A stretch of 64,000 nucleotides of DNA from Gammaproteobacteria bacterium (GTDB lineage Bacteria > Pseudomonadota > Gammaproteobacteria > Ga0077554 > Ga007554), in contig JAMPIW010000004.1 in assembly GCA_040183005.1 (NCBI GenBank), forward strand, positions 177,883 through 241,882, read 5' to 3'. The position numbers were made by a program, and so were the translations under genes. Position 1 is the stretch's first letter; each line of letters begins with the position of its first letter. The notes beneath the pieces are model-generated. The model saw only the letters and a program-made list of their open reading frames with translations, was not told the origin of the DNA and did no database searches. Shown here piece by piece: positions 1 through 64,000 of this stretch.

Positions 1-197
1 ATCGCGCCGTCGCTCTTCTTTATCTCGGCAAGCACGCCATCTTGCGGTGCGCCGATTTCGAGCACTACCTTGTCGGTTTCAAGGTCAATGAGATTTTCAT
101 CGCGGCGGACAAATTCGCCCACTTTTTTATGCCACCGCACCAGCGTGCCTTCCGTTATGGATTCCGACAATACAGGTACTTTCACTTCGATCAGCAT
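1..197 (-). CDS. sucB: Dihydrolipoyllysine succinyltransferase E2, N-terminal part (runs off left edge)
   Basis: Only the first 65 codons are present, beginning with ATG at 197 preceded by a GGAG ribosome binding site. The translation opens with MLIEVKVPVLSESITEG and contains DLETDKVVLE, the lipoyl-attachment turn whose lysine carries lipoamide. This is the N-terminal lipoyl domain of a 2-oxo acid dehydrogenase E2. The gene lies 10 bases downstream of sucA on the same strand, so the substrate is taken to be 2-oxoglutarate (TCA cycle, cytoplasm) rather than pyruvate. The catalytic core is outside the window. Confidence 0.93.
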   Translation of the reverse strand, partial: MLIEVKVPVLSESITEGTLVRWHKKVGEFVRRDENLIDLETDKVVLEIGAPQDGVLAEIKKSDGA

Positions 198-207
198 AAA
201 TACTCCA

Positions 208-3057
208 TCAAGCAATGCGTTTCTTTTCTGCCACGGTATTTTTTGAAAATTCCAGCGCTGTATTAATCAGTTGGGTTTGTTGTTCCAAATGCTTGCTCAA
301 ATAGCCTTCGGCGGGGGCGGAATAACTCGGTCGTCCGGCATAGCTCAAGGTCTGTTTGGGCTGGAGGTGTTCGCGCAGGCAGTGTTGCATATAATTCCAC
401 GCGCCTTGGTTCTCGGGCTCTTCCTGGCACCATACCACCTCGCGCGCCTTGCGGAAACGGCCAAGCTCCTGACGCAGCTCATCCGTGGGCAAGGGATGGA
501 GCTGCTCAATACGGATGATGGCGATATCGTCGATCTTGCGCGTGCGGCGCACCTCCAGCAGCTCATAATATATCTTGCCGCTGCATACCACGACGCGTTT
601 TACTGTGTTCACATCAAGGGTGTCGCATTCACCTATCACGTTTTTGAAACCGGAGGTGGCAAGCTCCTCCAAGCGAGAGGTGGCCAGCTTGTGCCGCAGC
701 AAGTTCTTGGGTGTCATGACGATGAGTGGCTTGCGGTAAGGCCGCAGCATCTGGCGCCGCAGCAGGTGAAATATCTGCGCAGGCGTGGACGGCACACAAA
801 CCTGCATGTTGTCATGCGAGCAAAGTTGCAGATAGCGTTCGAGCCGGGCGGAAGAATGTTCCGGCCCCTGGCCGTCATAGCCATGCGGGAGAAACAGTGT
901 GAGGCCGCACAAACGCCCCCATTTGACTTCGCCGGAGCTGATGAATTGATCGATGACCACCTGCGCGCCGTTGGCAAAATCGCCAAACTGTGCCTCCCAT
1001 ATCACCAATGACTCAGGCGAGGCTGTCGCATAGCCATATTCGAATCCGAGCACGGCCTCTTCAGACAGCAAGGAGTCGATGACGATAAAGTGCTGTGCCT
1101 GATTATCCGCCATGTGTTGCAGAGGCACATACGTGCTGCCATCCTCCTGATGGTGCAGCACGGCATGGCGATGAAAGAATGTGCCGCGGCCGCTGTCCTG
1201 CCCGGAAATCCGCACTGGATACCCGCTCTTGAGCAGAGTGGCATAGGCCAGGGTTTCTGCAAAACCCCAGTCCATCGGCAGTTTGCCGGTGGACATGTCG
1301 TGCCGGTCTGTCATGATCTTGGCCACTCGCGGATGTAACTTGAAATCATCAGGCAGTTGCAGTAGTTGCTCTGAAAGCATCCTGATTTCATCCGTGGACA
1401 CGCGGGTATCTGTGGGGTGTTGCCAGTGCTTCCCCAAATAAGGCGTCCAGTTCACCGCGTATTGATTGTCCACGCCAGCGTGAATCTCCCGCGCCACGCT
1501 GCGGCCTTCATCCAGGGCAGTCCTGTAATCGGCGACCATGGCCTCGGCTTCATGCGCGGTGATTGCGCTTTCACCGATCAGGCGTTCGGCATAGAGCTTG
1601 GCCACCCGCGGGTGCTGATGGATCTTCCGATACATGAGGGGTTGCGTCACCGCCGGCTCGTCGGCCTCGTTATGCCCATGGCGGCGGTAACACACCAGGT
1701 CGATCACCACATCGCGGTTAAATTGCATGCGATAGTCGAGTGCCAGGTGAGTGACATAGGTCACCGCTTCGGGATCATCGCCATTAACATGAAAGATCGG
1801 TGCCTGCACCATCCGCGCCACATCCGTGCAATACACACTGGAGCGGGCATCATGGGGATCGCTCATGGTAAAGCCGATCTGGTTGTTGATAATGATATGC
1901 ACGGTGCCGCCAGTGGTATAACCGCGAGCCTGCGACATATTCAAGGTTTCCATCACCACGCCCTGCCCGGCAAAGGCGGCGTCACCGTGAATCAATACCG
2001 GCAACACCTGATTGCCCGCAAGATCCCTGCGCCGGTGCTGGCGGGCGCGTACCGAGCCTTCCACAACCGGATCGACGATTTCCAGGTGCGAAGGATTAAA
2101 GGCCAGCGCCACATGCACCGCCCCGCCAGGTGTGCTGATATCGGAGGAGAATCCCTGGTGATATTTCACATCGCCGCAGGAATGCCTGCTGGTGAGATCG
2201 CACTTGCCCTCGAATTCCATGAACAGATCCCTGGGTGATTTGCCCATGATATTCACCAGCACATTAAGGCGGCCGCGGTGCGCCATGCCTATCACCACCT
2301 CTCGCACGTTTTGTCCGCCCGCACGCTGGATGACCTCATGCAGCAAGGGAATGAGGCTTTCCCCGCCTTCCAGGGAAAATCTTTTTTGACCAACGTATTT
2401 GGAGTGCAGGTATTGTTCAATGCCATCGGCAGCGGTGAGCCTTTCCAGAATCCGCCTCTTGAACTCGGGTGAAAGCTCCGGCTGGCCGTGACTGTTCTCC
2501 AGGCGTTTTTGTATCCAGCGTTTTTGTTCTGTATCGGTGATATGCATATAGTCGGCACCGATGTGCCCGCAGTAGATCTCCTGCAAGCGTTGCAGGATGT
2601 CGCGCAACGTGGCCTGGGCAGGACCTTCCAGGGAGCCGGTACTGAAAAGGGTGTTCATGTCGGCTTCTGTGAGGCTGTGAAAGGCAAGATCGAGATCTGG
2701 CAACGGGACGTGTTCGGTCAGGCCCAGCGGTTCAACATCGGCCTGTTGGTGCCCGCGCACGCGGTAGGCATCGATGAGTTGCAGCACGGCGACTTGCTTG
2801 CCGACCTGCTCCGCCACTGAATGGTCAGGCGCTGCCCTCTTGGCTACCCCTTTGGAGTGCTGGATAAACATGTGGCGGATGGCTTCGTGATCGGGTTCCT
2901 GGAACGCCGCCGCGGCGAACGGCTGCAAACCCTCAAAATAGTGCCGCCATGCCGGATCGATGGAGGCCGGATCGTTCAGGAAGCGGCGATAAATCTCTTC
3001 GACAAAGCCGGCGTTGCCTGCATAAAGGTAACTGTTATCCGAATCCTGATTCGCCAT
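208..3057 (-). CDS. sucA: 2-oxoglutarate dehydrogenase E1 component
   Basis: A 949-residue thiamine-diphosphate enzyme that decarboxylates 2-oxoglutarate and passes the succinyl group to the E2 lipoamide. The length is normal for proteobacterial SucA (about 930-950). The N-terminus (MANQDSDNSYLYAGNAGFVEEIYRRFL, quoted in part) is the E2-binding segment of this family. GMAHRGRLNVLVN (near residue 260) and HGDAAFAGQGVV are conserved E1o active-site segments, and the C-terminal part has the transketolase pyrimidine-binding fold. It is followed at 10 bases by sucB, forming the usual sucAB operon; no sdh genes are in view. Many open frames on the opposite strand are only shadows of this GC-rich gene. 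Confidence 0.98.
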   Translation of the reverse strand: MANQDSDNSYLYAGNAGFVEEIYRRFLNDPASIDPAWRHYFEGLQPFAAAAFQEPDHEAIRHMFIQHSKGVAKRAAPDHSVAEQVGKQVAVLQLIDAYRVRGHQQADVEPLGLTEHVPLPDLDLAFHSLTEADMNTLFSTGSLEGPAQATLRDILQRLQEIYCGHIGADYMHITDTEQKRWIQKRLENSHGQPELSPEFKRRILERLTAADGIEQYLHSKYVGQKRFSLEGGESLIPLLHEVIQRAGGQNVREVVIGMAHRGRLNVLVNIMGKSPRDLFMEFEGKCDLTSRHSCGDVKYHQGFSSDISTPGGAVHVALAFNPSHLEIVDPVVEGSVRARQHRRRDLAGNQVLPVLIHGDAAFAGQGVVMETLNMSQARGYTTGGTVHIIINNQIGFTMSDPHDARSSVYCTDVARMVQAPIFHVNGDDPEAVTYVTHLALDYRMQFNRDVVIDLVCYRRHGHNEADEPAVTQPLMYRKIHQHPRVAKLYAERLIGESAITAHEAEAMVADYRTALDEGRSVAREIHAGVDNQYAVNWTPYLGKHWQHPTDTRVSTDEIRMLSEQLLQLPDDFKLHPRVAKIMTDRHDMSTGKLPMDWGFAETLAYATLLKSGYPVRISGQDSGRGTFFHRHAVLHHQEDGSTYVPLQHMADNQAQHFIVIDSLLSEEAVLGFEYGYATASPESLVIWEAQFGDFANGAQVVIDQFISSGEVKWGRLCGLTLFLPHGYDGQGPEHSSARLERYLQLCSHDNMQVCVPSTPAQIFHLLRRQMLRPYRKPLIVMTPKNLLRHKLATSRLEELATSGFKNVIGECDTLDVNTVKRVVVCSGKIYYELLEVRRTRKIDDIAIIRIEQLHPLPTDELRQELGRFRKAREVVWCQEEPENQGAWNYMQHCLREHLQPKQTLSYAGRPSYSAPAEGYLSKHLEQQTQLINTALEFSKNTVAEKKRIA

Positions 3058-3147
3058 GTCCTGGTATAGCCTTTCTTGTGTTAAGAAAACCCCGTCACTA
3101 CTTTTTCGCCCGCTTGCCTCATTAACTTTAATGGCTGCGCCAATTCC

Positions 3148-3486
3148 CTATTGCGAAGCCAGCTCATTTTCCAGTTTGAGGGTATGTTTTTTGGTCAGAT
3201 CCAGAAAGAGCCCGGTATTACCTATATCCTCGTAGATAGGGTCACCCTGGTCATCCTCGGCGATCACGCGATTGCCCGGCACATAAGGCAGCGCCGCCTC
3301 CAGTTCGTCCAGCGCTGCGGACAGCAAATTGGTGATAATCTGCGTCTCCGTGACAGCCGGGTACATCTCCGCCAGTGCCGCAATCCGTGCAGCATCGTGT
3401 ATCGGAAGCCTGACATGATGTTCTTGTGCGGCAAATTTGGCGTGAGGGGCGGTTTCCCACTCTGTTATCAAGTTCTTAATCTTCAT
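3148..3486 (-). CDS. Small conserved protein between sucA and uvrD, function unknown
   Basis: 112 residues, soluble and acidic, with no signal peptide or membrane segment. The N-terminus MKIKNLITEW is followed by HHVRLPIHDAARIAALAEMY, and the middle is helical with LLSAALDELEAALPYVPG. From memory, proteins of this kind are common in gammaproteobacteria and are often labelled 'type 1 pili tip component', a name for which I see no support. The HDAARIAALAEMYP segment could form a ribbon-helix-helix or similar small DNA- or protein-binding fold, but this is a guess. A GGAGAA-type ribosome binding site lies just upstream of the ATG at 3486. Confidence 0.75.
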   Translation of the reverse strand: MKIKNLITEWETAPHAKFAAQEHHVRLPIHDAARIAALAEMYPAVTETQIITNLLSAALDELEAALPYVPGNRVIAEDDQGDPIYEDIGNTGLFLDLTKKHTLKLENELASQ

Positions 3487-3515
3487 TTGAAGTTCTCCTT
3501 GATGCTGGCAATATC

Positions 3516-3800
3516 TGAACCTAATAACGGCAGTTGACCGCTTTTTTGGGCGGTTAGCAATATGTTTTTGAACGGGTTCTTTATATTTTGCGAGTTCATC
3601 TTTCTGGTGAGCCCGCTACGGAGCGGATTGCACGGTTTTCAGTGCGCATGGCAGCGTTGCAACTCCTTGGAATGGCATTGCCACCTTCACGGTGGAACAA
3701 CCATTCCGCGTCGTTGCGCCTCATTGTGCCCTTCACGGGTATGCCCTGCACCCCGAAAACCGCACACCCCACCCCGTCCAACTGCCGTTTTTAGGTTGAA
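3516..3800. repeat. MITE-like element with terminal inverted repeats, copy 1
   Basis: The left end (3516-3539) reads GAACCTAATAACGGCAGTTG and the right end (3776-3800) is its near-perfect reverse complement, sharing ACCTAAAAACGGCAGTTG. The interior is non-coding and contains a hairpin made from GGAATGG and CCATTCC around 3671-3707. The element fills the gap between the small gene at 3148 and uvrD. A second element with similar ends lies at 18798-18985, and single end-like motifs occur at 6008 and 9356. No transposase is encoded; an open frame inside (3596-3781) is not convincing. Confidence 0.7.
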
Positions 3801-3853
3801 ATGGTATCAGAGTCTTTCAAAATATGACCCATCGAATCTGGTAGAATTCAATT

Positions 3854-6001
3854 ATGGACGTTTCTTATATTCTCGATGACCTTAACGATGCCCAGCGCGA
3901 GGCCGTGGCCGCGCCTCCCGGCCATCTGCTGATACTGGCTGGCGCGGGCAGCGGCAAGACGCGCGTGCTGGTGCACCGCATGGCGTGGTTGATTGGCGTG
4001 GAGGATGTCTCGCCACACAGTATCCTGGCGGTGACCTTTACAAATAAGGCCGCTACGGAAATGCGGGGACGCATTGAACAGATGCTCAATCTCTCGGCGG
4101 GCGGGCTGTGGGTGGGCACGTTTCATGGTCTGGCGCACCGCCTGCTGCGTACCCACTGGCGTGAGGCGGGTCTGCCGCAGGCGTTTCAAATTCTCGATAG
4201 CGACGATCAATACCGCGTGGTGCGCCGCATCATCAAGGCGCTGGAACTGGACGAGGCGCGCTGGCCACCCAAGCAGGCGCAGTGGTTCATCAACGGCCGC
4301 AAGGACGAGGGCCTGCGTCCGCATCACATCCCGGACAATGGCGACCCCTTCACGCGCCAGATGGTCCGCATCTACCAAGCTTACGAGGAGACCTGTCAGC
4401 GAGGCGGGATGGTGGATTTCGCCGAACTGCTGCTGCGCGCGCTGGAAATGTGGCAGAAGCACCCCGAGGTGCTCGCCCACTACCGGCAGCGCTTCCGCCA
4501 TGTCCTGGTGGATGAGTTTCAGGACACCAATGCCATCCAGTATGCCTGGATCAAGCTGCTCGCCGGGGACACCGGCAAGCTGTTCATCGTCGGCGACGAC
4601 GACCAGTCGATCTACGGCTGGCGCGGAGCGCGCGTCGAGAATCTCCAGAGCTTTAGTGAAGATTTCCCCTCCACCCGCGTGCTGCGTCTGGAGCAGAACT
4701 ACCGCTCCACTGGCGTGATTCTCGCTGCCGCCAATGCCCTGATCACTAACAACCAGGGCCGCCTTGGCAAGAATCTGTGGACTGCGGGTGAGCAGGGTGA
4801 GCCGATCCAGTTTTATACCGCCTTTAATGACCTCGACGAGGCGCGTTTCATCGTGGAGCGCATCCGGCAGTGGGTGGAGCAGGGCAATGCGCGCCGCGAG
4901 GCAGCGCTGCTATATCGCTCCAACGCGCAGTCGCGGGTGCTGGAGGAGGCGCTGCTGAGCGCCGGGATGCCTTATCGGGTGTACGGCGGCCTGCGTTTTT
5001 TCGAACGCGCCGAGATCAAGGACGCACTGGCCTACCTGCGCCTGATCGCCAACCGCGAGGATGACAGCTCATTTGAACGGGTGGTGAACACGCCCACGCG
5101 TGGCATTGGTGAGCGTGGCTTGGGGCTGGTGCGCGACCATGCCCGGCAACATAACACCTCGATGTGGCAGGCGGCGCACGGCGCAGGTGCCAAAGCTGTT
5201 GCCGCCTTCATCGAACTCATCGAACGGCTCGCGTGCGATACGGAAGGATTTGCGCTCGCCGAGCAGGTTGAGCATGTGGTGGCGCGCAGCGGCCTGCTTG
5301 ACCATTACCGCAAGGAAAAGAGCGAAAAGGGAGAGGCGCGGGTCGAAAATCTGGAAGAGCTGGTCAACGCGGCGCGTCAGTTCCAGTACGACGCGGATTC
5401 CGGCATGACGCCGCTCCAGGCGTTCCTCTCGCACGCCGCGCTGGAGGCGGGCGAGGGCCAAGGCAATGCCTGGGATGATTGTGTGCAGCTCATGACCCTG
5501 CATTCGGCCAAGGGGCTGGAATTCCCGCTGGTGTTTCTGTGCGGCATGGAAGAGGGCCTGTTCCCGCACCAGATGTCCGCCCAGGAGCCGGGACGGCTGG
5601 AGGAGGAGCGTCGCTTGTGCTATGTGGGCATCACCCGCGCGCGCAAACACCTGTTCCTGACCTGTGCCGAGCGGCGCCGCCTGCATGGCACGGAAGCCTA
5701 TCCACAGCCCTCGCGGTTTATCGGCGAAATCCCCGCCGAACTGTTGCGCGAGGTTCGTCCACGCGCTTCCGTTACCCGTCCTCTCTCCGCCGGCGGCTAT
5801 GCCGGTCACCGCATGGATGAACCTCCCACCGACGCACTGATTCGCCCGCGCCTGGGTAGCCGCGTAACGCACGGCAAATTCGGCGAGGGCGTCATCCTTG
5901 GCTACGAAGGTCAGGGCGAACACGCTCGCGTACAGGTCAATTTCAAGCATACCGGCAGCAAGTGGCTGGTGATGGCGTATGCCAACCTGCAAGTGGCTTA
6001 G
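3854..6001 (+). CDS. uvrD: DNA helicase II (UvrD/PcrA)
   Basis: 715 residues, superfamily 1A 3'-5' helicase acting in nucleotide excision and mismatch repair. Motifs in order: Q motif LNDAQREAV (10-18), Walker A LAGAGSGKT (28-36), motif Ia TFTNKAA, motif II VDEFQDTN, motif III GDDDQSIYGWRGA, motif IV EQNYRS, motif V TLHSAKGLEFPLVF and motif VI VGITRARK. The C-terminal GSRVTHGKFGEGVI segment is the UvrD Tudor-like RNA-polymerase-binding domain. The start at 3854 gives the standard N-terminus. It stands alone between two repeat elements. Confidence 0.97.
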   Translation: MDVSYILDDLNDAQREAVAAPPGHLLILAGAGSGKTRVLVHRMAWLIGVEDVSPHSILAVTFTNKAATEMRGRIEQMLNLSAGGLWVGTFHGLAHRLLRTHWREAGLPQAFQILDSDDQYRVVRRIIKALELDEARWPPKQAQWFINGRKDEGLRPHHIPDNGDPFTRQMVRIYQAYEETCQRGGMVDFAELLLRALEMWQKHPEVLAHYRQRFRHVLVDEFQDTNAIQYAWIKLLAGDTGKLFIVGDDDQSIYGWRGARVENLQSFSEDFPSTRVLRLEQNYRSTGVILAAANALITNNQGRLGKNLWTAGEQGEPIQFYTAFNDLDEARFIVERIRQWVEQGNARREAALLYRSNAQSRVLEEALLSAGMPYRVYGGLRFFERAEIKDALAYLRLIANREDDSSFERVVNTPTRGIGERGLGLVRDHARQHNTSMWQAAHGAGAKAVAAFIELIERLACDTEGFALAEQVEHVVARSGLLDHYRKEKSEKGEARVENLEELVNAARQFQYDADSGMTPLQAFLSHAALEAGEGQGNAWDDCVQLMTLHSAKGLEFPLVFLCGMEEGLFPHQMSAQEPGRLEEERRLCYVGITRARKHLFLTCAERRRLHGTEAYPQPSRFIGEIPAELLREVRPRASVTRPLSAGGYAGHRMDEPPTDALIRPRLGSRVTHGKFGEGVILGYEGQGEHARVQVNFKHTGSKWLVMAYANLQVA

Positions 6002-6007
6002 GCGCCT

Positions 6008-6176
6008 AATGCTAAAAACGGCCACTCACTACAGTGTGTGCAGAGAATGCAGAGGAAAAACAAAAGCTTGATAAGGTGTGCTGTGTCCCCTGCTGGGAAG
6101 ATGTGTTTGTTGCGCTACCCCTCAGAATTTCTTTGCGTCCTCGGCGTTCTCTGCGGTTCAATAGCTTCTTTCTAGA
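6008..6176. repeat. Intergenic repeat with inverted internal similarity
   Basis: The 275-base gap between uvrD and pilS begins with GCTAAAAACGGCCACTCACT (6011-6030), an end-like motif of the elements at 3516 and 18798. GCAGAGAATGCAGAGG on the left is matched in inverted orientation by CCTCGGCGTTCTCTGC on the right. Repeats of the type 'CCGCAGAGAACGC' are, from memory, widespread in proteobacterial intergenic regions. The rest of the gap (6177-6276) holds the pilS upstream region; I see no clear promoter in it. Confidence 0.45.
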
Positions 6177-6276
6177 ATAATTCGCCAATGTACTGGAACC
6201 CTTTAGAGTATTAACCTTCTGGCCGATACAATTCCAGTAACAACGGAATTCATCTACCCTAAAGGGCACAAAAGGA

Positions 6277-7920
6277 ATGCTCGCCAGGACGCTCGACCAG
6301 CACCCTAATGCGCACACACCAGCGGATACTGTCAGCCAGGGTTTTTCCAACACCTGGCGGCTGTTGCATCTGCTGAATATCTATCGCGTTGCGATTGCCA
6401 CTCTGTTTGTCATCCTACCCTGGGCCGGTGCTGAAATAAGGCTGCTGGGCGATGTGGCCCCCGCGCTATTTTCGACTGTGAGCGCGGCGTACCTGATATT
6501 CGGCATCAGCAGCGTTGTGGCCACCCGCTGGCGCTGGCCTGCCTTTAAGGCTCAGGTTTTCACACAGGTATTGGTGGATATCCTTGCCATCACGTTGATC
6601 ATGCACGCCAGCGGGGGTGTCGGCAGCGGGCTGGGCATGCTGTTGTTGATCGCCATTGCCGGCGGCGGTATTTTGATGCCGGGACGCACCGCGATTCTGT
6701 TCGCCGCCACGGCCACGCTGGCCGTACTCGCCGAACAGATATACGCCCAGGTGGCATTCACTCCCTCTTTGCCCAACTACACACAGGCCGGTCTGCTGGG
6801 CGCGACGTTTTTCGCCACGGCACTTTTGACGCACGTGCTGGCCCGACGCATCCGCGACACGGAGAACCTGGCGGCGCAGCGTGGGGTTGATCTGGCGAAT
6901 ATGCAACAGCTCACCGAGTACATCATTCAGCGCATGCAAACCGGCGTGCTCGTTGTCGATGCGCAGGAAAAAGTGCGCCTGATGAATGAATCGGCGCGAC
7001 ATCTGCTGGATGTCCCCGCCGCCAAGGCCGCAAACCCGATGCTTGAGCAGATTTCTCCTGTGCTTGCCGGTCAATTACATGTCTGGCGGGCCTATCCCGA
7101 AGAGGAGCCGCATACCTTCCGCCCCAACGCGACTGCCGCCGCTCTGTTGCCGCGCTTTGCGCGCATGGAAACAGGCCCGTCCTCGGGTATCCTCGTTTTT
7201 CTGGAAGATACCGCTGTGATGGCACAACAGGCGCAGCAGATGAAGCTGGCCTCACTAGGCCGGCTCACCGCCAGTATCGCTCATGAAATACGCAATCCGC
7301 TGGGCGCTATCAGCCACGCCGGTCAACTGCTTGCTGAGTCTCCCGCCCTGGATAAAAACGATGTGCGTCTTACACAGATCATCAGCGAACAATCGCAACG
7401 CGTGAATGCGATCATCGAGAACGTGATGCAACTCAGCCGCCGTGATCGTTCCCGTCCGCAGGAGTTTGCCCTTAAACCCTGGCTGGAGCGGTTTGCCGAG
7501 GAATTTCGGGCCAGCGAGAATATCTCAGCGGAATGGCTGGGCATCGATATAGACCCACCGTATGTCGAAGTTCGTATTGATCCCAGCCAGTTGCACCAGA
7601 TTCTTTGGAATCTGTGCGAGAATGCGTTGCGCCATAGCGCCGATCGCCCACAAGTTGAATTGCGTGGTGGTCTGGTGCCAGAGAGCCATGTCCCCTTTCT
7701 TGAGGTGCTCGACAGCGGCCCTGGTATCACAGCAGATGCCGCCGAACACATCTTCGAGCCCTTCTTTACTACCAACCCCAAGGGCACCGGCCTGGGACTG
7801 TATATTTCCCGTGAACTATGCGAATGCAACCAGGCACGCCTTAATTACCGCGCACGGACGAACGGCGGGAGCTGTTTTCGTATCACCTTTGCCGACCCCC
7901 GGCGCAGACAGGTAGCTTAG
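6277..7920 (+). CDS. pilS: Type IV pilus sensor histidine kinase PilS
   Basis: 547 residues. The N-terminal 190 residues carry about six membrane helices, as in PilS. A PAS-type segment follows (YIIQRMQTGVLVVDAQEKVRLMN, quoted in part), then the HisKA H-box SIAHEIRNPLGAISHAGQ with the phospho-accepting His at residue 336, and an ATPase domain with NLCENALRHS, DSGPGI and GTGLGLYISRELCE. The ending CECNQARLNY is typical of PilS. It phosphorylates PilR to control pilin transcription from sigma-54 promoters. pilR starts 1 base after the stop, so the two are co-transcribed. The ATG at 6277 has an AAAGGG motif about 10 bases upstream. Confidence 0.93.
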   Translation: MLARTLDQHPNAHTPADTVSQGFSNTWRLLHLLNIYRVAIATLFVILPWAGAEIRLLGDVAPALFSTVSAAYLIFGISSVVATRWRWPAFKAQVFTQVLVDILAITLIMHASGGVGSGLGMLLLIAIAGGGILMPGRTAILFAATATLAVLAEQIYAQVAFTPSLPNYTQAGLLGATFFATALLTHVLARRIRDTENLAAQRGVDLANMQQLTEYIIQRMQTGVLVVDAQEKVRLMNESARHLLDVPAAKAANPMLEQISPVLAGQLHVWRAYPEEEPHTFRPNATAAALLPRFARMETGPSSGILVFLEDTAVMAQQAQQMKLASLGRLTASIAHEIRNPLGAISHAGQLLAESPALDKNDVRLTQIISEQSQRVNAIIENVMQLSRRDRSRPQEFALKPWLERFAEEFRASENISAEWLGIDIDPPYVEVRIDPSQLHQILWNLCENALRHSADRPQVELRGGLVPESHVPFLEVLDSGPGITADAAEHIFEPFFTTNPKGTGLGLYISRELCECNQARLNYRARTNGGSCFRITFADPRRRQVA

Positions 7921-7921
7921 A

Positions 7922-9292
7922 ATGACCCGCCACCTCGCCCTGGTCGTAGATGACGAACCGGATATCCGTGAACTGCTCGAACTCACGCTCGGGCGCATGG
8001 AGATCGATACCTTTGCCGCAGAAAACCTGACGCAGGCGCGCGCCTTGTTGGCCCAGCACTCTTTTGACCTCTGCCTGACTGACATGCGCCTGCCGGACGG
8101 CAGCGGTATGGAGCTGGTGGAGTATATCCAGAAAAACCATGTCAGCCTGCCGGTCGCGGTAATCACCGCCCACGGAAGCATGGAGATGGCCATTAGCGCA
8201 CTCAAGGCCGGGGCGTTCGATTTCGTCTCCAAGCCAGTGGATTTGCATGTGCTGCGCACGCTGGTCACCGCCGCGCTGAAATTGTCCGAACAGTCCGCCC
8301 CGTCTGGGGGATATACGGGCGTCCGGGAACGGCGTTCACGGCATATTCTGCTCGGTGACTCCGCCCCCATGCAGGCAATCCGCGCCACGATCGCCAAGCT
8401 GGCACGCAGCCAGGCGCCGGTTTATATCAGCGGGGAATCAGGGACGGGGAAGGAGTTGATCGCACACCTCATCCATGACAAAGGACCACGCGCCGACGGT
8501 CTCTTCGTGCCGGTCAACTGCGGTGCCATCCCCGAGCACCTCATGGAAAGCGAATTCTTCGGCCATAAAAAGGGTAGTTTCACAGGCGCTGGAAGCGACA
8601 AGGACGGTCTGTTCCAGGCGGCCCATGGCGGCACCCTGTTTCTCGATGAGGTCGCCGACTTGCCGCTGCACATGCAGGTCAAACTGCTGCGTGCCATCCA
8701 GGAAAAGGCTGTGCGGCCCGTTGGCGCGCAAAAAGAGGCGCCCATAGACGTGCGCATTCTGTGCGCCACCCACAAAAACCTCGCCGCACTGGTGAAGGAA
8801 GGAGCATTCCGCGAAGATCTCTACTATCGCCTCAACGTCATCGAACTGCATGCCCCCAGCCTGCGCGAGCGCCGCGAGGACATCCCACTTTTAGCGGAGC
8901 ATGTACTGAACCGTCTCGTCCCGCCAGGGACGGCCATCCCTGCTTTGAGCCAAAATGCACATCAGGCGCTGAGCGGCTATTCCTTTCCCGGTAATGTGCG
9001 CGAGCTGGAAAACATCCTGGAGCGTGCCATTACCCTGTGCGAGGGCAATGCCATCCAGGTGACTGACCTCCATCTGCCCCGTACTCGCGAACCGGAAATC
9101 CCTGAGCCAACCGCACCGCCTACCTCGACTACCGCTCCCCTGCCCCTAGCACCCTATCTCGACACCATCGAGAAAGACACCATCATGAAGGCCCTGGAAC
9201 AAACCCGTTACAACAAAACCGCCGCCGCCAAAGTGCTCGGCATCACCTTCCGCGCACTGCGATATCGGCTGAAGAAATTGGGCATGGAGTAA
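7922..9292 (+). CDS. pilR: Sigma-54-dependent response regulator PilR
   Basis: 456 residues in NtrC architecture. The receiver domain has VVDDEPDIREL, phospho-acceptor Asp54 in LTDMRLPDGSG and the lysine in SKPVD. The AAA+ domain has Walker A GESGTGKE near residue 172, KKGSFTGAGSDKDGLF as the sigma-54 contact loop (GSFTGA instead of GAFTGA, as I recall for PilR proteins) and Walker B GTLFLDEVADLP. A Fis-type helix-turn-helix ends the protein (NKTAAAKVLGITFRALRYRL). It activates pilA and related genes with RpoN; no pilA lies in this window. Confidence 0.94.
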   Translation: MTRHLALVVDDEPDIRELLELTLGRMEIDTFAAENLTQARALLAQHSFDLCLTDMRLPDGSGMELVEYIQKNHVSLPVAVITAHGSMEMAISALKAGAFDFVSKPVDLHVLRTLVTAALKLSEQSAPSGGYTGVRERRSRHILLGDSAPMQAIRATIAKLARSQAPVYISGESGTGKELIAHLIHDKGPRADGLFVPVNCGAIPEHLMESEFFGHKKGSFTGAGSDKDGLFQAAHGGTLFLDEVADLPLHMQVKLLRAIQEKAVRPVGAQKEAPIDVRILCATHKNLAALVKEGAFREDLYYRLNVIELHAPSLRERREDIPLLAEHVLNRLVPPGTAIPALSQNAHQALSGYSFPGNVRELENILERAITLCEGNAIQVTDLHLPRTREPEIPEPTAPPTSTTAPLPLAPYLDTIEKDTIMKALEQTRYNKTAAAKVLGITFRALRYRLKKLGME

Positions 9293-9355
9293 TTTGAGGG
9301 GGTCGTTGTTTTACAGTGCTTGCTGGCTTATGGTCCAATCATATGGTTTTGGATA

Positions 9356-9378
9356 AACCTAAAAACGGCGATTCACCG
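9356..9378. repeat. Isolated end-like motif of the MITE-like family
   Basis: AACCTAAAAACGGCGATTCA followed by CCG resembles the terminal repeat of the element at 3516 (ACCTAAAAACGGCAGTTG). It abuts the 5' truncation point of the IS3 transposase remnant, so it may mark where an element or recombination cut the IS. Confidence 0.4.
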
Positions 9379-9384
9379 TATGCG

Positions 9385-9612
9385 TCCAGGCGCGGAAACT
9401 GTTACGACAATGCGCCGATGGCGAGCTTCTGGGGGAGTCTAAAGAATGAACTGGTGCATCACCGGCGATATGCCACCCGTGCAGAGGCAGAAGCCTCCAT
9501 CCGGGAGTACATCGAGATTTTTTATAATCGCCAAAGGCGTCACTCGCGCCTTGGCTATGTTGCCCCGGCTGTGTTTGCGGATAATTTCATCAAACAACAG
9601 GCCGGCGCTTGA
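9385..9612 (+). pseudogene. IS3-family transposase C-terminal remnant
   Basis: From SRRGNCYDNAPMASFWGSLK to the stop the translation matches the end of the DDE integrase domain of IS3-family OrfB. It includes the catalytic-Glu segment (FWGSLKNELVHH) and the tail FYNRQRRHSRLGYVAP. About 75 codons remain of a roughly 280-codon protein; the catalytic Asp residues and the whole of OrfA are missing. The frame extends upstream to 9316, but those residues do not look like a transposase. It is a dead fragment lying between pilR and the SNF2 gene. Confidence 0.88.
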
Positions 9613-9727
9613 AGCGGGTATGTCCGTTATTGACAGGACACCTCAGGTTATTGTTGGCTTTAAAAAGCCAGCATCATGAAGAAGCTTCGCGCCACATGGT
9701 CAAGCTCAATAATCACCTCATCGCCTG

Positions 9728-12700
9728 CTACCCCAACGGCTCAAACAGCGCATTCAAATCCTCCAAGGTCAGCTTCGGCCCGCTCTTGGCCGTTTCGTCG
9801 AACAGGCTGTCGGCCAGTTCTTTTTTGCGCGCCTGCAGGCCGAGGATCTTCTCTTCCACGGTGCCGCTGGTGATGAGTTTGTAGACGAATACCGCCTTGT
9901 CCTGACCAATCCGGTGGGCGCGGTCGGTGGCTTGGTTTTCTACGGCGGGGTTCCACCATGGGTCGTAGTGGATGACGGTGTCGGCGGCGGTGAGGTTGAG
10001 GCCAGTGCCGCCCGCCTTGAGGCTGATGAGAAACAACGGTACTTCTCCGGCCTGGAAGCGCTGCACCGGTGTGGCGCGGTCGCGGGTGTTGCCGGTGAGC
10101 TGTACATAATCGAGTTTGCGTTGTTTCAGCTCTTCCTCGATCAGCGCCAGCATGCCGGTGAATTGCGAAAACAGCAGGATGCGGCGGCCTTCTTCCACCA
10201 TCTCCGGCAGCATCTCCATGAGCAGTTCCAGCTTGGCGGAGTGTTTGACCTTTTTCGCGCTGTCGAGTTTGACGAGGCGCGGGTCGCAGCACACCTGGCG
10301 CAGCTTGAGCAAGGCATCGAGAATTATGATCTGGCTGCGTGCCATGCCCTTTTTGTTGATCTCATCGCGCACCTTGGTGTGCATGGCGAGTCGGATGCTT
10401 TCGTAGAGATCACGCTGCGCGCCCGCCAGCTCCACGTTGCGCAGGATCTCGCTCTTGGGCGGCAGCTCCTTCACCACTTCCTGTTTGGTGCGGCGCAGCA
10501 TGAAGGGAGCGATGCGGCGCCTGAGGATGTCGCGCCGCGTGGCGTCGCCATGTTTTTCGATAGGGGTGCGGAATGACTTGCTAAATTGCTTTTCGTTGCC
10601 CAACAGGCCGGGCATAAGGAAGTCGAGCAGCGACCACATCTCACCCAAATGGTTTTCCATGGGCGTGCCGGTGAGGCACAGGCGGTGGCGGGTCTTTAGC
10701 TGGCGGACGATCTGGCTGGCCTTGGCCTTGGGGTTTTTGATGACCTGCGCCTCGTCGAGGATGACGAGGTGGTATTCCTGCGCCAGCAGCACCTCCTGAT
10801 CGCGCGGCAACAGCGGGTAGGTGGTCAACACCACGTCGAAATCGGCGAGCCGTTCGAAGTGCTGTTTGCGCTCCAGCCCCTGGAGCACCAGCACCTTGAG
10901 TGACGGTGCGAAGCGTTCCGCCTCGATGCGCCAGTTGACCATCAGACTGGTGGGAGCGATCACCAGGCTAGGGCGGTCCATGCGCCCACCCTCCTTTTCG
11001 AGCAGCAGGTGGGCGAGCGTTTGCACGGTCTTGCCCAACCCCATGTCGTCGGCCAGGATGCCGGCCAGCCCATAATCGCGCAGAAATTGCAGCCAGTTGA
11101 GCCCCTGCTTTTGATAGGGACGCAACTCCGCATTCAGCCCCGTCGGCAGATCCGCCTCGGCGATGCCCTTGAAGTCGCGCAGCCGCTGCCCCAGTTCACG
11201 CAGCCGCTCGCCGCCCTGCCATTCCATATTCTTGCCGGCAAGCGATTCCAGCTCGGCCAGTTGTCCGGCCTGCGCGGCGGGCAGCACCAGGCGGCCGTTC
11301 TTGTCCAGATCTTTGTTATAGAGTTCGATCAACGTGCCCAGCACATTTCTTACGCGCTCGATGGGCAACGACAGCAAGCGGCCATCCTCCAGGCGCGCAA
11401 TAAAGGATTGATTCGGAGGCGCATTCTGGAGCGCGTTGAGATCCATCACATCGGGAAAGTCATGCAGCATATTGATCAACACTGGCAGCAGATTGAGCGG
11501 TTTTCCGTCCACCATGATGCCCAGTTCCAGCCCGAACCAATCATTGCCGGCGCCTTCCTCAACATCCGCGTACCAATCCCCCACATCTTCCACGGGACGG
11601 TAGCCATAGTCCGGCGCGAATTCTACCTTCCAGCCCAGCTTGCGCAATGCGGGGACGCCATTCATGCTGAAATCCAGCAGTACGGCTTGACGGTCATCGT
11701 CCGATATGGTCATGTCAAAGGCATGGGCTGGGGGAACATTAAAGATCGGCACGTCATTGACTGGCGCGAAGCCACTCTCTTTCAGCCGTTGCAGCGCCTT
11801 TTTTTCAGCCTTTTCGTCACGCGCCATGCGCAGCAGTTCGCCGTCTTCGACACGGGTGATGGCGGTGCGCTTGTCGCCGAGCGGAATGATCTCGCCCGCA
11901 TAGTCGAAAGACAGCCGCGCCAGCTCCACGTTGAGATGCGTAGCCTCCACTTGCCACTGGAACTGGCGACGCACCTCCAGCGCTTGCATAAACAGTCGCA
12001 GACATGGCGTCGGCTTGACGGTTTTACGTTTAACTTTGGCAAACGTCTGCGGCAGGAGCGCCGGCAGGTCGGGCAGGTGATGCTTCAATGCCTCACGCGT
12101 CGCCAGCGCCTGCTCCGGCGTCACGGCAGGCGCGCCCAGCAAGGCTGCGGCGATTGCATCCGGCAGACCCGTTAGCAAGGGGCCGCATTGATGGCTATTG
12201 AGATCGAGATACCATGGTGGCGTGAGAGGCAAAACCGCATCCACAACACCCTCTACGCCTGCAATATGCGGGCGCTGTGTGCCATCGGCGGACATCACCC
12301 AATCAATGTGCCCGTGGCGCGGTTCGCCCAGCGTAAGTGGCGCGCTGTCCTTCTCCCGCCAATGACAGCGACCGGTAACGAGCATGTCGCGCAGCACACG
12401 TTCTCCGTCCGCTCCTTCCAGGCGGTAGCTGTTGCTGTGCGCAAAAAATGGGTTTAGCACATGCAGCCAGCGCAGGATGGCCGTATCAGCGGGAGCTGCG
12501 TAACGCGGGGGTGATGTTGCCGCCACGCTGGGCAAATTTTTCGCCTTGCCATAACCGCCCGCCTTGAGCAGCCGTGTCGCTATCAACTTGACTTCCAAAC
12601 GCGGCGGCCGGAGATTCTCGAGTATGGAAAGGAGATACAGCAGCCGCTCTGGGATCTCCACTGGCGGTTCGGATTTGGGCGCCATGGCCTGCTCCATGCG

Positions 12701-13159
12701 CGCCAGCCAATCACTGATCTGCGTGTCGGCCGCTCCCAGCATCCCGCTTCTGGTGGCACTCGCACTTCCATGTGCATCGGCCGCTTCCGGCATCCTGCCT
12801 CTGGCGGCACTCGCACTTCCATGTGCATCGGCGGGGCTGGGCTTTGGAGCAGCGGGCGCTGGTGGTAGTGAGGGTTTTTGATGCAACGCATGTAGCAGCA
12901 CCGCCGCGACATGTTTGCAATTATTGCCGACGGGGCAACTACAATTTCCCCTGATGCGGGCATGGCCTGCTTGCCCGGCAATCTGCACTATTACCTTATA
13001 GGGTCTCCGCCCGCTGCCACGCACCAAGGCGGTCATCATGCTGCCATCTGCAGAAATCCCCAGTCCGGCCACACGTCCCTGATGTTCATAGGCGCTGCCG
13101 CGGGACAGATAGGCAAGGGGAATGGCGAGGTTTACGTCTTGAAGGTTGTATGACTGCAT
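9728..13159 (-). CDS. SWIM zinc finger and SNF2-family helicase
   Basis: 1143 residues. Near the N-terminus is a SWIM zinc-binding motif (CSCPVGNNCKHVAAVLLH). After a large middle region comes the SNF2 ATPase: DDMGLGKTVQTLAHLLL (Walker A), VILDEAQVIKN (DEAQ box), LTGTPMENHLGEMWSLLDF, and the helicase C lobe LLFSQFTGML ending in DRAHRIGQDKAVFVYKLI. It is an ATP-dependent nucleic-acid translocase; a role in transcription recycling or repair is only inferred from the family. Between the SWIM motif and the middle region it contains two consecutive 17-residue repeats (ADAHGSASAARGRMPEA and its variant) encoded by two copies of the 51-bp element at 12729-12830. It is monocistronic as far as can be seen. 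Confidence 0.92.
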   Translation of the reverse strand: MQSYNLQDVNLAIPLAYLSRGSAYEHQGRVAGLGISADGSMMTALVRGSGRRPYKVIVQIAGQAGHARIRGNCSCPVGNNCKHVAAVLLHALHQKPSLPPAPAAPKPSPADAHGSASAARGRMPEAADAHGSASATRSGMLGAADTQISDWLARMEQAMAPKSEPPVEIPERLLYLLSILENLRPPRLEVKLIATRLLKAGGYGKAKNLPSVAATSPPRYAAPADTAILRWLHVLNPFFAHSNSYRLEGADGERVLRDMLVTGRCHWREKDSAPLTLGEPRHGHIDWVMSADGTQRPHIAGVEGVVDAVLPLTPPWYLDLNSHQCGPLLTGLPDAIAAALLGAPAVTPEQALATREALKHHLPDLPALLPQTFAKVKRKTVKPTPCLRLFMQALEVRRQFQWQVEATHLNVELARLSFDYAGEIIPLGDKRTAITRVEDGELLRMARDEKAEKKALQRLKESGFAPVNDVPIFNVPPAHAFDMTISDDDRQAVLLDFSMNGVPALRKLGWKVEFAPDYGYRPVEDVGDWYADVEEGAGNDWFGLELGIMVDGKPLNLLPVLINMLHDFPDVMDLNALQNAPPNQSFIARLEDGRLLSLPIERVRNVLGTLIELYNKDLDKNGRLVLPAAQAGQLAELESLAGKNMEWQGGERLRELGQRLRDFKGIAEADLPTGLNAELRPYQKQGLNWLQFLRDYGLAGILADDMGLGKTVQTLAHLLLEKEGGRMDRPSLVIAPTSLMVNWRIEAERFAPSLKVLVLQGLERKQHFERLADFDVVLTTYPLLPRDQEVLLAQEYHLVILDEAQVIKNPKAKASQIVRQLKTRHRLCLTGTPMENHLGEMWSLLDFLMPGLLGNEKQFSKSFRTPIEKHGDATRRDILRRRIAPFMLRRTKQEVVKELPPKSEILRNVELAGAQRDLYESIRLAMHTKVRDEINKKGMARSQIIILDALLKLRQVCCDPRLVKLDSAKKVKHSAKLELLMEMLPEMVEEGRRILLFSQFTGMLALIEEELKQRKLDYVQLTGNTRDRATPVQRFQAGEVPLFLISLKAGGTGLNLTAADTVIHYDPWWNPAVENQATDRAHRIGQDKAVFVYKLITSGTVEEKILGLQARKKELADSLFDETAKSGPKLTLEDLNALFEPLG
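12729..12830 (-). repeat. Two tandem copies of the 51-bp in-frame element (SNF2 gene)
   Basis: Copies at 12780-12830 and 12729-12779, each exactly 51 bases and in the same orientation as the gene. Read on the minus strand each starts CGATGCACATGGAAGTGCGA and ends GCGGC. Hairpin 1 pairs GCAC with GTGC. Hairpin 2 has an outer stem GCCGC/GCGGC (GCCAC/GCGGC in the second copy) and an inner stem GGC-AGGAT-GCC (AGC-GGGAT-GCT in the second, a compensated change). They encode two 17-residue repeats, entering at codon position 3. The first copy (12780-12830) has no stop codon in any of the six frames. Confidence 0.9.
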
Positions 13160-13234
13160 GGAATCTCGCCGGGCTCAGTCCTTAACGGGACTCTTAAAAG
13201 TTCTGATATTCGGTGTCATTATAAATATTTTCGT

Positions 13235-13897
13235 TCACCGCCGCGCTGGCCGTTTGTTGAGTTTTCGTTGCAGTGTGCGGCGGTGCATGTCCAGGCGCCG
13301 CGCAGTGGCGGAGATGTTGCCCTGGCATTCCAGCAGCACCTTCTGGATATGCTCCCACTCCAGCCTGTCCACCGACAAGGGGTTTTCCGCAATGGCCATA
13401 CTCGCCTCGCCCGTCTCGCAGTGGAATGCCTGCACGATCTCATCGGCGTCGGCAGGCTTGGTGAGGTAGTGGGTCGCGCCCAGCTTGATGGCCTCCACGG
13501 CGGTGGCGATGCTGGCGTAGCCGGTGAGTACGACGATGCGGGTGTGGCTGTCGAGGGTCTTGAGCTTTTCCACCAGCACCAGGCCGGAAGGGCCGGGCAT
13601 GCGCAGGTCTATCACCGCGTATTCGGGCGGCCACTCCCGGCATCCTGCGCTGTCTATGGATGGACGACTGTCGCGAACGCGGGATGCGTTGGAGCGACCC
13701 TCCTGCGGCACTAGCACGTCCCTGTGCGTCGCATCGTCCTCAACCAAGCACAGCGCCTCATCGACGCTGTGTGCCAGTCGAACCGCAAAACCGCGTTTTA
13801 TTAATGCTTGCGACAACACCTGGCAAAAGGTCAGGTCATCATCCACCAGCAATAGACTGGGGCGGTTGTCTTCGGTTGCGTCGATCGTAAAAGTCAT
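13235..13897 (-). CDS. regA: RegA/PrrA/ActR-type redox response regulator with a 34-residue insertion
   Basis: 220 residues from ATG 13897, which overlaps the regB stop as ATGA; a longer frame to 13942 is less likely. The receiver has LLVDDDLTFCQVL, the phospho-acceptor Asp in YAVIDLRMPGPSG and the lysine in LTKPAD. The C-terminus is the Fis-like helix-turn-helix GNISATARRLDMHRRTLQRK typical of RegA. Family members are about 180-190 residues. The excess is explained by 34 residues (from THRDVL to CREWP) encoded by two nested 51-bp elements between EDDA and PEYAVID. Removing them restores EDDAPEYAVIDLRMPG. Whether the regulator still works with this loop beside the phosphorylation site cannot be told from sequence. 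Confidence 0.93.
   Translation of the reverse strand: MTFTIDATEDNRPSLLLVDDDLTFCQVLSQALIKRGFAVRLAHSVDEALCLVEDDATHRDVLVPQEGRSNASRVRDSRPSIDSAGCREWPPEYAVIDLRMPGPSGLVLVEKLKTLDSHTRIVVLTGYASIATAVEAIKLGATHYLTKPADADEIVQAFHCETGEASMAIAENPLSVDRLEWEHIQKVLLECQGNISATARRLDMHRRTLQRKLNKRPARR
13630..13731 (-). repeat. Outer 51-bp element in regA, split by an inverted inner copy
   Basis: The outer copy (gene orientation) occupies 13630-13647 plus 13699-13731. It is interrupted after GCAGGAGG by the inner copy. Joined, its stems are GCAC/GTGC (hairpin 1), GCCGC/GTGGC (outer stem of hairpin 2, one G-U pair) and GGC-AGGAT-GCC. The total insert is 102 bases, 2 x 51, and preserves the regA frame. The outer copy enters at codon position 2. 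Confidence 0.9.
13648..13698 (+). repeat. Inner, inverted 51-bp element nested in the regA copy
   Basis: On the plus strand it starts CGCTGTCTATGG and ends GGAGCGAC, 51 bases (ends ambiguous by one base). Hairpin 1 pairs GTC with GAC, the outer stem of hairpin 2 is GTCGC/GCGAC and the inner stem is AACGC-GGGAT-GCGTT. It lies opposite to the outer copy, so it is a second insertion event into an existing element. Five of its six frames are open; the one containing TAG is not used by regA. Confidence 0.9.
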
Positions 13898-15165
13898 GTT
13901 GATGTCTTCAAGTTGGTCAAGGGCAATACAACGCGCGTACAAGCGCCGCTGCCCTCCCGGTTGAGGAGCTGCACGCTACCTCCGAAGCGGCTGATCGTGG
14001 CATGCGCCAGAAACAGTCCCAGCCCCAAGCCCTGACCGGGTTCCTTGGTGGTAAACAGCAGCTCGCCCGCGCGTGCCTGGGTGACTGGAGTCAGCCCCAT
14101 GCCGCGGTCGAAAATTTCCAGGATCAACTCGCGTGCGTCCCAACGTCCTTCTACTTCGACATTATCCGGCGAGGCGTCAGCAGCATTATTCAGGATGTTG
14201 GTAATTGCTTGCGTCAGGGTTTGTTCCGCCACGATGCGCGGTGCGGGCAGCGGCCCTTGCCAGCGGGGTTGTACTGTGATTGCTGGGCGCATGCTCCGCC
14301 ATTGCTTGAGTACATCTTCAAGATAGCTGTCCAACGCCACAGCATGGCCGGATTCGGCACGCGCCTGGCCGGCGGAGGACGCCATGGTGGAGAGTATGCC
14401 TTTGCAGCGATTCACCTGATCGCGCAAGATACGCATTTTTTCGCTCATCCCCGGCAGAGCAGCATACTCCTGCTCTAGCTCCTTGGTCAATATCGCCATG
14501 GTCGCCAGCGGCGTGCCCAGCTCATGCGCCGCCCCCGCCGCCAGGGTACCCAGCGCCACCAGACGCTCATCACGCAGTGCGTTTTCCCGCGCCTCGGCAA
14601 GCCGCTGGTCACGTTCGCGGAGGGTATTGCCCATCTTGACCACAAAATAGGCGATCAGACCGGCGCTCAGCATGAAGTTGAACCACATCCCCAGCACATG
14701 CAGGTTGAAGTCATTGTTGCGGTTGTGCGGCAGCGGCACATAAAACACCATCAGCAGCGAGTAACACACCACAGAGATCGCCGCCATCGCCCAGCTATAC
14801 GTCCCGGGCAGGGCGGCAGCGGCGATGGTCAAAGGCAGCAACAGCAGCGAGACAAACGGATTGGCGGAACCGCCAGTGAAATACAGCAGCACAGTCAGGG
14901 CGGCCACGTCGATCAGGAGATGGCCGAACAGTTCCTTGTCCGTCACTGGGCGGGGCAGTTTAAGACGCACCCAGGCCAAGAGGGTGAGCGCCGCGAAAGC
15001 GGCGATGATGGCTCCCACGGCAGGCAACGGCAAAGGCATGTCCAGACCATAGACAGCCACCAGTACCGTGAGCGATTGGCAGGAAATAGCCACCCCTCTC
15101 AGGGCAAGCAGACGCTGCAGATTCAGCGCGGAAGAACGGGATGAGGGCGACAGGTTTACCAGCAT
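13894..15165 (-). CDS. regB: RegB/PrrB-type redox sensor histidine kinase
   Basis: 423 residues. Six membrane helices fill the first 180 residues. GGSANPF (98-104) lies in a membrane loop and corresponds to the quinone-binding heptapeptide of RegB. The H-box GAAHELGTPLATM has the phospho-accepting His214, and NRCKGIL contains Cys254 at the position of the redox-active cysteine of RegB. The ATPase domain has NILNNAADASPDNVEVEG, FDRGMGLTP and GQGLGLGLFLAHATI. By analogy it senses the quinone pool and redox state and phosphorylates RegA. The regB stop overlaps the regA start, giving an operon transcribed from about 15.2 kb. Confidence 0.95.
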   Translation of the reverse strand: MLVNLSPSSRSSALNLQRLLALRGVAISCQSLTVLVAVYGLDMPLPLPAVGAIIAAFAALTLLAWVRLKLPRPVTDKELFGHLLIDVAALTVLLYFTGGSANPFVSLLLLPLTIAAAALPGTYSWAMAAISVVCYSLLMVFYVPLPHNRNNDFNLHVLGMWFNFMLSAGLIAYFVVKMGNTLRERDQRLAEARENALRDERLVALGTLAAGAAHELGTPLATMAILTKELEQEYAALPGMSEKMRILRDQVNRCKGILSTMASSAGQARAESGHAVALDSYLEDVLKQWRSMRPAITVQPRWQGPLPAPRIVAEQTLTQAITNILNNAADASPDNVEVEGRWDARELILEIFDRGMGLTPVTQARAGELLFTTKEPGQGLGLGLFLAHATISRFGGSVQLLNREGSGACTRVVLPLTNLKTST

Positions 15166-15203
15166 GGCGCCATGTTGCCTTTATTACACGCCAGAGGCAA
15201 GGT

Positions 15204-15218
15204 GCGGCAAATTGCCGC
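15204..15218. promoter_or_regulatory. Candidate RegA operator between regB and the PepSY gene
   Basis: GCGGCAAATTGCCGC is a 7-bp perfect inverted repeat around one central base. It fits the loose RegA/PrrA half-site pattern GCGNC-N5-GNCGC. It lies 38 bases upstream of the regB start and 70 bases upstream of the divergent gene at 15289, so it could serve either promoter. Binding is inferred only from the pattern and location. Confidence 0.45.
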
Positions 15219-15288
15219 GCGGCAACGTGTCACATTCCGGCACCGGTGAGCTAACCAGTAAAATGCGGCATCACTGGGAAGACTTATC

Positions 15289-16632
15289 ATGAATACATTG
15301 CCTCTCACCGATGAGCAAATCGATCACCGCAAGGCAGCTTTGCATCAGTTGCTGTGGCGCATTCATTTCTGGGCTGGGTTGATCGCTACGCCTATCATGC
15401 TGTTCGCCGCGCTTACTGGGCTATTGTACGTGTTTACTCCGCAGATCGAGGCGTGGCGTCACGCCGTCGTGGATCATGTGGCCGTGACCGGCCCGGCATT
15501 GCCGCTCGATGCGCAACTTACGGCGGCGCAGGCCGATCAGCCACACGGCAAGCCGCGCTTTATTGTCCCCGCGCACCGGCCTGGCGAGACAACGCAAGTG
15601 TTCTTCGACTTACACCATCACTCGGGCGCTGCGGCGGAACACGATCATGGCTTGCCGCAGGGCCGTATCGTGTATGTGAACCCCTACACCGCACAGGTGG
15701 TGGGCAACCTGCACGAAATGGAGCGCTTCCAGACCTGGGCCAAAAAACTCCACTCCAGCGCGTTGCAGGGTGATGGCTGGCGCTGGCTCACGGAGTTGGG
15801 CGCGAGCTGGATGCTGGTAATGTTCGCCACCGGTTTAATGCTGTGGTGGCCACACTCCCAAGCCGCTGGTGGCCCCGGCTGGTGCGCGCTGGTACCACGC
15901 CTGGGACAGGGACGCCAGACCTGGCGCGATCTGCATACGGTGCTGGCGATAGCCATGTGTGGTGTGTTGGGCGTGGTACTTGTCACAGGTTTGACCTGGG
16001 CCAAGTACAGCGGCGAGAACTTCCGCATCTTGCAACAGGCGCTGGATCAGGGCGCGCCGCGTTTTCCCAAGTCCTTGTCCTCGATCGCGCCACAGGGCCA
16101 AACGCCCATGAGTTTGCAGGCGGCATTCGAACACGCTCGTCGCGTGGCGCCGGATATTTCGATGAGCCTATCACCACCCGGTAAAGCGACGGGCGTGTGG
16201 CGTATCGAAAATTTCGACCGCACCCAACCCACCAAACGCTTTCGCCTGGCGCTGGACGCCTACAGCGGCAAAGTGCTGTTTTTCAGTGATTGGGAGCAAC
16301 TACCCTTGCTTTCCAAAGCGACCACGGTTGGCATTCCGTTCCATCGCACCGAGCTTGGCGTATGGAATCAGGTGTTGCTCGGGCTGGCCGCGTTGACGGT
16401 GATGTTCAGTGTGATCTCTGGTTGGGTGATGTGGTGGAAGCGGCGTCCACGCGGGCGTCTGGGCGCACCCATGACCACCCTGCGTCACATGCGCGAGGCG
16501 CCGTGGTGGCTGTGGCTCACAGCCATCGCGCTATCCATCGCGCTGCCGGTGTTCGGTGCGAGCGTGGCGGTCTTCGCCGCCATTGAGAGTTTACGTCTGC
16601 TGCTCAGCCGTCGCGATACGGCCGCCGCATGA
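15289..16632 (+). CDS. PepSY-associated membrane protein (iron-regulated type)
   Basis: 447 residues. An N-terminal helix after HQLLWRIHFWAGLIATPIML and further hydrophobic segments near residues 175-190, 220-240, 355-380 and 405-430 give the four-helix PepSY-TM layout, with large periplasmic loops. The His-rich stretch DLHHHSGAAAEHDHG (about residues 108-122) may bind metal. Conserved features are HxxxG near the first helix and W..LH motifs. Such proteins often accompany TonB-dependent receptors and are thought to reduce or process imported ferric-siderophore or other metal complexes at the inner membrane; the receptor gene follows 97 bases downstream. The ATG has GGGAAG upstream. Confidence 0.88.
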   Translation: MNTLPLTDEQIDHRKAALHQLLWRIHFWAGLIATPIMLFAALTGLLYVFTPQIEAWRHAVVDHVAVTGPALPLDAQLTAAQADQPHGKPRFIVPAHRPGETTQVFFDLHHHSGAAAEHDHGLPQGRIVYVNPYTAQVVGNLHEMERFQTWAKKLHSSALQGDGWRWLTELGASWMLVMFATGLMLWWPHSQAAGGPGWCALVPRLGQGRQTWRDLHTVLAIAMCGVLGVVLVTGLTWAKYSGENFRILQQALDQGAPRFPKSLSSIAPQGQTPMSLQAAFEHARRVAPDISMSLSPPGKATGVWRIENFDRTQPTKRFRLALDAYSGKVLFFSDWEQLPLLSKATTVGIPFHRTELGVWNQVLLGLAALTVMFSVISGWVMWWKRRPRGRLGAPMTTLRHMREAPWWLWLTAIALSIALPVFGASVAVFAAIESLRLLLSRRDTAAA

Positions 16633-16729
16633 AAGAGCACACGCCAGCGATACCGGTAACATGGCCTCTTCATCCCAGCCTATGCGTGTCTGACAGACCA
16701 ATATCAATTCATAGTATCGCGGAGTATCG

Positions 16730-18796
16730 ATGAACGTCTTAACAAAGTTTTCGCTTCATTCCGTGTTGGCGGGCATATACGCAAGCATGGCGGGGACGGC
16801 CGCTTGGGCAGAAACAATAGATAGTACAAATATAACGCTGAAGGAGGTGGTGGTTTCGGCGTCAAAAGCGGGAGCAGGGTCCATCCTGACGCCACCCTCC
16901 ATCGAAACCGCCCGGCAGCGGATCAATCTTATCCCCGGCGGGGTCGACATTGTCGATGCCGAAACATACAAAACCGGGCGTGCCACCACATTGCAGGATG
17001 CGCTGGGCTTCTCGCCAGGTGTTTTTGTGCAGCCAAGATTCGGGGGAGAGGAGGCCCGGCTGTCGATACGTGGCTCCGGTCTTCAGCGTACCTTCCATCT
17101 GCGCGGCATCAAGCTGATGCAGGACGGCGTTCCGCTCAACCTGGCCGATGGCGGCGGTGATTTCCAGGCGGTGGAGCCGCTCACCGCGCGCTATATCGAA
17201 GTGTTCCGCGGTGCCAATGCGCTTCAATATGGTTCCACCACTCTTGGTGGCGCGATCAATTTTGTTTCACCTTCGGGGTATGATGCACCGCCCGTGCAGG
17301 CGCGGCTGGAGACTGGCAGTTTCGGCTACCTGCGCGGCCAGGCGAGCCTCGCCGGAGTGAAGGAAAAATCGGATTATTATGTTTCTCTCTCGCATTTTTC
17401 GCAGGATGGCTTCCGCGACCATGCCCGGCAGAACAACCAGCGCCTGTCAGGCAACTACGGCCTGCGCCTCAACGACAACCTTGAAACGCGATTTTATCTC
17501 AGCTACGTGAATACGGATTCGGAACTTCCCGGCAACTCGACCAAGGCCGAGCTTGAAACCAACCCGCGCCTCGCAGCGCCTGCAAATATTACGGGCAATT
17601 ACAAGCGCGACTTCAACTTGACGCGCGTTTCCAATAAAACTGTCTATCACTGGGGTGACCAGCGCCTGGAGGCAATGCTGTTCTATTCGTACAAAGATCT
17701 GTTCCATCCAATTTTCCAGGTACTGGACGTGGCTTCACATGACTACGGCGCGGAACTGCGCTATATCTCGCACGCTACGCTGGGGGGGCGAAAGAATATT
17801 CTGACGGTCGGGTTTAGCCCGGTGCGCGGCACCGCAAAGGATGACCGCTTCAGGAACGTCAACGGCGCACGCGGGGCGCGCACCAACGAAAGCCAGCAGA
17901 CCTCTGCAAACCTTGACCTGTATGCGGAGAATCAGCATTACATTCAACCCGCCACGGCCCTAGTTGCCGGGGCGCAGTTATCACGCGCCTCGCGCAAGCT
18001 GAAAGATCTGTTCCTCGCGGACGGCGCCGATAACAGCGTGGACAAGGTGTACTATGGCGTCAGCCCGAAACTCGGCGTGCGTCATGAGATCAATGCGCTG
18101 TCCCAGGTGTTTGCCAATGTGAGCCGCAGCTTCGAGCCACCCTCGTTCGGAGAGCTGGCCGGTGGCCCCACGGTGACGCCGGTCAGGCAACAGACTGCAA
18201 CCACACTGGAGTTGGGCACGCGCGGGGCATCGAACGGCATGCGCTGGGATGCGGCGTATTACTATGCGCGGGTCAAGGATGAGTTATTGAGCCTTACCGA
18301 TCCGCTGGGTAACCCGCGCGGCACTATCAACGCGGATGCCACTTTACACCAAGGCGTCGAGTTGGGCCTTGATGCCACACTCATCAAGCGTTTGGTACTG
18401 CGTCAGACCTATATGTGGAACGACTTCCGCTTCAGAAACGATCCTGTGTTCGGCAATAAGGAACTGGCCGGCATCCCAAAACATTTTTACCGCGCCGATC
18501 TCCTCTACCGTACCCCTGAAGGGTATTATTTCGGACCCAACGTAGAGTGGTCGCCGGGCAAATATGCCGTGGATCACGCCAACACCCTGTTCGCCGATGC
18601 CTATGCACTGCTGGGGTTCAAACTGGGCTATCGGGTGGACAAAGGATACGCCTGGTTTGTCGAGGGCAAAAATCTCACCAATGAAAAGTATGCGGCCTCC
18701 ACGGGCGTCATCGCAAACGCCATGGGGTTGGATTCCCGCCAGTTTCTTCCCGGCGACGGCAGGGCAGTTTACGCTGGCCTCGAATGGCGCATGTAG
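16730..18796 (+). CDS. TonB-dependent outer-membrane receptor
   Basis: 688 residues. A signal peptide ends near AWAETIDS (about residue 27). TLKEVVVSASKAG acts as TonB box and start of the plug, followed by plug motifs LQDALGFSPGVFVQPRFGGE, RGSGLQRTFHLRGIKLMQDG and VFRGANALQYGSTTLGGAINFV. The rest is a 22-strand type barrel ending in the aromatic-Met C-terminus AGLEWRM. It imports a ligand across the outer membrane with energy from TonB-ExbBD; the substrate (ferric siderophore, heme or another metal chelate) cannot be told. The neighbouring PepSY protein supports metal uptake. A MITE-like element begins 2 bases after the stop. Confidence 0.93.
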   Translation: MNVLTKFSLHSVLAGIYASMAGTAAWAETIDSTNITLKEVVVSASKAGAGSILTPPSIETARQRINLIPGGVDIVDAETYKTGRATTLQDALGFSPGVFVQPRFGGEEARLSIRGSGLQRTFHLRGIKLMQDGVPLNLADGGGDFQAVEPLTARYIEVFRGANALQYGSTTLGGAINFVSPSGYDAPPVQARLETGSFGYLRGQASLAGVKEKSDYYVSLSHFSQDGFRDHARQNNQRLSGNYGLRLNDNLETRFYLSYVNTDSELPGNSTKAELETNPRLAAPANITGNYKRDFNLTRVSNKTVYHWGDQRLEAMLFYSYKDLFHPIFQVLDVASHDYGAELRYISHATLGGRKNILTVGFSPVRGTAKDDRFRNVNGARGARTNESQQTSANLDLYAENQHYIQPATALVAGAQLSRASRKLKDLFLADGADNSVDKVYYGVSPKLGVRHEINALSQVFANVSRSFEPPSFGELAGGPTVTPVRQQTATTLELGTRGASNGMRWDAAYYYARVKDELLSLTDPLGNPRGTINADATLHQGVELGLDATLIKRLVLRQTYMWNDFRFRNDPVFGNKELAGIPKHFYRADLLYRTPEGYYFGPNVEWSPGKYAVDHANTLFADAYALLGFKLGYRVDKGYAWFVEGKNLTNEKYAASTGVIANAMGLDSRQFLPGDGRAVYAGLEWRM

Positions 18797-18797
18797 G

Positions 18798-18985
18798 TTG
18801 AACCTAAAAACCTCCGTTGGAACCTACTGCGAACGCCTAATGCGCCGAATCTGCGCGAAAAAATCGCGAAATCTGTCCTCACCGTAGCGGTAGGCTACGG
18901 CTGCGGAATATTTCGCGATTTTTTCACCCATCTTCAACACCTTGGTCATTCTCGCTACGGTTCCAACGGAGGTTTTTAGGTTGAA
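18798..18985. repeat. MITE-like element with 27-bp terminal inverted repeats, copy 2
   Basis: The left end (18798-18824) reads TTGAACCTAAAAACCTCCGT followed by TGGAACC. The right end (18959-18985) is its reverse complement with one mismatch. The interior has a further stem made from AAAAAATCGCGAAAT and ATTTCGCGATTTTTT, so the transcript would form a long hairpin and could terminate transcription of the receptor gene. It shares the TTGAACCTAAAAAC...GTTGGA ends with the element at 3516-3800 but has an unrelated interior. Confidence 0.85.
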
Positions 18986-19108
18986 AGGTTCCGGATTCTG
19001 CCATAGGGTGGTGCGACATAATGCCGCATTCCCCTGGGCATCCCCTCCCATTAACATCGTTATCTCTTTATCTCATCCGGCTTCAAACAAATCGCAACGG
19101 GGAATTCC

Positions 19109-20122
19109 ATGCAAAAATCAGCTTATGCCGCAGTGAGCGCTATAACCGCCTTGTGGCTAGTCGTGAGCGTGCCCACTGCCCATGCCAGTTGCGGCTCGGC
19201 CAACTGTTTTCTTGTTACCGGCACGCAGGATGGCATCGCCAATCCGGGGCAGCTCATTATGGACTTGTCCTACCGATTCATCCCGATGAGCCGCGCCCAG
19301 CAGGGCAGCGAGCGCGCCCCGGAAGCGTTGACGCCGGGCATCGATTTCGGCAAGGGCGAGATTGAACCCAATCACCACCGCGAGGTGCGCACGAATAATG
19401 AATTGATGCAGCTGGACCTCAGCTACGGCGTTACCCGCAAATTTGCTGTGACGCTCGCCATGCCACTAATGAACAATCGCCTGCATGAACACTTCGTCAT
19501 CGAGGAACACGCCGGGGTCAAGGAAGAACATTTCTCATCCCAAACCTTCAGCGGCCTGGGTGACCTGCGCCTGATCGGCAAATATGCCTTGCATACCAGC
19601 ATCAGGCATCTGCTGGTCGCAGGAGCGGGCATTAAGGCGCCGACCGGCGAATACAAACTCCTCAATAGCAGCGGCGCCATCAACGAACCCACTGTCATGC
19701 CCGGCACCGGCTCGTGGGACGGCCTGGTTTCGGCTTATTACGCCTATCAGATCAAGCCACACCGCATGGATGCCTTTGCCTCCGCTTCGTATCAACTCAC
19801 CACAAAAAATGACCTGGATTACAGGTTTGGCAACACCTTGCTCGTCAATGGCGGGGTGAATTATCTCTTCAATGTCGCGGAAAAAGCGCTTACCGCCAGC
19901 CTGCAGATCAACATGCGCCAGGCTCCGCGGGATGAGTTCAAGGGATACAATGTGCCCAGCACCGGCGGCACCTGGACCTACCTCACGCCCGGCATAAAGG
20001 CGCAGGCCTCGGATAGCACGGTGCTTTACGCCCATGTGCAATTGCCCATTTATCAGTATGTGAATGAAACAAACCTGGTGCCGCGCTATGGTTTGATAAT
20101 GGGAGTTTCGCATAGCTTTTGA
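19109..20122 (+). CDS. Secreted, probably outer-membrane beta-barrel protein of unknown function
   Basis: 337 residues. A signal peptide precedes the cut near AHASCGSANC, and the mature protein begins with two close cysteines (CGSANC). The body alternates amphipathic strands (LDLSYGVTRKFAVTLAMPLM, LRLIGKYAL, LVSAYYAYQI, ASYQLT) and ends in GLIMGVSHSF, a C-terminal Phe barrel signature. It contains EHFVIEEHAGVKEEHF, rich in His and Glu. I recognise no named family; a transporter or porin for metal or organic acid is possible given the receptor upstream. A GGGGAA ribosome binding site precedes the ATG, and a strong terminator follows. Confidence 0.7.
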   Translation: MQKSAYAAVSAITALWLVVSVPTAHASCGSANCFLVTGTQDGIANPGQLIMDLSYRFIPMSRAQQGSERAPEALTPGIDFGKGEIEPNHHREVRTNNELMQLDLSYGVTRKFAVTLAMPLMNNRLHEHFVIEEHAGVKEEHFSSQTFSGLGDLRLIGKYALHTSIRHLLVAGAGIKAPTGEYKLLNSSGAINEPTVMPGTGSWDGLVSAYYAYQIKPHRMDAFASASYQLTTKNDLDYRFGNTLLVNGGVNYLFNVAEKALTASLQINMRQAPRDEFKGYNVPSTGGTWTYLTPGIKAQASDSTVLYAHVQLPIYQYVNETNLVPRYGLIMGVSHSF

Positions 20123-20142
20123 GCGGTGCTTGAAAATAAAAA

Positions 20143-20180
20143 ACCCCTGAAAAACCCCATCCATGAGATTTTTCAGGGGT
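20143..20180. terminator. Hairpin terminator between the barrel gene and hpf
   Basis: ACCCCTGAAAAA and TTTTTCAGGGGT form a perfect 12-bp stem with a 14-base loop. A-rich and T-rich arms on both sides allow it to work in both directions, serving the plus-strand barrel gene and the minus-strand hpf gene that converge here. Confidence 0.8.
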
Positions 20181-20214
20181 CTCAGGCGGGCGCCTTTCAG
20201 CGCCCTCGCCTTCC

Positions 20215-20550
20215 CTATTCGTACTGGTGAGCCTTCACTTCACCTCGCTGACGTTGTACAAAATCCTGCAACTGGCGCCGTGCCGCATCAAAAGCGTCGC
20301 GGATTGCCACGTAAATATCCTCATGAGATTCGCGTTTTACCACCAACTCCGAACCAGGCACGGTCAGGTCAATGCGCACATTGTAGAGTACGCCCTGGTG
20401 CTGGCTGCGGTGCGGCGCCTCCACCAGCACGCGGCACGCCATGATTTTGTCGTAGAATGTGTCCAGCTTGGCGGCTTTCTCACGGATGGCTGTTTCGGCT
20501 GTTTCAGACAGGGAGACATCGCGGGCGGTAATCTGCAAAGGTAGTTTCAT
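20215..20550 (-). CDS. hpf: Ribosome hibernation promoting factor
   Basis: 111 residues of the short HPF/RaiA family, a beta-alpha-beta-beta-beta-alpha ribosome-binding protein. MKLPLQITARDVSLSETAETA starts with the typical pattern 'ITARDVSLSE', and DIYVAIRDAFDAARRQLQDF is the conserved second helix. It binds the 30S decoding centre and inactivates ribosomes in stationary phase. It is usually next to rpoN; here it stands alone. AAGGAGA precedes the ATG. Confidence 0.92.
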   Translation of the reverse strand: MKLPLQITARDVSLSETAETAIREKAAKLDTFYDKIMACRVLVEAPHRSQHQGVLYNVRIDLTVPGSELVVKRESHEDIYVAIRDAFDAARRQLQDFVQRQRGEVKAHQYE

Positions 20551-21010
20551 GTCGGTCTCCTTCAGGTGTAATAATAGGTCGTTCTTGATCTGTATCGGTA
20601 AGAGTGAGAGTTCTATTGATGGTCGAAACCTCCGATAGCTATCAACATCTCGATCACATGCACATGCGCTAGAGCGCGGCCGTATGCTTAAAGGTACCTG
20701 ATTTAGTGTTAATTCTCAAATATCTGTGTCAGTCTTTTTAAGTAGGCCGGGGGTTTTGGGTTGTTCAATTACCTGACAACAGGACTCTCAAGATGCATAT
20801 TGCCTTGCCGATACATACCTTGAACTGGAGCGTCTTCTTCGACTATAAAAGAGGTAGCGAAGGAAATGGTGGCGGCAGGAATGGAGCTCCGCTGCGCCAT
20901 CCCGCTTGAGAGATTTATTTTACTTGCCAAATAACATGTTACTGCAAGATACCGTGCTTTAAGCGGCATAACGGCAGATTTGGCTGACGTGATGTGACGG
21001 AGGAAAACAA
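20551..21010. other. 460-base intergenic region without a recognised gene
   Basis: Divergent promoter region for hpf and the gene at 21011. TTGCCA (20924-20929) and GATACC (20948-20953) with an 18-base spacer is a weak promoter candidate for the latter. No open frame here is convincing. There is no clear hairpin array or RNA gene. Confidence 0.5.
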
Positions 21011-21307
21011 ATGCAAGTTCCATTTGAACCCATTATCGGTGATTGGTACAAAATGCCCGAAGGCAATTTGTTCGAAGTGGTAGCCGTTGACGAAGCCGAT
21101 GGCACTGTCGACGTACAGCATTATGACGGCACGGTGGAAGAGTTCGACCTTGACACCTGGGCTGCGCTGGGCCTGGAGACCGCTTCTCCGCCGGAAGATC
21201 TGGCGGGCGCCTACGACACAGTCGATGGCGATGATTACAAGGGATATGAGGATATGGATCTCATGCGTGAGGACTGGGCCGACGGCAGGATGGATGATTA
21301 CGAGTAA
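21011..21307 (+). CDS. Small acidic DUF6763-type protein
   Basis: 98 residues, strongly acidic, cytoplasmic. The opening MQVPFEPIIGDWYKMPEG and VDVQHYDGTVEEFDLDTWAAL match a small family (which I believe is DUF6763) found in gammaproteobacteria. The sequence suggests a small beta-barrel followed by an acidic tail (DGDDYKGYEDMDLMREDW). Function is unknown. A strong GGAGG ribosome binding site lies 7 bases upstream of the ATG. Confidence 0.8.
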   Translation: MQVPFEPIIGDWYKMPEGNLFEVVAVDEADGTVDVQHYDGTVEEFDLDTWAALGLETASPPEDLAGAYDTVDGDDYKGYEDMDLMREDWADGRMDDYE

Positions 21308-21456
21308 TGGGGGGCGCGAAGCCGTGCCCTCCATCCGATGCGCATGAATGCACTCGTGCAGCAATGGCGTTTTCATCGCGGCTCCAGCCGCCGCTTTTTT
21401 GTGGCGACACACTTACGAGTGCAACAAAATCCGGTGGTCTGGTATAAAATCACCGG

Positions 21457-22434
21457 ATGCAACCGCTTTATCAACTTCTCCGCATCCTCTCCGACGGGCA
21501 TTTTCACTCCGGTGAAGCGCTGGGCGCGACATTGGGTATGGGCCGTAGCGCAGTCTGGAAACACCTGAAAACCCTCGCAGAGTGGGATATCGTTCTGCAT
21601 GCAGTGTCTGGCAAGGGTTACCGCCTTGCTCATTCCCTGGAATTGCTGGACCGTGATGCCATTCTCTGTTTCGTGCCTGAGGAGGCGCGCGCCCTGTTGC
21701 CGGATCTGGAAATCCATCATGATATCGACTCCACCAATCGCCATTTGATGCAGAAAGGAAGGCTGGGAGCACTCTCCGGACAAGTCTGCCTGGCGGAACG
21801 CCAGCAAGCCGGGCGCGGGCGGCGCGGCAGGGCGTGGATATCTCCCTTTGGCGCCAACATCTACCTTTCCGTTTTGTGGCGCTTTGCGCTGAGCCCAGAG
21901 TCTCTGTCGGGGTTGGGACTAGCCGTGGGGGTGGCGGTAACGCGCGCACTGCAAGACGCAGGGATGCCGGATGTGGAGCTGAAGTGGCCTAATGATATTC
22001 TATGGCAGGGGCGCAAGCTGGCCGGCATATTGCTGGAGATGACAGGTGAACTCTCCGGTGCGTGCAGCGTGGTGGTGGGCATAGGCCTGAACGTGCGCAT
22101 GCCGCGCCAAACACCGGCTATGATAGATCAGCCGTGGGTCGACATGGAGACGGCGCTGGATGCCCCTGTATCACGCAACGAGGTCGCCGGACGATTGCTG
22201 CGGCACCTGGCACTGGCGTTGCGCCAATTTGAAGCAGACGGCTTATCCGCATTTCATGGTGAATGGATGCGGCTTGATGCCGCCAATGGCAAACCGGTAA
22301 CCTTGCAGTTGCACAATGACTCCATAACAGGCGTGGGGCGAGGTATTGATGCCTCCGGCGCGCTGATTCTGGATGATAATGGTGTCATACGGCATTTTCC
22401 GTATGGCGAAGTAAGTTTAAGGATGGTTTCTTGA
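21457..22434 (+). CDS. birA: Biotin-protein ligase and biotin operon repressor
   Basis: 325 residues, full-length bifunctional BirA. An N-terminal winged helix (LGMGRSAVWKHLKTLAEWDI) binds the biotin operator. The catalytic domain has the GRGRRGRAW biotinyl-AMP loop and KWPNDILWQGRKLAGIL, and an SH3-like C-terminal domain ends the protein. It activates biotin and attaches it to acetyl-CoA carboxylase carrier protein. It leads a birA-coaX-SPOR gene set that I recall from many gammaproteobacteria. Confidence 0.97.
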   Translation: MQPLYQLLRILSDGHFHSGEALGATLGMGRSAVWKHLKTLAEWDIVLHAVSGKGYRLAHSLELLDRDAILCFVPEEARALLPDLEIHHDIDSTNRHLMQKGRLGALSGQVCLAERQQAGRGRRGRAWISPFGANIYLSVLWRFALSPESLSGLGLAVGVAVTRALQDAGMPDVELKWPNDILWQGRKLAGILLEMTGELSGACSVVVGIGLNVRMPRQTPAMIDQPWVDMETALDAPVSRNEVAGRLLRHLALALRQFEADGLSAFHGEWMRLDAANGKPVTLQLHNDSITGVGRGIDASGALILDDNGVIRHFPYGEVSLRMVS

Positions 22435-22477
22435 GGGAATAGGCGCGCAATAGCGCCCTATTCAGTAGGCGAATTCA

Positions 22478-23239
22478 GTGACAATGTTATTAGTGGATGC
22501 TGGTAATACCCGTATCAAATGGGCCAGCGTTGAGCATGATGCTCTCGATTTTAGCGATACGGGGTGCGCCGCTCGGCCCGAAGAAAGTTTCCACAGCTTC
22601 GCGGATGAAACCTGGGGCGCACTTCCCCGGCCTGACCGCGTGGTGGTCGCGAACGTGGCGGGGCAGTCGTTTGGCGACAAGCTGGCGGCATGGGTAAAAA
22701 AGACATGGGAGTTGCGCGCCGAGTTTGTAGTGCCTCAGCGTACCGCCTTTGGCATACGCAATGCCTATGTCGAGCCGGGCAAGCTGGGAGTAGACCGCTG
22801 GGCGGCGATGGTCGCCGCTTATCATCACGTGAAAGGCGCGGCCTGCATTATTGATTGCGGCACGGCAATCACCATAGACATTCTGACCAAGAACGGCGAG
22901 CACCAGGGCGGGCTGATCGTGCCGGGGCTGGCAATGATGCGCAATGCCCTTGTGGACAACACCAAAGGCATAGCACAGGAATCACCTCGTGCGACCGGCA
23001 CGGCAACTATTCTGGCGCGCGACACCCAGGGCGGCGTTCAGGGCGGCACGCTGTACGCAGCCGTAGCGGTCATTGACCGCGTCGTTGCCGACGTTGCCAC
23101 AGAGATTCGCGGGGAGATGACATGCGTGATCACCGGCGGTGATGCCCCCGCCCTCCTCGTGCTTCTCGCGGGCGCCTATCGTCATGAGCCAGACCTGGTA
23201 TTGCAAGGATTGGCGATTATCGCAACGAAGACGCCATGA
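22478..23239 (+). CDS. coaX: Type III pantothenate kinase
   Basis: 253 residues from GTG at 22478; ATG at 22484 is an equally possible start. The first step of coenzyme A synthesis, ATP-dependent phosphorylation of pantothenate, is done here by the CoaX type. Motifs: LLVDAGNTRIKW (phosphate loop), LGVDRWAAMVAAY and CIIDCGTAITIDIL (catalytic acidic residue), and GGLIVPGLAMM. The stop overlaps the next gene (ATGA), so they are translationally coupled. Confidence 0.95.
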   Translation: MTMLLVDAGNTRIKWASVEHDALDFSDTGCAARPEESFHSFADETWGALPRPDRVVVANVAGQSFGDKLAAWVKKTWELRAEFVVPQRTAFGIRNAYVEPGKLGVDRWAAMVAAYHHVKGAACIIDCGTAITIDILTKNGEHQGGLIVPGLAMMRNALVDNTKGIAQESPRATGTATILARDTQGGVQGGTLYAAVAVIDRVVADVATEIRGEMTCVITGGDAPALLVLLAGAYRHEPDLVLQGLAIIATKTP

Positions 23240-23697
23240 AATGGTTGCTCATCCTATTGCTGGTCTTGAACGCGGCTTTTTTTGGCTGGCAATATAGCCG
23301 GCAAGAAGAAAGCGGCGCGCAAACACCCATAGCATTGCCACTGGACGGCACGGTGAAGACATTGACATTGTTGAGCGAGGCAGGCCAGCAGCCCCCGGCC
23401 GCGCCTCCGCCGGAAAGCAAGCCGCAACCAGCCGTTGCCAAGACCCCGGCGACGATCTGTTATACACTCGGCCCTTTTGCATCGAGCGAGGATGCGCAGC
23501 GTGTCGGCATCCAAATTATGGGGCGGGGATTCAAACCGAGCTTGCGCGAGGGTACCGCCACGGAGCAGCGGGAATATTGGCTGGATTTAGACGCAAACGA
23601 CGGTAACACAGTGTCGGATTCGTTATGGCAAGAGCTTTCCGGCAGCTTCCCTGGGGAATTTTCCAGCATTCAGCAGCAGCCGCGCCCTTGCCGATGA
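23236..23697 (+). CDS. SPOR-domain protein
   Basis: 153 residues. One N-terminal membrane helix (KWLLILLLVLNAAFFGWQY) is followed by a Pro/Ala-rich linker and a C-terminal SPOR-like domain (ICYTLGPFASSEDAQRV to the end), which binds denuded peptidoglycan at division sites in characterised examples. The proximity to coaX and tRNA-Thr matches the order I recall from Pseudomonas. It probably has a periplasmic role in the cell envelope; specific function unknown. Confidence 0.85.
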   Translation: MKWLLILLLVLNAAFFGWQYSRQEESGAQTPIALPLDGTVKTLTLLSEAGQQPPAAPPPESKPQPAVAKTPATICYTLGPFASSEDAQRVGIQIMGRGFKPSLREGTATEQREYWLDLDANDGNTVSDSLWQELSGSFPGEFSSIQQQPRPCR

Positions 23698-23700
23698 TGA

Positions 23701-23729
23701 TTGCCTTTAGCAGGCATGTGCCATAGAAT
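23701..23729 (+). promoter_or_regulatory. Candidate promoter for tRNA-Thr
   Basis: TTGCCT (23701-23706) and TAGAAT (23724-23729) with a 17-base spacer lie about 53 bases before the tRNA. The segment after the -10 box is GC-rich (GTGCGGCTACC), as in stringently controlled stable-RNA promoters. Confidence 0.4.
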
Positions 23730-23781
23730 GTGCGGCTACCGTGATGCGGAAGCGTGTGTTTTATATTTTAAATGTCATTAT

Positions 23782-23857
23782 GCCGGCGTAGCACAGTTGG
23801 TAGAGCAACTGATTTGTAATCAGTAGGTCGGGGGTTCGATTCCCTCCGCCGGCACCA
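23782..23857 (+). tRNA. tRNA-Thr, anticodon TGT
   Basis: 76 bases including an encoded CCA. The acceptor stem GCCGGCG pairs with CGCCGGC. The D arm is GCAC-AGTTGGTAG-AGC. The anticodon arm ACTGA-TTTGTAA-TCAGT gives anticodon TGT (reads ACA). The T arm has GGTTCGATTCC. In related genomes this tRNA begins a tRNA-tufB cluster; here that cluster is absent and the order breaks directly after the tRNA. Confidence 0.97.
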
Positions 23858-24273
23858 GTTTTATAACGAAACTGTTCGTAACTGAACAGAACTCACAGAG
23901 CGTAATAGCTATAACGTATTCCTTCGAACGTGACGGAAATCATTTGGCACTATGCCCCAGCAAAATTATGCAGCTTCCGCTTCGAGTTCGTTCACTGCTT
24001 CGTTGACATTGTTAAGCTGGTGTTCAGAATGCCCTGGGCATCACATTTCGATGGTCATAGACGAGCATTTCGGGGTGCATCCTATGACGGTAAGTCGGGC
24101 GGTGCAGAGAATTGAGGGGAGTCAGGGGGAAATGTTGATGTGTTAGACCCCTCCTCTCTCTGGCCCCTGCCTCGCTATTAGTGCCTCCCTGCCCCCACGG
24201 GTGAGCAAGGTGCCACGCGGAAAGGAGCGGCGCCCAGTATCCATATCATCTGCTGAACATGACATGTTCCAGA
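23858..24273. other. Gap between tRNA-Thr and napB
   Basis: 416 bases with no complete gene. It contains a short helix-turn-helix transposase remnant (24057-24146) and otherwise unrecognised sequence. The tRNA 3' end as a boundary of non-syntenic DNA is a common insertion point, but no attachment-site repeat of the tRNA end was found in the window. Confidence 0.5.
24057..24146 (+). pseudogene. Helix-turn-helix tail of a transposase, remnant
   Basis: IDEHFGVHPMTVSRAVQRIE followed by GSQGEMLMC and a stop resembles the C-terminal helix-turn-helix found on some Y1/RAYT transposases ('HFGVHYSTVSRAVRR'). No catalytic domain is left upstream. This is a family resemblance judged by eye. Confidence 0.45.
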
Positions 24274-24738
24274 TCAAAACTTGTTCTTTACTAGCGGTTG
24301 GACGTCCGCTTGCGGCACATGACACTGGGTGCAGACATAACGCGCGCCGACCACCTTGCTACCGACCTTTTCGGGCACATGGCGCAGATCAGTATAGTGG
24401 CTGGCTGGAATAGGCGTGGGCTTGCCCTGTAACGGCTGGCTGAGCTGCTCCGCACGGCCGTGGCAGCTCAGGCAGTAATTGACGGTCGCTTTTACCGGTA
24501 TCATCAATTCAATATTGTGCGGAATCTGCGGCGGTGCGCCGGGGTAGGCACGTTTATATACAGGGTTGCCACCCGGCATCACCCCCTCGTAGTTGAACGG
24601 CGCCGGGGCGGGCACATCAAACACGCTGGCCTTGCTCAGCCCCATGTCACTCTCGGCGATGCCGTCAGCCGCTTGGGCGATGCTCATCAAGCCTGCCAGA
24701 CAGGCAGTCAGTGCTGCTTTTGTGATTGTATTCTTCAT
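24274..24738 (-). CDS. napB: Periplasmic nitrate reductase, diheme cytochrome c subunit NapB
   Basis: 154 residues with a Sec signal peptide (cut near AQAADGIA). There are two c-heme motifs, CLSCH and CTQCH, plus the family's His ligands. NapB passes electrons to NapA in the periplasm. It ends the napDAB set, starting 9 bases after napA. Confidence 0.95.
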   Translation of the reverse strand: MKNTITKAALTACLAGLMSIAQAADGIAESDMGLSKASVFDVPAPAPFNYEGVMPGGNPVYKRAYPGAPPQIPHNIELMIPVKATVNYCLSCHGRAEQLSQPLQGKPTPIPASHYTDLRHVPEKVGSKVVGARYVCTQCHVPQADVQPLVKNKF

Positions 24739-24747
24739 CTCTTTTCC

Positions 24748-27492
24748 TCAGGCCTTGTAGACCTTGACGGCGCACTTCTTGAAGTCAATCTGTTTCGAGA
24801 TCGGACAGGTGGCATCCAAGGTCAGCTTGTTGATAAACACCCCTTCGTCGAACCATGGCACGAACACCGTGCCACGCGGCATGCGATTTCGGCCACCATG
24901 GGTTTCCACCAGCGCCTTAATCTTGCCGCGGCGGGATTCGACCCAGGCCACGTCCTTGCGCTTGAGGCCATGCGCCTCGGCATCCCGCGGATGCATGTAC
25001 AACATGGCGGTGGGCACGGCGCGGTGCAACTCCGGCACGCGGCGGGTCATGGTGCCGCTGTGCCAGTGCTCCAACACCCGGCCGGTGCAGAGCCACATGT
25101 TGTAGTCTCCATCCGGTTGTTCCACCGGCGCGGCATAGGGGCGGAAGAATATCTTGGCCTTGCCGTCGAGCTTGACCAGCTCCCTGTTGGTGATGGCGTC
25201 GAGGTCACCACTGGGAAGGGACTTCATCGCATCACCGTAGAATTCAAAGCCGCTGCCCTTGGTGACATAGGGGTCATAGGCTTCGTTGAAGCGCCACTTG
25301 GTTTCCTTGCCATCGATCACCGGCCAGCGCAGACCGCGCACGTCGTCGTGCATGTAGAGATCGAAGGGTGCCAGATCATGGCCATGGCCGCGGCCCAAGC
25401 GGGTATATTCTTCGAGCAGCGCTTTCTCCACAAACCAGCCGTCGCCCAGCACTTTGACCGTGTGATTGTCGTGCCCCTTGGCGATTGGGTCGGGCCACTT
25501 GATCTTTTTATTTTCGGCAGTGGCGAACAGCACATCGTACAGCGTGCTGTCGGGTGAATAGCCCATCTGCCTGGCAGAGTCGAGCACATCGGGCATCGTG
25601 TTGGGGGCAAAGCCCTCGTCTTTGAGGCCGGGGATGGCCTGCTCGCCCCACACCTCTTTCAATTTGAAGCGTTTGGAGAATTCCAAAATCTGCCAGATAT
25701 CACTGCGCGCCTGGCCGGGCGGCGGCACTTGCTCGCGCCACATCTGTGTGCGGCGCTCGGCATTGCCGTAGGCGCCCCACTTTTCGAAGATCATCGCTGC
25801 GGGTAAAACCAGATCAGCCACCTTGGTCGAGATACCGGGATAGGCGTCAGCCACCACGATAAAGTTATCCATTTCGCGCGCAGCCTTAATCCAGTGATTG
25901 GCATTGGCCGTACCCTGAAACGGATTACAGACCTGGACCCACAGCCATTTGACCGAGCCGTCTTCCAGATCGCGCATGATCTTGGTGATGTGGCTGCCGA
26001 CCTTGGGGTTGAGTGTCTTGGCCGGTAACTTCCAGATCTCTTCGACGAAGGCACGATGCTTGGGATTGTCGACCACCATGTCGGCAGGCAGGCGATGGGC
26101 GAAGGTGCCCACTTCGCGAGCGGTGCCGCAGGCCGAGGGCTGGCCGGTGAGCGAAAAGGCGCCGTTGCCCGGGCTGGCCTGCTTGCCCAGCAAGAGATGA
26201 TTCATGTACGCCTGCTCGTTGGCCCAGGTGCCGCGCTGATGCTGGTTGAACCCCATGGTCCAGAACGACACCACCTTGCGCTGATCCTCGATATAGTAAT
26301 CGGCCAGCTGTTGCAGCTTGGCCTTGAACTGGGCCAACGGTTCGTCGGCATCACCCTTGGCCAGTTCGGCGACGAAATCCAGGGTGTAAGGTTCGAGCGC
26401 CTGTTTGAAATGTTCGAATTCGATCAGCCAGTGTTTGCCGGCTGAATTACTGTTGGCCTGCACTACCTGCTCACCCGCCTTGCGTCGTTGGCCGATGGCC
26501 TCGGCGGCGTCGAGGCTGATCTGAAGTTGTTTGGCCTGGGTGTCTTTTTCAGCATCAAAGGCAAACTTGTCGTTGTCGCGCATGCCGTAACCGATATCGT
26601 AAGGGCCGGTGGCGAAGGCGCAGTGTTTCTTGACGAAGTCCCAGTTGACCGCATCGCGCTTGATGATCTCGCGGGCGATGAAATTCTGAATCGCCAGATC
26701 GGTCTGCGGCTTGAAGATGATCTCCAGGTCGGCCATGTCGGACGACATATTGCTGTAGGTGCTGAGATTGACGATGCGCACCTTCTCGTTCGACAGGCGG
26801 CGATCGACGATGCGTGTCCACAGGATGGGATGCATCTCAGCCATGTTGGCGCCCCACAGCACCATGGTGTCGGTCTCTTCGATATCGTCGTAATTACCAG
26901 AAGGCTCGTCGATACCAAAGGTCTGCATGAAACCGGCCACGGCCGAGGCCATGCAGTGCCGTGCATTTGGGTCGATGTTGTTGCTGCGAAAACCGGCCTT
27001 CATCAGCTTCACAGCTGCGTAACCTTCCTGAATGGTGTACTGGCCGGAGCCCATCACCGCCACGCCGGTGGGACCCAGTTCGCGATAGGCCCGCTTGAAT
27101 TGCATCTCCATCTCGTCGAAGGCGCGCTCCCAGGAGACCGGCACGAAGTCGCCTTTCTTATTGAACTTGCCATCCTTCATGCGCAGCAATGGCTGGGTCA
27201 AGCGGTCTTCACCGTAGAGGATCTTGCCGTTGAAATAGCCCTTGATACAGTTGAGGCCGCGATTGACGGGTGAGTCGGGGTCGCCCTTGGTGGCGACGAT
27301 ACGACCGTTCTTGGTGGCGATCTGGATGCCGCAGCCGACACCGCAGAACCGACACACGCCCTTATCCCAGCGCCAACCCTCATCGATCTTACGCGCCGCC
27401 GCCTGGGCGGCTGGACTCAGGGAAATGCCGACACTGGCTGCCGCGGCAGCGGCTAGACAGGTTTTTAAAAAATCGCGACGGGTAATGCTCAT
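24748..27492 (-). CDS. napA: Periplasmic nitrate reductase catalytic subunit NapA (long form)
   Basis: 914 residues, longer than the usual roughly 830. A Tat signal ([11 protein letters not shown]) directs the folded enzyme to the periplasm. The [4Fe-4S] site is Cys47-x2-Cys50-x3-Cys54-x27-Cys82. [17 protein letters not shown] contains the cysteine expected to bind the Mo-bis-MGD cofactor. An extra segment around residues 330-385 (from [11 protein letters not shown] to [12 protein letters not shown]) accounts for much of the added length. It reduces nitrate to nitrite, used for redox balancing or anaerobic respiration. A quinol donor such as NapC or NapGH is not in this window. Confidence 0.95.
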
Positions 27493-27590
27493 GCGTAACT
27501 TCTCGCTATAGATTGGTCCTAGCGTTGTTCTGGCGCGACCACGAGGCGCACATCCAGCACAATCGTGGCGTAATAGCGGTGTTGAGGGTG

Positions 27591-27914
27591 TTATTCCTTG
27601 CGCGGATTCAAGAACTCGGGTAATTCTCCCAGCCCCTGAAACTCATCGAGACCAGCGGGCATCGCTGTTTCCAGCGTCTCATCGCCCTCAAAATAATGGT
27701 AGATCATTTCCGCCATCAAAACCTCGTTCAGCGCCTTGATGCGTTTCAAGCCTTCGACCTCGGCGTCAGTTGAAGCGGCCTCTTGGATCACGACTATCTT
27801 GCCCGTGGCAGGATCGGAATGGTGGACGGCGACACCAGGTAGCGTGTCGAGCCGGGCCATACAGCTCTCCACTTGAGCCGGAAAGCTGACGACGAGAATG
27901 GCGGATAAATTCAT
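27591..27914 (-). CDS. napD: NapD, Tat-signal chaperone for NapA
   Basis: 107 residues with the ferredoxin-like NapD fold: [20 protein letters not shown] and [20 protein letters not shown]. It binds the NapA twin-arginine signal and helps cofactor loading before export. It sits directly upstream of napA on the same strand. The C-terminal tail (after [10 protein letters not shown]) is about 25 residues longer than in short NapD proteins. Confidence 0.9.
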
Positions 27915-27925
27915 GATTTACTGGC

Positions 27926-29371
27926 TTACGAAGCGCTCGTCCCGCCCACGGTGAGTCCATCCACCCTTAGCGTCGGCTGTCCCACGCCGACCGGTACGCT
28001 CTGGCCTTCCTTGCCGCAGGTGCCGACGCCTGTATCAAGCTTCAGGTCGTTGCCGACCATGCTGACGCGGGTGAGTACGTCGGGGCCGTTGCCGATGAGG
28101 GTGGCGCCTTTGACGGGATAGGTGATTTTACCGTCTTCGATCATGTAAGCTTCGCTCGCCGAGAAGACGAATTTGCCGGAGGTGATGTCGACCTGGCCGC
28201 CACCGAAGTTGACGGCATACAGGCCGTTTTTCACCGAGGCAATGATTTCTTGTGGATCATGCTCGCCGGCCAGCATGTAGGTGTTGGTCATGCGCGGCAT
28301 AGGGAGGTGGGCGTAGGACTCGCGACGGCCGTTGCCGGTAGGGGCGACACCCATCAGGCGGGCGTTCATTTTGTCTTGCATGTAGCCCTTGAGAATGCCG
28401 TTTTCGATGAGCACGGTGCGTTGCGTGGGGGTGCCTTCGTCATCGACATTGAGCGAACCGCGGCGGCTGTCCAGGGTGCCGTCGTCCACCACGGTACACA
28501 GTGGGGAGGCGACGCGTTCGCCGATGCGCCCGGCGAACGCGGAGGTGCCTTTGCGGTTGAAGTCTCCTTCCAGTCCGTGGCCGATCGCCTCGTGCAGCAA
28601 CACACCCGGCCAGCCCGGCCCGAGCACCACTTGCATGGCGCCGGCAGGCGCGGCGCGCGCATCGAGGTTGACCAGCGCCTGCCGCACTGCTTCGCGCGCA
28701 TAGCCCAGAGCACGCCCGTCTCCTGAAAAAAATTCGTAACCGGCACGCGCACCACCACCGCTTGACCCTTGCTCACGACGGCCATCTTGTTCGACGATCA
28801 CGCTCACGTTGACGCGTACCAGCGGACGCACATCGGCAGCCAGTGTGCCGTCGGACGCGGCCACCAGTACCACGTCATAGACGCCCGCGAGGCTGACCAT
28901 TACCTGCTTGACGCGCGGATCCTGCTTGCGCGCCTCTGCGTCCAGCGACTCCAGCAAGGCCACTTTATCTTGCTCGGGCAAGGTTCCAAGCGGATTCGTA
29001 GGCAAATACAAGCGATGCCCTGCGACGGCTGACAAGGCTTTTACCCGATGTTGCTGCCCACTACGGGCGATGGCACGCGCGGCGAAGGCGGCCTCGGTCA
29101 GCGCGGGCAGAGCGATCTCATCGGAATAGGCGAAGCCGGTTTTTTCACCGCTGATGGCGCGCACGCCAACGCCGCGATCTATGCTGTAACTGCCTTCCTT
29201 GACGATGCCATCTTCCAGCGACCAGGATTCGTAATGCGTGGCCTGGAAGTAGAGATCAGCGCTGTCTACCGCGTGAGTCAACACCTGGCCCAGCACGCCG
29301 TGCAGGTCCGCCTCGGTAAGGCCCGAAGGGGCAAGCAGAATGTGGCGGGCAATATCAAGCGATGTATTCAT
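27926..29371 (-). CDS. tldD: Metalloprotease TldD
   Basis: 481 residues of the TldD/PmbA family. [12 protein letters not shown] carries the zinc-binding HExxxH motif, and [20 protein letters not shown] near the end matches the conserved C-terminal cysteine region. With TldE it degrades unfolded or antibiotic-type peptides and matures some peptides. tldE (pmbA) is not in view. It is followed upstream by a nitrilase-family gene, an order I recall from Pseudomonas. Confidence 0.96.
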
Positions 29372-29488
29372 GATTTCGAATTCCGAGTTCTGGCTTAATG
29401 GGAACCTCTAAAATTCCATGCTTGGATTTTCATGAGGTGAAAAGCAAAAAATTGCCGCTGTTGTGCGCGCCAACATCTTTATGATTTT

Positions 29489-30307
29489 TTATGCACATCG
29501 CAGTTTGCGGTGCTGTATCGATGGAAAGTTGCGGCGAATGCTCTCCAGGCGGCCACGGTCAATCTCCGCGCTGACAAACCCTGAGCCGCGCGGCAGGCGA
29601 TCCAGCACTATACCCCACGGCCCGACGATCATGCTGTCGCCGTGGGTTTCGCGTCCGCCGACGTGATAGCCTCCCTGGGCAGCGGCAACCACATAGCACA
29701 GATTCTCCACGGCGCGGGCGCGCACTAGCGTTTCCCAGTGGGCCTTGCCGGTGATAGCGGTAAACGCCGATGGCACCGCGACCAGCTCCATGCCATCGTC
29801 CAGCAGGCGCCGGAACAACTCAGGGAAACGCAGGTCGTAACACACCGCCAGGCCCAGCCTACCAAAAGGAGTGTCCACCACCACCGTCGTGTCTCCGGCT
29901 TCAATCGTTTCCGATTCGACGTAGTTTTCCCCGCTTTCTTCGACGCGCACGTCGAACATATGTATCTTGTCGTAACGCGCCACACGCTCGCCTTTGGCAT
30001 TGAACAGCAAGCAGGCGGCGCGCACTTTGCCGGGGCTGTTCGCCACCAGTGGGATAGTGCCGCCCACCAGCCAGACACCGTTCTTTGCGGCCTGTTGGGA
30101 TAGAAAATCCTGGATCGGCCCCTGCCCGTCCTGCTCGCGGATCTTGACCTTGTCGAATTCCGTCATACCCATAATGGCGAAGTTTTCAGGCAACACGACC
30201 AGTTCCGCACCCGCTTGCGCGGCATTGCGGATCAATCTGGCGGCCTCCAGCAAATTGGCGCTGACGCTCGGCCCGGAAGCCATCTGAATTGCGGCGACGC
30301 GGCTCAT
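29489..30307 (-). CDS. Carbon-nitrogen hydrolase (nitrilase superfamily, deaminated-glutathione-amidase-like)
   Basis: 272 residues with the Glu-Lys-Cys triad: Glu in VLPENFAIMG, Lys in RYDKIHMFDV and Cys in GLAVCYDLRFPELFR. The pattern YDKIHMFDV..E...YxES matches the Nit1/YbeM branch, which removes the amide from deaminated glutathione. The specific substrate is inferred. Its ATG overlaps the stop of the upstream gene (30304-30307). Confidence 0.9.
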   Translation of the reverse strand: MSRVAAIQMASGPSVSANLLEAARLIRNAAQAGAELVVLPENFAIMGMTEFDKVKIREQDGQGPIQDFLSQQAAKNGVWLVGGTIPLVANSPGKVRAACLLFNAKGERVARYDKIHMFDVRVEESGENYVESETIEAGDTTVVVDTPFGRLGLAVCYDLRFPELFRRLLDDGMELVAVPSAFTAITGKAHWETLVRARAVENLCYVVAAAQGGYHVGGRETHGDSMIVGPWGIVLDRLPRGSGFVSAEIDRGRLESIRRNFPSIQHRKLRCA

Positions 30308-30759
30308 GGGGTCTCTCCTTGATCCATCGGAGGAATATCCACAACAGGAAAGGACGCCATGCCTGCGCTACCCGATGGGTCGGCGCCCTCCTTCCCCGTG
30401 TTATGACTGGGTGCGGCCAGAACAGCAAGCTCAATGGCACCGCCAGCGCCACCCTGCACCACCTCAATGCGATCTGAAGACATGCCCAGTGCTACCAGCC
30501 AGTCGCGCAGATCCTGCGCCCACGCAATGCCTTCCTCGCCACCGGGATGACGTAGCGCAATACGGCTCGCAGGCCTGCTCATGACATCCTGCATCACAGC
30601 CACAAGCGGGGGCATCGATACGATGACCTCGCCATTGCGCGGGCTCGCCCACTGCTCCGCCGTCACGGCAAGCAGCGGCACGGCATCCGGCAGGGGATCA
30701 GCGGCATGGGATAAAACGGGAACGCAAAAAACACCCGCCAAAAAGCACGAACTTTTCAT
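30304..30759 (-). CDS. Periplasmic hypothetical protein upstream of the nitrilase gene
   Basis: 151 residues from the ATG at 30759, which gives a clean signal peptide (MKSSCFLAGVFCVPVLSHAAD); a start at 30789 is possible. The mature part includes EQWASPRNGEVIVSMPPLVAV and RIALRHPGGEEGIAWAQDLRDWLVALG, an OmpA-like 'add up, act on half-numbers' style fragment, but I cannot place it in a family with confidence. It is coupled to the nitrilase gene by ATGA overlap. Confidence 0.65.
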   Translation of the reverse strand: MKSSCFLAGVFCVPVLSHAADPLPDAVPLLAVTAEQWASPRNGEVIVSMPPLVAVMQDVMSRPASRIALRHPGGEEGIAWAQDLRDWLVALGMSSDRIEVVQGGAGGAIELAVLAAPSHNTGKEGADPSGSAGMASFPVVDIPPMDQGETP

Positions 30760-31010
30760 CAGGCGTCGATCAACATCAAAATGCCGCATGGGTTCTCATC
30801 CGGTGGTTATTAAAACTAAAAATTGTCTCAAGTGAAAAAAGGGCACCTTTAGTATACTTTAAATTGTATCGGCCTCGTGTCTACTTAAACACAGCCACAT
30901 CTTCATGTGGACGCGTGTTAGCCCCACCCCGGCTTTTCCGCTACAATGCCACAACATAATTGAACAGCCGCCTGTGCGCCTTGAAAGCATGATTTCATAA
31001 AGGAATACCC

Positions 31011-32429
31011 ATGACTGTCCGCACCCGTTTCGCCCCCAGCCCTACCGGCTATCTCCACATCGGCGGTGCCCGTACCGCGCTGTTTTCCTGGTTGTATGCG
31101 CGCAAGCACGGCGGCACGTTTATCCTGCGCATCGAGGATACCGATCTGGAACGCTCCACGGCGGAGTCGGTGAATGCGATTCTGGAAGGGATGACATGGC
31201 TGGGCCTGGAATACGATGAGGGGCCGTTTTCACAGAGCGACCGTTTTGACCGCTACCGCGAGGTAGCCCAACAGTTGTTGGCCGAAGGCAAGGCCTATCA
31301 CTGTTACTGTTCCAAAGAGCGGCTTGAAACGCTACGCAACGAACAGATGGCAAACAAAGAGAAGCCGCGCTATGACGGCTATTGCAGGGACATGCAAGAT
31401 GCTCCTCCGCCCGGCGTGCGTCCGGTGATCCGCTTCAGGAATCCGCAAGAGGGCTCCGTCGTGGTCGAAGACTCAGTCCGCGGACGGGTCACGTTCAGCA
31501 ACAACGAGCTGGATGACCTGATCATCGTGAGATCAGACGGCACACCCACTTATAATTTCACCGTCGTGGTGGACGATCATGACATGAACGTAACGCACGT
31601 CATTCGCGGCGACGACCACCTCAACAACACACCGCGCCAGATCAACATCCTGAAAACACTCGGAGCCACCCCGCCGGTCTATGCCCACGTTCCAATGATC
31701 CTCGGCGAAGATGGCGCACGTCTGTCGAAGCGCCACGGCGCGGTAAGCGTGATGCAATACCGCGAGGACGGTTTTCTGCCCGAGGCTGTGCTGAACTATC
31801 TGGTGCGGCTGGGCTGGTCGCACGGCGATCAGGAGATATTTTCGGCCGACGAAATGATCCGGCTGTTCGACACCAACGATGTCAACACATCCGCATCCAC
31901 CTTCAACCCCGGCAAGCTGCTATGGCTCAATCAGCACTACATCAAGACCGGCGATCCTGCCCATGTAGCACATCATTTGAGCTGGCACATGGGGCGCCTC
32001 GGCATTGATCCTGCCGCCGGCCCGGAGCTGGTTGAGGTGGTCAAGGCGCAGCGTGAGCGTGCCAAGACACTGGTGGAAATGGCGCACAACAGCGTACTGT
32101 TCTACCGGGATTTCGACACCTTTGACGAAAAAGCCGCCACTAAAAACCTCAAACCCGAGATTCGGGATATCCTGACAGCGTTACGCACACGCCTTTCCGA
32201 CTTGCAGGAGTGGAACGCCGAGGGGATTCATCAAGCGGTGACGGAAATCGCAGAGGCACACGGCCTGAAGATGGGCAAGCTCGCCCAACCGCTACGCGTG
32301 GCGGTGTGCGGCACAGACGTGTCGCCGCCGATTGACGTGACGGTCGCCCTGATTGGGCGCGAGCGGACGTTGCGGCGGATTGATAAGGCGTTAGCTTATA
32401 TCGAAACAGTGAAACAGGGTCCGGCTTAA
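31011..32429 (+). CDS. gltX: Glutamyl-tRNA synthetase
   Basis: 472 residues, class I synthetase. The ATP-binding HIGH-like motif is in [14 protein letters not shown] (residues 10-23) and the KMSKS-like motif is ARLSKRHG (near 243). [14 protein letters not shown] is a conserved catalytic-domain segment, and the C-terminal anticodon-binding helices are complete. AAAGGAA lies upstream of the ATG. It converges with the ABC ATPase gene, overlapping by 4 bases at the stops. Confidence 0.98.
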
Positions 32430-33481
32430 AGCCCGCCCTCATGCGGAAATGTCACCAGATGATTCGCCGCGATGCGGATGCCCACCCATTCGCTGATGGC
32501 GTGATCATGGTGGCTGGGGAATAGGGCGAGCACCTTGCTGCCGCTGGCCAGCCTTAGCGTGTACATGATCGACGCGCCCTTGAAGGCCTTGTTGAGAATT
32601 TCGCCGCGCAGAGTACTTTCCATGCAGGGCACGATATCATCGGGGCGCAGCAGCACATCTACCTTGGTGCCCGTCGCCCAGGGATAGGCGCGGTCACCGC
32701 TAATCACGCCAACCTCGGTCTCTACAGTGTCGGGGGCCAGCAGTTTCCCGGCGAGAAACACCCCCTGGCCGATGAAGTCGGCGACAAAGCGGTTGGCAGG
32801 TTCATGATAGAGATTGAACGGCGTATCCCACTGCAGTATGCGCCCCTGGTGCATGATCCCCACCATCTCACCGAGCGCGAACGCCTCCTGCTGATCGTGC
32901 GTAACCAGGATGGTGGCGATATTCTGGCTTTTGAGAATATCACGCACCTCCAACCCGAGCCGTTCACGTAATTCGACATCGAGATTGGAGAAAGGCTCGT
33001 CCATCAGGATCATTTCGGGTTGTGGCGCCAGCGCCCGCGCCAGGGCGACACGCTGCTGCTGGCCTCCCGAGAGTTCGTGAGGATAGCGCTTGCCCAGCCC
33101 GCCTAATCCCACTATCTCCAACAAACGCGCAACCGTCTGCCGCCTGTCTTCTTTTGAGGTGCCGCGCAGACCGAAACCGATGTTGGACGCGACATCCATG
33201 TGCGGGAACAGCGCGTAATCCTGAAACACCATCCCCAGGCGGCGCTTCTCTGGCGGGAGGGTGTAGCCGGGGCGAGAAACGGCGCTGCCGCGCAACACGA
33301 TTTCCCCGCCGTAAACCGGCTCAAATCCCGCGATGGCACGCAGCACCGTGGTCTTGCCGCAACCGCTCGGCCCCAGCAGACAGGCCAGCGAACCCTGATT
33401 GATACGCAGCGAAAGATCGCGCACTACCGTGTTGCTGTTATAGCGACACTCGATGTTTTTGATTTCAAGTAACGGGATCAT
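32426..33481 (-). CDS. ABC transporter ATP-binding protein, ferric-iron/FbpC type
   Basis: 351 residues from the ATG at 33481; the open frame to 33559 has no family-like sequence. Walker [10 protein letters not shown], signature [15 protein letters not shown], Walker [13 protein letters not shown] and the H-loop VTHDQQEAF are all present, with a C-terminal TOBE domain ([10 protein letters not shown]). The Q-loop segment ([15 protein letters not shown]) and overall layout resemble FbpC/PotA importers of iron or polyamines. No permease or binding-protein gene is adjacent, so it is an orphan here. Confidence 0.88.
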
Positions 33482-33562
33482 GTGAATAGCTTTTTTGTGG
33501 TGGGCATGTTTTTGCGTGCCAATGCGATCAAGTGATAATTCACCCGCCCTGCGCCGCACGCC

Positions 33563-35493
33563 TCATGCGGGCACCGATTGTTGTTCAGTGAATACGTCCA
33601 GCTTCTCGTTCATCGAATGTTGCGACTTCACGTCCTTGCCAAGATAAACCACGTGAGGATCGGATGGCAAGGTCGAATCTTGTGCAAAGCCCGCAAGCGA
33701 GTCGTGGATGTGGCTCTCAAAGAAGGCGAATATTTTTTCATCGGCCAGCCCTTTGTTCAAGAAAAACTCGTTCTCGTAGGCTTCAAGCAAGCCCCGGTAA
33801 TGCGGCCGTAATCGGCTGCGCCGGGCGAGATCATGCAGGCACGCGTCACGCAGGGATTGGGCATCGGCGATCAGTTGCGCATCGTATTGTTCCAGGTTTT
33901 TGATTAACGCATCACCCTCCCCCGGTAGAGTGTCACGCCTCGCCTTAGCGCGCAGCAGCTCGTCCTGGGCAACGCTGTGCGCCTGTTGTGCGGCGGCAAT
34001 GTTGTCATCGTAAGGTTTGAGCTTGGCGGGAGTGATGTTTCCGTAGCCTTGGCGTTGGAGGTAGTGAGAACGCTCCATTTCCGCTCGCGTAACGTCCCAG
34101 CGCGCGTGCATTTCCTTACGTGTCAACTCGGTAATATCGCGATCTGCTTTTTGCCGTTCGGCACTGTACTGCGCTTCATTGCCCTCAATCCGCCCCGCCA
34201 GGGATTTATCGCCCTTTTGCTTGCGCCGAATCTGCGCAAAGCGCCAGGCGTGGTACACCGCCATATGGGCGTTCATCGTCTTGCCGAGGGATTTGCCGCC
34301 CCAGCCTGCGAGGGACATGTAATGGTTGTAGCGTTCTTTTAATGCGTTTGAAGTATCAAAATCATCTTTATTATCTTGCTGCCACGCTTTTTCCGGCAAG
34401 AAGGGGGCGCCCATGTCCAGCGCCTCATCGTACATATGGCGCAAAGCAATCTGACTTAACATCTGGTTAGCATAACCGCTCTTGCCCTCCTCCCCCGGCC
34501 GATAGCCGCCACCCACATTGGAATGCACACCCGGATACACCATCTCCTTGCAGTTGCCGGGTTTGATGCCGCCATCGCACACGCTGTCTACTGGAAAGGA
34601 ATTACGCACTTCATGCGCCGCAACAAAGTGGACGGCTTGTTCGACCGCCGGGGGGATGTGCAGCCCGTCAGCCCAGTCACCGTGGCCGTCCGCAATGCCG
34701 GGCGCGGGGTCTGCGCCCGGCGCGCCGAAGGCGATATCGACCGCACGCAGTGTTTTAGGCGATGCTTTGGTAACAGCATATTCGAAGGCGCCGCCGATGG
34801 CGCGGGCCGCATTTGCCACAGTCATTCTATCCGTCCGTGTTACTGAGAGATTGTTGGCGCTCATGGGCGCACCGACCGAGGCCACAGTATCAAACAAGCC
34901 CATGAAACGCACCCGTAACGGGCATTTGCCTTGCTTCAGTTGCAGGCCTGCGCCGATTTGGGTACAACGCTTGGCGATAAAGTCGCGGATAAAGGCGCGG
35001 GCGAGATGGGGCGCGAGTTTGTCGTCAAACTGCTTCAGCGCCCAATCGAGACGCTTTTTCCTCTCGGCGCCGAATCCGTTGCCAGTTATCGTGCCGCCTT
35101 TGTCACCGACTTCCTTGAAATAGGTGCCGATGCCGGGGACGTAGATGCGGTAGGTGCCTGTGATGTCGTTATCTTTAGGATGTACCCGATATAGGCGAAC
35201 GACATTACTATGCTCCAACTTGCCCAAGTCGGCGTCCATGTTATTGCCCGTGCCGTCAAAAAAATGAAACTGAACCACAACAGTTGCTGGCAACTGATCA
35301 CGGGGGGGCTCGCCGTTTGCGCCGCCATTGCCGCGCCCAGACTGCTAGCGATTTTAGAGCCCGCCGCTTTGTTGGCGGCATCCATTGCCGCCGTGGGTTG
35401 ATCGGCGAGTTCAGCGCTGGCTTGTAAAGCATTTTTTGATTGAGCCAGGCCTGGCGCGATTTTATCGCCTTTACTCTTTTGGTTTTTGGTCAT
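33563..35493 (-). pseudogene. DUF2235 / Tle-like type VI effector lipase, frameshifted and lacking its nucleophile
   Basis: The 576-codon frame (33563-35293) carries FHFFDGTGNN, FMGLFDTVASVGAPMS and VYPGVHSNVGGGYRPGEEG, hallmarks of DUF2235 alpha/beta hydrolases (Tle phospholipases delivered by type VI secretion). The usual GFSRGA nucleophile motif before ARAF is absent: the sequence jumps from DDKLAPH directly to LARAFIRDF. The expected N-terminus (MTKNQKSKGDK... to QTASPP) lies in another frame starting at 35493. The two frames join if a run of seven G at 35302-35308 had eight. So the gene is broken at a homopolymer and has probably lost catalysis. C-terminal half is coiled-coil-rich. Confidence 0.82.
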
Positions 35494-35857
35494 CGGGACA
35501 CCTCGGGTAATCGGAACGGTCTTCGCGGTCTTCGCTCAATATCAATCGTGGCGGCGAGCTATGTTCGGTAATTGCCGCCTCCACATGGCCATCGGGGTAA
35601 AAATGCACCTCGAAATAACCGGGGTTGGCGGGGACTTTGGGGTCAACGGGGGCTTCCAGGGTTTTGAAGAAATGATGCGCTCTTGTTGATATGTAGTCAC
35701 TGCGTTTGATCTCTATGTACGTACAGCCACTCGCCACCCATTTCACCTTTACCGTTTTCGGAGCCGGGGTGCCGGGGGTGTAGCTGAAGCAGCAGACATT
35801 TGTGCCGCCTGAGGTTACGGTGCTAACGTGCAGATTCCCGCCGCCTATGCCATTCAC
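35471..35857 (-). pseudogene. DUF3304-type partner protein, N-terminally truncated
   Basis: 128 codons beginning (GTG) with NGIGGGNLHVSTVTSGGTNV followed by CCFSYTPG, a pattern I associate with DUF3304 proteins found beside Tle-type effectors, possibly immunity or accessory lipoproteins. Full-length members have a signal sequence and about 40 residues before NGIGGGN. Here the homology stops 3 bases from a REP hairpin (35861-35894), so the RAYT block replaced the 5' end. The 3' end overlaps the effector start by 23 bases. Confidence 0.65.
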
Positions 35858-35860
35858 AGC

Positions 35861-35894
35861 CCGGTAGGGTGGGCACGTTTTTTGTGCCCACGCG
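35861..35894. repeat. REP hairpin, type 1, left of RAYT copy 1
   Basis: A GTAG tetranucleotide (35864-35867) is followed by a stem formed from GTGGGCAC and GTGCCCAC around a T-rich loop. This is the classical REP layout recognised by REP-associated tyrosine transposases. Confidence 0.85.
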
Positions 35895-35931
35895 TAAAAT
35901 AAACCTTAACCCATGATGCAATGATGTCGTT

Positions 35932-36477
35932 ATGTCGCGCTATCGCCGAGCCAATACTGCGGGGGCCACTTATTTTTTCACGGTGGTGACGTATCGCCGC
36001 CAACCGATTTTGTGCGATACGCCGGTACGCACGGCGTTGCGAGACGCTATTGTTGCGGTGCGCGAACAACGGCCCTTTACGATTGATGCGTGGGTGCTGT
36101 TGCCAGATCATTTGCATTGTATTTGGACGTTACCGCCGGACGATGTCGATTTCCCTGTGCGTTGGAGCATGATCAAACGGCGGGTAAGCGTGGCGTGCGC
36201 CGCAGCGTATAAGCGCCCTGACTGGATTACCGCATCGAAACGTAAACATCGGGAATCGACGCTGTGGCAACGTCGTTACTGGGAACACCAAATCCGCGAT
36301 GAAACGGATTTTATACGGCATGTGGATTACACCCATTACAATCCGGTCAAACATGGGTTATGCCAACAGGTGGCGGAATGGCCCCATTCAACGTTTCACC
36401 GCCATGTTGCGCAAGGTGTCTATGCACTTGATTGGGGGGGTGTGGAGGCCGGGATGGGGGAAGCATTCGGTGAATGA
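35932..36477 (+). CDS. REP-associated tyrosine transposase (RAYT), copy 1
   Basis: 181 residues of the Y1/HUH transposase superfamily. YFFTVVTYRRQ starts the fold, DHLHCIWTLP holds the HUH metal-binding pair and DYTHYNPVKHGL holds the catalytic tyrosine region. These proteins cut and rejoin single-stranded REP hairpins. It is flanked by inverted type-1 REPs. Nearly identical copies lie at 38697 and 39301. This copy has Thr in DYTHYNP where the others have Ile. Its insertion separates a truncated DUF3304 gene from a truncated RHS gene. Confidence 0.92.
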   Translation: MSRYRRANTAGATYFFTVVTYRRQPILCDTPVRTALRDAIVAVREQRPFTIDAWVLLPDHLHCIWTLPPDDVDFPVRWSMIKRRVSVACAAAYKRPDWITASKRKHRESTLWQRRYWEHQIRDETDFIRHVDYTHYNPVKHGLCQQVAEWPHSTFHRHVAQGVYALDWGGVEAGMGEAFGE

Positions 36478-36485
36478 CATAACGG

Positions 36486-36514
36486 CGTGGGCACAAACTA
36501 CGTGCCCACCCTAC
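36486..36514. repeat. REP hairpin, type 1 (inverted), right of RAYT copy 1
   Basis: GTGGGCAC and GTGCCCAC form the stem and CTAC (the complement of GTAG) closes the element at 36511-36514. RHS coding sequence follows almost at once (GYTYDSLGN from about 36520). Confidence 0.85.
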
Positions 36515-38226
36515 TTGGCTATACCTACGACAGCCTCGGTAATCTCAAAAGTCGTGCCGACGCCATCAACAGCGTCACCGAAACCTTCGCCTATGACGCC
36601 CTCAACCGCCTGACCTCCGTCAGCGGCCCCGCGCCCAAGACCTACGCCTACGACAGCATCGGCAACATCACCAGCAAATCCGATATCGGCACCTACACCT
36701 ACGGCGCCAAACCCCACGCCGTCAGTACCACCGCCACGGCGGGCGTGGTCAACGCCAGCTATGGTTATGACGCCAACGGCAACATGACCAGTGCCAGCTA
36801 TGGCAACAACAATGGGCGGTATTTCACGTATACCAGCTTCAATAAAATAGGACAGTTCCAGCGGGCGGGCAGTGGCAGCGTAACTGGATACGTCTACGAC
36901 GCCTATCACGAGCGCATGGTGACATGTGGCTCTAACTCGGCATGTACGGTTTATCTCAATCCGTACCCGGGCGCGGGCACGTTCTACGAGAAAGTGTTAA
37001 ATACACACACCCACTACATCCATGCCGGCGCCACCCCGGTTGCCATCTATACCTTGGATATCACCAACCCCACCCCCGTGGTGCGCTACCTGCACAAAGA
37101 CCACCTCGGCTCCATCGACGCCATCACCAATGCAACCGGCGCCGTCGTCGAACGCTTCTCCTACGACGCCTTCGGCAAACTCCGCCTGACCAATGGCCAG
37201 GACAGCCCCTCACTGCTCAGCGCCAGCCGCGGCTATACCGGGCATGAACACTACTGGGGCGCGGGCCAGGGATTGATCAACATGAACGGGCGGGTCTACG
37301 ACCCCAGCCTCGCCCGCTTCACCAGCGCCGACCCGTACATCCACAACCCCAGCGACAGCCAGGAACTGAACCGCTACAGCTATGTCACCAATAATCCGTT
37401 GAAGTATACTGACCCGACGGGGTATAAGAAGGTTTGGCAGCAGAAGTGGTTTAGGGAGACGGTGAAGGTAGTGGTGGCGGTCGTGGCGGCGGCGTATACA
37501 GGAGGCGCGGCATATAGTGCATTTATGGGGTCTGCGATCAGCTCGGCAGGCGGTGCGATGGCGATAACGGGCGCTCAGTATGCGGCCGCCACCGCCTCGG
37601 CAACGATTGTGAGCGGCATGGCAAGCGGCGCGGTAGCGGGTGGCATCATGGGCAACGGTAGCCTCAAAGGCGCGGTGGGCGGGGCGACAACCGGGATGCT
37701 GTTCGGAGCGGTCAATGCTTCGGGCGTGTCTGGTTTCAGCAAGGTATTGGCTTCGGGGACGGTCGGAGGCATCACCACCGATGCGCAAGGCGGAAGATTT
37801 GAAGACGGGTTTAAGATGTCGGGTATTACCTCGTCTATGAATTGGGGGTATGAAAAGGCGGTGAATTTCGGGGCCAATCCGCTGCCCGGAGAAAATTTAC
37901 CGGGTGGGGCATACAGCACAGTAGATGCGCAAGGATTGCCTGCTGTTCCGCCAAGAACTAATGTGTTTGGCAAAAACGTGCCTTTGACAGGTGATTTCTG
38001 GACGGACTTTGATAAGCAGGGAGGGTTTCTCAGCAAGATCTTCAACTCCATCCCGACGATGAATCCAATTGCCGCGGGTCACGATCAAATTTTCAACAAG
38101 GGATGGTTACCTTTTAATACGTTTACCAATTACGGAACCATGTTGCCGGCGGCCGTCGTCACTTATGGTGCGCTACTTGATGGACCAATCGCGGTTCAGC
38201 TTGCGGTTGATCGATCCAAGGGATGA
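36487..38226 (+). CDS. RHS-repeat toxin protein, 5'-truncated, with core and C-terminal toxin region
   Basis: The frame starts with GTG inside the REP; true RHS sequence begins at GYTYDSLGNL and shows YD repeats (FAYDALNRLTSV, YAYDSIGNITSK, YGYDANGNMTS). The RHS core follows (KDHLGSIDAITNATGAVVER, then GLINMNGRVYDPSLARFTSADPYI and YSYVTNNPLKYTDPTG). The variable C-terminal domain after it is Gly/Ala-rich and hydrophobic, then ends with NPIAAGHDQIFNKGW and a hydrophobic tail; its activity is unknown. RHS proteins are normally much longer and are delivered by type VI or similar systems, so most of the N-terminus and the shell are missing. A candidate immunity gene follows. Confidence 0.88.
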   Translation: MGTNYVPTLLGYTYDSLGNLKSRADAINSVTETFAYDALNRLTSVSGPAPKTYAYDSIGNITSKSDIGTYTYGAKPHAVSTTATAGVVNASYGYDANGNMTSASYGNNNGRYFTYTSFNKIGQFQRAGSGSVTGYVYDAYHERMVTCGSNSACTVYLNPYPGAGTFYEKVLNTHTHYIHAGATPVAIYTLDITNPTPVVRYLHKDHLGSIDAITNATGAVVERFSYDAFGKLRLTNGQDSPSLLSASRGYTGHEHYWGAGQGLINMNGRVYDPSLARFTSADPYIHNPSDSQELNRYSYVTNNPLKYTDPTGYKKVWQQKWFRETVKVVVAVVAAAYTGGAAYSAFMGSAISSAGGAMAITGAQYAAATASATIVSGMASGAVAGGIMGNGSLKGAVGGATTGMLFGAVNASGVSGFSKVLASGTVGGITTDAQGGRFEDGFKMSGITSSMNWGYEKAVNFGANPLPGENLPGGAYSTVDAQGLPAVPPRTNVFGKNVPLTGDFWTDFDKQGGFLSKIFNSIPTMNPIAAGHDQIFNKGWLPFNTFTNYGTMLPAAVVTYGALLDGPIAVQLAVDRSKG

Positions 38227-38240
38227 GGAAGGTGCGTTTT

Positions 38241-38594
38241 ATGGAGTCCCGACCCAGAAACGTAAAGAATGGTCTGGCGATTTTTGGTGTTGCATCGACA
38301 TTCCTTCTGGCATGCACAACGATTACGCCGCACGAAAATTTCAAGGCGCACTTGAATGCCGCCTTGAGTCGTAGCGTTGATGTTGATCCTGCCCTGTCGC
38401 TGTGTTCACAGAAACAGAAGAATCTGATCGAAGAAAAACTTTTACCGAATGGAAACATGGAATCTAGACATTTTCTTCGTTATGGCTGGACTGGGGGAAT
38501 ATGTACCTATTTTTGTGAATTTGACTCGGTAACACGAAAAATTGTGCATGTGCGTTTCGAGGGTGTGGAAGAGAATTGCGGCATACCTCCGTAA
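38241..38594 (+). CDS. Candidate immunity lipoprotein for the RHS toxin tail
   Basis: 117 residues from the ATG at 38241, chosen because GGAAGG lies 8 bases upstream; ATG 38223 overlaps the RHS stop. NGLAIFGVASTFLLACTT contains a lipobox (LLAC), so the product is probably a lipoprotein in the periplasm or membrane. Four cysteines sit in the C-terminal half (GGICTYFCEFD, ENCG). I recognise no family. Position directly after an RHS C-terminus is the usual place for the cognate immunity gene; this is inference. Confidence 0.65.
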   Translation: MESRPRNVKNGLAIFGVASTFLLACTTITPHENFKAHLNAALSRSVDVDPALSLCSQKQKNLIEEKLLPNGNMESRHFLRYGWTGGICTYFCEFDSVTRKIVHVRFEGVEENCGIPP

Positions 38595-38625
38595 CACACA
38601 CACACAACGCGGTAAGCCCAGTAGC

Positions 38626-38659
38626 CCGGTAGGGTGGGCACGTTTTTTGTGCCCACGCG
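38626..38659. repeat. REP hairpin, type 1, left of RAYT copy 2
   Basis: Same sequence as the REP at 35861: GTAG, then GTGGGCAC/GTGCCCAC stem. A short CA repeat (around 38597-38606) precedes it. Confidence 0.85.
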
Positions 38660-38696
38660 TAAAATAAACCTTAACCCATGATGCAATGATGTCGTT

Positions 38697-39236
38697 ATGT
38701 CGCGCTATCGCCGAGCCAATACTGCGGGGGCCACTTATTTTTTCACGGTGGTGACGTATCGCCGCCAACCGATTTTGTGCGATACGCTGGTACGCACGGC
38801 GTTGCGAGACGCTATTGTTGCGGTGCGCGAACAACGGCCCTTTACGATTGATGCGTGGGTGCTGTTGCCAGATCATTTACATTGTATTTGGACGTTACCG
38901 CCGGACGATGTCGATTTCCCTGTGCGTTGGAGCATGATCAAACGGCGGGTAAGCGTGGCGTGCGCCGCAGCGTATAAGCGCCCTGACTGGATTACCGCAT
39001 CGAAACGTAAACATCGGGAATCGACGCTGTGGCAACGCCGTTACTGGGAACACCAAATCCGCGATGAAACGGATTTTATACGGCATGTGGATTACATCCA
39101 TTACAATCCGGTCAAACATGGGTTATGCCAACAGGTGGCGGAATGGCCCCATTCAACGTTTCACCGCCATGTTGCGCAAGGTGTCTATGCGCTTGATTGG
39201 GGAGGTGTGGAGGCCGGGATGGGGGAAGCCCGGTAG
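38697..39236 (+). CDS. RAYT transposase, copy 2
   Basis: 179 residues, almost identical to copy 1 with DHLHCIWTLP and DYIHYNPVKHGL intact. It differs by Leu for Pro in ILCDTLVRTAL. Its last codons run into the left REP of copy 3, so it ends in GMGEAR and its own right-hand REP is missing. The copies therefore look like a tandem array formed by recombination between blocks. Confidence 0.9.
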   Translation: MSRYRRANTAGATYFFTVVTYRRQPILCDTLVRTALRDAIVAVREQRPFTIDAWVLLPDHLHCIWTLPPDDVDFPVRWSMIKRRVSVACAAAYKRPDWITASKRKHRESTLWQRRYWEHQIRDETDFIRHVDYIHYNPVKHGLCQQVAEWPHSTFHRHVAQGVYALDWGGVEAGMGEAR

Positions 39237-39263
39237 GGTGGGCACGTTTTTTGTGCCCACGCG
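39230..39263. repeat. REP hairpin, type 1, between RAYT copies 2 and 3
   Basis: Identical to the REPs at 35861 and 38626. It overlaps the 3' end of RAYT copy 2. Confidence 0.85.
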
Positions 39264-39300
39264 TAAAATAAACCTTAACTCATAATGCAATGATGTCGTT

Positions 39301-39846
39301 ATGTCGCGCTATCGCCGAGCCAATACTGCGGGGGCCACTTATTTTTTCACGGTGGTGACGTATCGCCGCCAACCGATTTTGTGCGATACGCCGGTACGCA
39401 CGGCGTTGCGAGACGCTATTGTTGCGGTGCGCGAACAACGGCCCTTTACGATTGATGCGTGGGTGCTGTTGCCAGATCATTTGCATTGTATTTGGACGTT
39501 ACCGCCGGACGATGTCGATTTCCCTGTGCGTTGGAGCATGATCAAACGGCGGGTAAGCGTGGCGTGCGCCGCAGCGTATAAGCGCCCTGACTGGATTACC
39601 GCATCGAAACGTAAACATCGGGAATCGACGCTGTGGCAACGTCGTTACTGGGAACACCAAATCCGCGATGAAACGGATTTTATACGGCATGTGGATTACA
39701 TCCATTACAATCCGGTCAAACATGGGTTATGCCAACAGGTGGCGGAATGGCCCCATTCAACGTTTCACCGCCATGTTGCGCAAGGTGTCTATGCGCTTGA
39801 TTGGGGAGGTGTGGAGGCCGGGATGGGGGAAGCATTCGGTGAATGA
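39301..39846 (+). CDS. RAYT transposase, copy 3
   Basis: 181 residues; same protein as copy 1 apart from Ile in DYIHYNP. HUH and tyrosine motifs are intact. Nearly identical DNA including flanks indicates very recent duplication. The right-hand REP (39855-39883) is joined to a displaced toxin tail. Confidence 0.92.
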   Translation: MSRYRRANTAGATYFFTVVTYRRQPILCDTPVRTALRDAIVAVREQRPFTIDAWVLLPDHLHCIWTLPPDDVDFPVRWSMIKRRVSVACAAAYKRPDWITASKRKHRESTLWQRRYWEHQIRDETDFIRHVDYIHYNPVKHGLCQQVAEWPHSTFHRHVAQGVYALDWGGVEAGMGEAFGE

Positions 39847-39854
39847 CATAACGG

Positions 39855-39883
39855 CGTGGGCACAAACTACGTGCCCACCCTAC
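39855..39883. repeat. REP hairpin, type 1 (inverted), right of RAYT copy 3
   Basis: Same as 36486-36514, ending in CTAC. The shared CTTGGCT after it is the last sequence common to blocks 1 and 3. Confidence 0.85.
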
Positions 39884-39997
39884 TTGGCTTTATTTAATGT
39901 ATGGAGCATAAGCACGATGCTTCCGTCCGCCGCTTACGTTGCTATCGAGAAGAGTAACGGTGTCTGGTCTTTAAACCAGTACATAGGTGATCGTTAG
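39884..39997 (+). pseudogene. Orphan C-terminal tail of a second RHS toxin
   Basis: In frame through the REP from RAYT copy 3, the translation LFNVWSISTMLPSAAYVAIE to the stop at 39997 resembles the end of the RHS protein at 38226 (FTNYGTMLPAAVVTYGALLD). About 35 codons remain. A lipoprotein gene follows 30 bases later, as after the first tail. I take it as the leftover of a second toxin-immunity module. Confidence 0.5.
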
Positions 39998-40027
39998 TTG
40001 TAGTGCAGGCATCTTGGAGGGTATCGG

Positions 40028-40528
40028 ATGAAATTGACGTTGGTTTGGTGCGGGTTGAGAGAGGAAATAGGTGCTATCAACCGAGGTAACTTGCCATATG
40101 TCGGTTTAATAACATTCGCTGTTTTACTGGCAGGGTGCGCTGTTCCACGAGGCGGAGTACTAATACCACCGGTAGGATATACAGATGAACAACCGATCAA
40201 TGACCGGATCGAATGTAGCCATTGGGCGTCGAAATTGGCAATGGCCAAACTTCCATTGACTGATCAGGAAAACATGCGGGTAAATGGTGTAGAAACAGGT
40301 CGATTTTCTGAGGGGGGACGTGGCAGGAGTCTGTATTCTGATCGTCAGTTTTTATGCATGCTAGATCGTGATTATCAATATGTTGATTATCCCGCTAACT
40401 GGCTTCCAGAGTCTCGTTGTGAAGCTCTCAAATCATATAAATCTGGCGGCATAGATGAAAAGCGGTTGCGGTACATGTGTGAAAAATCACCTGAAAATCA
40501 CAAATGTGATGTGTGCCAAACGCGGTAA
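40028..40528 (+). CDS. Second candidate immunity lipoprotein
   Basis: 166 residues. GGAGGG lies 8 bases upstream of the ATG. YVGLITFAVLLAGCAVP contains a lipobox (LLAGC), unusually preceded by about 22 residues. The mature part has several cysteines (RIECSHWA, FLCMLD, SRCEAL, YMCEK, KCDVCQ). No family recognised. The location after an RHS tail suggests an immunity role by analogy. Confidence 0.6.
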   Translation: MKLTLVWCGLREEIGAINRGNLPYVGLITFAVLLAGCAVPRGGVLIPPVGYTDEQPINDRIECSHWASKLAMAKLPLTDQENMRVNGVETGRFSEGGRGRSLYSDRQFLCMLDRDYQYVDYPANWLPESRCEALKSYKSGGIDEKRLRYMCEKSPENHKCDVCQTR

Positions 40529-40566
40529 GTTGGGCTGGCAGGTTGGCGCTGAGCTTGCGAAGCAAG

Positions 40567-40600
40567 TAGCCTGGGTTGAGCGTTGTTGCGAAGCCCGGGA
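40567..40600. repeat. REP hairpin, type 2, left of RAYT copy 4
   Basis: GTAG (40567-40570) followed by CCTGGGTTGAGCGTTGTTGC and GAAGCCCGGG. Arms CCTGGGTT and AAGCCCGGG pair imperfectly. It differs in sequence from the type-1 REPs. Confidence 0.75.
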
Positions 40601-40643
40601 TAGTGGACTCGAATTGTCCCCATGTATTTGAATTGCTACTGTA

Positions 40644-41174
40644 ATGGTCGCCTATCGCCGTAACTTCATTCCTGGAGGAAGTTATTTTTTCACGGTGACG
40701 CTGCTGGATCGTGCATCGCGGTTGTTGATCGAACGCATCGACGAGTTGCGTGCTGCGTTTGTATCGGTACGGCTGGAACGTCCCTTTGAAATCGACGCTA
40801 TTGTGGTCTTACCTGATCATTTGCATTGCATCTGGACATTGCCGCCGGGCGATGCGGACTACGCTTTGCGGTGGCGTGAAATCAAATCACGCTTCTCGCG
40901 GCGTATTCCACTTGGTGAACGCCGCACTGCGGGACGAATGAACAAACGCGAACGCGGTGTGTGGCAACGCCGTTATTGGGAACACACGCTGCGCGACGAA
41001 CGGGACATGGCGCGGCATATCGACTATATCCATTACAACCCCATCAAACACGGCCATGTATCTTGTGCCGCCGACTGGCCATACTCCTCGTTTCACCGTT
41101 TTGTACAACGCGGGGTTTATCCTTTGGATTGGGGTATGGCCGATGAAATCAATCACGGAAAATTCGGGGAATGA
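40644..41174 (+). CDS. RAYT transposase, copy 4 (divergent type)
   Basis: 176 residues; MVAYRRNFIPGGSYFFTVTL opens the fold, DHLHCIWTLPPGDADYALRW holds the HUH motif and DYIHYNPIKHGHV the tyrosine. It is clearly a different RAYT from copies 1-3 and is flanked by its own inverted type-2 REPs (40567-40600 and 41187-41222), supporting the rule that each RAYT has its cognate REP. Confidence 0.92.
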   Translation: MVAYRRNFIPGGSYFFTVTLLDRASRLLIERIDELRAAFVSVRLERPFEIDAIVVLPDHLHCIWTLPPGDADYALRWREIKSRFSRRIPLGERRTAGRMNKRERGVWQRRYWEHTLRDERDMARHIDYIHYNPIKHGHVSCAADWPYSSFHRFVQRGVYPLDWGMADEINHGKFGE

Positions 41175-41186
41175 AGGTGCCTGCCG

Positions 41187-41222
41187 CCCCGGGTTTCGCA
41201 AACAACGCTCAACCCAGGCTAC
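41187..41222. repeat. REP hairpin, type 2 (inverted), right of RAYT copy 4
   Basis: CCCCGGGTTTCGCAAACAAC then GCTCAACCCAGGCTAC; CTAC is the complement of GTAG. It mirrors 40567-40600. Confidence 0.75.
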
Positions 41223-41252
41223 TTGCTACGGGATTGCGCCCTACCGGGCTGT

Positions 41253-41555
41253 CTATCCTTCCTCCCACGGCTTTTTTTCTTGTCCCACGAGATCACGGCT
41301 GCCGTGTAGCACCGTGACGATGAGTAGGTGATCGGGTGCGGTGCGGTAGCCTCGGTAGATGATCTCGCGGATGTCTTCGCGCTCGGCCTCAGGCACGGAG
41401 CGGCCGATTTGCGGAAATTCCGGTATATTGTCGATCCGTTTGAATAGCCGCTCGATAAATTGCCGGGCATAGAAGGGTGAGTCCTGCGAGATGTAAGCGC
41501 GCAACTGCCGTACGTCGGCGCGCGCCTGGCGCGACCACTCCAGTCTCACGGCCAA
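41253..41555 (-). CDS. ParE/RelE-type toxin
   Basis: 100 residues: MAVRLEWSRQARADVRQLRA, then FPQIGRSVPE and REIIYRGYRTAPDHLLIVTV-LHGSRDL, the ParE/RelE fold acting on gyrase or mRNA. Relatives usually read IIYRGYRIVYR before the last strands; here four to five residues (IVYR) seem missing at a TACCGC repeat, perhaps a small in-frame deletion that could affect activity. It overlaps the upstream antitoxin gene by 10 bases. Confidence 0.85.
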   Translation of the reverse strand: MAVRLEWSRQARADVRQLRAYISQDSPFYARQFIERLFKRIDNIPEFPQIGRSVPEAEREDIREIIYRGYRTAPDHLLIVTVLHGSRDLVGQEKKPWEEG

Positions 41556-41731
41556 TTTCCGAGCAGTTCGTTTTTAACCTCCTCGTGGGGAATCACGCGC
41601 CCCTCCTCTGCGTCTTTCAACCCTGCTTCTATCTTCTGTTTCACATAAAGCTCATACATGATGTCATCCCAACTGGCCTGTTCCGGCAAATGGTCGATAA
41701 GCTGTCTTGCGGCTTCTTTTGGCGTTGCCAT
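41546..41731 (-). CDS. Antitoxin of the ParE/RelE pair
   Basis: 61 residues: MATPKEAARQLIDHLPEQAS, then WDDIMYELYVKQKIEAGLKDAEEGRVIPHEEVKNEL (quoted in parts in the literature style of this family). The pattern KIEAGLxDAEEGRVIPHEEV is typical of antitoxins paired with RelE/ParE toxins. It starts the operon and overlaps the toxin by 10 bases; such antitoxins usually repress their own promoter. Confidence 0.85.
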   Translation of the reverse strand: MATPKEAARQLIDHLPEQASWDDIMYELYVKQKIEAGLKDAEEGRVIPHEEVKNELLGNWP

Positions 41732-41938
41732 ACATCACCTCGTTATCAGTTGCGTGCATTCTCTTTAGCCGCCTGGCCCGAGCGATCCAGCGTTTGGCGT
41801 CGTGCTTGCGAAAAACAGGATCAGGTTCTGCTTGCCACAATTCTACGTATTTTTCGTGGCTACGGCTACGGCGCCTACAGTCACCGAAACGCGCCCAACG
41901 GCGCCGTTATCCGCACCTGACCACTGTCGTCAGCGACC

Positions 41939-42082
41939 GCCCTAGGCAACCTCACCCGCTACAGCTACGACCCCTTCGGCAACCTCGTCCAGACCGTCGA
42001 CCCCAAATCCAACATCGCCACGCTCACCTACGACCTGCGCGGCCGCAAGCGCAGCATGACCGATCCCGACATGGGCTACTGG
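41939..42082 (+). pseudogene. RHS YD-repeat fragment
   Basis: 48 codons reading ALGNLTRYSYDPFGNLVQTV and TYDLRGRKRSMTDPDMGYW, two YD repeats as in RHS proteins. It is cut off at 42083 by the RAYT remnant and upstream by a stop at 41918. It is probably an internal piece of the same RHS gene whose end lies at 36487-38226, displaced by rearrangement. The 200 bases before it (41732-41938) contain nothing else I recognise. Confidence 0.8.
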
Positions 42083-42529
42083 TGATGCGTGGGTGCTGCT
42101 GCCCGATCATTTGCATTGTATTTGGACATTACCGCCGGACGATGTCGATTTCCCTGTGCGTTGGAGCATAATCAAACGGCGGGTAAGCGTGGCGTGCGCT
42201 GCGGCGTATAAGCGCCCCGGCTGGATTACCGCCTCGAAACGTAAACGTATCGGGAATCGACACTGTGGCAACGCCGTTACTGGGAGCATACAGTGCGTGA
42301 CGAACGGGACATGGCGCGGCGTATCGACTATATCCATTAGCCGCTTCTGCACATCCTGCGCCCGCGACACTCGTGCATCCATGCACAGCGCAACCCCATC
42401 AAACACGGCCATGCATCTTGTGCCGCCGACTGGCCACATTCCTCGTTTCACCGCTTTGTACAACGCGGGGTTTATCCCTTGAATTGGGGTGTGACCGATG
42501 AAATCAATCACGGGAAATTCGGGGAATGA
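42083..42529 (+). pseudogene. RAYT transposase remnant, mosaic, frameshifted, with a 51-bp insertion
   Basis: The first half (to about 42260) matches RAYT copies 1-3 (DAWVLLPDHLHCIWTLP), and the second half matches copy 4 (RDERDMARRIDYIH, NPIKHGHASCAADWP). The N-terminal third is missing. Two extra bases around 42247 shift the frame. At 42340-42390 a 51-bp element interrupts the tyrosine motif between DYIH and NPIKHG. It cannot make an active protein. Confidence 0.88.
42340..42390 (-). repeat. 51-bp element inserted in the RAYT remnant (empty site known)
   Basis: The plus strand around the insertion is TATATCCATTA, then 51 bases, then CAACCCCATCAAACACGGCC. The intact paralogue at about 41023-41054 reads TATATCCATTACAACCCC with nothing between, so the insert is exactly 51 bases with no visible target duplication. 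On the minus strand it starts CGCTGTGCATGGATGCACGA. Hairpin 1 pairs GTGC/GCAC. Hairpin 2 pairs GTCGC/GCGGC (one G-U) and GCGC-AGGAT-GTGC. All six frames are open. Confidence 0.92.
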
Positions 42530-42541
42530 AGGTGCCTGCCG

Positions 42542-42574
42542 CCCCGGGTTTCGCAAAAACGCTCATCAGGCTAC
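42542..42574. repeat. REP hairpin, type 2, decayed, right of the RAYT remnant
   Basis: CCCCGGGTTTCGCAAAAACG then CTCATCAGGCTAC resembles 41187-41222 with several losses. Confidence 0.6.
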
Positions 42575-42581
42575 TTGCTTT

Positions 42582-43067
42582 TTATAGGTTGATCTGACCC
42601 CGCGCCGCCGCCTCAAGCTGTGCGCGGCTTAACGTGTAGGCGCGGGCAAAGCCGCCGGTGTAGCGTGCCTCCAGGGGTAGCAGCCGGAACAGCATGAAGT
42701 CGCCAAAGCCGAATAGCTGCTCGGCCGCTGGCAAGTGCTCAAGGTAACGCTCGCGCGCGTTTGCGTATTCAGCGCTGCCACGCGTGAGATCAACCACCGT
42801 CCCCTGGATGCTGACGCGCGCTAACGTTTGCGGATCATCGCTGCCGGTATCGGGTTCGCTGATAACCAGCGATGCCCGTGGATCCGCCAACAGGTTGCGG
42901 GTGTGCGGCGCCAAACGGCTCAGGTGCAGCAAAAAGCCGCTGAAATCCGCCTCGGGTACATAGGCAACCATTGAAGCAAACGGCGCACTCTCATGCAGAG
43001 TGGCCAGCGCGGCCCAGCGGTTTGCATGTATCAACTGTGCCAGGCGGGGATATTCGTCGGCGTGCAT
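42582..43067 (-). CDS. Pyridoxamine 5'-phosphate oxidase-like flavin/heme-type protein
   Basis: 161 residues in the split-barrel FMN-binding fold: ANRWAALATLHESAPFASMV, then HLSRLAPHTRNLLADPRASL and ARVSIQGTVVDL. It resembles the HugZ/Pdx-oxidase-like family of general stress or heme-handling proteins; the specific reaction is not known. Three bases separate it from the upstream nuclease-family gene, so it is the last gene of an operon with alsS-type synthase. Confidence 0.82.
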   Translation of the reverse strand: MHADEYPRLAQLIHANRWAALATLHESAPFASMVAYVPEADFSGFLLHLSRLAPHTRNLLADPRASLVISEPDTGSDDPQTLARVSIQGTVVDLTRGSAEYANARERYLEHLPAAEQLFGFGDFMLFRLLPLEARYTGGFARAYTLSRAQLEAAARGQINL

Positions 43068-43070
43068 GGG

Positions 43071-43907
43071 TTAGGGGGCGTGCGCTTGTCCGACCAGATG
43101 GACATCTTCGGGTACGGCGATTTCCAGCGCGATTGGCAAATGGTCTGATACCGCGTGACTCAATACGCGCATGTCACATACCTTCAGCGTCGGCGTGACC
43201 AGGATGTGATCAATATTGCGGAATGGGCGCCAGCTGGGGAAGGTATGCAATGCCTCCAATGGTTCGCATAGCCGGGTATTTGCCAGTAGTGTTTCCATTT
43301 CATTGCTTTGTGGCTGGCAATTCAGATCGCCCATTAGTACCACATGTTCATATTGATTAGCGATTTCTCCGATGAATGCGAACTGCTGCAACCGCACGCG
43401 CTTGCTGAGTGCCAGATGGGCGAGCAAGACAATCAGCGGGTGGTCATCACTGCCATAGCGCACCATCATCAGGCCGCGCCCGGGGATCAGTCCGGGCAGT
43501 TTGTGTTCGATGATTTCCCGGGGCTGAATTCTGCTCAGCAGGCCATTGCTGTGCTGCGCGAACTTGCCGAGATTGCGGTTGGTCTGGTGGTACCAATAAG
43601 GAAAACGTCCTCGGCGTGCCAGGTATTCGATTTGATTTACAAAATAACTGCGCATACTGCCGGCGTCGACCTCCTGCAGCGCAACCACGTCATACTCGCT
43701 CGCCAGATGCGCGATGCGATCCAGGTTGTCGAAGCTGCCCAAATGCGGTAGCACATGCTTCCAGCTTTGGGTGAAATAATGGTGGGGACGGGTTGAGGCA
43801 ATACCCGCCTGGATGTTGTAACTCAACAGGCGCAGGCGCGTCTTCACTGCCGGTTTAGCACTAAACTGGTGATACATTGAATGGGCGGTATGGGCGACGG
43901 CAGTCAT
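43071..43907 (-). CDS. Endonuclease/exonuclease/phosphatase family protein
   Basis: 278 residues of the DNase I-like fold. LRLLSYNIQAGI starts the domain, VVALQEVDAG has the metal-binding Glu, HLALSKRVRLQQ and VVLMGDLNCQPQ give the catalytic Asp-Asn pair, and RNIDHILVTP plus SDHLPIALEI give the final Asp-His. The substrate may be nucleic acid, sphingomyelin or an inositol phosphate. Overlaps the synthase stop/start by 4 bases. Confidence 0.9.
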   Translation of the reverse strand: MTAVAHTAHSMYHQFSAKPAVKTRLRLLSYNIQAGIASTRPHHYFTQSWKHVLPHLGSFDNLDRIAHLASEYDVVALQEVDAGSMRSYFVNQIEYLARRGRFPYWYHQTNRNLGKFAQHSNGLLSRIQPREIIEHKLPGLIPGRGLMMVRYGSDDHPLIVLLAHLALSKRVRLQQFAFIGEIANQYEHVVLMGDLNCQPQSNEMETLLANTRLCEPLEALHTFPSWRPFRNIDHILVTPTLKVCDMRVLSHAVSDHLPIALEIAVPEDVHLVGQAHAP

Positions 43908-45535
43908 AGCTGAAAGATCATTTCCCCCAATTTTTCGGTGAGTTTGAGGTTTTCGCTGTAATCGACAGGGCAGTCTATAATGCTTACAGTGTTATCCGCC
44001 AGCGCCGTTTTCAAGATCGGTAGTAAATCATCGGCGTGCTGCACGCGATAGCCTTTAGCGCCGAATGAATCGGCATATTTGACGAAATCCGGGTTGGTGA
44101 ATTTAACATGTGCCGCGCGGCCATAGGTATTCATCTGTTTCCACTCGATCAGCCCGTAACCGCAGTCATTCCAGATCAGGATCACAACCGGCGTGTTCAT
44201 GCGCATCGCGGTCTCGATTTCCTGCGAGTTCATCAGGAATCCGGCGTCGCCCGTCACCGCCACCACGGCGCGGTTGGGGTAGGCCAGCTTCGCGGCAATC
44301 GCGCCCGGCACGGCAATGCCCATGCTGGCGAAACCGTTGGAGATGATGCAGGTGTTAGGATACTCGCAGCGGAACATGCGCGCCATCCACATCTTGTGCG
44401 CGCCGACATCGCAGATCACGATGTCTTCCAGCCCCAGCGCGGTACGCAAATCCCAGATGATTTTTTGCGGCTTGACAGGAAAGCCCTGATCCGCGCTATG
44501 CACCTTCATCTCGTCGATCAGCGCCTGGCGCAGCGGGCGCAGGCGATGACCCTGATGTGGCGCGGCAAGCTCCGCGATGCGATCCAGGCTGTGCCTGATG
44601 TCGCCGATTACGCCGACCTCCACCACGTAGTGCGCATCCACTTCCGCAGGTGACATGTCGATGTGGACGATCTTGCGGTCGCATGTCGGGTGCCACAGAT
44701 AGGGGTGATACTCGACGAGATCGTAGCCCACGCAGATGATGACATCGGCCTCATCAAAGCCGAAATTTGCATAATCATGGGCCTGCAGGCCCGCGCTGCC
44801 CAGTGCCATCGGGTGCTTGAAGGGGATGACGCCCTTGGCCATGAAGGTGTTGGTGACCGGGATATTGAGCTTGCCCGCAAAGGCTGCAAGCTGAGTAGAT
44901 GCTTGGGCGCGTATCACGCCGTTGCCCGCCAGAATGATCGGGTTGCGCGCATTGGAGATGATTTCAGCGGCGTATCGTACCCGGTCGGCAGGTGGTTCGG
45001 GTGGCGTTGGATACTGCGAACGCAGTGGCGTGGCCTCGATGGGCATCTCCGCAAGATTCTCCGGAAACTCGATAAATGACGCGCCGGATTTCTCCATCTG
45101 CGCCTGCTTGAACGCCTTGCGCACTACCTCGGGGATGGTGTTGGGCGTCAGCAACCGGGTGGAATATTTGGTGATGGGATCAAAGATCTTTTGCAGATCG
45201 AGTACCTGGTGGGACTCCTTATGCAAGCGGTTGGTGCCCGCCTGCCCAGCAATCGCCACCACGGGCGCGTGATCCATGTTCGCGTCCGCCACGCCTGTGA
45301 TCAGGTTCGTCGCGCCGGGGCCGAGCGTGGACAGGCACACGCCCGCGCGCCGCGTAAGCCGCCCATAGACATCCGCCATGAACGCCGCGCCCTGCTCATG
45401 ACGAGTGGTGACGAACGTGATGGGGGAGTCCAGCAAGGCATCCATCACCGCCAGGTTTTCCTCGCCGGGGATGCCGAAAACATACTCCACTCCTTCGTTT
45501 TCGAGGCATTTGACAAATAGTTCGGCTGCTTTCAT
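43904..45535 (-). CDS. alsS: Acetolactate synthase large-subunit-like ThDP enzyme
   Basis: 543 residues, thiamine-diphosphate-dependent: catalytic Glu in TTRHEQGAAFMADVYGR, LGPGATNLITGVADA, and the ThDP/Mg motif VTGDAGFLMNSQEIETAMR ending in IWNDCGYG. By length and sequence it resembles catabolic AlsS-type acetolactate synthase, joining two pyruvates to acetolactate, but no regulatory small subunit or decarboxylase gene is adjacent, so the pathway role is uncertain. Confidence 0.88.
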   Translation of the reverse strand: MKAAELFVKCLENEGVEYVFGIPGEENLAVMDALLDSPITFVTTRHEQGAAFMADVYGRLTRRAGVCLSTLGPGATNLITGVADANMDHAPVVAIAGQAGTNRLHKESHQVLDLQKIFDPITKYSTRLLTPNTIPEVVRKAFKQAQMEKSGASFIEFPENLAEMPIEATPLRSQYPTPPEPPADRVRYAAEIISNARNPIILAGNGVIRAQASTQLAAFAGKLNIPVTNTFMAKGVIPFKHPMALGSAGLQAHDYANFGFDEADVIICVGYDLVEYHPYLWHPTCDRKIVHIDMSPAEVDAHYVVEVGVIGDIRHSLDRIAELAAPHQGHRLRPLRQALIDEMKVHSADQGFPVKPQKIIWDLRTALGLEDIVICDVGAHKMWMARMFRCEYPNTCIISNGFASMGIAVPGAIAAKLAYPNRAVVAVTGDAGFLMNSQEIETAMRMNTPVVILIWNDCGYGLIEWKQMNTYGRAAHVKFTNPDFVKYADSFGAKGYRVQHADDLLPILKTALADNTVSIIDCPVDYSENLKLTEKLGEMIFQL

Positions 45536-45560
45536 GTTATTCCATTGTTGCCCGGCTTCG

Positions 45561-45610
45561 CCCCCTCACTACGTTCTCCCCGCAAGGCGGGAGAGGGTTG
45601 GGGAGAGGGA
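45561..45610. repeat. Intergenic hairpin repeat, copy 1
   Basis: TCTCCCCGCAAGGCGGGAGA forms a short stem (CTCCCC.GC/GCGGGAG) and is followed by GGGTTGGGGAGAGGGA. A near copy lies at 59788-59830. From memory, this motif is common between genes in many proteobacteria. It lies between alsS and dsbA. Confidence 0.6.
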
Positions 45611-45641
45611 ATGCGTTCATCCAGATATCGGCACTTTGTAC

Positions 45642-46268
45642 CTATTTTTTAGCAACTAGGCCATCAACAATTTGCAATAAACCGTCGTTTAGCCCGCCCG
45701 CCATCTGACCATCAACCCGGTATTTGCCGTTCACTACCATGGAAGGTGTGGAATTGATGCCGTAACGCCGTGTCAGTTCCTTGGAGCGCCTCACCTTGCT
45801 GTCCACGGCGAATGAATTGAACACTTTCTTGAAGTCTGCCTTACTGACGCCCTGTTCCGCAAAAAAGGCCATCAACGCCGCCTCATCACCCAAGCGGCGT
45901 TTCTGTGCATGAATGGCGCTGAAGAGCGGCCCATGGATTTTATCCAGAACCCCCAAGGCCTCTGCGGCATAGTACGCCTTGGCATAAACAGCCCAGTCGT
46001 CCCGGAATATCACCGGCATGCGCACGAACTTGACGTTTTCCGGCTTGGTCTTGAGCCAGCGTTCGATAGTTGGCTCAAAGTGATAGCAGTGTGGGCAGGC
46101 ATATGAAAAAAGCTCCACCACCTCAACTTTTTCACCGCTGACCGTAGGTTGTTCAGGGGTGATCACCTGGTAGGACTTCCCCTCTTCAAGTGCGGGCGAA
46201 AACAATCCCGCCGATGCCAGCGCCGGAACAAACAGCAGAAACAACAGCCATTTTGTCATATACTTCAT
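45642..46268 (-). CDS. dsbA: Thiol:disulfide interchange protein DsbA
   Basis: 208 residues from ATG 46268, which gives a clean signal peptide (MKYMTKWLLFLLFVPALASA) and has AGGAAA upstream; the frame extends to 46322 without meaning. FSYACPHCYHFEP holds the CPHC active site, and NSTPSMVVNGKYRV holds the cis-proline loop. It introduces disulfides into periplasmic proteins. DsbB is not in the window. Confidence 0.96.
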   Translation of the reverse strand: MKYMTKWLLFLLFVPALASAGLFSPALEEGKSYQVITPEQPTVSGEKVEVVELFSYACPHCYHFEPTIERWLKTKPENVKFVRMPVIFRDDWAVYAKAYYAAEALGVLDKIHGPLFSAIHAQKRRLGDEAALMAFFAEQGVSKADFKKVFNSFAVDSKVRRSKELTRRYGINSTPSMVVNGKYRVDGQMAGGLNDGLLQIVDGLVAKK

Positions 46269-46392
46269 ATGCCTATTTCCTTTTATTTGAATCAAGTCGG
46301 TACAGGCCGCTAGCCTATGCAAGTCATAGCACTAAAGCAAGCGCCCGATTATTTGCTATGCTATAGACAGTCCCGATCAAGGAGTGTTGCCC

Positions 46393-46884
46393 ATGTCCGC
46401 AAAAGAAAAAATCAATCTCACCCAATTTCTGAACCAGCAATACCTGTGCGCGTCGCTTACCGTCAAGGAGGTGGAGACCCTGCTTGAATACACCGAGTAT
46501 GTCGCCTACGAGAAAGACGCAGTCATCGCCGATATCGGCGATGTCGGCGAGGCGCTGTATTTCGTGGTCGGCGGCGAAGTTGCTCTGCTGCACGACGATG
46601 GTAGCCAAGTGGTCGAAGTGGGGCGCATGAAAGAAGGCGAGTTGATGGGCGAAATGTCGTTCTTTGACCGGGAGCCACGCTTGTTGCGCGTCGTCGCTAT
46701 GACCGACGACACTCGGCTTCTGAGGCTCGCGCGTGCCAAGTATAAGCGCCTGCGCGTGGAACACCCCTACATCGCGGTTAACCTGCTCGAACACGCCATC
46801 ATTAGCCTGGATCACCTGGTGCGACGTGTCAGTGAGGATGAGGCGACCCTGTCTCGTTACATCTTTGGTCCCGGTAAGAAGTAA
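46393..46884 (+). CDS. Cyclic-nucleotide-binding domain protein without DNA-binding domain
   Basis: 163 residues from ATG 46393 (AAGGAG 8 bases upstream). One cNMP-binding beta-roll: AVIADIGDVGEALYFVVGGE and GELMGEMSFFDREPRLLRVV, with the GEMSFF...R phosphate-binding cassette. No helix-turn-helix follows, only a helix and a tail (FGPGKK). It could be a small cAMP sensor or adaptor; partner unknown. Downstream gene is engB. Confidence 0.85.
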   Translation: MSAKEKINLTQFLNQQYLCASLTVKEVETLLEYTEYVAYEKDAVIADIGDVGEALYFVVGGEVALLHDDGSQVVEVGRMKEGELMGEMSFFDREPRLLRVVAMTDDTRLLRLARAKYKRLRVEHPYIAVNLLEHAIISLDHLVRRVSEDEATLSRYIFGPGKK

Positions 46885-46945
46885 TCCGAACATCATCGAC
46901 ATTAGAGGTGGCCGCTGTGGCCGCCCACACACCGGTAACAGCCCT

Positions 46946-47560
46946 ATGAACCCCTTTTACCGGCGCGCGGCATTCGCCACCGGCGCCCACACCGCCGACC
47001 AGTTTCCACCCGACATCGGCAGCGAGGTGGCCTTTGCCGGCCGCTCCAATGCCGGAAAATCCAGCGCCATCAACCGTATTACCGACCAGCGCGCACTGGC
47101 ACGGGTTAGCAAGACGCCAGGGCGCACCCAGCAGATCAACTTCTTCACGCTGGATGAAACGCGCCGCCTGGTTGATCTGCCCGGCTATGGCTATGCCAAG
47201 GTCGCGCTCACCACACGCCAGCACTGGCAAAAAGTAATGGAGCAGTACCTAGTTGCCCGCGAGTCCTTGAGCGGTTTGGTGATTATGATGGATATCCGTC
47301 ATCCCCTTACCGATTTTGACTGGCAAATGCTTGAGATATGCCGCCACGCGCAACGGCCCGTCCATATCCTGCTTACCAAGGCTGACAAGCTCAGCAAGGG
47401 TGCGGCGGGGGCGGTGTTACAGCAGGTTCGCAATACCTTGAATAAGCATTATGTGGATGATAAAACACTGCTGCCCACGGTCCAATTGTTCTCGGCCTTG
47501 CAGGGAATGGGCATAGAAGAGGCGCACGCCAAACTTGACGAGTGGCTGAAAAAGCCATAA
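46946..47560 (+). CDS. engB: Ribosome biogenesis GTPase EngB (YsxC/YihA)
   Basis: 204 residues from ATG 46946. G1 GRSNAGKSS, G3 DLPGYGYAKV, G4 TKADKL and G5 SALQGMG are all present. It is needed for assembly of the 50S subunit. The open frame extends to 46733, but that part is antisense-like sequence inside the previous gene. Directly downstream is a convergent small-RNA candidate, as spf lies beside yihA in Escherichia coli. Confidence 0.96.
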   Translation: MNPFYRRAAFATGAHTADQFPPDIGSEVAFAGRSNAGKSSAINRITDQRALARVSKTPGRTQQINFFTLDETRRLVDLPGYGYAKVALTTRQHWQKVMEQYLVARESLSGLVIMMDIRHPLTDFDWQMLEICRHAQRPVHILLTKADKLSKGAAGAVLQQVRNTLNKHYVDDKTLLPTVQLFSALQGMGIEEAHAKLDEWLKKP

Positions 47561-47599
47561 AAAAAGCCCCGGCGCTTCCAAAGAAGGAGCTGCCAGGGC
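47560..47599 (-). terminator. Rho-independent terminator of the small RNA
   Basis: GC-rich stem with two mismatched positions (GCCCTGGCAGCTCC against GGAAGCGCCGGGGC), hexaloop TTCTTT, followed by TTTTTTT on the minus strand. The plus-strand side lacks a U-run, so engB does not end here by the same signal. Confidence 0.75.
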
Positions 47600-47683
47600 A
47601 AAAGTACCCGGCTTGGGGAAACCGGGTATAGGGGTCCCCGTCCCGGGAGGGGTGGGACGGGAAAGTGCAAACTAAATCGCACT
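47560..47683 (-). ncRNA. Candidate small RNA beside engB (Spot 42 / ErsA position)
   Basis: On the minus strand a promoter-like pair TTGAGT (47714-47719) and TATAAC (47690-47695), 18 bases apart, predicts a start near 47683. The transcript has a C-rich single-stranded candidate (CCCGTCCCACCCCTCCC), a hairpin ACCCGG/CCGGGT, and ends with GCCCTGGCAGCTCC-TTCTTT-GGAAGCGCCGGGGC plus a run of seven U (47559-47565), a strong Rho-independent terminator. Length is about 124 bases. No open frame of note. Same-strand msrB ends 80 bases upstream, so the terminator may also serve msrB read-through. Confidence 0.6.
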
Positions 47684-47689
47684 CACTAC

Positions 47690-47719
47690 GTTATATCGGG
47701 TGTTTCCCGGAAAACTCAA
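47690..47719 (-). promoter_or_regulatory. Promoter of the candidate small RNA
   Basis: Minus-strand TTGAGT, 18-base spacer, TATAAC. Located between the msrB stop (47764) and the RNA start. Confidence 0.5.
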
Positions 47720-47763
47720 GAGGTGCAACAATATTTTTTTGCTCAGAAGGCTGGGCGCAGTTT

Positions 47764-48192
47764 TTATGCCCTGTTTTGCCCAGATTTTTCAGGACTCCCC
47801 CCCGCATCAAAATCCAGCGCCGCAGAATTAATACAGTAACGCAGCCCAGAAGGCGGCGGCCCGTCGTTGAAGACATGCCCCAGGTGCGCCTGACAAGAGG
47901 CGCACGTCACCTCCGTTCGTCTCATTCCAAAGCTGGAATCAGACGTAGTTTCCAGCCCTGTGCCGCTGATAGGTTCCCAAAAACTTGGCCAGCCGCTGCC
48001 GGAATCATATTTTTGCGCGGAGCTGAAGAGCGGCGTACCGCAGCACACGCAGCGATAAATACCCTTTTCCTTGCGATCATAGTGTTCCCCGCTAAACGCC
48101 GGTTCGGTGCCGCCCTGCCGTGCAATGCGGTATTGCTCCGGCGTCAGTTGTGCCCGCCATTCATCATCGGACTTGTGGATTTTTTCAGCCAT
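47764..48192 (-). CDS. msrB: Peptide-methionine (R)-S-oxide reductase MsrB
   Basis: 142 residues. [11 protein letters not shown] and [15 protein letters not shown] provide the zinc-binding CxxC pairs, [11 protein letters not shown] is the conserved substrate segment and [11 protein letters not shown] carries the catalytic cysteine. It repairs oxidised methionine in proteins. It is transcribed after the fructosamine-kinase-like gene on the same strand. Confidence 0.97.
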
Positions 48193-48228
48193 GACGATGC
48201 TCCCAGTTGTTGGTGCGATGGGGAAAGA

Positions 48229-49119
48229 TTAGCGAATTTCACTCAATAACGCATCCATCATCCGTTCTGCCTGCGATAAATACGCGCCACCGAACAAATT
48301 CAAGTGATTGAGTATGTGATAGAGGTTATAGAGCGTCTTGCGGATCCGATAGCCGCTGTCCAGCGGATAGGCGTCGTTATAGGCATGATAAAACGCCGTG
48401 GAAAATCCTCCGAACAGTTCCGTCATCGCCATGTCGGTTTCGCGGTCGCCATAATACACCGCCGGGTCAAAAATCACCGGATCACCGGACGCAAGAACGC
48501 CATAGTTGCCAGACCATAAATCACCGTGCAGTAGTGAAGGTGTAGGCGTATACGCCGCAAAGAACGCGGGAATATCGGCGAGCAGCCGCTCGCCCTTGCG
48601 CTGCAACGCGCCGCCATAACCGTGGCGTGCCGCCAGTTGCAATTGAAATCCGAGCCTCTGTTCACGCCAGAACGCCGGCCAGTTATCGGCGCGGGTATTG
48701 ATCTGAGGGGTGCTGCCTATGGTGTTGTTGGTATGCCAGCCGTACTGCCCGGTGGTGGCGGTGACGCGATGCATCTGTGCGATTTTACGCCCTAGTTTTT
48801 CCATGCTGGTTGGGGAATCGCTGCCACGCAGGTCCAGATATTCCTGCACAAGGTAGGCGGCATCGTCCGCCGTGCCCCAGCAGACAGGCTCGGGTGCAAG
48901 GATGGTTTGGGTTTGGCCGATCTCCCGCAACCCCGCCGCCTCCGCCTCAAACATGCTGGCCTTGGAGGCGTCATTGAGTTTGACAAAGTACTTTCTGCTG
49001 TCTTCGCCCTCTATGACATAGGCAGAGTTGATGCAGCCGCTTCCAACGGAATGACGGTGGCGCAGCTTGAATGTGGAATTTGTTGTTGCTGAGATTTGTT
49101 TGGTTAGTGTGGACCACAT
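48229..49119 (-). CDS. Fructosamine kinase family protein
   Basis: 296 residues in the aminoglycoside phosphotransferase-like fold. LLHGDLWSGNYGVL is the catalytic HGD loop and VIFDPAVYYGDRETDMAMTE the metal-binding DPA segment; GSGCINSAYVI is near the ATP site. These proteins phosphorylate ketosamines on glycated proteins as a repair step. Confidence 0.93.
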   Translation of the reverse strand: MWSTLTKQISATTNSTFKLRHRHSVGSGCINSAYVIEGEDSRKYFVKLNDASKASMFEAEAAGLREIGQTQTILAPEPVCWGTADDAAYLVQEYLDLRGSDSPTSMEKLGRKIAQMHRVTATTGQYGWHTNNTIGSTPQINTRADNWPAFWREQRLGFQLQLAARHGYGGALQRKGERLLADIPAFFAAYTPTPSLLHGDLWSGNYGVLASGDPVIFDPAVYYGDRETDMAMTELFGGFSTAFYHAYNDAYPLDSGYRIRKTLYNLYHILNHLNLFGGAYLSQAERMMDALLSEIR

Positions 49120-49257
49120 GGGGAAGTTCTAGCGTAAAATCAAGAGGCACGGCGGTTGCGCTATAGCTGCAAATGACAGTCATGCAACAGGTCCAGGTTC
49201 CGTCTTCGTCTATGTCAGACCAATGAATACCATCGTCCAGAAGCGCCAACGTGTGAA

Positions 49258-49518
49258 TTAAGTGGCGCGCACCGCAGCAACCAGTGGAAATGCCGATGGG
49301 TTACGGATGGACTCAACAGCTAGATCAACGTCTAGCGATGGCCAATAAAGATGGTTTGCTGTCGGTCGCTCAATCTCGCAAAGTTGATCAATAGTTGCGG
49401 CTTTGAACCAAGGAAAATCGGTAAACGCAAGAAATAGTTCCTCGTCGTCCAACAGCAGCCAGAGGCCATGCTTTGAGACATGAGTAACTTCAGCTTGGGA
49501 AGTGGGTATTCCAGGCAT
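49258..49518 (-). CDS. DUF2442-type small protein
   Basis: 86 residues containing KHGLWLLLDDEELFLAFTDF and WPSLDVDLAVESIRNP, matching the DUF2442 pattern. Usually encoded next to a DUF4160 protein, as here. Proposed to be a toxin-antitoxin-like pair; no proof. Overlaps the upstream gene by 29 bases. Confidence 0.78.
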   Translation of the reverse strand: MPGIPTSQAEVTHVSKHGLWLLLDDEELFLAFTDFPWFKAATIDQLCEIERPTANHLYWPSLDVDLAVESIRNPSAFPLVAAVRAT

Positions 49519-49729
49519 GAATTATTTCCTCCAAATGAGCCACAACAAGCTTTTCGGCTTTCTGAAGCTGCTTCGATGAAAGACCTATGCTCGTTGCCAA
49601 AGCCAACTCTGGGGTTAGCCAGAACTTTGCCTCGCCGTCCGGGTGCGAGACGTGTACATGCATTCTCGTCTCTTCGCGGGAGAAGAAAAAGAAGCGAAAG
49701 CTGCCTTCACGAAAAATGGTCGGTGCCAT
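49490..49729 (-). CDS. DUF4160-type small protein
   Basis: 79 residues: MAPTIFREGSFRFFFFSREE, then MHVHVSHPDGEAKFWL, characteristic of DUF4160. It precedes the DUF2442 gene in an overlapping two-gene operon. Confidence 0.8.
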   Translation of the reverse strand: MAPTIFREGSFRFFFFSREETRMHVHVSHPDGEAKFWLTPELALATSIGLSSKQLQKAEKLVVAHLEEIIHAWNTHFPS

Positions 49730-49887
49730 GCTTCCATTCTAGCACCTGACATGATGCTCCCGCATTGAAAAGTACCGGCTCTTTTCAGGCTGCCTAACGT
49801 GAAGCCAAGAGGCTGCGCGAGGGTTTATTCGCCCAGCCCTGCCTGCACGGAGAGGGAGTTTACTTGGAATATCCCCCCGCCCCCCAG

Positions 49888-51036
49888 TCAAGCCATAGCG
49901 CGCGCCTGCCCGGCCATGGCGGTCGCCTTAGCCTCAATGGCTCCCAGCAACGTCTTAAAGGAATTGATGAAAGATTCCACGCCCTCGTCTTCCAGTTGCT
50001 GGGTGACGGCATCCATGTCGATGCCGAGTTTTGTGAGGAGCGTGATGCTGGCGTGTGCATCGGCCACGCCCTCCTGCAATGTTGACGCCGCCTTGCCGTG
50101 CTCCTTGAATGCCTTGTAGGTGGCTGGCGGGATGGTGTTTACGGTGTCCGGGCCGATCAGGGTGTCGATATACATCACGTCGCTGTAATTCGGATTCTTG
50201 ACGCCGGTGCTGGCCCAGAGCAGGCGTTGTGCGTGCGCCCCGGCTTCGCGCAATTTGGCGAAACGGGGGGTTGAGAATAACCTTTCATACGATTGGTAGG
50301 CGATTTTGGCGTTGGCGATGGCGGCTTTACCCTGCGCCTCTTTGAGTGGCGCCTGTTGTTCCGGACTGGCGCTTTTGATCTTTTCGTCCAGCAGCTTGTC
50401 AATCAGGGCGTCAACGCGGCTGACAAAAAAGCTTGCGACTGATGCGATGCGGTTGAGTGGCTTGCCGTTCTGTAGTGCTTGTTCCAGGCCCGAGATGTAG
50501 GCTTCGATGACTTCTTCGTAGCGGAGCACCGAAAACAGTAATGTAACGTTGACGTTGATGCCGTCGGCGATCAATGCGGTAACGGCAGGCAGGCCCTCGC
50601 GCGTCGCGGGCACCTTTATCATGAGGTTGGGGCGGTTCACGCGCGCGGCAAGACGGCGCGCTTCGGCGACACTGCTTGCGGTGTCGTGTGCCAAATCAGG
50701 CGATACTTCAAGGCTGATCATGCCGTCGCAGCCACCGGTCTTGTCATAGACGGGGCGCAGCAGGTCGGCGGCTTGCTGGATATCTTCCATGGCCAGAGAG
50801 TAGAACAAGTCACGGCTGTTCTGCGCGGGATTCTGTTCGAGCAGATGTGCCAGCGCGTCATCATAATCCTTGCTGCCGTTGATGGCCTTTTCGAAAATGG
50901 TGGGGTTGGATGTGACCCCTTTCAATCCGTCTTCGCGGATCATGCGCTCCAGCTCCCCTGAGCGCAGCATGGCGCGCTGGATATTGTCGTACCAGGGGCT
51001 TTGTCCGTAATTCTGTAGATCCACCAATGGATTCAT
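49888..51036 (-). CDS. tal: Transaldolase
   Basis: 382 residues, the longer transaldolase type. GVTSNPTIFEKAI, NLMIKVPATREGLPAV with the Schiff-base lysine, and NVTLLFSVLRYEEVI are present. It transfers dihydroxyacetone units in the pentose phosphate pathway. Stands alone. Confidence 0.96.
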   Translation of the reverse strand: MNPLVDLQNYGQSPWYDNIQRAMLRSGELERMIREDGLKGVTSNPTIFEKAINGSKDYDDALAHLLEQNPAQNSRDLFYSLAMEDIQQAADLLRPVYDKTGGCDGMISLEVSPDLAHDTASSVAEARRLAARVNRPNLMIKVPATREGLPAVTALIADGINVNVTLLFSVLRYEEVIEAYISGLEQALQNGKPLNRIASVASFFVSRVDALIDKLLDEKIKSASPEQQAPLKEAQGKAAIANAKIAYQSYERLFSTPRFAKLREAGAHAQRLLWASTGVKNPNYSDVMYIDTLIGPDTVNTIPPATYKAFKEHGKAASTLQEGVADAHASITLLTKLGIDMDAVTQQLEDEGVESFINSFKTLLGAIEAKATAMAGQARAMA

Positions 51037-51343
51037 GTTTAATTCTCCTGACCTTCGGTCTCTGAAGTAGATTGTCCTGCAATACGAGCGTGCCGGTAAC
51101 CGCTTTTGTTTACATTCATTTTATGCGATATGGCGCACATTCGCCTGCAATGTTTTTCGTCATGATGTTGACGAATTTAATGCGTAAATTGCAATGCAAT
51201 ACCGATGCCAATATGGCATGCCCCCATCCTGGGTGAGTAGCGCCTTTAAATTCCCGTTTTGTGATCTACGTCAAAGTAATCTTCATGCAATGAGCGGACA
51301 CTATCCTCGCACACAATGCTTATTGTGTCCCGGGAGTAGGAAA
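51037..51343. other. Intergenic region between tal and a secreted protein gene
   Basis: 307 bases of divergent upstream sequence. The only feature recognised is the FNR/Anr-like site at 51261-51274 and a possible -10 (TATCCT, 51302-51307). Confidence 0.5.
51261..51274. promoter_or_regulatory. Candidate FNR/Anr box
   Basis: GTGATCTACGTCAA agrees with TTGAT-N4-GTCAA except for the first base. It lies about 47 bases upstream of the expected transcription start of the gene at 51344 (using TATCCT at 51302 as -10), near the class II position, suggesting induction at low oxygen. Judged by eye. Confidence 0.4.
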
Positions 51344-51826
51344 ATGTGGCCTTTCAGATGTGTTATCCAGTGCATTCTGCTGACGATCGTTGGTCTGGGG
51401 GTTTTCTGCGCCAACTGTGCGATGGCGGATGAAGTCGCCGGGATGATGCCTGTCAAGCCAACAATAGGGTCATTTAACTGCTCAAATGTTACATATGATG
51501 TGCCGTCGTGCCCTCATATGCCAGTGCCTTCTTATAACAGAGAAGTGGCGGCACCGCCTTCCGTGAACCCATGGGCGGCAGCGCGCATGTTTGTAACCAA
51601 GTACTGGATGCGCAGGGACAGCTTCGATTTTGCAAACTTCAATCCAAACCAAATAAATACCTCGCAACATGGCTTTACCGTCAATATGACGCTGGCTTAT
51701 CCTGGTGCCAGTATGAATATGGATATGCGTGACCTGAATGTCAAATGGTCAGCGATGGGTGGCACGGTCAAACCTTTCAGTAGCAACAATCCTTATGCGG
51801 TGGTGCAGTTCAGTTATCGCTGGTGA
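51344..51826 (+). CDS. Secreted protein of unknown function, oxygen-responsive candidate
   Basis: 160 residues from ATG 51344 (GGGAGTAGG upstream). A signal peptide (CILLTIVGLGVFCANCAMADE) is followed by a mature part with NCSNVTYDVPSCPHMPVPSY and beta-rich FTVNMTLAYPGASMNMDMRD, ending in AVVQFSYRW, an aromatic C-terminus suggestive of a small barrel or beta-sandwich. No family recognised. Confidence 0.65.
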   Translation: MWPFRCVIQCILLTIVGLGVFCANCAMADEVAGMMPVKPTIGSFNCSNVTYDVPSCPHMPVPSYNREVAAPPSVNPWAAARMFVTKYWMRRDSFDFANFNPNQINTSQHGFTVNMTLAYPGASMNMDMRDLNVKWSAMGGTVKPFSSNNPYAVVQFSYRW

Positions 51827-51834
51827 CGGCATGC

Positions 51835-53052
51835 TCACAGATGGTGGCGTTTGCCCAGGCGCTCCAGCGTGATATCCACCCCGCCCCAGAACCGCTCCAA
51901 TAGACGGCGATACCAGGGACGCGTGCGCCACTCATCGAGATGATATTCCCGGCTCGATGTGAAATCGGTGTCGAACATGGCCCGCACCACTGCTGCAAAC
52001 TGAGTGTCCTCCACCTCTTGATTGGCCTCAAGATTCCAGTGAAAATTCCAGCGGTCTATATTGCTGGAGCCGATAGAAACCCAGTCATCGCACAGCAATA
52101 CCTTGGCGTGCGTGAAGCGCGGCTGGTATTCGAAAATGCGTACCCCGTGGCTTAGCAGATTGTAGTAAAAGCGCCGTCCGGCGTGGCGTATCGCGGGGTG
52201 ATCGGTGTGTTCGCCGGGAAGTAGTAGCCGCACATCGACACCGCGCAGGGCGGCTGCGCGCAGCGCGCGCCGGATCTTCCAGGACGGCACAAAATACGCA
52301 GTGGTGATCCAGAGCGTGTGGCGGGCATTGTGCGCCTTGTTCAGCAGGGAACGCTTGATCTCGGCGTGGGTCGCGCCGTTGGCTATGGTGAGCTGTCCGC
52401 GCTGATTTGCCATGGCATGTTGCGCCATGGCGTGCGGCAAGGCCAGGATGAGGTCTGTGCAGTGCCGCCAGTTTTCCGCGAACAGGGTCTGCCAGTCCGC
52501 AACGATGGCACCCCTGATCTCGATCACGGTTTCGCGCCAGCGCAGCGCTGGATTGTGGGGCGGATCGAAGTCGTCGGTGATCCCCGCCCCGCCGGTAAAT
52601 GCAACTTCGCCATCGACGAGCAGCAATTTGCGGTGATCCCGAAAGAAGTTGTGGTGCAGCCTGCGGTAGTGTACCGGGTTGTAATAGCTTAAGCGGATAT
52701 TGCCCTGTTCAAGCCGCAGCCGGTCCTGCTTAAGCAGCCCTTTCGCCCCAAAATCATCGAGCAACAGGTATACCGCGATACCCCGCGCTGCGACCGTGAT
52801 GAGGGCGTCGATAAACCGGTCGGCAACTGCGCCGGATTCGAAGAGATAGATCTCCATCAGGACATAAGCGCGCGCCGACCGGATGGTGTCGAGCATGGCA
52901 GGATAGAATTGACCGCCGTCGATCAACAGGCGGAACTGGTTGCCGTCACGCTTGGGGAACTGGTATTTAGAGCCTGTCTGTGAATAGATCATGTGAGAAG
53001 CTATGCTGCCGCATGTCGTGCGAAAGGTCAAAGGCGCGTGATCAGACCTCAT
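51835..53052 (-). CDS. Phospholipase D-type cardiolipin synthase
   Basis: 405 residues; ATG 52992 is an alternative start that removes 20 residues. Two HKD-type motifs: HNFFRDHRKLLLVDGEVAFT (HxK....D) and FTHAKVLLCDDWVSIGSSNI. It has the layout of ClsB-like enzymes that make cardiolipin from phosphatidyl donors. No transmembrane N-terminus, as in ClsB. Confidence 0.9.
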   Translation of the reverse strand: MRSDHAPLTFRTTCGSIASHMIYSQTGSKYQFPKRDGNQFRLLIDGGQFYPAMLDTIRSARAYVLMEIYLFESGAVADRFIDALITVAARGIAVYLLLDDFGAKGLLKQDRLRLEQGNIRLSYYNPVHYRRLHHNFFRDHRKLLLVDGEVAFTGGAGITDDFDPPHNPALRWRETVIEIRGAIVADWQTLFAENWRHCTDLILALPHAMAQHAMANQRGQLTIANGATHAEIKRSLLNKAHNARHTLWITTAYFVPSWKIRRALRAAALRGVDVRLLLPGEHTDHPAIRHAGRRFYYNLLSHGVRIFEYQPRFTHAKVLLCDDWVSIGSSNIDRWNFHWNLEANQEVEDTQFAAVVRAMFDTDFTSSREYHLDEWRTRPWYRRLLERFWGGVDITLERLGKRHHL

Positions 53053-53143
53053 AGGAAGATTGCCCTACTCGATTTGGCGGCGAGGGGGTATCATGTAAAG
53101 ATTAAGATAATAAATTGAACGGTGTAGCCATGTGGGTTAGACA

Positions 53144-53659
53144 GTGAACAAACTGCTTTCGATGTTTTTTGATGTCTGCCGACTGCGCGTCGCGCCACAA
53201 GATCTGCCCACCTCCCGCACCTTGCTGGTATCCACACTGGCGGTGTACGCGCTGCTTTCCATTGTAATTTCGGTGGTGCAGATGTCGTTGGTCAAGGCGC
53301 TGCTGGCAGCATTCATGGATACTGCGCTGCTCGCGGGGTTGTCCTTTTTTCTGCTGTGGGCAAGAATGTTCGCCCATCGCTGGGTGCAAACCTGCACCGC
53401 GCTGGCGGGCAGTGGCGCAGTGCTGGAGGTGGTGGCCCTGCCTCTCATGGTCTGGCAGAAGCAGTTTGGCCCTGAGAGCAGCATGGTGATCTTGCCCACG
53501 CTGCTGTTGCTGGTGGTGCTTTTCTGGAATCTGGTGGTGATCGGCCATATCCTGCGTCATGCGTTGTCCACCAATCTGGGCATGGGCGCGGTGTTGGCGA
53601 CGGTTTACATGTATGTTTCGCTGAGTATTATCAAAATTCTGTTTTTTTCCGGTATTTAA
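53144..53659 (+). CDS. Small inner-membrane protein upstream of mpl
   Basis: 171 residues from GTG 53144, with four to five membrane helices (TLLVSTLAVYALLSIVISVV, LLAGLSFFLLW, VILPTLLLLVVLFWNLVV, ATVYMYVSLSIIKILFF). No motif for an enzyme is seen. It ends directly before mpl (no gap), so it is probably co-transcribed with it. Confidence 0.75.
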   Translation: MNKLLSMFFDVCRLRVAPQDLPTSRTLLVSTLAVYALLSIVISVVQMSLVKALLAAFMDTALLAGLSFFLLWARMFAHRWVQTCTALAGSGAVLEVVALPLMVWQKQFGPESSMVILPTLLLLVVLFWNLVVIGHILRHALSTNLGMGAVLATVYMYVSLSIIKILFFSGI

Positions 53660-55078
53660 ATGCATATACATATCTTGGGAATCTGTGGCACGTTCATGGG
53701 TGGCATCGCCGTGCTGGCACGTCAGCTCGGTTATCGCGTCAGCGGTTCGGACGCCAATGTCTATCCGCCGATGAGCACGCAACTGGCGGAGCAAGGTATC
53801 GAGTTGATGGAGGGCTATGATCCTTCCCACCTCAATCCCGCGCCGGATTGTGTGGTGATCGGCAATGCCCTGTCGCGTGGCAATGCGGCAGTGGAATATG
53901 TGCTCAATCGCGGTCTGAATTACACCTCCGGCGCGGCATTTTTGTCCGAGCATGTGCTGCGATGTACAGGGAAGTACGAGTGTCGCGGGAGGCAGGATGC
54001 CGGGAGCGACCGTGACCGCTGGGTGCTGGCGGTGGCGGGCACGCACGGCAAGACCACCACCAGCACCATGCTTGCGTGGATACTTGAATATGCGGGACTC
54101 GCGCCAGGTTTTTTGATCGGCGGCGTGCCGTGCAACTTCGACATCTCGGCGCGGTTGGGCGACGCGCCGTTTTTTGTAGTGGAGGCGGATGAATATGACT
54201 CGGCGTTTTTCGACAAGCGTTCAAAATTCGTCCACTACCGTCCACGCACCTTGATCATGAATAATCTGGAGTTCGATCACGCCGACATTTTCCCTGATCT
54301 TGCGGCGATCAAGCGGCAGTTTCACCACCTAGTGCGCATCGTGCCGGGTAATGGGCTGATCATTGCCCCCGCTCAGGATGACAATCTGGCCGATGTGCTG
54401 GAACAGGGGTGCTGGACGCCAGTGGAATATTTCGGTGACGAAACTGAAAACACACCGGGCTGGAGCGCCCGCAACGAGGCGGTGGACGGTGGCGAATTTG
54501 ATGTATATTGGGGCGATGATCGCGTCGGGCGGGTCGTCTGGCCACTGCTCGGGCGGCATAATATGCACAATGCCCTGGCGGCCATTGCCGCAGCGCGCCA
54601 TGCCGGCGTGATGCCGCAGCATGCCGTGGCGGCGCTGGCGGAATTTCGAGGGGTGAAGCGCCGCATGGAACAGCGCGCGGTGGTGGATGGCGTGACGGTA
54701 TACGATGACTTCGCGCATCACCCCACGGCGATTGCCACCACGCTGGAGGGGCTGCGCAAACGGGTAGGTGCGGCGCGCATCATCGCCGTGCTGGAACCGC
54801 GCTCCAACACCATGCGCATGGGCGTGCATCAACAGACGCTCGCCCCGTCACTGGCACTGGCCGATGAAGTGATTCTGTATCAGCCCGCTGATATCGGCTG
54901 GGATGTGGCAGCAGTTGCAGCAAGCATCGGTCCGCGTGCCGCAGTATTCGACACCGTGCCCGCCATCGTGGCGCATGTGGCACGGCTGGCGCGGCCGGGC
55001 GATCAGGTGCTAATCATGAGCAATGGCGGTTTCGGTGGGATACACACCCAATTGATTGAGGCCTTGCAAGCCAGATGA
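53660..55078 (+). CDS. mpl: UDP-MurNAc-tripeptide ligase Mpl with a 17-residue insertion
   Basis: 472 residues. The Mur ligase layout is intact: MHIHILGICGTFMGG, VAGTHGKTTT (ATP loop), VVEADEYDSAFFDKRSKFVH, YDDFAHHPTAI and LEPRSNTMRMG. It recycles cell-wall tripeptide by joining it to UDP-MurNAc. Between EHVL and RDRWVLAVAGTHGKTTT lie 17 extra residues (RCTGKYECRGRQDAGSD) encoded by the 51-bp element at 53960-54010, at the boundary of the UDP-binding and ATP-binding domains. The stop overlaps ubiX (ATGA). Confidence 0.96.
   Translation: MHIHILGICGTFMGGIAVLARQLGYRVSGSDANVYPPMSTQLAEQGIELMEGYDPSHLNPAPDCVVIGNALSRGNAAVEYVLNRGLNYTSGAAFLSEHVLRCTGKYECRGRQDAGSDRDRWVLAVAGTHGKTTTSTMLAWILEYAGLAPGFLIGGVPCNFDISARLGDAPFFVVEADEYDSAFFDKRSKFVHYRPRTLIMNNLEFDHADIFPDLAAIKRQFHHLVRIVPGNGLIIAPAQDDNLADVLEQGCWTPVEYFGDETENTPGWSARNEAVDGGEFDVYWGDDRVGRVVWPLLGRHNMHNALAAIAAARHAGVMPQHAVAALAEFRGVKRRMEQRAVVDGVTVYDDFAHHPTAIATTLEGLRKRVGAARIIAVLEPRSNTMRMGVHQQTLAPSLALADEVILYQPADIGWDVAAVAASIGPRAAVFDTVPAIVAHVARLARPGDQVLIMSNGGFGGIHTQLIEALQAR
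53960..54010 (+). repeat. 51-bp in-frame element in mpl
   Basis: Starts CGATGTACAGGGAAGTACGA and ends GGGAGCGAC; downstream CGTGACCGC continues the normal gene, so excision would restore EHVLRDRW exactly. Hairpin 1 pairs GTAC with GTAC; hairpin 2 has outer stem GTCGC/GCGAC and inner stem GGC-AGGAT-GCC separated by GGGA on both sides. It enters at codon position 1. All six frames are open. Confidence 0.92.
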
Positions 55079-55695
55079 GCCGTAATGCGATAGCCCTGGC
55101 AATGACCGGCGCCTCCGGTGCGGCCTATGGGCTGCGCCTGTTGGAATGTATGTTGCGGGCCGACCGGCAGGTGTATCTGATGGTGTCGGCGCCGGGGCAG
55201 GTAGTGATCGCCATGGAGACGGATCTGAAGCTGCCGGGGCGGCCTAACGAGATGCAGGAAGTGCTGTCTGCGCATTTTGCGGCGAAGCCCGGCCAGTTGC
55301 GCGTGTTCGGCAAGGATCAGTGGACCGCCCCGGTGGCCAGCGGCACCAGCGCGCCGCAGGCGATGGTGGTGTGTCCCTGCACCAGTGGCACGCTGTCGGC
55401 CATCGCCCATGGCGCCAGTAATAACCTGCTGGAGCGCGCCGCCGATGTGATGATCAAGGAGCAGCGCAAGCTGATCCTTGTGCCGCGCGAAATGCCGCTC
55501 TCAGTCATACATCTGGAAAATATGCTGGGCTTGGCGCGGCTCGGGGTTACAATTATGCCCGCCAATCCCGGGTTTTATTATCGCCCGCAGCGCGTCGAAG
55601 ATCTGGTGGATTTTGTTGTGGCGCGTATTTTGGATCACCTCAATATCGAACACACGCTGATTCCGCGCTGGGGGGAAGAAGAAGCCCATGACTGA
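55075..55695 (+). CDS. ubiX: Flavin prenyltransferase UbiX
   Basis: 206 residues: AMTGASGAAYGLRLLECML (FMN-binding), APVASGTSAPQAMVVCPCTS, and LVPREMPLSVIHLENMLGLA. It makes the prenylated FMN cofactor for UbiD decarboxylase in ubiquinone synthesis. ubiD is not in view. Its ATG overlaps the mpl stop. Confidence 0.96.
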   Translation: MSRNAIALAMTGASGAAYGLRLLECMLRADRQVYLMVSAPGQVVIAMETDLKLPGRPNEMQEVLSAHFAAKPGQLRVFGKDQWTAPVASGTSAPQAMVVCPCTSGTLSAIAHGASNNLLERAADVMIKEQRKLILVPREMPLSVIHLENMLGLARLGVTIMPANPGFYYRPQRVEDLVDFVVARILDHLNIEHTLIPRWGEEEAHD

Positions 55696-56278
55696 TGAAT
55701 TACGTATCCCGCTGTTTCCACTGCACACGGTGCTCTATCCCGGCGGACCGCTGCCGCTGCGTATCTTCGAGCCGCGTTATCTGGATATGGTCAGTGCCTG
55801 TCTCCGGCAGAGCAGCGGCTTCGGAGTATGCTTGATCCGTAGCGGCAACGAGGTGGGTCGCGCTGCAACAACGTACGATATCGGCACGCTGACGATGATT
55901 ACCTATTGGCACATGGGCCATGACGGCCTGCTCGCCATCACCGCCTGCGGCCAGCAGCGCTTCCGTATTCTGTCCGAGGAGGTGCAGCCCAATCAACTTA
56001 CCATGGCCGAGGTGGAGTTAATCCCCAACGAACCGGAAGCGGATATTCCAGCGGAATACCTGCCGCTGGTGGATCTGCTGCGCCAGATGATCGAGCAGAT
56101 CGGCCACCACTATACCGCCATCCCCAAGAAATACGCTGATGCTGGCTGGGTGGGTTGCCGATTGGCGGAGCTGCTGCCCCTGGGGCTTGCGCAAAAGCAA
56201 TATCTGCTGCAGATCAACAGCCCGATGCAGCGTCTTGAACGGTTGGCGGCAGTGATAGAGCAACTTGGTATACGATGA
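55688..56278 (+). CDS. LON peptidase N-terminal substrate-binding domain protein
   Basis: 196 residues forming only the N-terminal domain of Lon: IPLFPLHTVLYPGGPLPLRI, then FEPRYLDMV and FGVCLIRSG. No protease or ATPase part. It may bind peptides or act as an adaptor. Overlaps both neighbours, so it belongs to the mpl-ubiX-ubiH operon. Confidence 0.92.
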   Translation: MTDELRIPLFPLHTVLYPGGPLPLRIFEPRYLDMVSACLRQSSGFGVCLIRSGNEVGRAATTYDIGTLTMITYWHMGHDGLLAITACGQQRFRILSEEVQPNQLTMAEVELIPNEPEADIPAEYLPLVDLLRQMIEQIGHHYTAIPKKYADAGWVGCRLAELLPLGLAQKQYLLQINSPMQRLERLAAVIEQLGIR

Positions 56279-57510
56279 CCGGTGCAATGGTTGATTATGA
56301 TGTCGTCATCGCCGGTGCCGGCATGGTGGGCGCCACGCTGGCCTGCGCGCTGGGGGCCAGCGGCTTGCGCGTGGCAGTGCTTGAGGCGCAGCCGTTGCCA
56401 CGCGACTTCGCACTGCAAGACGATTTCGATCTGCGCGTCTCCGCCATCACGCGCGCCTCGCAGCGCATCTTCACCACGCTGGGTGCGTGGCACGGCATGG
56501 CCGCGCGGCGCGTCAGCCCGTTCCGTGAAATGCACGTATGGGATGCGGGCGGCCCGCTCGGCATTGAAGGCGAGATCCACTTCGATAGCGCCGAAATCGG
56601 AGAGGACACCCTCGGCCACATCATCGAAAACCGCGTCATTCAACGTGCTCTTCTGGATCGAATGCGCGGCTTCGATGCTGTCGAACTGATCAATCCGGCG
56701 AGCCTGTCGGCGTTTACTGTTGGCCCTGAGAGTGTGTGTCTACAGCTTGACGATGGCCGCAACATCAAGGCACGGCTGTTGGTCGGGGCGGACGGCGCGG
56801 AATCGAAGGTGCGGCGGCAGGCGGGGATTGCCACGCGCGGCTGGGCATACGCGCAGAAGGCGTTGGTCACCACTGTCAAGACGGAACTTTCGCACTGCGA
56901 GACTGCATGGCAGCGCTTCCTTCCCGCCGGCCCATTAGCCTTTCTGCCACTGTGCGATGGCCGCTGCTCCATAGTCTGGTCTACCGCGCCGGAACAGGCC
57001 GATGCGTTACTGGCCATGTCCGAGGCGCAATTCCTGGCCGAGTTGGAACAGGCCTTTGCCGGCAAATTGGGGCGAATGATCGCAAGCCCTGGCCCGCGCG
57101 CCGCGTTTCCGTTGCGTCTGCAACACGCCACGGCCTATACCGCCCCGCGCTTGGCCTTGATCGGTGACGCCGCGCACACTATCCACCCGCTCGCAGGCCA
57201 AGGCGTCAACCTTGGTCTGCTCGATGCCGCCACGCTCGCCGAGGTGGTGCTTGACGCGCACCGTGCAGGCAAAGACATCAGCTCCCCCACCACGCTGCGC
57301 CGCTATGAGCGCTGCCGCAAAGGCGACAACCTTGCCATGATGGCGGCGATGGATGGTTTCAAGCGTCTGTTCGGCAACAACCTTGCGCCGTTGCGACTGC
57401 TGCGCAACGCAGGATTGAACCTCGCCAACGCCGCCACGCCCGTCAAGAATCTGATCGTGCGTCATGCCATGGGGCTGAGCGGGGATCTGCCGAAAATGGC
57501 TAAAGCGTAA
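56275..57510 (+). CDS. UbiH/UbiI/VisC-family FAD-dependent hydroxylase
   Basis: 411 residues. DYDVVIAGAGMVGATLACAL (FAD dinucleotide fold), LLVGADGAESKVRRQAGI, and LIGDAAHTIHPLAGQGVNLG are the three flavoprotein hydroxylase motifs. DLRVSAITRASQRI resembles UbiI/VisC. It adds a hydroxyl group to the ubiquinone ring; the exact position (C5, C6 or C1) is not decided by sequence here. Start ATG overlaps the previous stop. Confidence 0.93.
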   Translation: MTGAMVDYDVVIAGAGMVGATLACALGASGLRVAVLEAQPLPRDFALQDDFDLRVSAITRASQRIFTTLGAWHGMAARRVSPFREMHVWDAGGPLGIEGEIHFDSAEIGEDTLGHIIENRVIQRALLDRMRGFDAVELINPASLSAFTVGPESVCLQLDDGRNIKARLLVGADGAESKVRRQAGIATRGWAYAQKALVTTVKTELSHCETAWQRFLPAGPLAFLPLCDGRCSIVWSTAPEQADALLAMSEAQFLAELEQAFAGKLGRMIASPGPRAAFPLRLQHATAYTAPRLALIGDAAHTIHPLAGQGVNLGLLDAATLAEVVLDAHRAGKDISSPTTLRRYERCRKGDNLAMMAAMDGFKRLFGNNLAPLRLLRNAGLNLANAATPVKNLIVRHAMGLSGDLPKMAKA

Positions 57511-57512
57511 GC

Positions 57513-58097
57513 ATGGAAAAATACCTGGCAGAGACACGCATCATCGACTGGAATCACTCCGCCATACGCGAGCTTGCCGCAACGCTTGCGGAAGGGCGCG
57601 CGTCAAGCGCGGATGTTGCCGGAAGCTGCTTTGAATGGGTGAGGGATAACATCAAGCACAGCTACGACTACAAATTAAATCCCGTCACCTGCAAGGCCTC
57701 GGATGTGCTGCTCCATGGAACGGGCTATTGCTACGCAAAAAGCCATCTGCTCGGCGCCCTGCTTAGGGCGAATGGCATACCCGCAGGCTTCTGCTATCAG
57801 AGGCTGAGCCTGGAAGGGGAAGGCGCACCCTATTGTCTTCATGGCCTGAATGCGGTTTATCTTCCTGAGCACGGCTGGTATCGCATGGATGCGCGTGGCA
57901 ACAAGAATGGTGTCCATGCGCAGTTTACCCCTCCCACCGAACAATTGGCGTTCCAGTTGAATTCCAGGCTGGAGGCAGATCTTCCCGAAATCTGGCCCGC
58001 ACCATTAGATTGCGTAGTGTCCGTGCTGGAAAAATGTCAGACCTATATGGAGGTTTACCAAAACCTGCCTGATGTAGACTTAATAAGCGATGGCTGA
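57513..58097 (+). CDS. Transglutaminase-like domain protein
   Basis: 194 residues. GTGYCYAKSHLLGALLRANG holds the catalytic Cys, PYCLHGLNAVYLPEHGWYRM holds the His and RMDARGNKNGV the Asp, the papain-like triad of the transglutaminase core. Cytoplasmic (no signal). Substrate unknown. Two bases after the hydroxylase stop, likely last gene of the operon. Confidence 0.88.
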   Translation: MEKYLAETRIIDWNHSAIRELAATLAEGRASSADVAGSCFEWVRDNIKHSYDYKLNPVTCKASDVLLHGTGYCYAKSHLLGALLRANGIPAGFCYQRLSLEGEGAPYCLHGLNAVYLPEHGWYRMDARGNKNGVHAQFTPPTEQLAFQLNSRLEADLPEIWPAPLDCVVSVLEKCQTYMEVYQNLPDVDLISDG

Positions 58098-58125
58098 CGC
58101 CTCTGTGGTTAACCGCTTTTTTAGA

Positions 58126-59022
58126 TTAATACGCTGACTCTCCCTCGGGACGGGTGCGGAAGCGCTTGTAGCTCCATTGATATTGCTCCGGCAGCGCGCG
58201 CACGCACTCTTCGGTCACTGAGTTGACGCAACGTACAGAGTCTTCCAGCGGACCATCATTTATAGCCTGTGGCGCGGGCAGAAAATGCAGGTGATAGCCT
58301 GCGCCGCGCGGCAACCGTTCGGCATAGGCGAACACCACGGCCGCCTTGGTTTTCATCGCCAGCCGTGACAGCAGCACCATGGTGTAGGCCGGCATGCCGA
58401 AAAAAGGGGCGAAGATGCCGTTGCCTGCGCCGGGCTCCTGATCCGGCAGGACGCCCATCATCTCGCCCTTTTCCAGCGCCTTGTACAGCGCACGGACGCC
58501 ACCCGCATCGGTAGGCACCAGCGTGGCGCCCAAACGCTGCCGCGCATGGCGGATCATGCCGTCCAGCTCTCCCATGCGCGGCGGGCGGTAGAGGCTGGTG
58601 ATAGGGTAGTGCGCCGAGCAATACAGCCCGACTGCTTCCCACGCGCCGAGATGCGGCACGGCCAGAATCATGCCCCTGCCTTGCGCAAGCGCATGTTTTA
58701 CTAAATGCTCACCGCTGATTTGAGTGACCAGCGACAACACCCTGCGCTCGTTCCACAGCCACAGCGCGCCGGTTTCAGTGAAGGTCTTGCCCGTTTCCAC
58801 CAGGCTGCGGCGCACCAGACGCGCACGATCCCGCTCATCCCACTCGGGAAAACACAGATCGACATTGATACGTGTGATGCGGCGCAATTTGTTCGACGAT
58901 AGTGCAGCCCATCCGCCGATCAGCGCTCCAAGCGCATGTGCAACACGCAGTGGCAACAGGGAAAAAAACCGTAGCGACAGCTTTAAGAGGAAAGCGCGTA
59001 GGAGTTTAGTGCTCTGTTTCAT
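58126..59022 (-). CDS. LpxL/HtrB-type lipid A acyltransferase
   Basis: 298 residues from ATG 59022, which starts MKQSTKLLRAFLLKLSLRFF and gives a standard membrane anchor; the frame to 59112 runs into a repeat element. The HX4E active site is VPHLGAWEAVGL, and YRPPRMGELDGMIRHARQR and GVLPDQEPGAGNGIF are the other acyltransferase motifs. It adds a secondary acyl chain to lipid A at the inner membrane. The start codon itself lies inside the palindromic element 59006-59172. Confidence 0.92.
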   Translation of the reverse strand: MKQSTKLLRAFLLKLSLRFFSLLPLRVAHALGALIGGWAALSSNKLRRITRINVDLCFPEWDERDRARLVRRSLVETGKTFTETGALWLWNERRVLSLVTQISGEHLVKHALAQGRGMILAVPHLGAWEAVGLYCSAHYPITSLYRPPRMGELDGMIRHARQRLGATLVPTDAGGVRALYKALEKGEMMGVLPDQEPGAGNGIFAPFFGMPAYTMVLLSRLAMKTKAAVVFAYAERLPRGAGYHLHFLPAPQAINDGPLEDSVRCVNSVTEECVRALPEQYQWSYKRFRTRPEGESAY

Positions 59023-59172
59023 AAATACGGACACAAATAAAACGGATCGATTTTGGCTCAGGGCAAGGCACGAGGAGGCGCCATAGCTCGTTCTTATGGC
59101 AACGACGAGCAACGCCGCCCTGAGCCAAAAGACGCCGTTTTATGTGCCTGTATTTATGAAACAGAGTACTAA
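59006..59172. repeat. Long palindromic element between rsmD and the acyltransferase gene
   Basis: TTAGTGCTCTGTTTCATAAA on the left is matched by the inverted TTTATGAAACAGAGTACTAA on the right, with the match continuing inwards through AAAACGG and TTTGGCTCAGGGC to a centre GCCATA/TATGGC (59080-59099). The whole 167 bases would fold into one long hairpin. The right arm contains the rsmD stop codon (TAG at 59169-59171) and the left arm the acyltransferase ATG. Confidence 0.85.
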
Positions 59173-59768
59173 CCATGCCGCTCAACCAGATGATATCCCA
59201 CCTGCCCCGCCTGTTTGCTGCGCACCACCCGCCAGTTGTGAGGCAGGGGCGGCACGCCGCGCGCACTTTCTGTTTCGAGGTAGATCCAGGCGCGCGGCGC
59301 AAGCCAGCCGCCGGAGTCCAGGCGTTCGCAGCAGGAGGCCAACAGTTCGTAGTGCGCATAAGGAGGATCAAGAAATACCACGTCGAACGGCTGCGGCGCG
59401 CCTTGCAGATAAGAGAGCGCGCCAGCCTGTACCGCTTGGGCGCCGTGCGCGTGCAGAGTATCAATATGTTCGCGCAACTGACGCACGGCGTGGGCATCCT
59501 GATCTACCATGACGGCCAGGACGGCGCCGCGCGACAGGGCTTCGAGGCTGAGTGCACCGCTGCCCGCGAACAAATCCAGGCAGCGTGCGCTGGGTATAAC
59601 ATCGCGCAGCCAGTTAAACAGCGTTTCACGCACCCGGTCCGGGGTGGGCCGCAAGCCCTCAATCTCGGGGAAGACGAGCCTTCTACCGCGCCACTCCCCG
59701 CCGATGATGCGTAACTGGCCGGTTTTACGTTTGGTTGGGGTCTTCAAGATAAGTCTCGGGATATCCAA
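59169..59768 (-). CDS. rsmD: 16S rRNA guanine-N2 methyltransferase RsmD
   Basis: 199 residues. LRIIGGEWRGRRL and RPTPDRVRETLFNWL are family signatures; CLDLFAGSGALSLEAL binds AdoMet and VVFLDPPYAHYE is the DPPY catalytic motif. It methylates G966 of 16S rRNA (E. coli numbering). ftsY or coaD are not nearby here. Confidence 0.96.
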   Translation of the reverse strand: MDIPRLILKTPTKRKTGQLRIIGGEWRGRRLVFPEIEGLRPTPDRVRETLFNWLRDVIPSARCLDLFAGSGALSLEALSRGAVLAVMVDQDAHAVRQLREHIDTLHAHGAQAVQAGALSYLQGAPQPFDVVFLDPPYAHYELLASCCERLDSGGWLAPRAWIYLETESARGVPPLPHNWRVVRSKQAGQVGYHLVERHG

Positions 59769-59787
59769 TCAACTATGTATTTCACTT

Positions 59788-59830
59788 CCTCTCCCCGCAA
59801 GGCGGGAGAGGGTCGGGGTGAGGGTGGGAG
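59788..59830. repeat. Intergenic hairpin repeat, copy 2
   Basis: TCTCCCCGCAAGGCGGGAGA followed by GGGTCGGGGTGAGGGTGGGA; close copy of 45561-45610. It lies upstream of rsmD and downstream of anmK on the minus strand. Confidence 0.6.
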
Positions 59831-59890
59831 AAAAGTTAAAAAAACCTGGAGCCAACCGGCTTGAGCGACGACGCCAATAGCAGTTTAGGC

Positions 59891-61003
59891 TTACGCTCGA
59901 TAAACCCCGCCCAGCACCACCGCCCGCCGCGCTCCCGTAACCGACGGCAGGTTGCCCGGCTTGTTCTCCAGCGTCTGCTTCGCAAGCCAGGCAAAGGCAA
60001 TAGCTTCTACCCAATCGGGGTCGATGCCGAAAGTCGCAGTCGAGACCACCTCACAACCCTTAGCTAACGAGCGCAAGCGCTGTACCAGCGTGGGATTATG
60101 CACGCCGCCGCCACAGACCAACACCTGCTGGGCATCCGGCGCAAAGGCAGCAATCGCCAGGGTGATACTGGCGGCAGTCAGCTCGCACAGCGTGGCCTGA
60201 ATGTCCTGCGGCTCAAGGGTTTCCGTTCCGCTACGCCGTAACACCGTGCGCAACCAGTCGAGATGGAAGTATTCGCGCCCCGTGCTTTTTGGGGGAGGGA
60301 GTGCAAAATAAGGGTCATCCAGCAACGCGGCAAGCAGCGATTCATTGATAGTCCCGCTGGCGGACCAGCGCCCATCATCGTCGCGCGGCGTCATCAGGTG
60401 TTCCATGGCCCAGGCATCCATCAACGCATTGCCAGGGCCGGTATCAAAACCGATAACGGGTTGCCCAGAATCACGCGGCAGGACTGTGATGTTGGCGATG
60501 CCGCCGATGTTCAGCACTACCCGCTCTTTCTCGGAGGAATGAAACACCGCGCGGTGAAAGGCGGGCACCAGCGGCGCGCCTTGCCCGCCTGCAGCGATGT
60601 CGCGGCGGCGGAAATCGGCCACAGTGGTGATGCCGGTCAGCTCAGCGATCAGATTGGGATCGCCGAGCTGTACACTGGTGGGGCTGGCGCCCAAGGGCTG
60701 ATGGTATACGGTCTGTCCGTGGCTGCCGATAGCGGTGACTTGGGCGGGGTCGATGCCCGCGCCGTCTAGTAGGGTTTGTACCGCGGCGACGAACAGGCGG
60801 CCCATCTCCACGTCGAGCCGTGCCACTTGCTCCAGAGTGCTGGCGGCGCTGTGACACAGGTCCAGCAATGCGCTGCGTAGCGCTGGCTGAATGGCCAGTC
60901 CCGCACTTGCCAGTATGTTTACATTATCGTCCGCCAGATCCACCAGCGTCGCATCAACCGCATCCATACTGGTTCCCGACATGAGGCCGACGAACAGCGC
61001 CAT
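59891..61003 (-). CDS. anmK: Anhydro-N-acetylmuramic acid kinase
   Basis: 370 residues. VGLMSGTSMDAVDATLVD opens the ASKHA kinase fold, NIGGIANITVL and GFDTGPGNALMDAW are further conserved motifs, and VLVCGGGVHNPTL is the second phosphate loop. It converts anhydro-MurNAc from wall recycling to MurNAc-6-phosphate. Together with mpl it supports active murein recycling. Four bases from the M23 peptidase gene upstream. Confidence 0.97.
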   Translation of the reverse strand: MALFVGLMSGTSMDAVDATLVDLADDNVNILASAGLAIQPALRSALLDLCHSAASTLEQVARLDVEMGRLFVAAVQTLLDGAGIDPAQVTAIGSHGQTVYHQPLGASPTSVQLGDPNLIAELTGITTVADFRRRDIAAGGQGAPLVPAFHRAVFHSSEKERVVLNIGGIANITVLPRDSGQPVIGFDTGPGNALMDAWAMEHLMTPRDDDGRWSASGTINESLLAALLDDPYFALPPPKSTGREYFHLDWLRTVLRRSGTETLEPQDIQATLCELTAASITLAIAAFAPDAQQVLVCGGGVHNPTLVQRLRSLAKGCEVVSTATFGIDPDWVEAIAFAWLAKQTLENKPGNLPSVTGARRAVVLGGVYRA

Positions 61004-61007
61004 GAAA

Positions 61008-62309
61008 TCAGCGGCTACTAGCAGTGACTGTGTGTTTGAATGACTCGAGCTGTGCCGTCAACTCTTGCGCCTGCCGGGCGAAATCCGCCTTATACCGTTT
61101 TTCGATGGACTCGACGCGCGCGATGCTTGCCGTGAGCGGATTGCGGTAAACATCGTTCACGCGGAATTCATAGTGCAGATGGGGGCCGGTCGCCAGTCCT
61201 GATTGCCCCACATAGCCGATGACCCGCCCTTGTTCTACCTGCGCGCCCAATGTCAGATCCGTGGGATAGCGGGACAGGTGTGCATAGAGCGTTGAATATT
61301 GCTTGCCGTGTTGCAGGATAACCGTTTTACCGTAGCCGGCCTTGTTGCCAATAAATGCCACTGTGCCGTCGCTCGCAGCCTTCACTGGGGTCCCGACGGG
61401 CGCGGCATAATCGATCCCGTTGTGGGCGCGGATCTTGTTCAGGATCGGGTGCAGCCGCCCAAGACTGAAGCCGGAACTGATATGGGCGGATTCCACGGGC
61501 ATGCTGAGGAATGACTTGCGTATCCTCTTGCCTTCCGGCGTGTAATAACTGGATCGCCCCTTACCATCAGTAAAACGCACCGCACGAAACGTATCGCCAC
61601 CATTGATAAGTTCTGCGGCCAGGATGGCGCCATTCCGCACCTTTTCGCCCTGAGCATAGAACTCTTCATAGAGCACGGCAAACCGGTCACCGCGACGGAC
61701 ATCAGCCGCAGAAGCAAAGATAGCAGGCAGCTCCTTTGCTAAGTTGCCGGGCAACCCTGCCTTTTTCCCCGCAAGCGGCAACGAGCGGCCTACCGTGCCG
61801 GACGCGCGCGCAATACGCCGCTCCTGGGGATGTTCAACGGTATTGGTCTGGAAGTCGCTCACAGGCCCTTCTTTTACAATATGCAGTGTACGCGCAGGGT
61901 TGATGTCATAGAGCAACTCCTGCAAACGCCCTTCCGCGCCCACCTTGATCTTCAATTTGTCACCCGGATCAAGGCGAGCGAGGGCTGAAGTCTCACCGCC
62001 CAGCGCAAGGATTTTTTGCGCCTGATGCACGCCCACCCCGATTTGCTCAAAAACAGTAGTAAGCTTGTCGCCTCGCTTGATTTCGATGGAATACCACTTG
62101 TCTGCAAGAGTCTGGGCCAATCCGCGTGGAGCTGCGTCTTGCGCCGGTGTCGTGGCGGGTGCCTGTGACGAGGGTTCGGCCGTCGTTGCCTGGGGCAACG
62201 GCCGGGTTGCAGTATTGTCCGGCGCAAAGCCAGTCGCCAGGAGCAACATACCCACACCAGCCATCAGGAGCGGGCCATATATATATTTATTGAACGTCAT
62301 ACCTGACAT
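61008..62309 (-). CDS. M23 murein endopeptidase (MepM-like)
   Basis: 433 residues. N-terminal membrane anchor (GPLLMAGVGMLLLATGFA), an OapA/LysM-like domain (SIEIKRGDKLTTVFEQIGVG), and a C-terminal M23 metallopeptidase: HNGIDYAAPVGTPV (HxxxD), YAHLS and GPHLHYEFRVN (HxH). It cleaves peptide crosslinks in the periplasm. Pairs with anmK as in related genomes. Confidence 0.95.
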   Translation of the reverse strand: MSGMTFNKYIYGPLLMAGVGMLLLATGFAPDNTATRPLPQATTAEPSSQAPATTPAQDAAPRGLAQTLADKWYSIEIKRGDKLTTVFEQIGVGVHQAQKILALGGETSALARLDPGDKLKIKVGAEGRLQELLYDINPARTLHIVKEGPVSDFQTNTVEHPQERRIARASGTVGRSLPLAGKKAGLPGNLAKELPAIFASAADVRRGDRFAVLYEEFYAQGEKVRNGAILAAELINGGDTFRAVRFTDGKGRSSYYTPEGKRIRKSFLSMPVESAHISSGFSLGRLHPILNKIRAHNGIDYAAPVGTPVKAASDGTVAFIGNKAGYGKTVILQHGKQYSTLYAHLSRYPTDLTLGAQVEQGRVIGYVGQSGLATGPHLHYEFRVNDVYRNPLTASIARVESIEKRYKADFARQAQELTAQLESFKHTVTASSR

Positions 62310-62516
62310 TATCGGTCGGTTTGCCTAAAAATTATAGTCTATTGTAGCCGGATGACCGGCTTGGATCCTAACCATAGCCTAAATAATCCAAAGGATCAAC
62401 ATCATAGAGCATCCAGTCCCTGATCGGCAGCCCAAGATATATGCGGAGCCATGCTTTTGGCATCACCGTTTTATTGTATTCTATATATAGTGTTGAAAAT
62501 TTTTAAGGGGTATTGC

Positions 62517-63719
62517 ATGGCATCCGTGACAGAAGCGCTTGATCTGATCAGGCGAGGGGCGCAAGAAATTCTGGTGGAACATGAGCTGGTGGAGAAGCTG
62601 AAGACAGGCAGACCTTTGCGCATCAAGGCTGGTTTCGACCCCACCGCGCCTGATCTGCACCTTGGGCACACGGTATTGCTTAACAAGCTGCGCCACTTTC
62701 AGGATTTGGGGCATGAGATCCTGTTTCTGATTGGCGACTTCACCGGCATGATCGGCGACCCCACCGGCAAGAACGTAACGCGCAAGCCCTTGTCACGCGA
62801 CGAAGTGATCGACAACGCGCGCACCTACGAGCAGCAGATATATAAGATCCTTGATCCGGAGCAGACTCTGGTGATGTTCAACTCCAGCTGGATGAATGCC
62901 ATGCGCGCCGAGGATCTGATCCAGCTTGCCGCCAAGCACACTGTTGCGCGGATGCTCGAGCGTGACGACTTTCACAAGCGCTATACCGGCGGGCAGCCCA
63001 TTGCCATCCACGAGTTCCTTTACCCGCTGATCCAAGGGTATGACTCAGTGGCAATGCGCGCCGACGTCGAGCTGGGCGGCACGGACCAGAAGTTCAACCT
63101 GCTGGTCGGGCGCGAACTCCAGAAACACTATGGTCAGTCTCCCCAGGTGGTATTGACCATGCCGATCCTGGAAGGGTTGGACGGTGTGCAGAAAATGTCC
63201 AAATCCCTCGGCAACTATATAGGAATCACCGAGCCCGCTGATGAGATGTTCGGCAAGCTTATGTCCATTTCAGACGACTTAATGTGGCGCTACCTGGAGT
63301 TATTGAGTTTTGAGTCCGCGACGACCCTAGCCGCCTGGCGGCGCGAGGCAAGTGAAGGCCTCAACCCGCGGGATATAAAGGTACGGCTGGCCATGGAGAT
63401 TGTCGGGCGCTTCCATGGAGCTCCCAGCGCCGGGCAAGCCCACGAAAACTTCGTGGCGCGCTTCCGCAAGGGTGAAGTCCCGGAAGATATGACGGAAGTG
63501 CGTCTGTCCGCTCATCAGGACGCCGGGTTGCCGGTAGCCCAGATGTTAAAGGATGCCGGATTGACCGCCAGCACGTCGGAATCCCTGCGTATGATCCAGC
63601 AGGGCGCAGTACGCATCGATGGCGAGCGCATCGAGAATCGCGGCCTTATTGTCGAGATCGGCGGTCCGTACATAGTGCAAGTGGGCAAGCGCCGCATCGC
63701 CAAGGTTATGATTGGCTAG
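62517..63719 (+). CDS. tyrS: Tyrosyl-tRNA synthetase
   Basis: 400 residues from ATG 62517 (AAGGGG 6 bases upstream); the frame to 62451 has no homologous look. HLGH (48-51) is the HIGH motif, [11 protein letters not shown] the KMSKS loop, and the C-terminal S4 domain ([20 protein letters not shown]) binds tRNA. It is the type with KMSKS (TyrRZ-like). Followed by an rRNA-type promoter, as tyrS precedes 16S rRNA in Pseudomonas. Confidence 0.97.
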
Positions 63720-64000
63720 TGGGTCGTAGGTGATTCTGTCCTAACCGTTTGTAAATTGTTATAAATTTTAAAGCAATGCCAAATATTTCAAAAACATTTC
63801 AGTCAAGGGTGTTGACGCCCCGTGAGACCTGCGTATAATGCGCAACTCCTAACGGCGATGCAGCAAGAGGCCGGAAGGGCCGAGATAAAAAAGGGCTCAC
63901 CAATATACGAAGCAATGTATAATGATCGGCCCGGTTAAGTCGAAAGGCTTGGCGAGATTGTCTCGGTGGGAATGCATCAAAATAGATTTTTATGATGTTG
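63720..64000 (+). other. Upstream region of a ribosomal RNA operon (probable)
   Basis: After the tyrS stop an AT-rich stretch (63745-63800) resembles an UP element and precedes the promoter at 63812. The transcribed part to the window end has hairpin potential (GGCCGGAAGGGCC) but no 16S sequence yet. That an rRNA operon follows is inferred from promoter strength and gene order. Confidence 0.55.
63812..63839 (+). promoter_or_regulatory. Strong sigma-70 promoter, rRNA P1-like
   Basis: TTGACG (63812-63817), 16-base spacer, TATAAT (63834-63839), followed by GCGCAACTCC. An AT-rich upstream segment is present. A further TATAAT occurs at 63917-63922 with no good -35. Confidence 0.7.

What the first reader, a model, noticed from the sequence alone, without database searches (positions are those of the whole stretch)
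53960..54010. A 51-bp structured element inserted in frame in the peptidoglycan-recycling ligase Mpl
Excising exactly 51 bases restores the standard Mpl sequence (EHVL joined to RDRWVLAVAGTHGKTT). The insert adds 17 residues between two domains, has no stop codon in any of six frames, and folds into the same two hairpins as the copies in regA, the SNF2 gene and a RAYT remnant. The family (six copies seen in this 64-kb window) has a fixed length divisible by three and conserved RNA/DNA structure with covariation: hairpin-1 stems GTAC/GTAC, GCAC/GTGC, GTGC/GCAC, GTC/GAC; hairpin-2 outer stems GTCGC/GCGAC versus GCCGC/GCGGC; inner stems GGC/GCC, AGC/GCT, AACGC/GCGTT around a loop RGGAT. Selection or a mobility mechanism acts on the nucleic acid rather than the peptide. 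The closest known analogue is the Rickettsia palindromic element, which differs in sequence, length and host.
Basis: partly seen in the sequence, partly recalled or inferred. Interest (0 to 1): 0.95.

Follow-up and report, generated by a model that had tools for sequence, protein, structure and literature searches.

The report
Hairpin element hopping into housekeeping genes
A 51-base DNA element made of two hairpins sits, without shifting the reading frame, inside the cell-wall recycling gene mpl and inside many other housekeeping genes of related bacteria; it is likely a tiny parasite moved by an enzyme not yet identified, and it is predicted to be translated as 17 extra amino acids.

Summary
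Confirmed. Window 53960-54010 is a 51-bp insertion in mpl; three same-genus genomes have the clean empty site. Its family has at least 49 copies in this genome and matches in 70 of 321 sampled genomes of the class. Copies with unlike junction bases fix the ends: 51 bp gained, no target duplication. The unit is two abutting hairpins, one closed by a newly found covarying pair. Of 115 strong copies, 85 lie in long ORFs, in both orientations and several frames; 46 of 50 ORFs scanned hit Pfam, SMC, TrmD, RecG and tRNA synthetases among them. The kind (in-frame palindromes: Rickettsia RPE, intragenic REPs) is known; this family turned up in none of my paper searches nor in Rfam. It differs by its two-hairpin 51-bp unit, no GTAG tag, no avoidance of genes, no RAYT flanking, and wide spread. 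Best explanation: a non-autonomous element moved as hairpin DNA by a transposase in trans (inferred; enzyme unidentified) and translated through. Hairpin 1 also matches CsrA/RsmE sites (ANGGAN loop, 113 of 115), an untested second function.

The parts
53660..55078 (+). mpl, 472 aa with the insert
   Evidence: ORF; 15 Mpl relatives aligned, 72-97% identical in the alignment; orthologues in G001-G003 in open frames of 455-456 aa
53960..54010 (+). the 51-bp inserted element, read as 17 residues RCTGKYECRGRQDAGSD
   Evidence: empty sites in congeners; ends fixed on other copies; cmsearch 79.5 bits
53960..53980 (+). hairpin 1: closing pair 53960/53980, stem 53964-53967 with 53974-53977, six-base loop 53968-53973 (AGGGAA)
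   Evidence: covariation; stem in folding (the closing pair is not in the predicted fold)
53982..54010 (+). hairpin 2: stem 53982-53986 with 54006-54010, inner stem 53991-53993 with 53999-54001, loop AGGAT
   Evidence: covariation; folding
12729..12830 (-). two head-to-tail copies, period 51 bp
   Evidence: model hits 12728-12780 and 12779-12831 (the second)
13629..13732 (-). copy split by a nested insertion of 51 bp
   Evidence: 104-bp model match
13648..13698 (+). the nested copy, opposite orientation
   Evidence: model hit 13647-13699, 38.4 bits
42339..42391 (-). diverged copy inside a RAYT remnant
   Evidence: 46.7 bits; sequence
35968..41036 (+). four Y1_Tnp (RAYT-type) genes at 35968, 38733, 39337 and 40710; the last has the diverged copy at 42339 about 1.3 kb away
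   Evidence: PF01797; element search of their loci

Best explanation
The 51-bp block in mpl is one copy of a dispersed two-hairpin element that entered by precise insertion without target duplication, likely carried as single-stranded hairpin DNA by a transposase supplied in trans, and likely tolerated because it would add exactly 17 translated codons. Shown: precise 51-bp gains, no target duplication, nested and tandem copies, strong covariation of two abutting hairpins, copies in both orientations and several frames inside conserved genes. Inferred: a Y1/HUH-like (IS200/IS605/RAYT-like) transposase cuts at the foot of each hairpin (at the sites where the ends could be fixed they fall on the terminal bases of hairpins 1 and 2) and rejoins the strand at sites biased to T-S before a C. 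Inferred: insertions into genes persist when they bring no stop codon, and the ribosome reads through them. Unknown: the enzyme.
For: Ten sites with the insert in one genome and 0 bp left over in another, measured from flank alignments (mpl, L286, L250, L237, L218, L019/L158, L235:3794, L248:2843, L161, nested L255). Ends: L286 against three genomes, and L250 against the two same-genus ones, fit only model positions 2-52; for L250 the two more distant genomes fit either reading. Seven outer copies split by a nested one measure 104 bp = 53+51; others measure 101, 102 or 105 bp and were not looked into. Tandem pairs of period 51. Base after the insertion: C 108, T 6, A 1 of 115; T two bases before it in 65 of 115. 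Covariation of 7-18, 8-17, 25-51, 26-50 and the new 2-22 found without a structure. Non-Watson-Crick stem pairs on the element strand: G.T 30, A.C 4, other 6; in antisense copies G.T 9, A.C 3, other 3, although their gene mRNA carries the other strand, which favours a DNA-level strand. Genes not avoided: 76.5% of 115 copies in ORFs of 200 aa or more against 70.7% of 1140 random positions. Frames able to hold the TAG are rare: 2 of 51 sense, 1 of 34 antisense. AlphaFold (16-row alignment) leaves residues 104-118, most of the insert, below pLDDT 50, between helix 91-100 and strand 121-127.
Against: No transposase found: Y1_Tnp (PF01797) has no match in 3 of the 18 copy-rich genomes I chose (G105, 73% complete; G244, 99%; G294, 93%), and G305 shows only a fragment. 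Of 44 distinct RAYT loci searched (34; 10 new, whose other 6 were repeats) 5 hold a copy (two of them the same weak place), never on both sides as in a REPtron. In nine shared-site pairs compared cleanly, elements differ less than flanks (20 changes against about 44 expected; one pair identical over 51 bp with flanks 76-81% alike), which selfish decay does not predict; the sample is biased to high-scoring copies. Of 29 sites of the own genome, 11 had both flanks in the fetched part of G003: 3 empty, 1 with 3 bp left, 2 with the same element, 1 with another 51 bp, 4 with longer occupants. My ORF criterion itself excludes copies with a stop, so the frame counts are partly circular; in the rivals. 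No peptide shows translation.
Confidence: 0.6

Rival explanations
1. The element persists because its RNA binds CsrA/RsmA: both hairpins carry CsrA-type loops, so each sense copy is predicted to be a two-site CsrA target.
For: Hairpin 1 is a 4-bp stem with an ANGGAN hexaloop in 113 of 115 copies, GGA in 115 and a C-G closing pair in 115 of 115; hairpin 2 reads CAGGA(T/A/C)G in 94 of 115. A CsrA review gives RUACARGGAUGU, six-base loops, four or fewer contiguous pairs, ANGGAN and CAGGA(U/A/C)G as binding features (PMC7652899, passages). csrA matches in 25 of 27 genomes checked. The SMC-gene pair L227/L246 shows a C-G to T-A double change at a shared site.
Against: 34 of 85 intragenic copies are antisense, where the mRNA lacks the loops; the sense excess is weak (p 0.08) and copies are not gathered at gene starts; the strand bias of wobble pairs holds in antisense copies. 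csrA is near-universal in those checked, copy-free genomes included, so its presence says little; the two misses are G105 (73% complete, with copies) and G025 (0.4 Mb, copy-free). The likeness was noticed after the fact. The element has no Rfam match at threshold.
Confidence: 0.2
2. Mobile DNA moved by a different, non-HUH mechanism (for example through RNA and reverse transcription, or repair-coupled copying of hairpins).
For: Copy-rich genomes without a PF01797 match; no RAYT flanking; exact ends at hairpin feet.
Against: No reverse transcriptase or other enzyme was sought; ssDNA transposition explains the lack of target duplication and nested insertion equally well.
Confidence: 0.25
3. An RNA-level intron or ribosome-bypass element, removed or skipped in expression.
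For: Copies sit inside conserved domains: in 27 of 50 scanned ORFs the best Pfam stretch runs across the insertion (my reading).
Against: Length is 51, and the longer occupants of four compared sites are 63, 84, 93 and 162 bp, all multiples of three; frames with a possible stop are depleted. Of the 30 copies outside my intragenic set, leaving out the 51 bp opens a longer ORF through the site in three: L272 at 2751, L255, and L273 four residues from a gene end. A removed element would need neither fixed length nor open frames.
Confidence: 0.04
4. An old conserved peptide segment or functional linker of Mpl.
For: It lies between two domains of Mpl in the model.
Against: Absent in three congeners and 13 of 15 aligned relatives; the same DNA unit lies in unrelated genes in other frames.
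Confidence: 0.01

Closest known systems
Rickettsia palindromic elements (RPE; Ogata 2000, as told in PMC2229807, passages)
   Same: palindromic repeats found in frame inside conserved protein genes; that review says a gmk product with the insert keeps enzyme activity
   Different: 105-146 bp in that review; Rickettsia; ours is 51 bp, two abutting hairpins; no RPE sequence was compared here
GTAG and CGTC REPs, some intragenic (PMC3733652, parts 1-5 of 8 read; its figures with the consensus sequences are not held)
   Same: short hairpin repeats with covarying stems, some inside DNA repair and tRNA synthetase genes; RPE-4 and RPE-6 are counted there as CGTC REPs
   Different: described as mostly extragenic, with a GTAG or CGTC tag; here no GTAG at either end, 5' CGTC in only 4 of 115 copies, two hairpins, and genes not avoided
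IS200/IS605 and RAYT (TnpA-REP) ssDNA transposition (mechanism recalled; search listing only)
   Same: hairpin substrates, no target duplication, short target preference
   Different: no associated Y1 transposase found; ends at the hairpin feet; no guide sequences identified
Enterobacterial RU-1/2/3 MITE-like repeats inside genes (PMC2759123, abstract and outline)
   Same: small mobile repeats with open frames, found in annotated gene loci
   Different: 103-168 bp and present in multiple intergenic regions according to that abstract
CsrA/RsmE binding hairpins (PMC7652899, passages)
   Same: short stem with ANGGAN loop; CAGGAUG
   Different: those are regulatory sites; here dispersed mobile copies, 34 of 85 intragenic ones antisense

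Membership tests
In-frame palindromic elements (RPE-like kind) | palindromic repeat inserted in frame in several unrelated conserved genes | tested here: met
   46 of 50 scanned ORFs with Pfam hits; empty sites
Rickettsia RPE family proper | RPE sequence | not tested
   no RPE sequence was fetched or compared
GTAG REP | GTAG (or GYRG-type) tag at one end | tested here: not met
   the unit begins mostly CGAC, CGCC, CGAT or CGCT and ends mostly GAC or GGC
GTAG REP | flanks a RAYT gene | tested here: not met
   5 of 44 distinct RAYT loci hold a copy, none on both sides
CGTC REP | CGTC tag, 8-9 bp stem, loop of 4-5, unpaired tail | tested here: not met
   5' CGTC in 4 of 115; stem of 4 bp
REP in general | predominantly extragenic | tested here: not met
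   76.5% of 115 copies in long ORFs, random positions 70.7%
IS200/IS605-derived element | no target duplication | tested here: met
IS200/IS605-derived element | fixed target next to one end | tested here: inconclusive
   C after the site in 108 of 115, T in 6, A in 1; may partly come from tandem neighbours
IS200/IS605-derived element | Y1 transposase in the host | tested here: inconclusive
   15 of 18 copy-rich genomes match PF01797; G105, G244 and G294 do not
CsrA binding site | GGA in a hairpin hexaloop, ANGGAN | tested here: met
   113 of 115
CsrA binding site | binding by CsrA | not testable with these tools
   needs protein and RNA
Known Rfam RNA | match to a family | tested here: not met
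   no gathering match at the element; three sub-threshold matches near it, two wholly outside and one overlapping 8 bases

The most novel reading that the evidence does not exclude
A widespread mobile element of only 51 nt, both ends of which are hairpin feet, moved by an enzyme outside the known REP/RAYT pairs, that spreads a ready-made two-site CsrA binding cassette through the coding interior of essential genes.
Probability: 0.15. Interest if true: 0.95.

Novelty: new variant of a known kind. Interest (0 to 1): 0.8.

Why it matters
In-frame palindromic repeats are best known from Rickettsia, and PMC3733652 describes REPs as mostly extragenic. Here a family shows 17 to 133 model matches a genome in seven of eight relatives, most of the 115 copies looked at lie in ORFs, and 70 of 321 sampled genomes of the class have a match. 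That makes three open questions testable with laboratory enzymes: what moves a 51-nt element, how core proteins absorb 17 foreign residues, and whether hairpin loops shaped like CsrA sites are used or coincidental.

Tried and rejected
Conserved Mpl segment: rejected. RAYT of the window as the mover: not supported; the window RAYTs carry, by eye, their own GTAG-type ends and the remnant is itself interrupted. Insertion unit = model positions 3-53: held for a while from the tandem period, rejected by the empty sites of L286 and L250; earlier scripts used that frame, one base off, which changes no length. Phage or plasmid carrier: two exact-pattern scans of viral contigs found nothing; the phage collection gave one 28-base partial match, the plasmids one copy in a Lonsdalea primase gene. 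Known RNA family: none. Papers: the motif letters occur in 98 papers, of which the 20 listed are by title on unrelated subjects; searches on in-frame palindromes and REPs returned the papers cited, and a search joining CsrA with REP or GGA motif listed CsrA papers only in the 15 of 127 shown. 'Not described' rests on these searches and on Rfam only; the REP consensus figures of PMC3733652 are not held, so its 28 families were not compared letter by letter.

Limits. Rows dropped: of 127 model hits in 80 regions I kept 96 strong full-length ones, leaving out the weaker ones and a 54-nt copy, and added 19 of the own genome's 49 (the model-building set): 115. All are strong copies from eight genomes. 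For the sum 20 against 44 I left out two misaligned pairs (L261/L273, L005/L273) and one duplicate (L261/L025) of 12. Alignment A5 holds 84 chosen copies. Genome searches score only 150 or 18 candidates a genome, so copy numbers are lower bounds. 'Longest ORF' can pick a wrong strand in GC-rich DNA; Pfam settled 46 of the 50 ORFs scanned, of 85; L228, L231, L232 and L014 had no hit. Shuffles and mutual information do not correct for shared ancestry of copies.

Full report
What is there. mpl (53660-55078) holds 51 extra bases at 53960-54010, read in frame as 17 residues. Same-genus genomes G001, G002 and G003 have Mpl frames of 455-456 aa without them and DNA that joins without loss or gain. 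Among 15 database relatives aligned, the nearest (97%) has the same insert, the next (95% in the alignment) does not, and P0004 has a different insert at the same junction. Named relatives of the protein are gammaproteobacterial MAGs, which is why I call the hosts gammaproteobacteria; the genomes themselves are unnamed.

The family. A first blastn of the own genome (3.33 Mb, 9 contigs) gave 22 matches. A covariance model from 19 copies gave 49 matches at E<=0.001 there, 17 to 133 in six of the seven other genomes of the family and 1 in the seventh, G005, and 13 of 37 genomes overall; in a wider draw 70 of 321 genomes of the class, 57 of 243 genera. All counts are lower bounds because only 150 or 18 candidates a genome were scored. 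In 82 fetched loci of named records the model matches at E<=0.001 in three: a Lonsdalea populi plasmid, a Gammaproteobacteria MAG (L040) and Sedimenticola hydrogenitrophicus (L051).

Ends and insertion. Tandem copies have period 51 (12728/12779 here; one pair at C9 has 54), and seven outer copies split by a nested one measure 104 bp, 53+51; others measure 101, 102 or 105. In most copies both junction bases are C, which leaves the ends open by a base. L286 and L250 have T on the right. L286's empty sites in three congeners read GA/TTGC, which only positions 2-52 explain; L250's in the two same-genus genomes read CG/TGA, likewise; in the two more distant ones CG/CGAT fits either reading. No bases of target are doubled. 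Across 115 copies the base after the site is C in 108, T in 6, A in 1, and T stands two bases before it in 65; part of this may come from tandem neighbours, since the right flank beyond it also resembles the element's start.

Structure. On 84 aligned copies (82 distinct) 99.6% of cells pair and 9 of 13 pairs show double changes; no shuffle of 500 does as well and no slid version exceeds 46.6%. Mutual information over all column pairs, without a structure, ranks 8-17, 7-18, 25-51, 2-22, 4-20 and 26-50 highest; 4-20, with 5-20 next, is not in my structure and may be a further contact. Pair 2-22 (C-G in 78, T-A in 4) is new and makes hairpin 1 run from the first base of the unit; hairpin 2 ends at its last base. 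RNAalifold, unguided, gives the other 12 pairs but not 2-22. The mpl copy folds better than all 200 shuffles as RNA (z -3.3) and than 197 of 200 as DNA (z -2.6).

Where it sits. 85 of 115 copies are in ORFs of at least 200 aa with 25 aa on both sides: 51 sense (31, 18 and 2 by frame) and 34 antisense (18, 15, 1). Random positions in the same loci fall in ORFs about as often (70.7% of 1140 against 76.5%, with 20 aa on each side), so genes are not avoided, unlike REPs as described in PMC3733652. I scanned 50 of the 85 ORFs; 46 hit Pfam, among them SMC, valyl-, phenylalanyl- (beta), glutamyl-type and glycyl- (beta) tRNA synthetase, TrmD, UvrD, RecG, SdhA-type flavoprotein, GcvT, chorismate-binding, glucokinase and pantothenate kinase families; in 27 the best stretch runs across the insertion, in the others it lies beside it or is split. 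That many of these genes are essential is recalled knowledge. Outside the family, in G119 (1.4 Mb) and five other genomes, 15 of 23 copies lie in ORFs of 200 aa or more with 19 aa or more on each side, my count; these were not scanned with Pfam.

Mechanism. The two frames in which the unit can carry TAG are nearly unused (2 of 51; 1 of 34), as expected if the insert is translated, with the caution that the ORF criterion excludes stops; of the 30 copies outside it, three would open a longer ORF without the element. Longer occupants of four compared sites are 63, 84, 93 and 162 bp. Non-standard stem pairs on the element strand are G.T 30, A.C 4, other 6; in antisense copies 9, 3 and 3. The model that found the copies slightly favours G.U, so this is supportive only. 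It points to the element's own strand, whatever the gene's direction, which fits single-stranded DNA transposition better than an mRNA function. No mover was found: PF01797 has no match in 3 of 18 copy-rich genomes, and 5 of 44 RAYT loci hold a copy, none on both sides.

CsrA. Hairpin 1 is a 4-bp stem with ANGGAN loop in 113 of 115 copies and hairpin 2 shows CAGGA(T/A/C)G in 94, the features a review gives for CsrA/RsmE sites. The match was noticed after the fact; orientation and position of copies do not support a regulatory role in the genes, so I keep it as a rival and a cheap test.

Verdict. A real, large, mostly intragenic mobile-element family of a known kind in a new form and host range; mover unknown.

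Noticed in passing
window 35860-41200: Four Y1_Tnp genes, three near-identical by eye, bounded by inverted ends containing GTAGGGTGGGCACG, amid what look like YD-repeat genes (not tested).
   Followed up: partly
L163 (own genome) against L369 (G003): The same site in a chorismate-binding (trpE-like) gene holds the 51-bp unit in one species and a 93-bp relative in the congener; other sites hold 63, 84 or 162 bp.
   Followed up: partly
L245:2001-2053 and L275:2001-2053: RecG of two genera carries an identical 51-bp copy at the same site although flanks are only 76-81% alike: strong constraint, conversion, or insertion twice at one site.
   Followed up: partly
L382:11756-11808, L382:12063-12115, L237:1606-1658, L245:675-727: A subfamily with the loops exchanged: hairpin 1 has CAGGATG, hairpin 2 mostly CAGGGATG.
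   Followed up: no
right flanks of L231, L239, L247, L248, L279, L290: What looks like a partial extra hairpin 1 follows the unit, as if a third hairpin or truncated tandem copy.
   Followed up: no
L366:3658-3758, L403:10875-10975, L419:10181-10281, L386:3960-4060, L417:9061-9161: Split or enlarged copies of 101 bp in G003, a second recurrent length besides 104.
   Followed up: no
L214:3583-3635: Copy of the family in a DNA primase gene of an 11-kb Lonsdalea populi plasmid.
   Followed up: partly
P0004 and P0009: Mpl relatives with other inserts: one at the same junction, one that by eye is an antisense reading of the element elsewhere plus a C-terminal one.
   Followed up: partly
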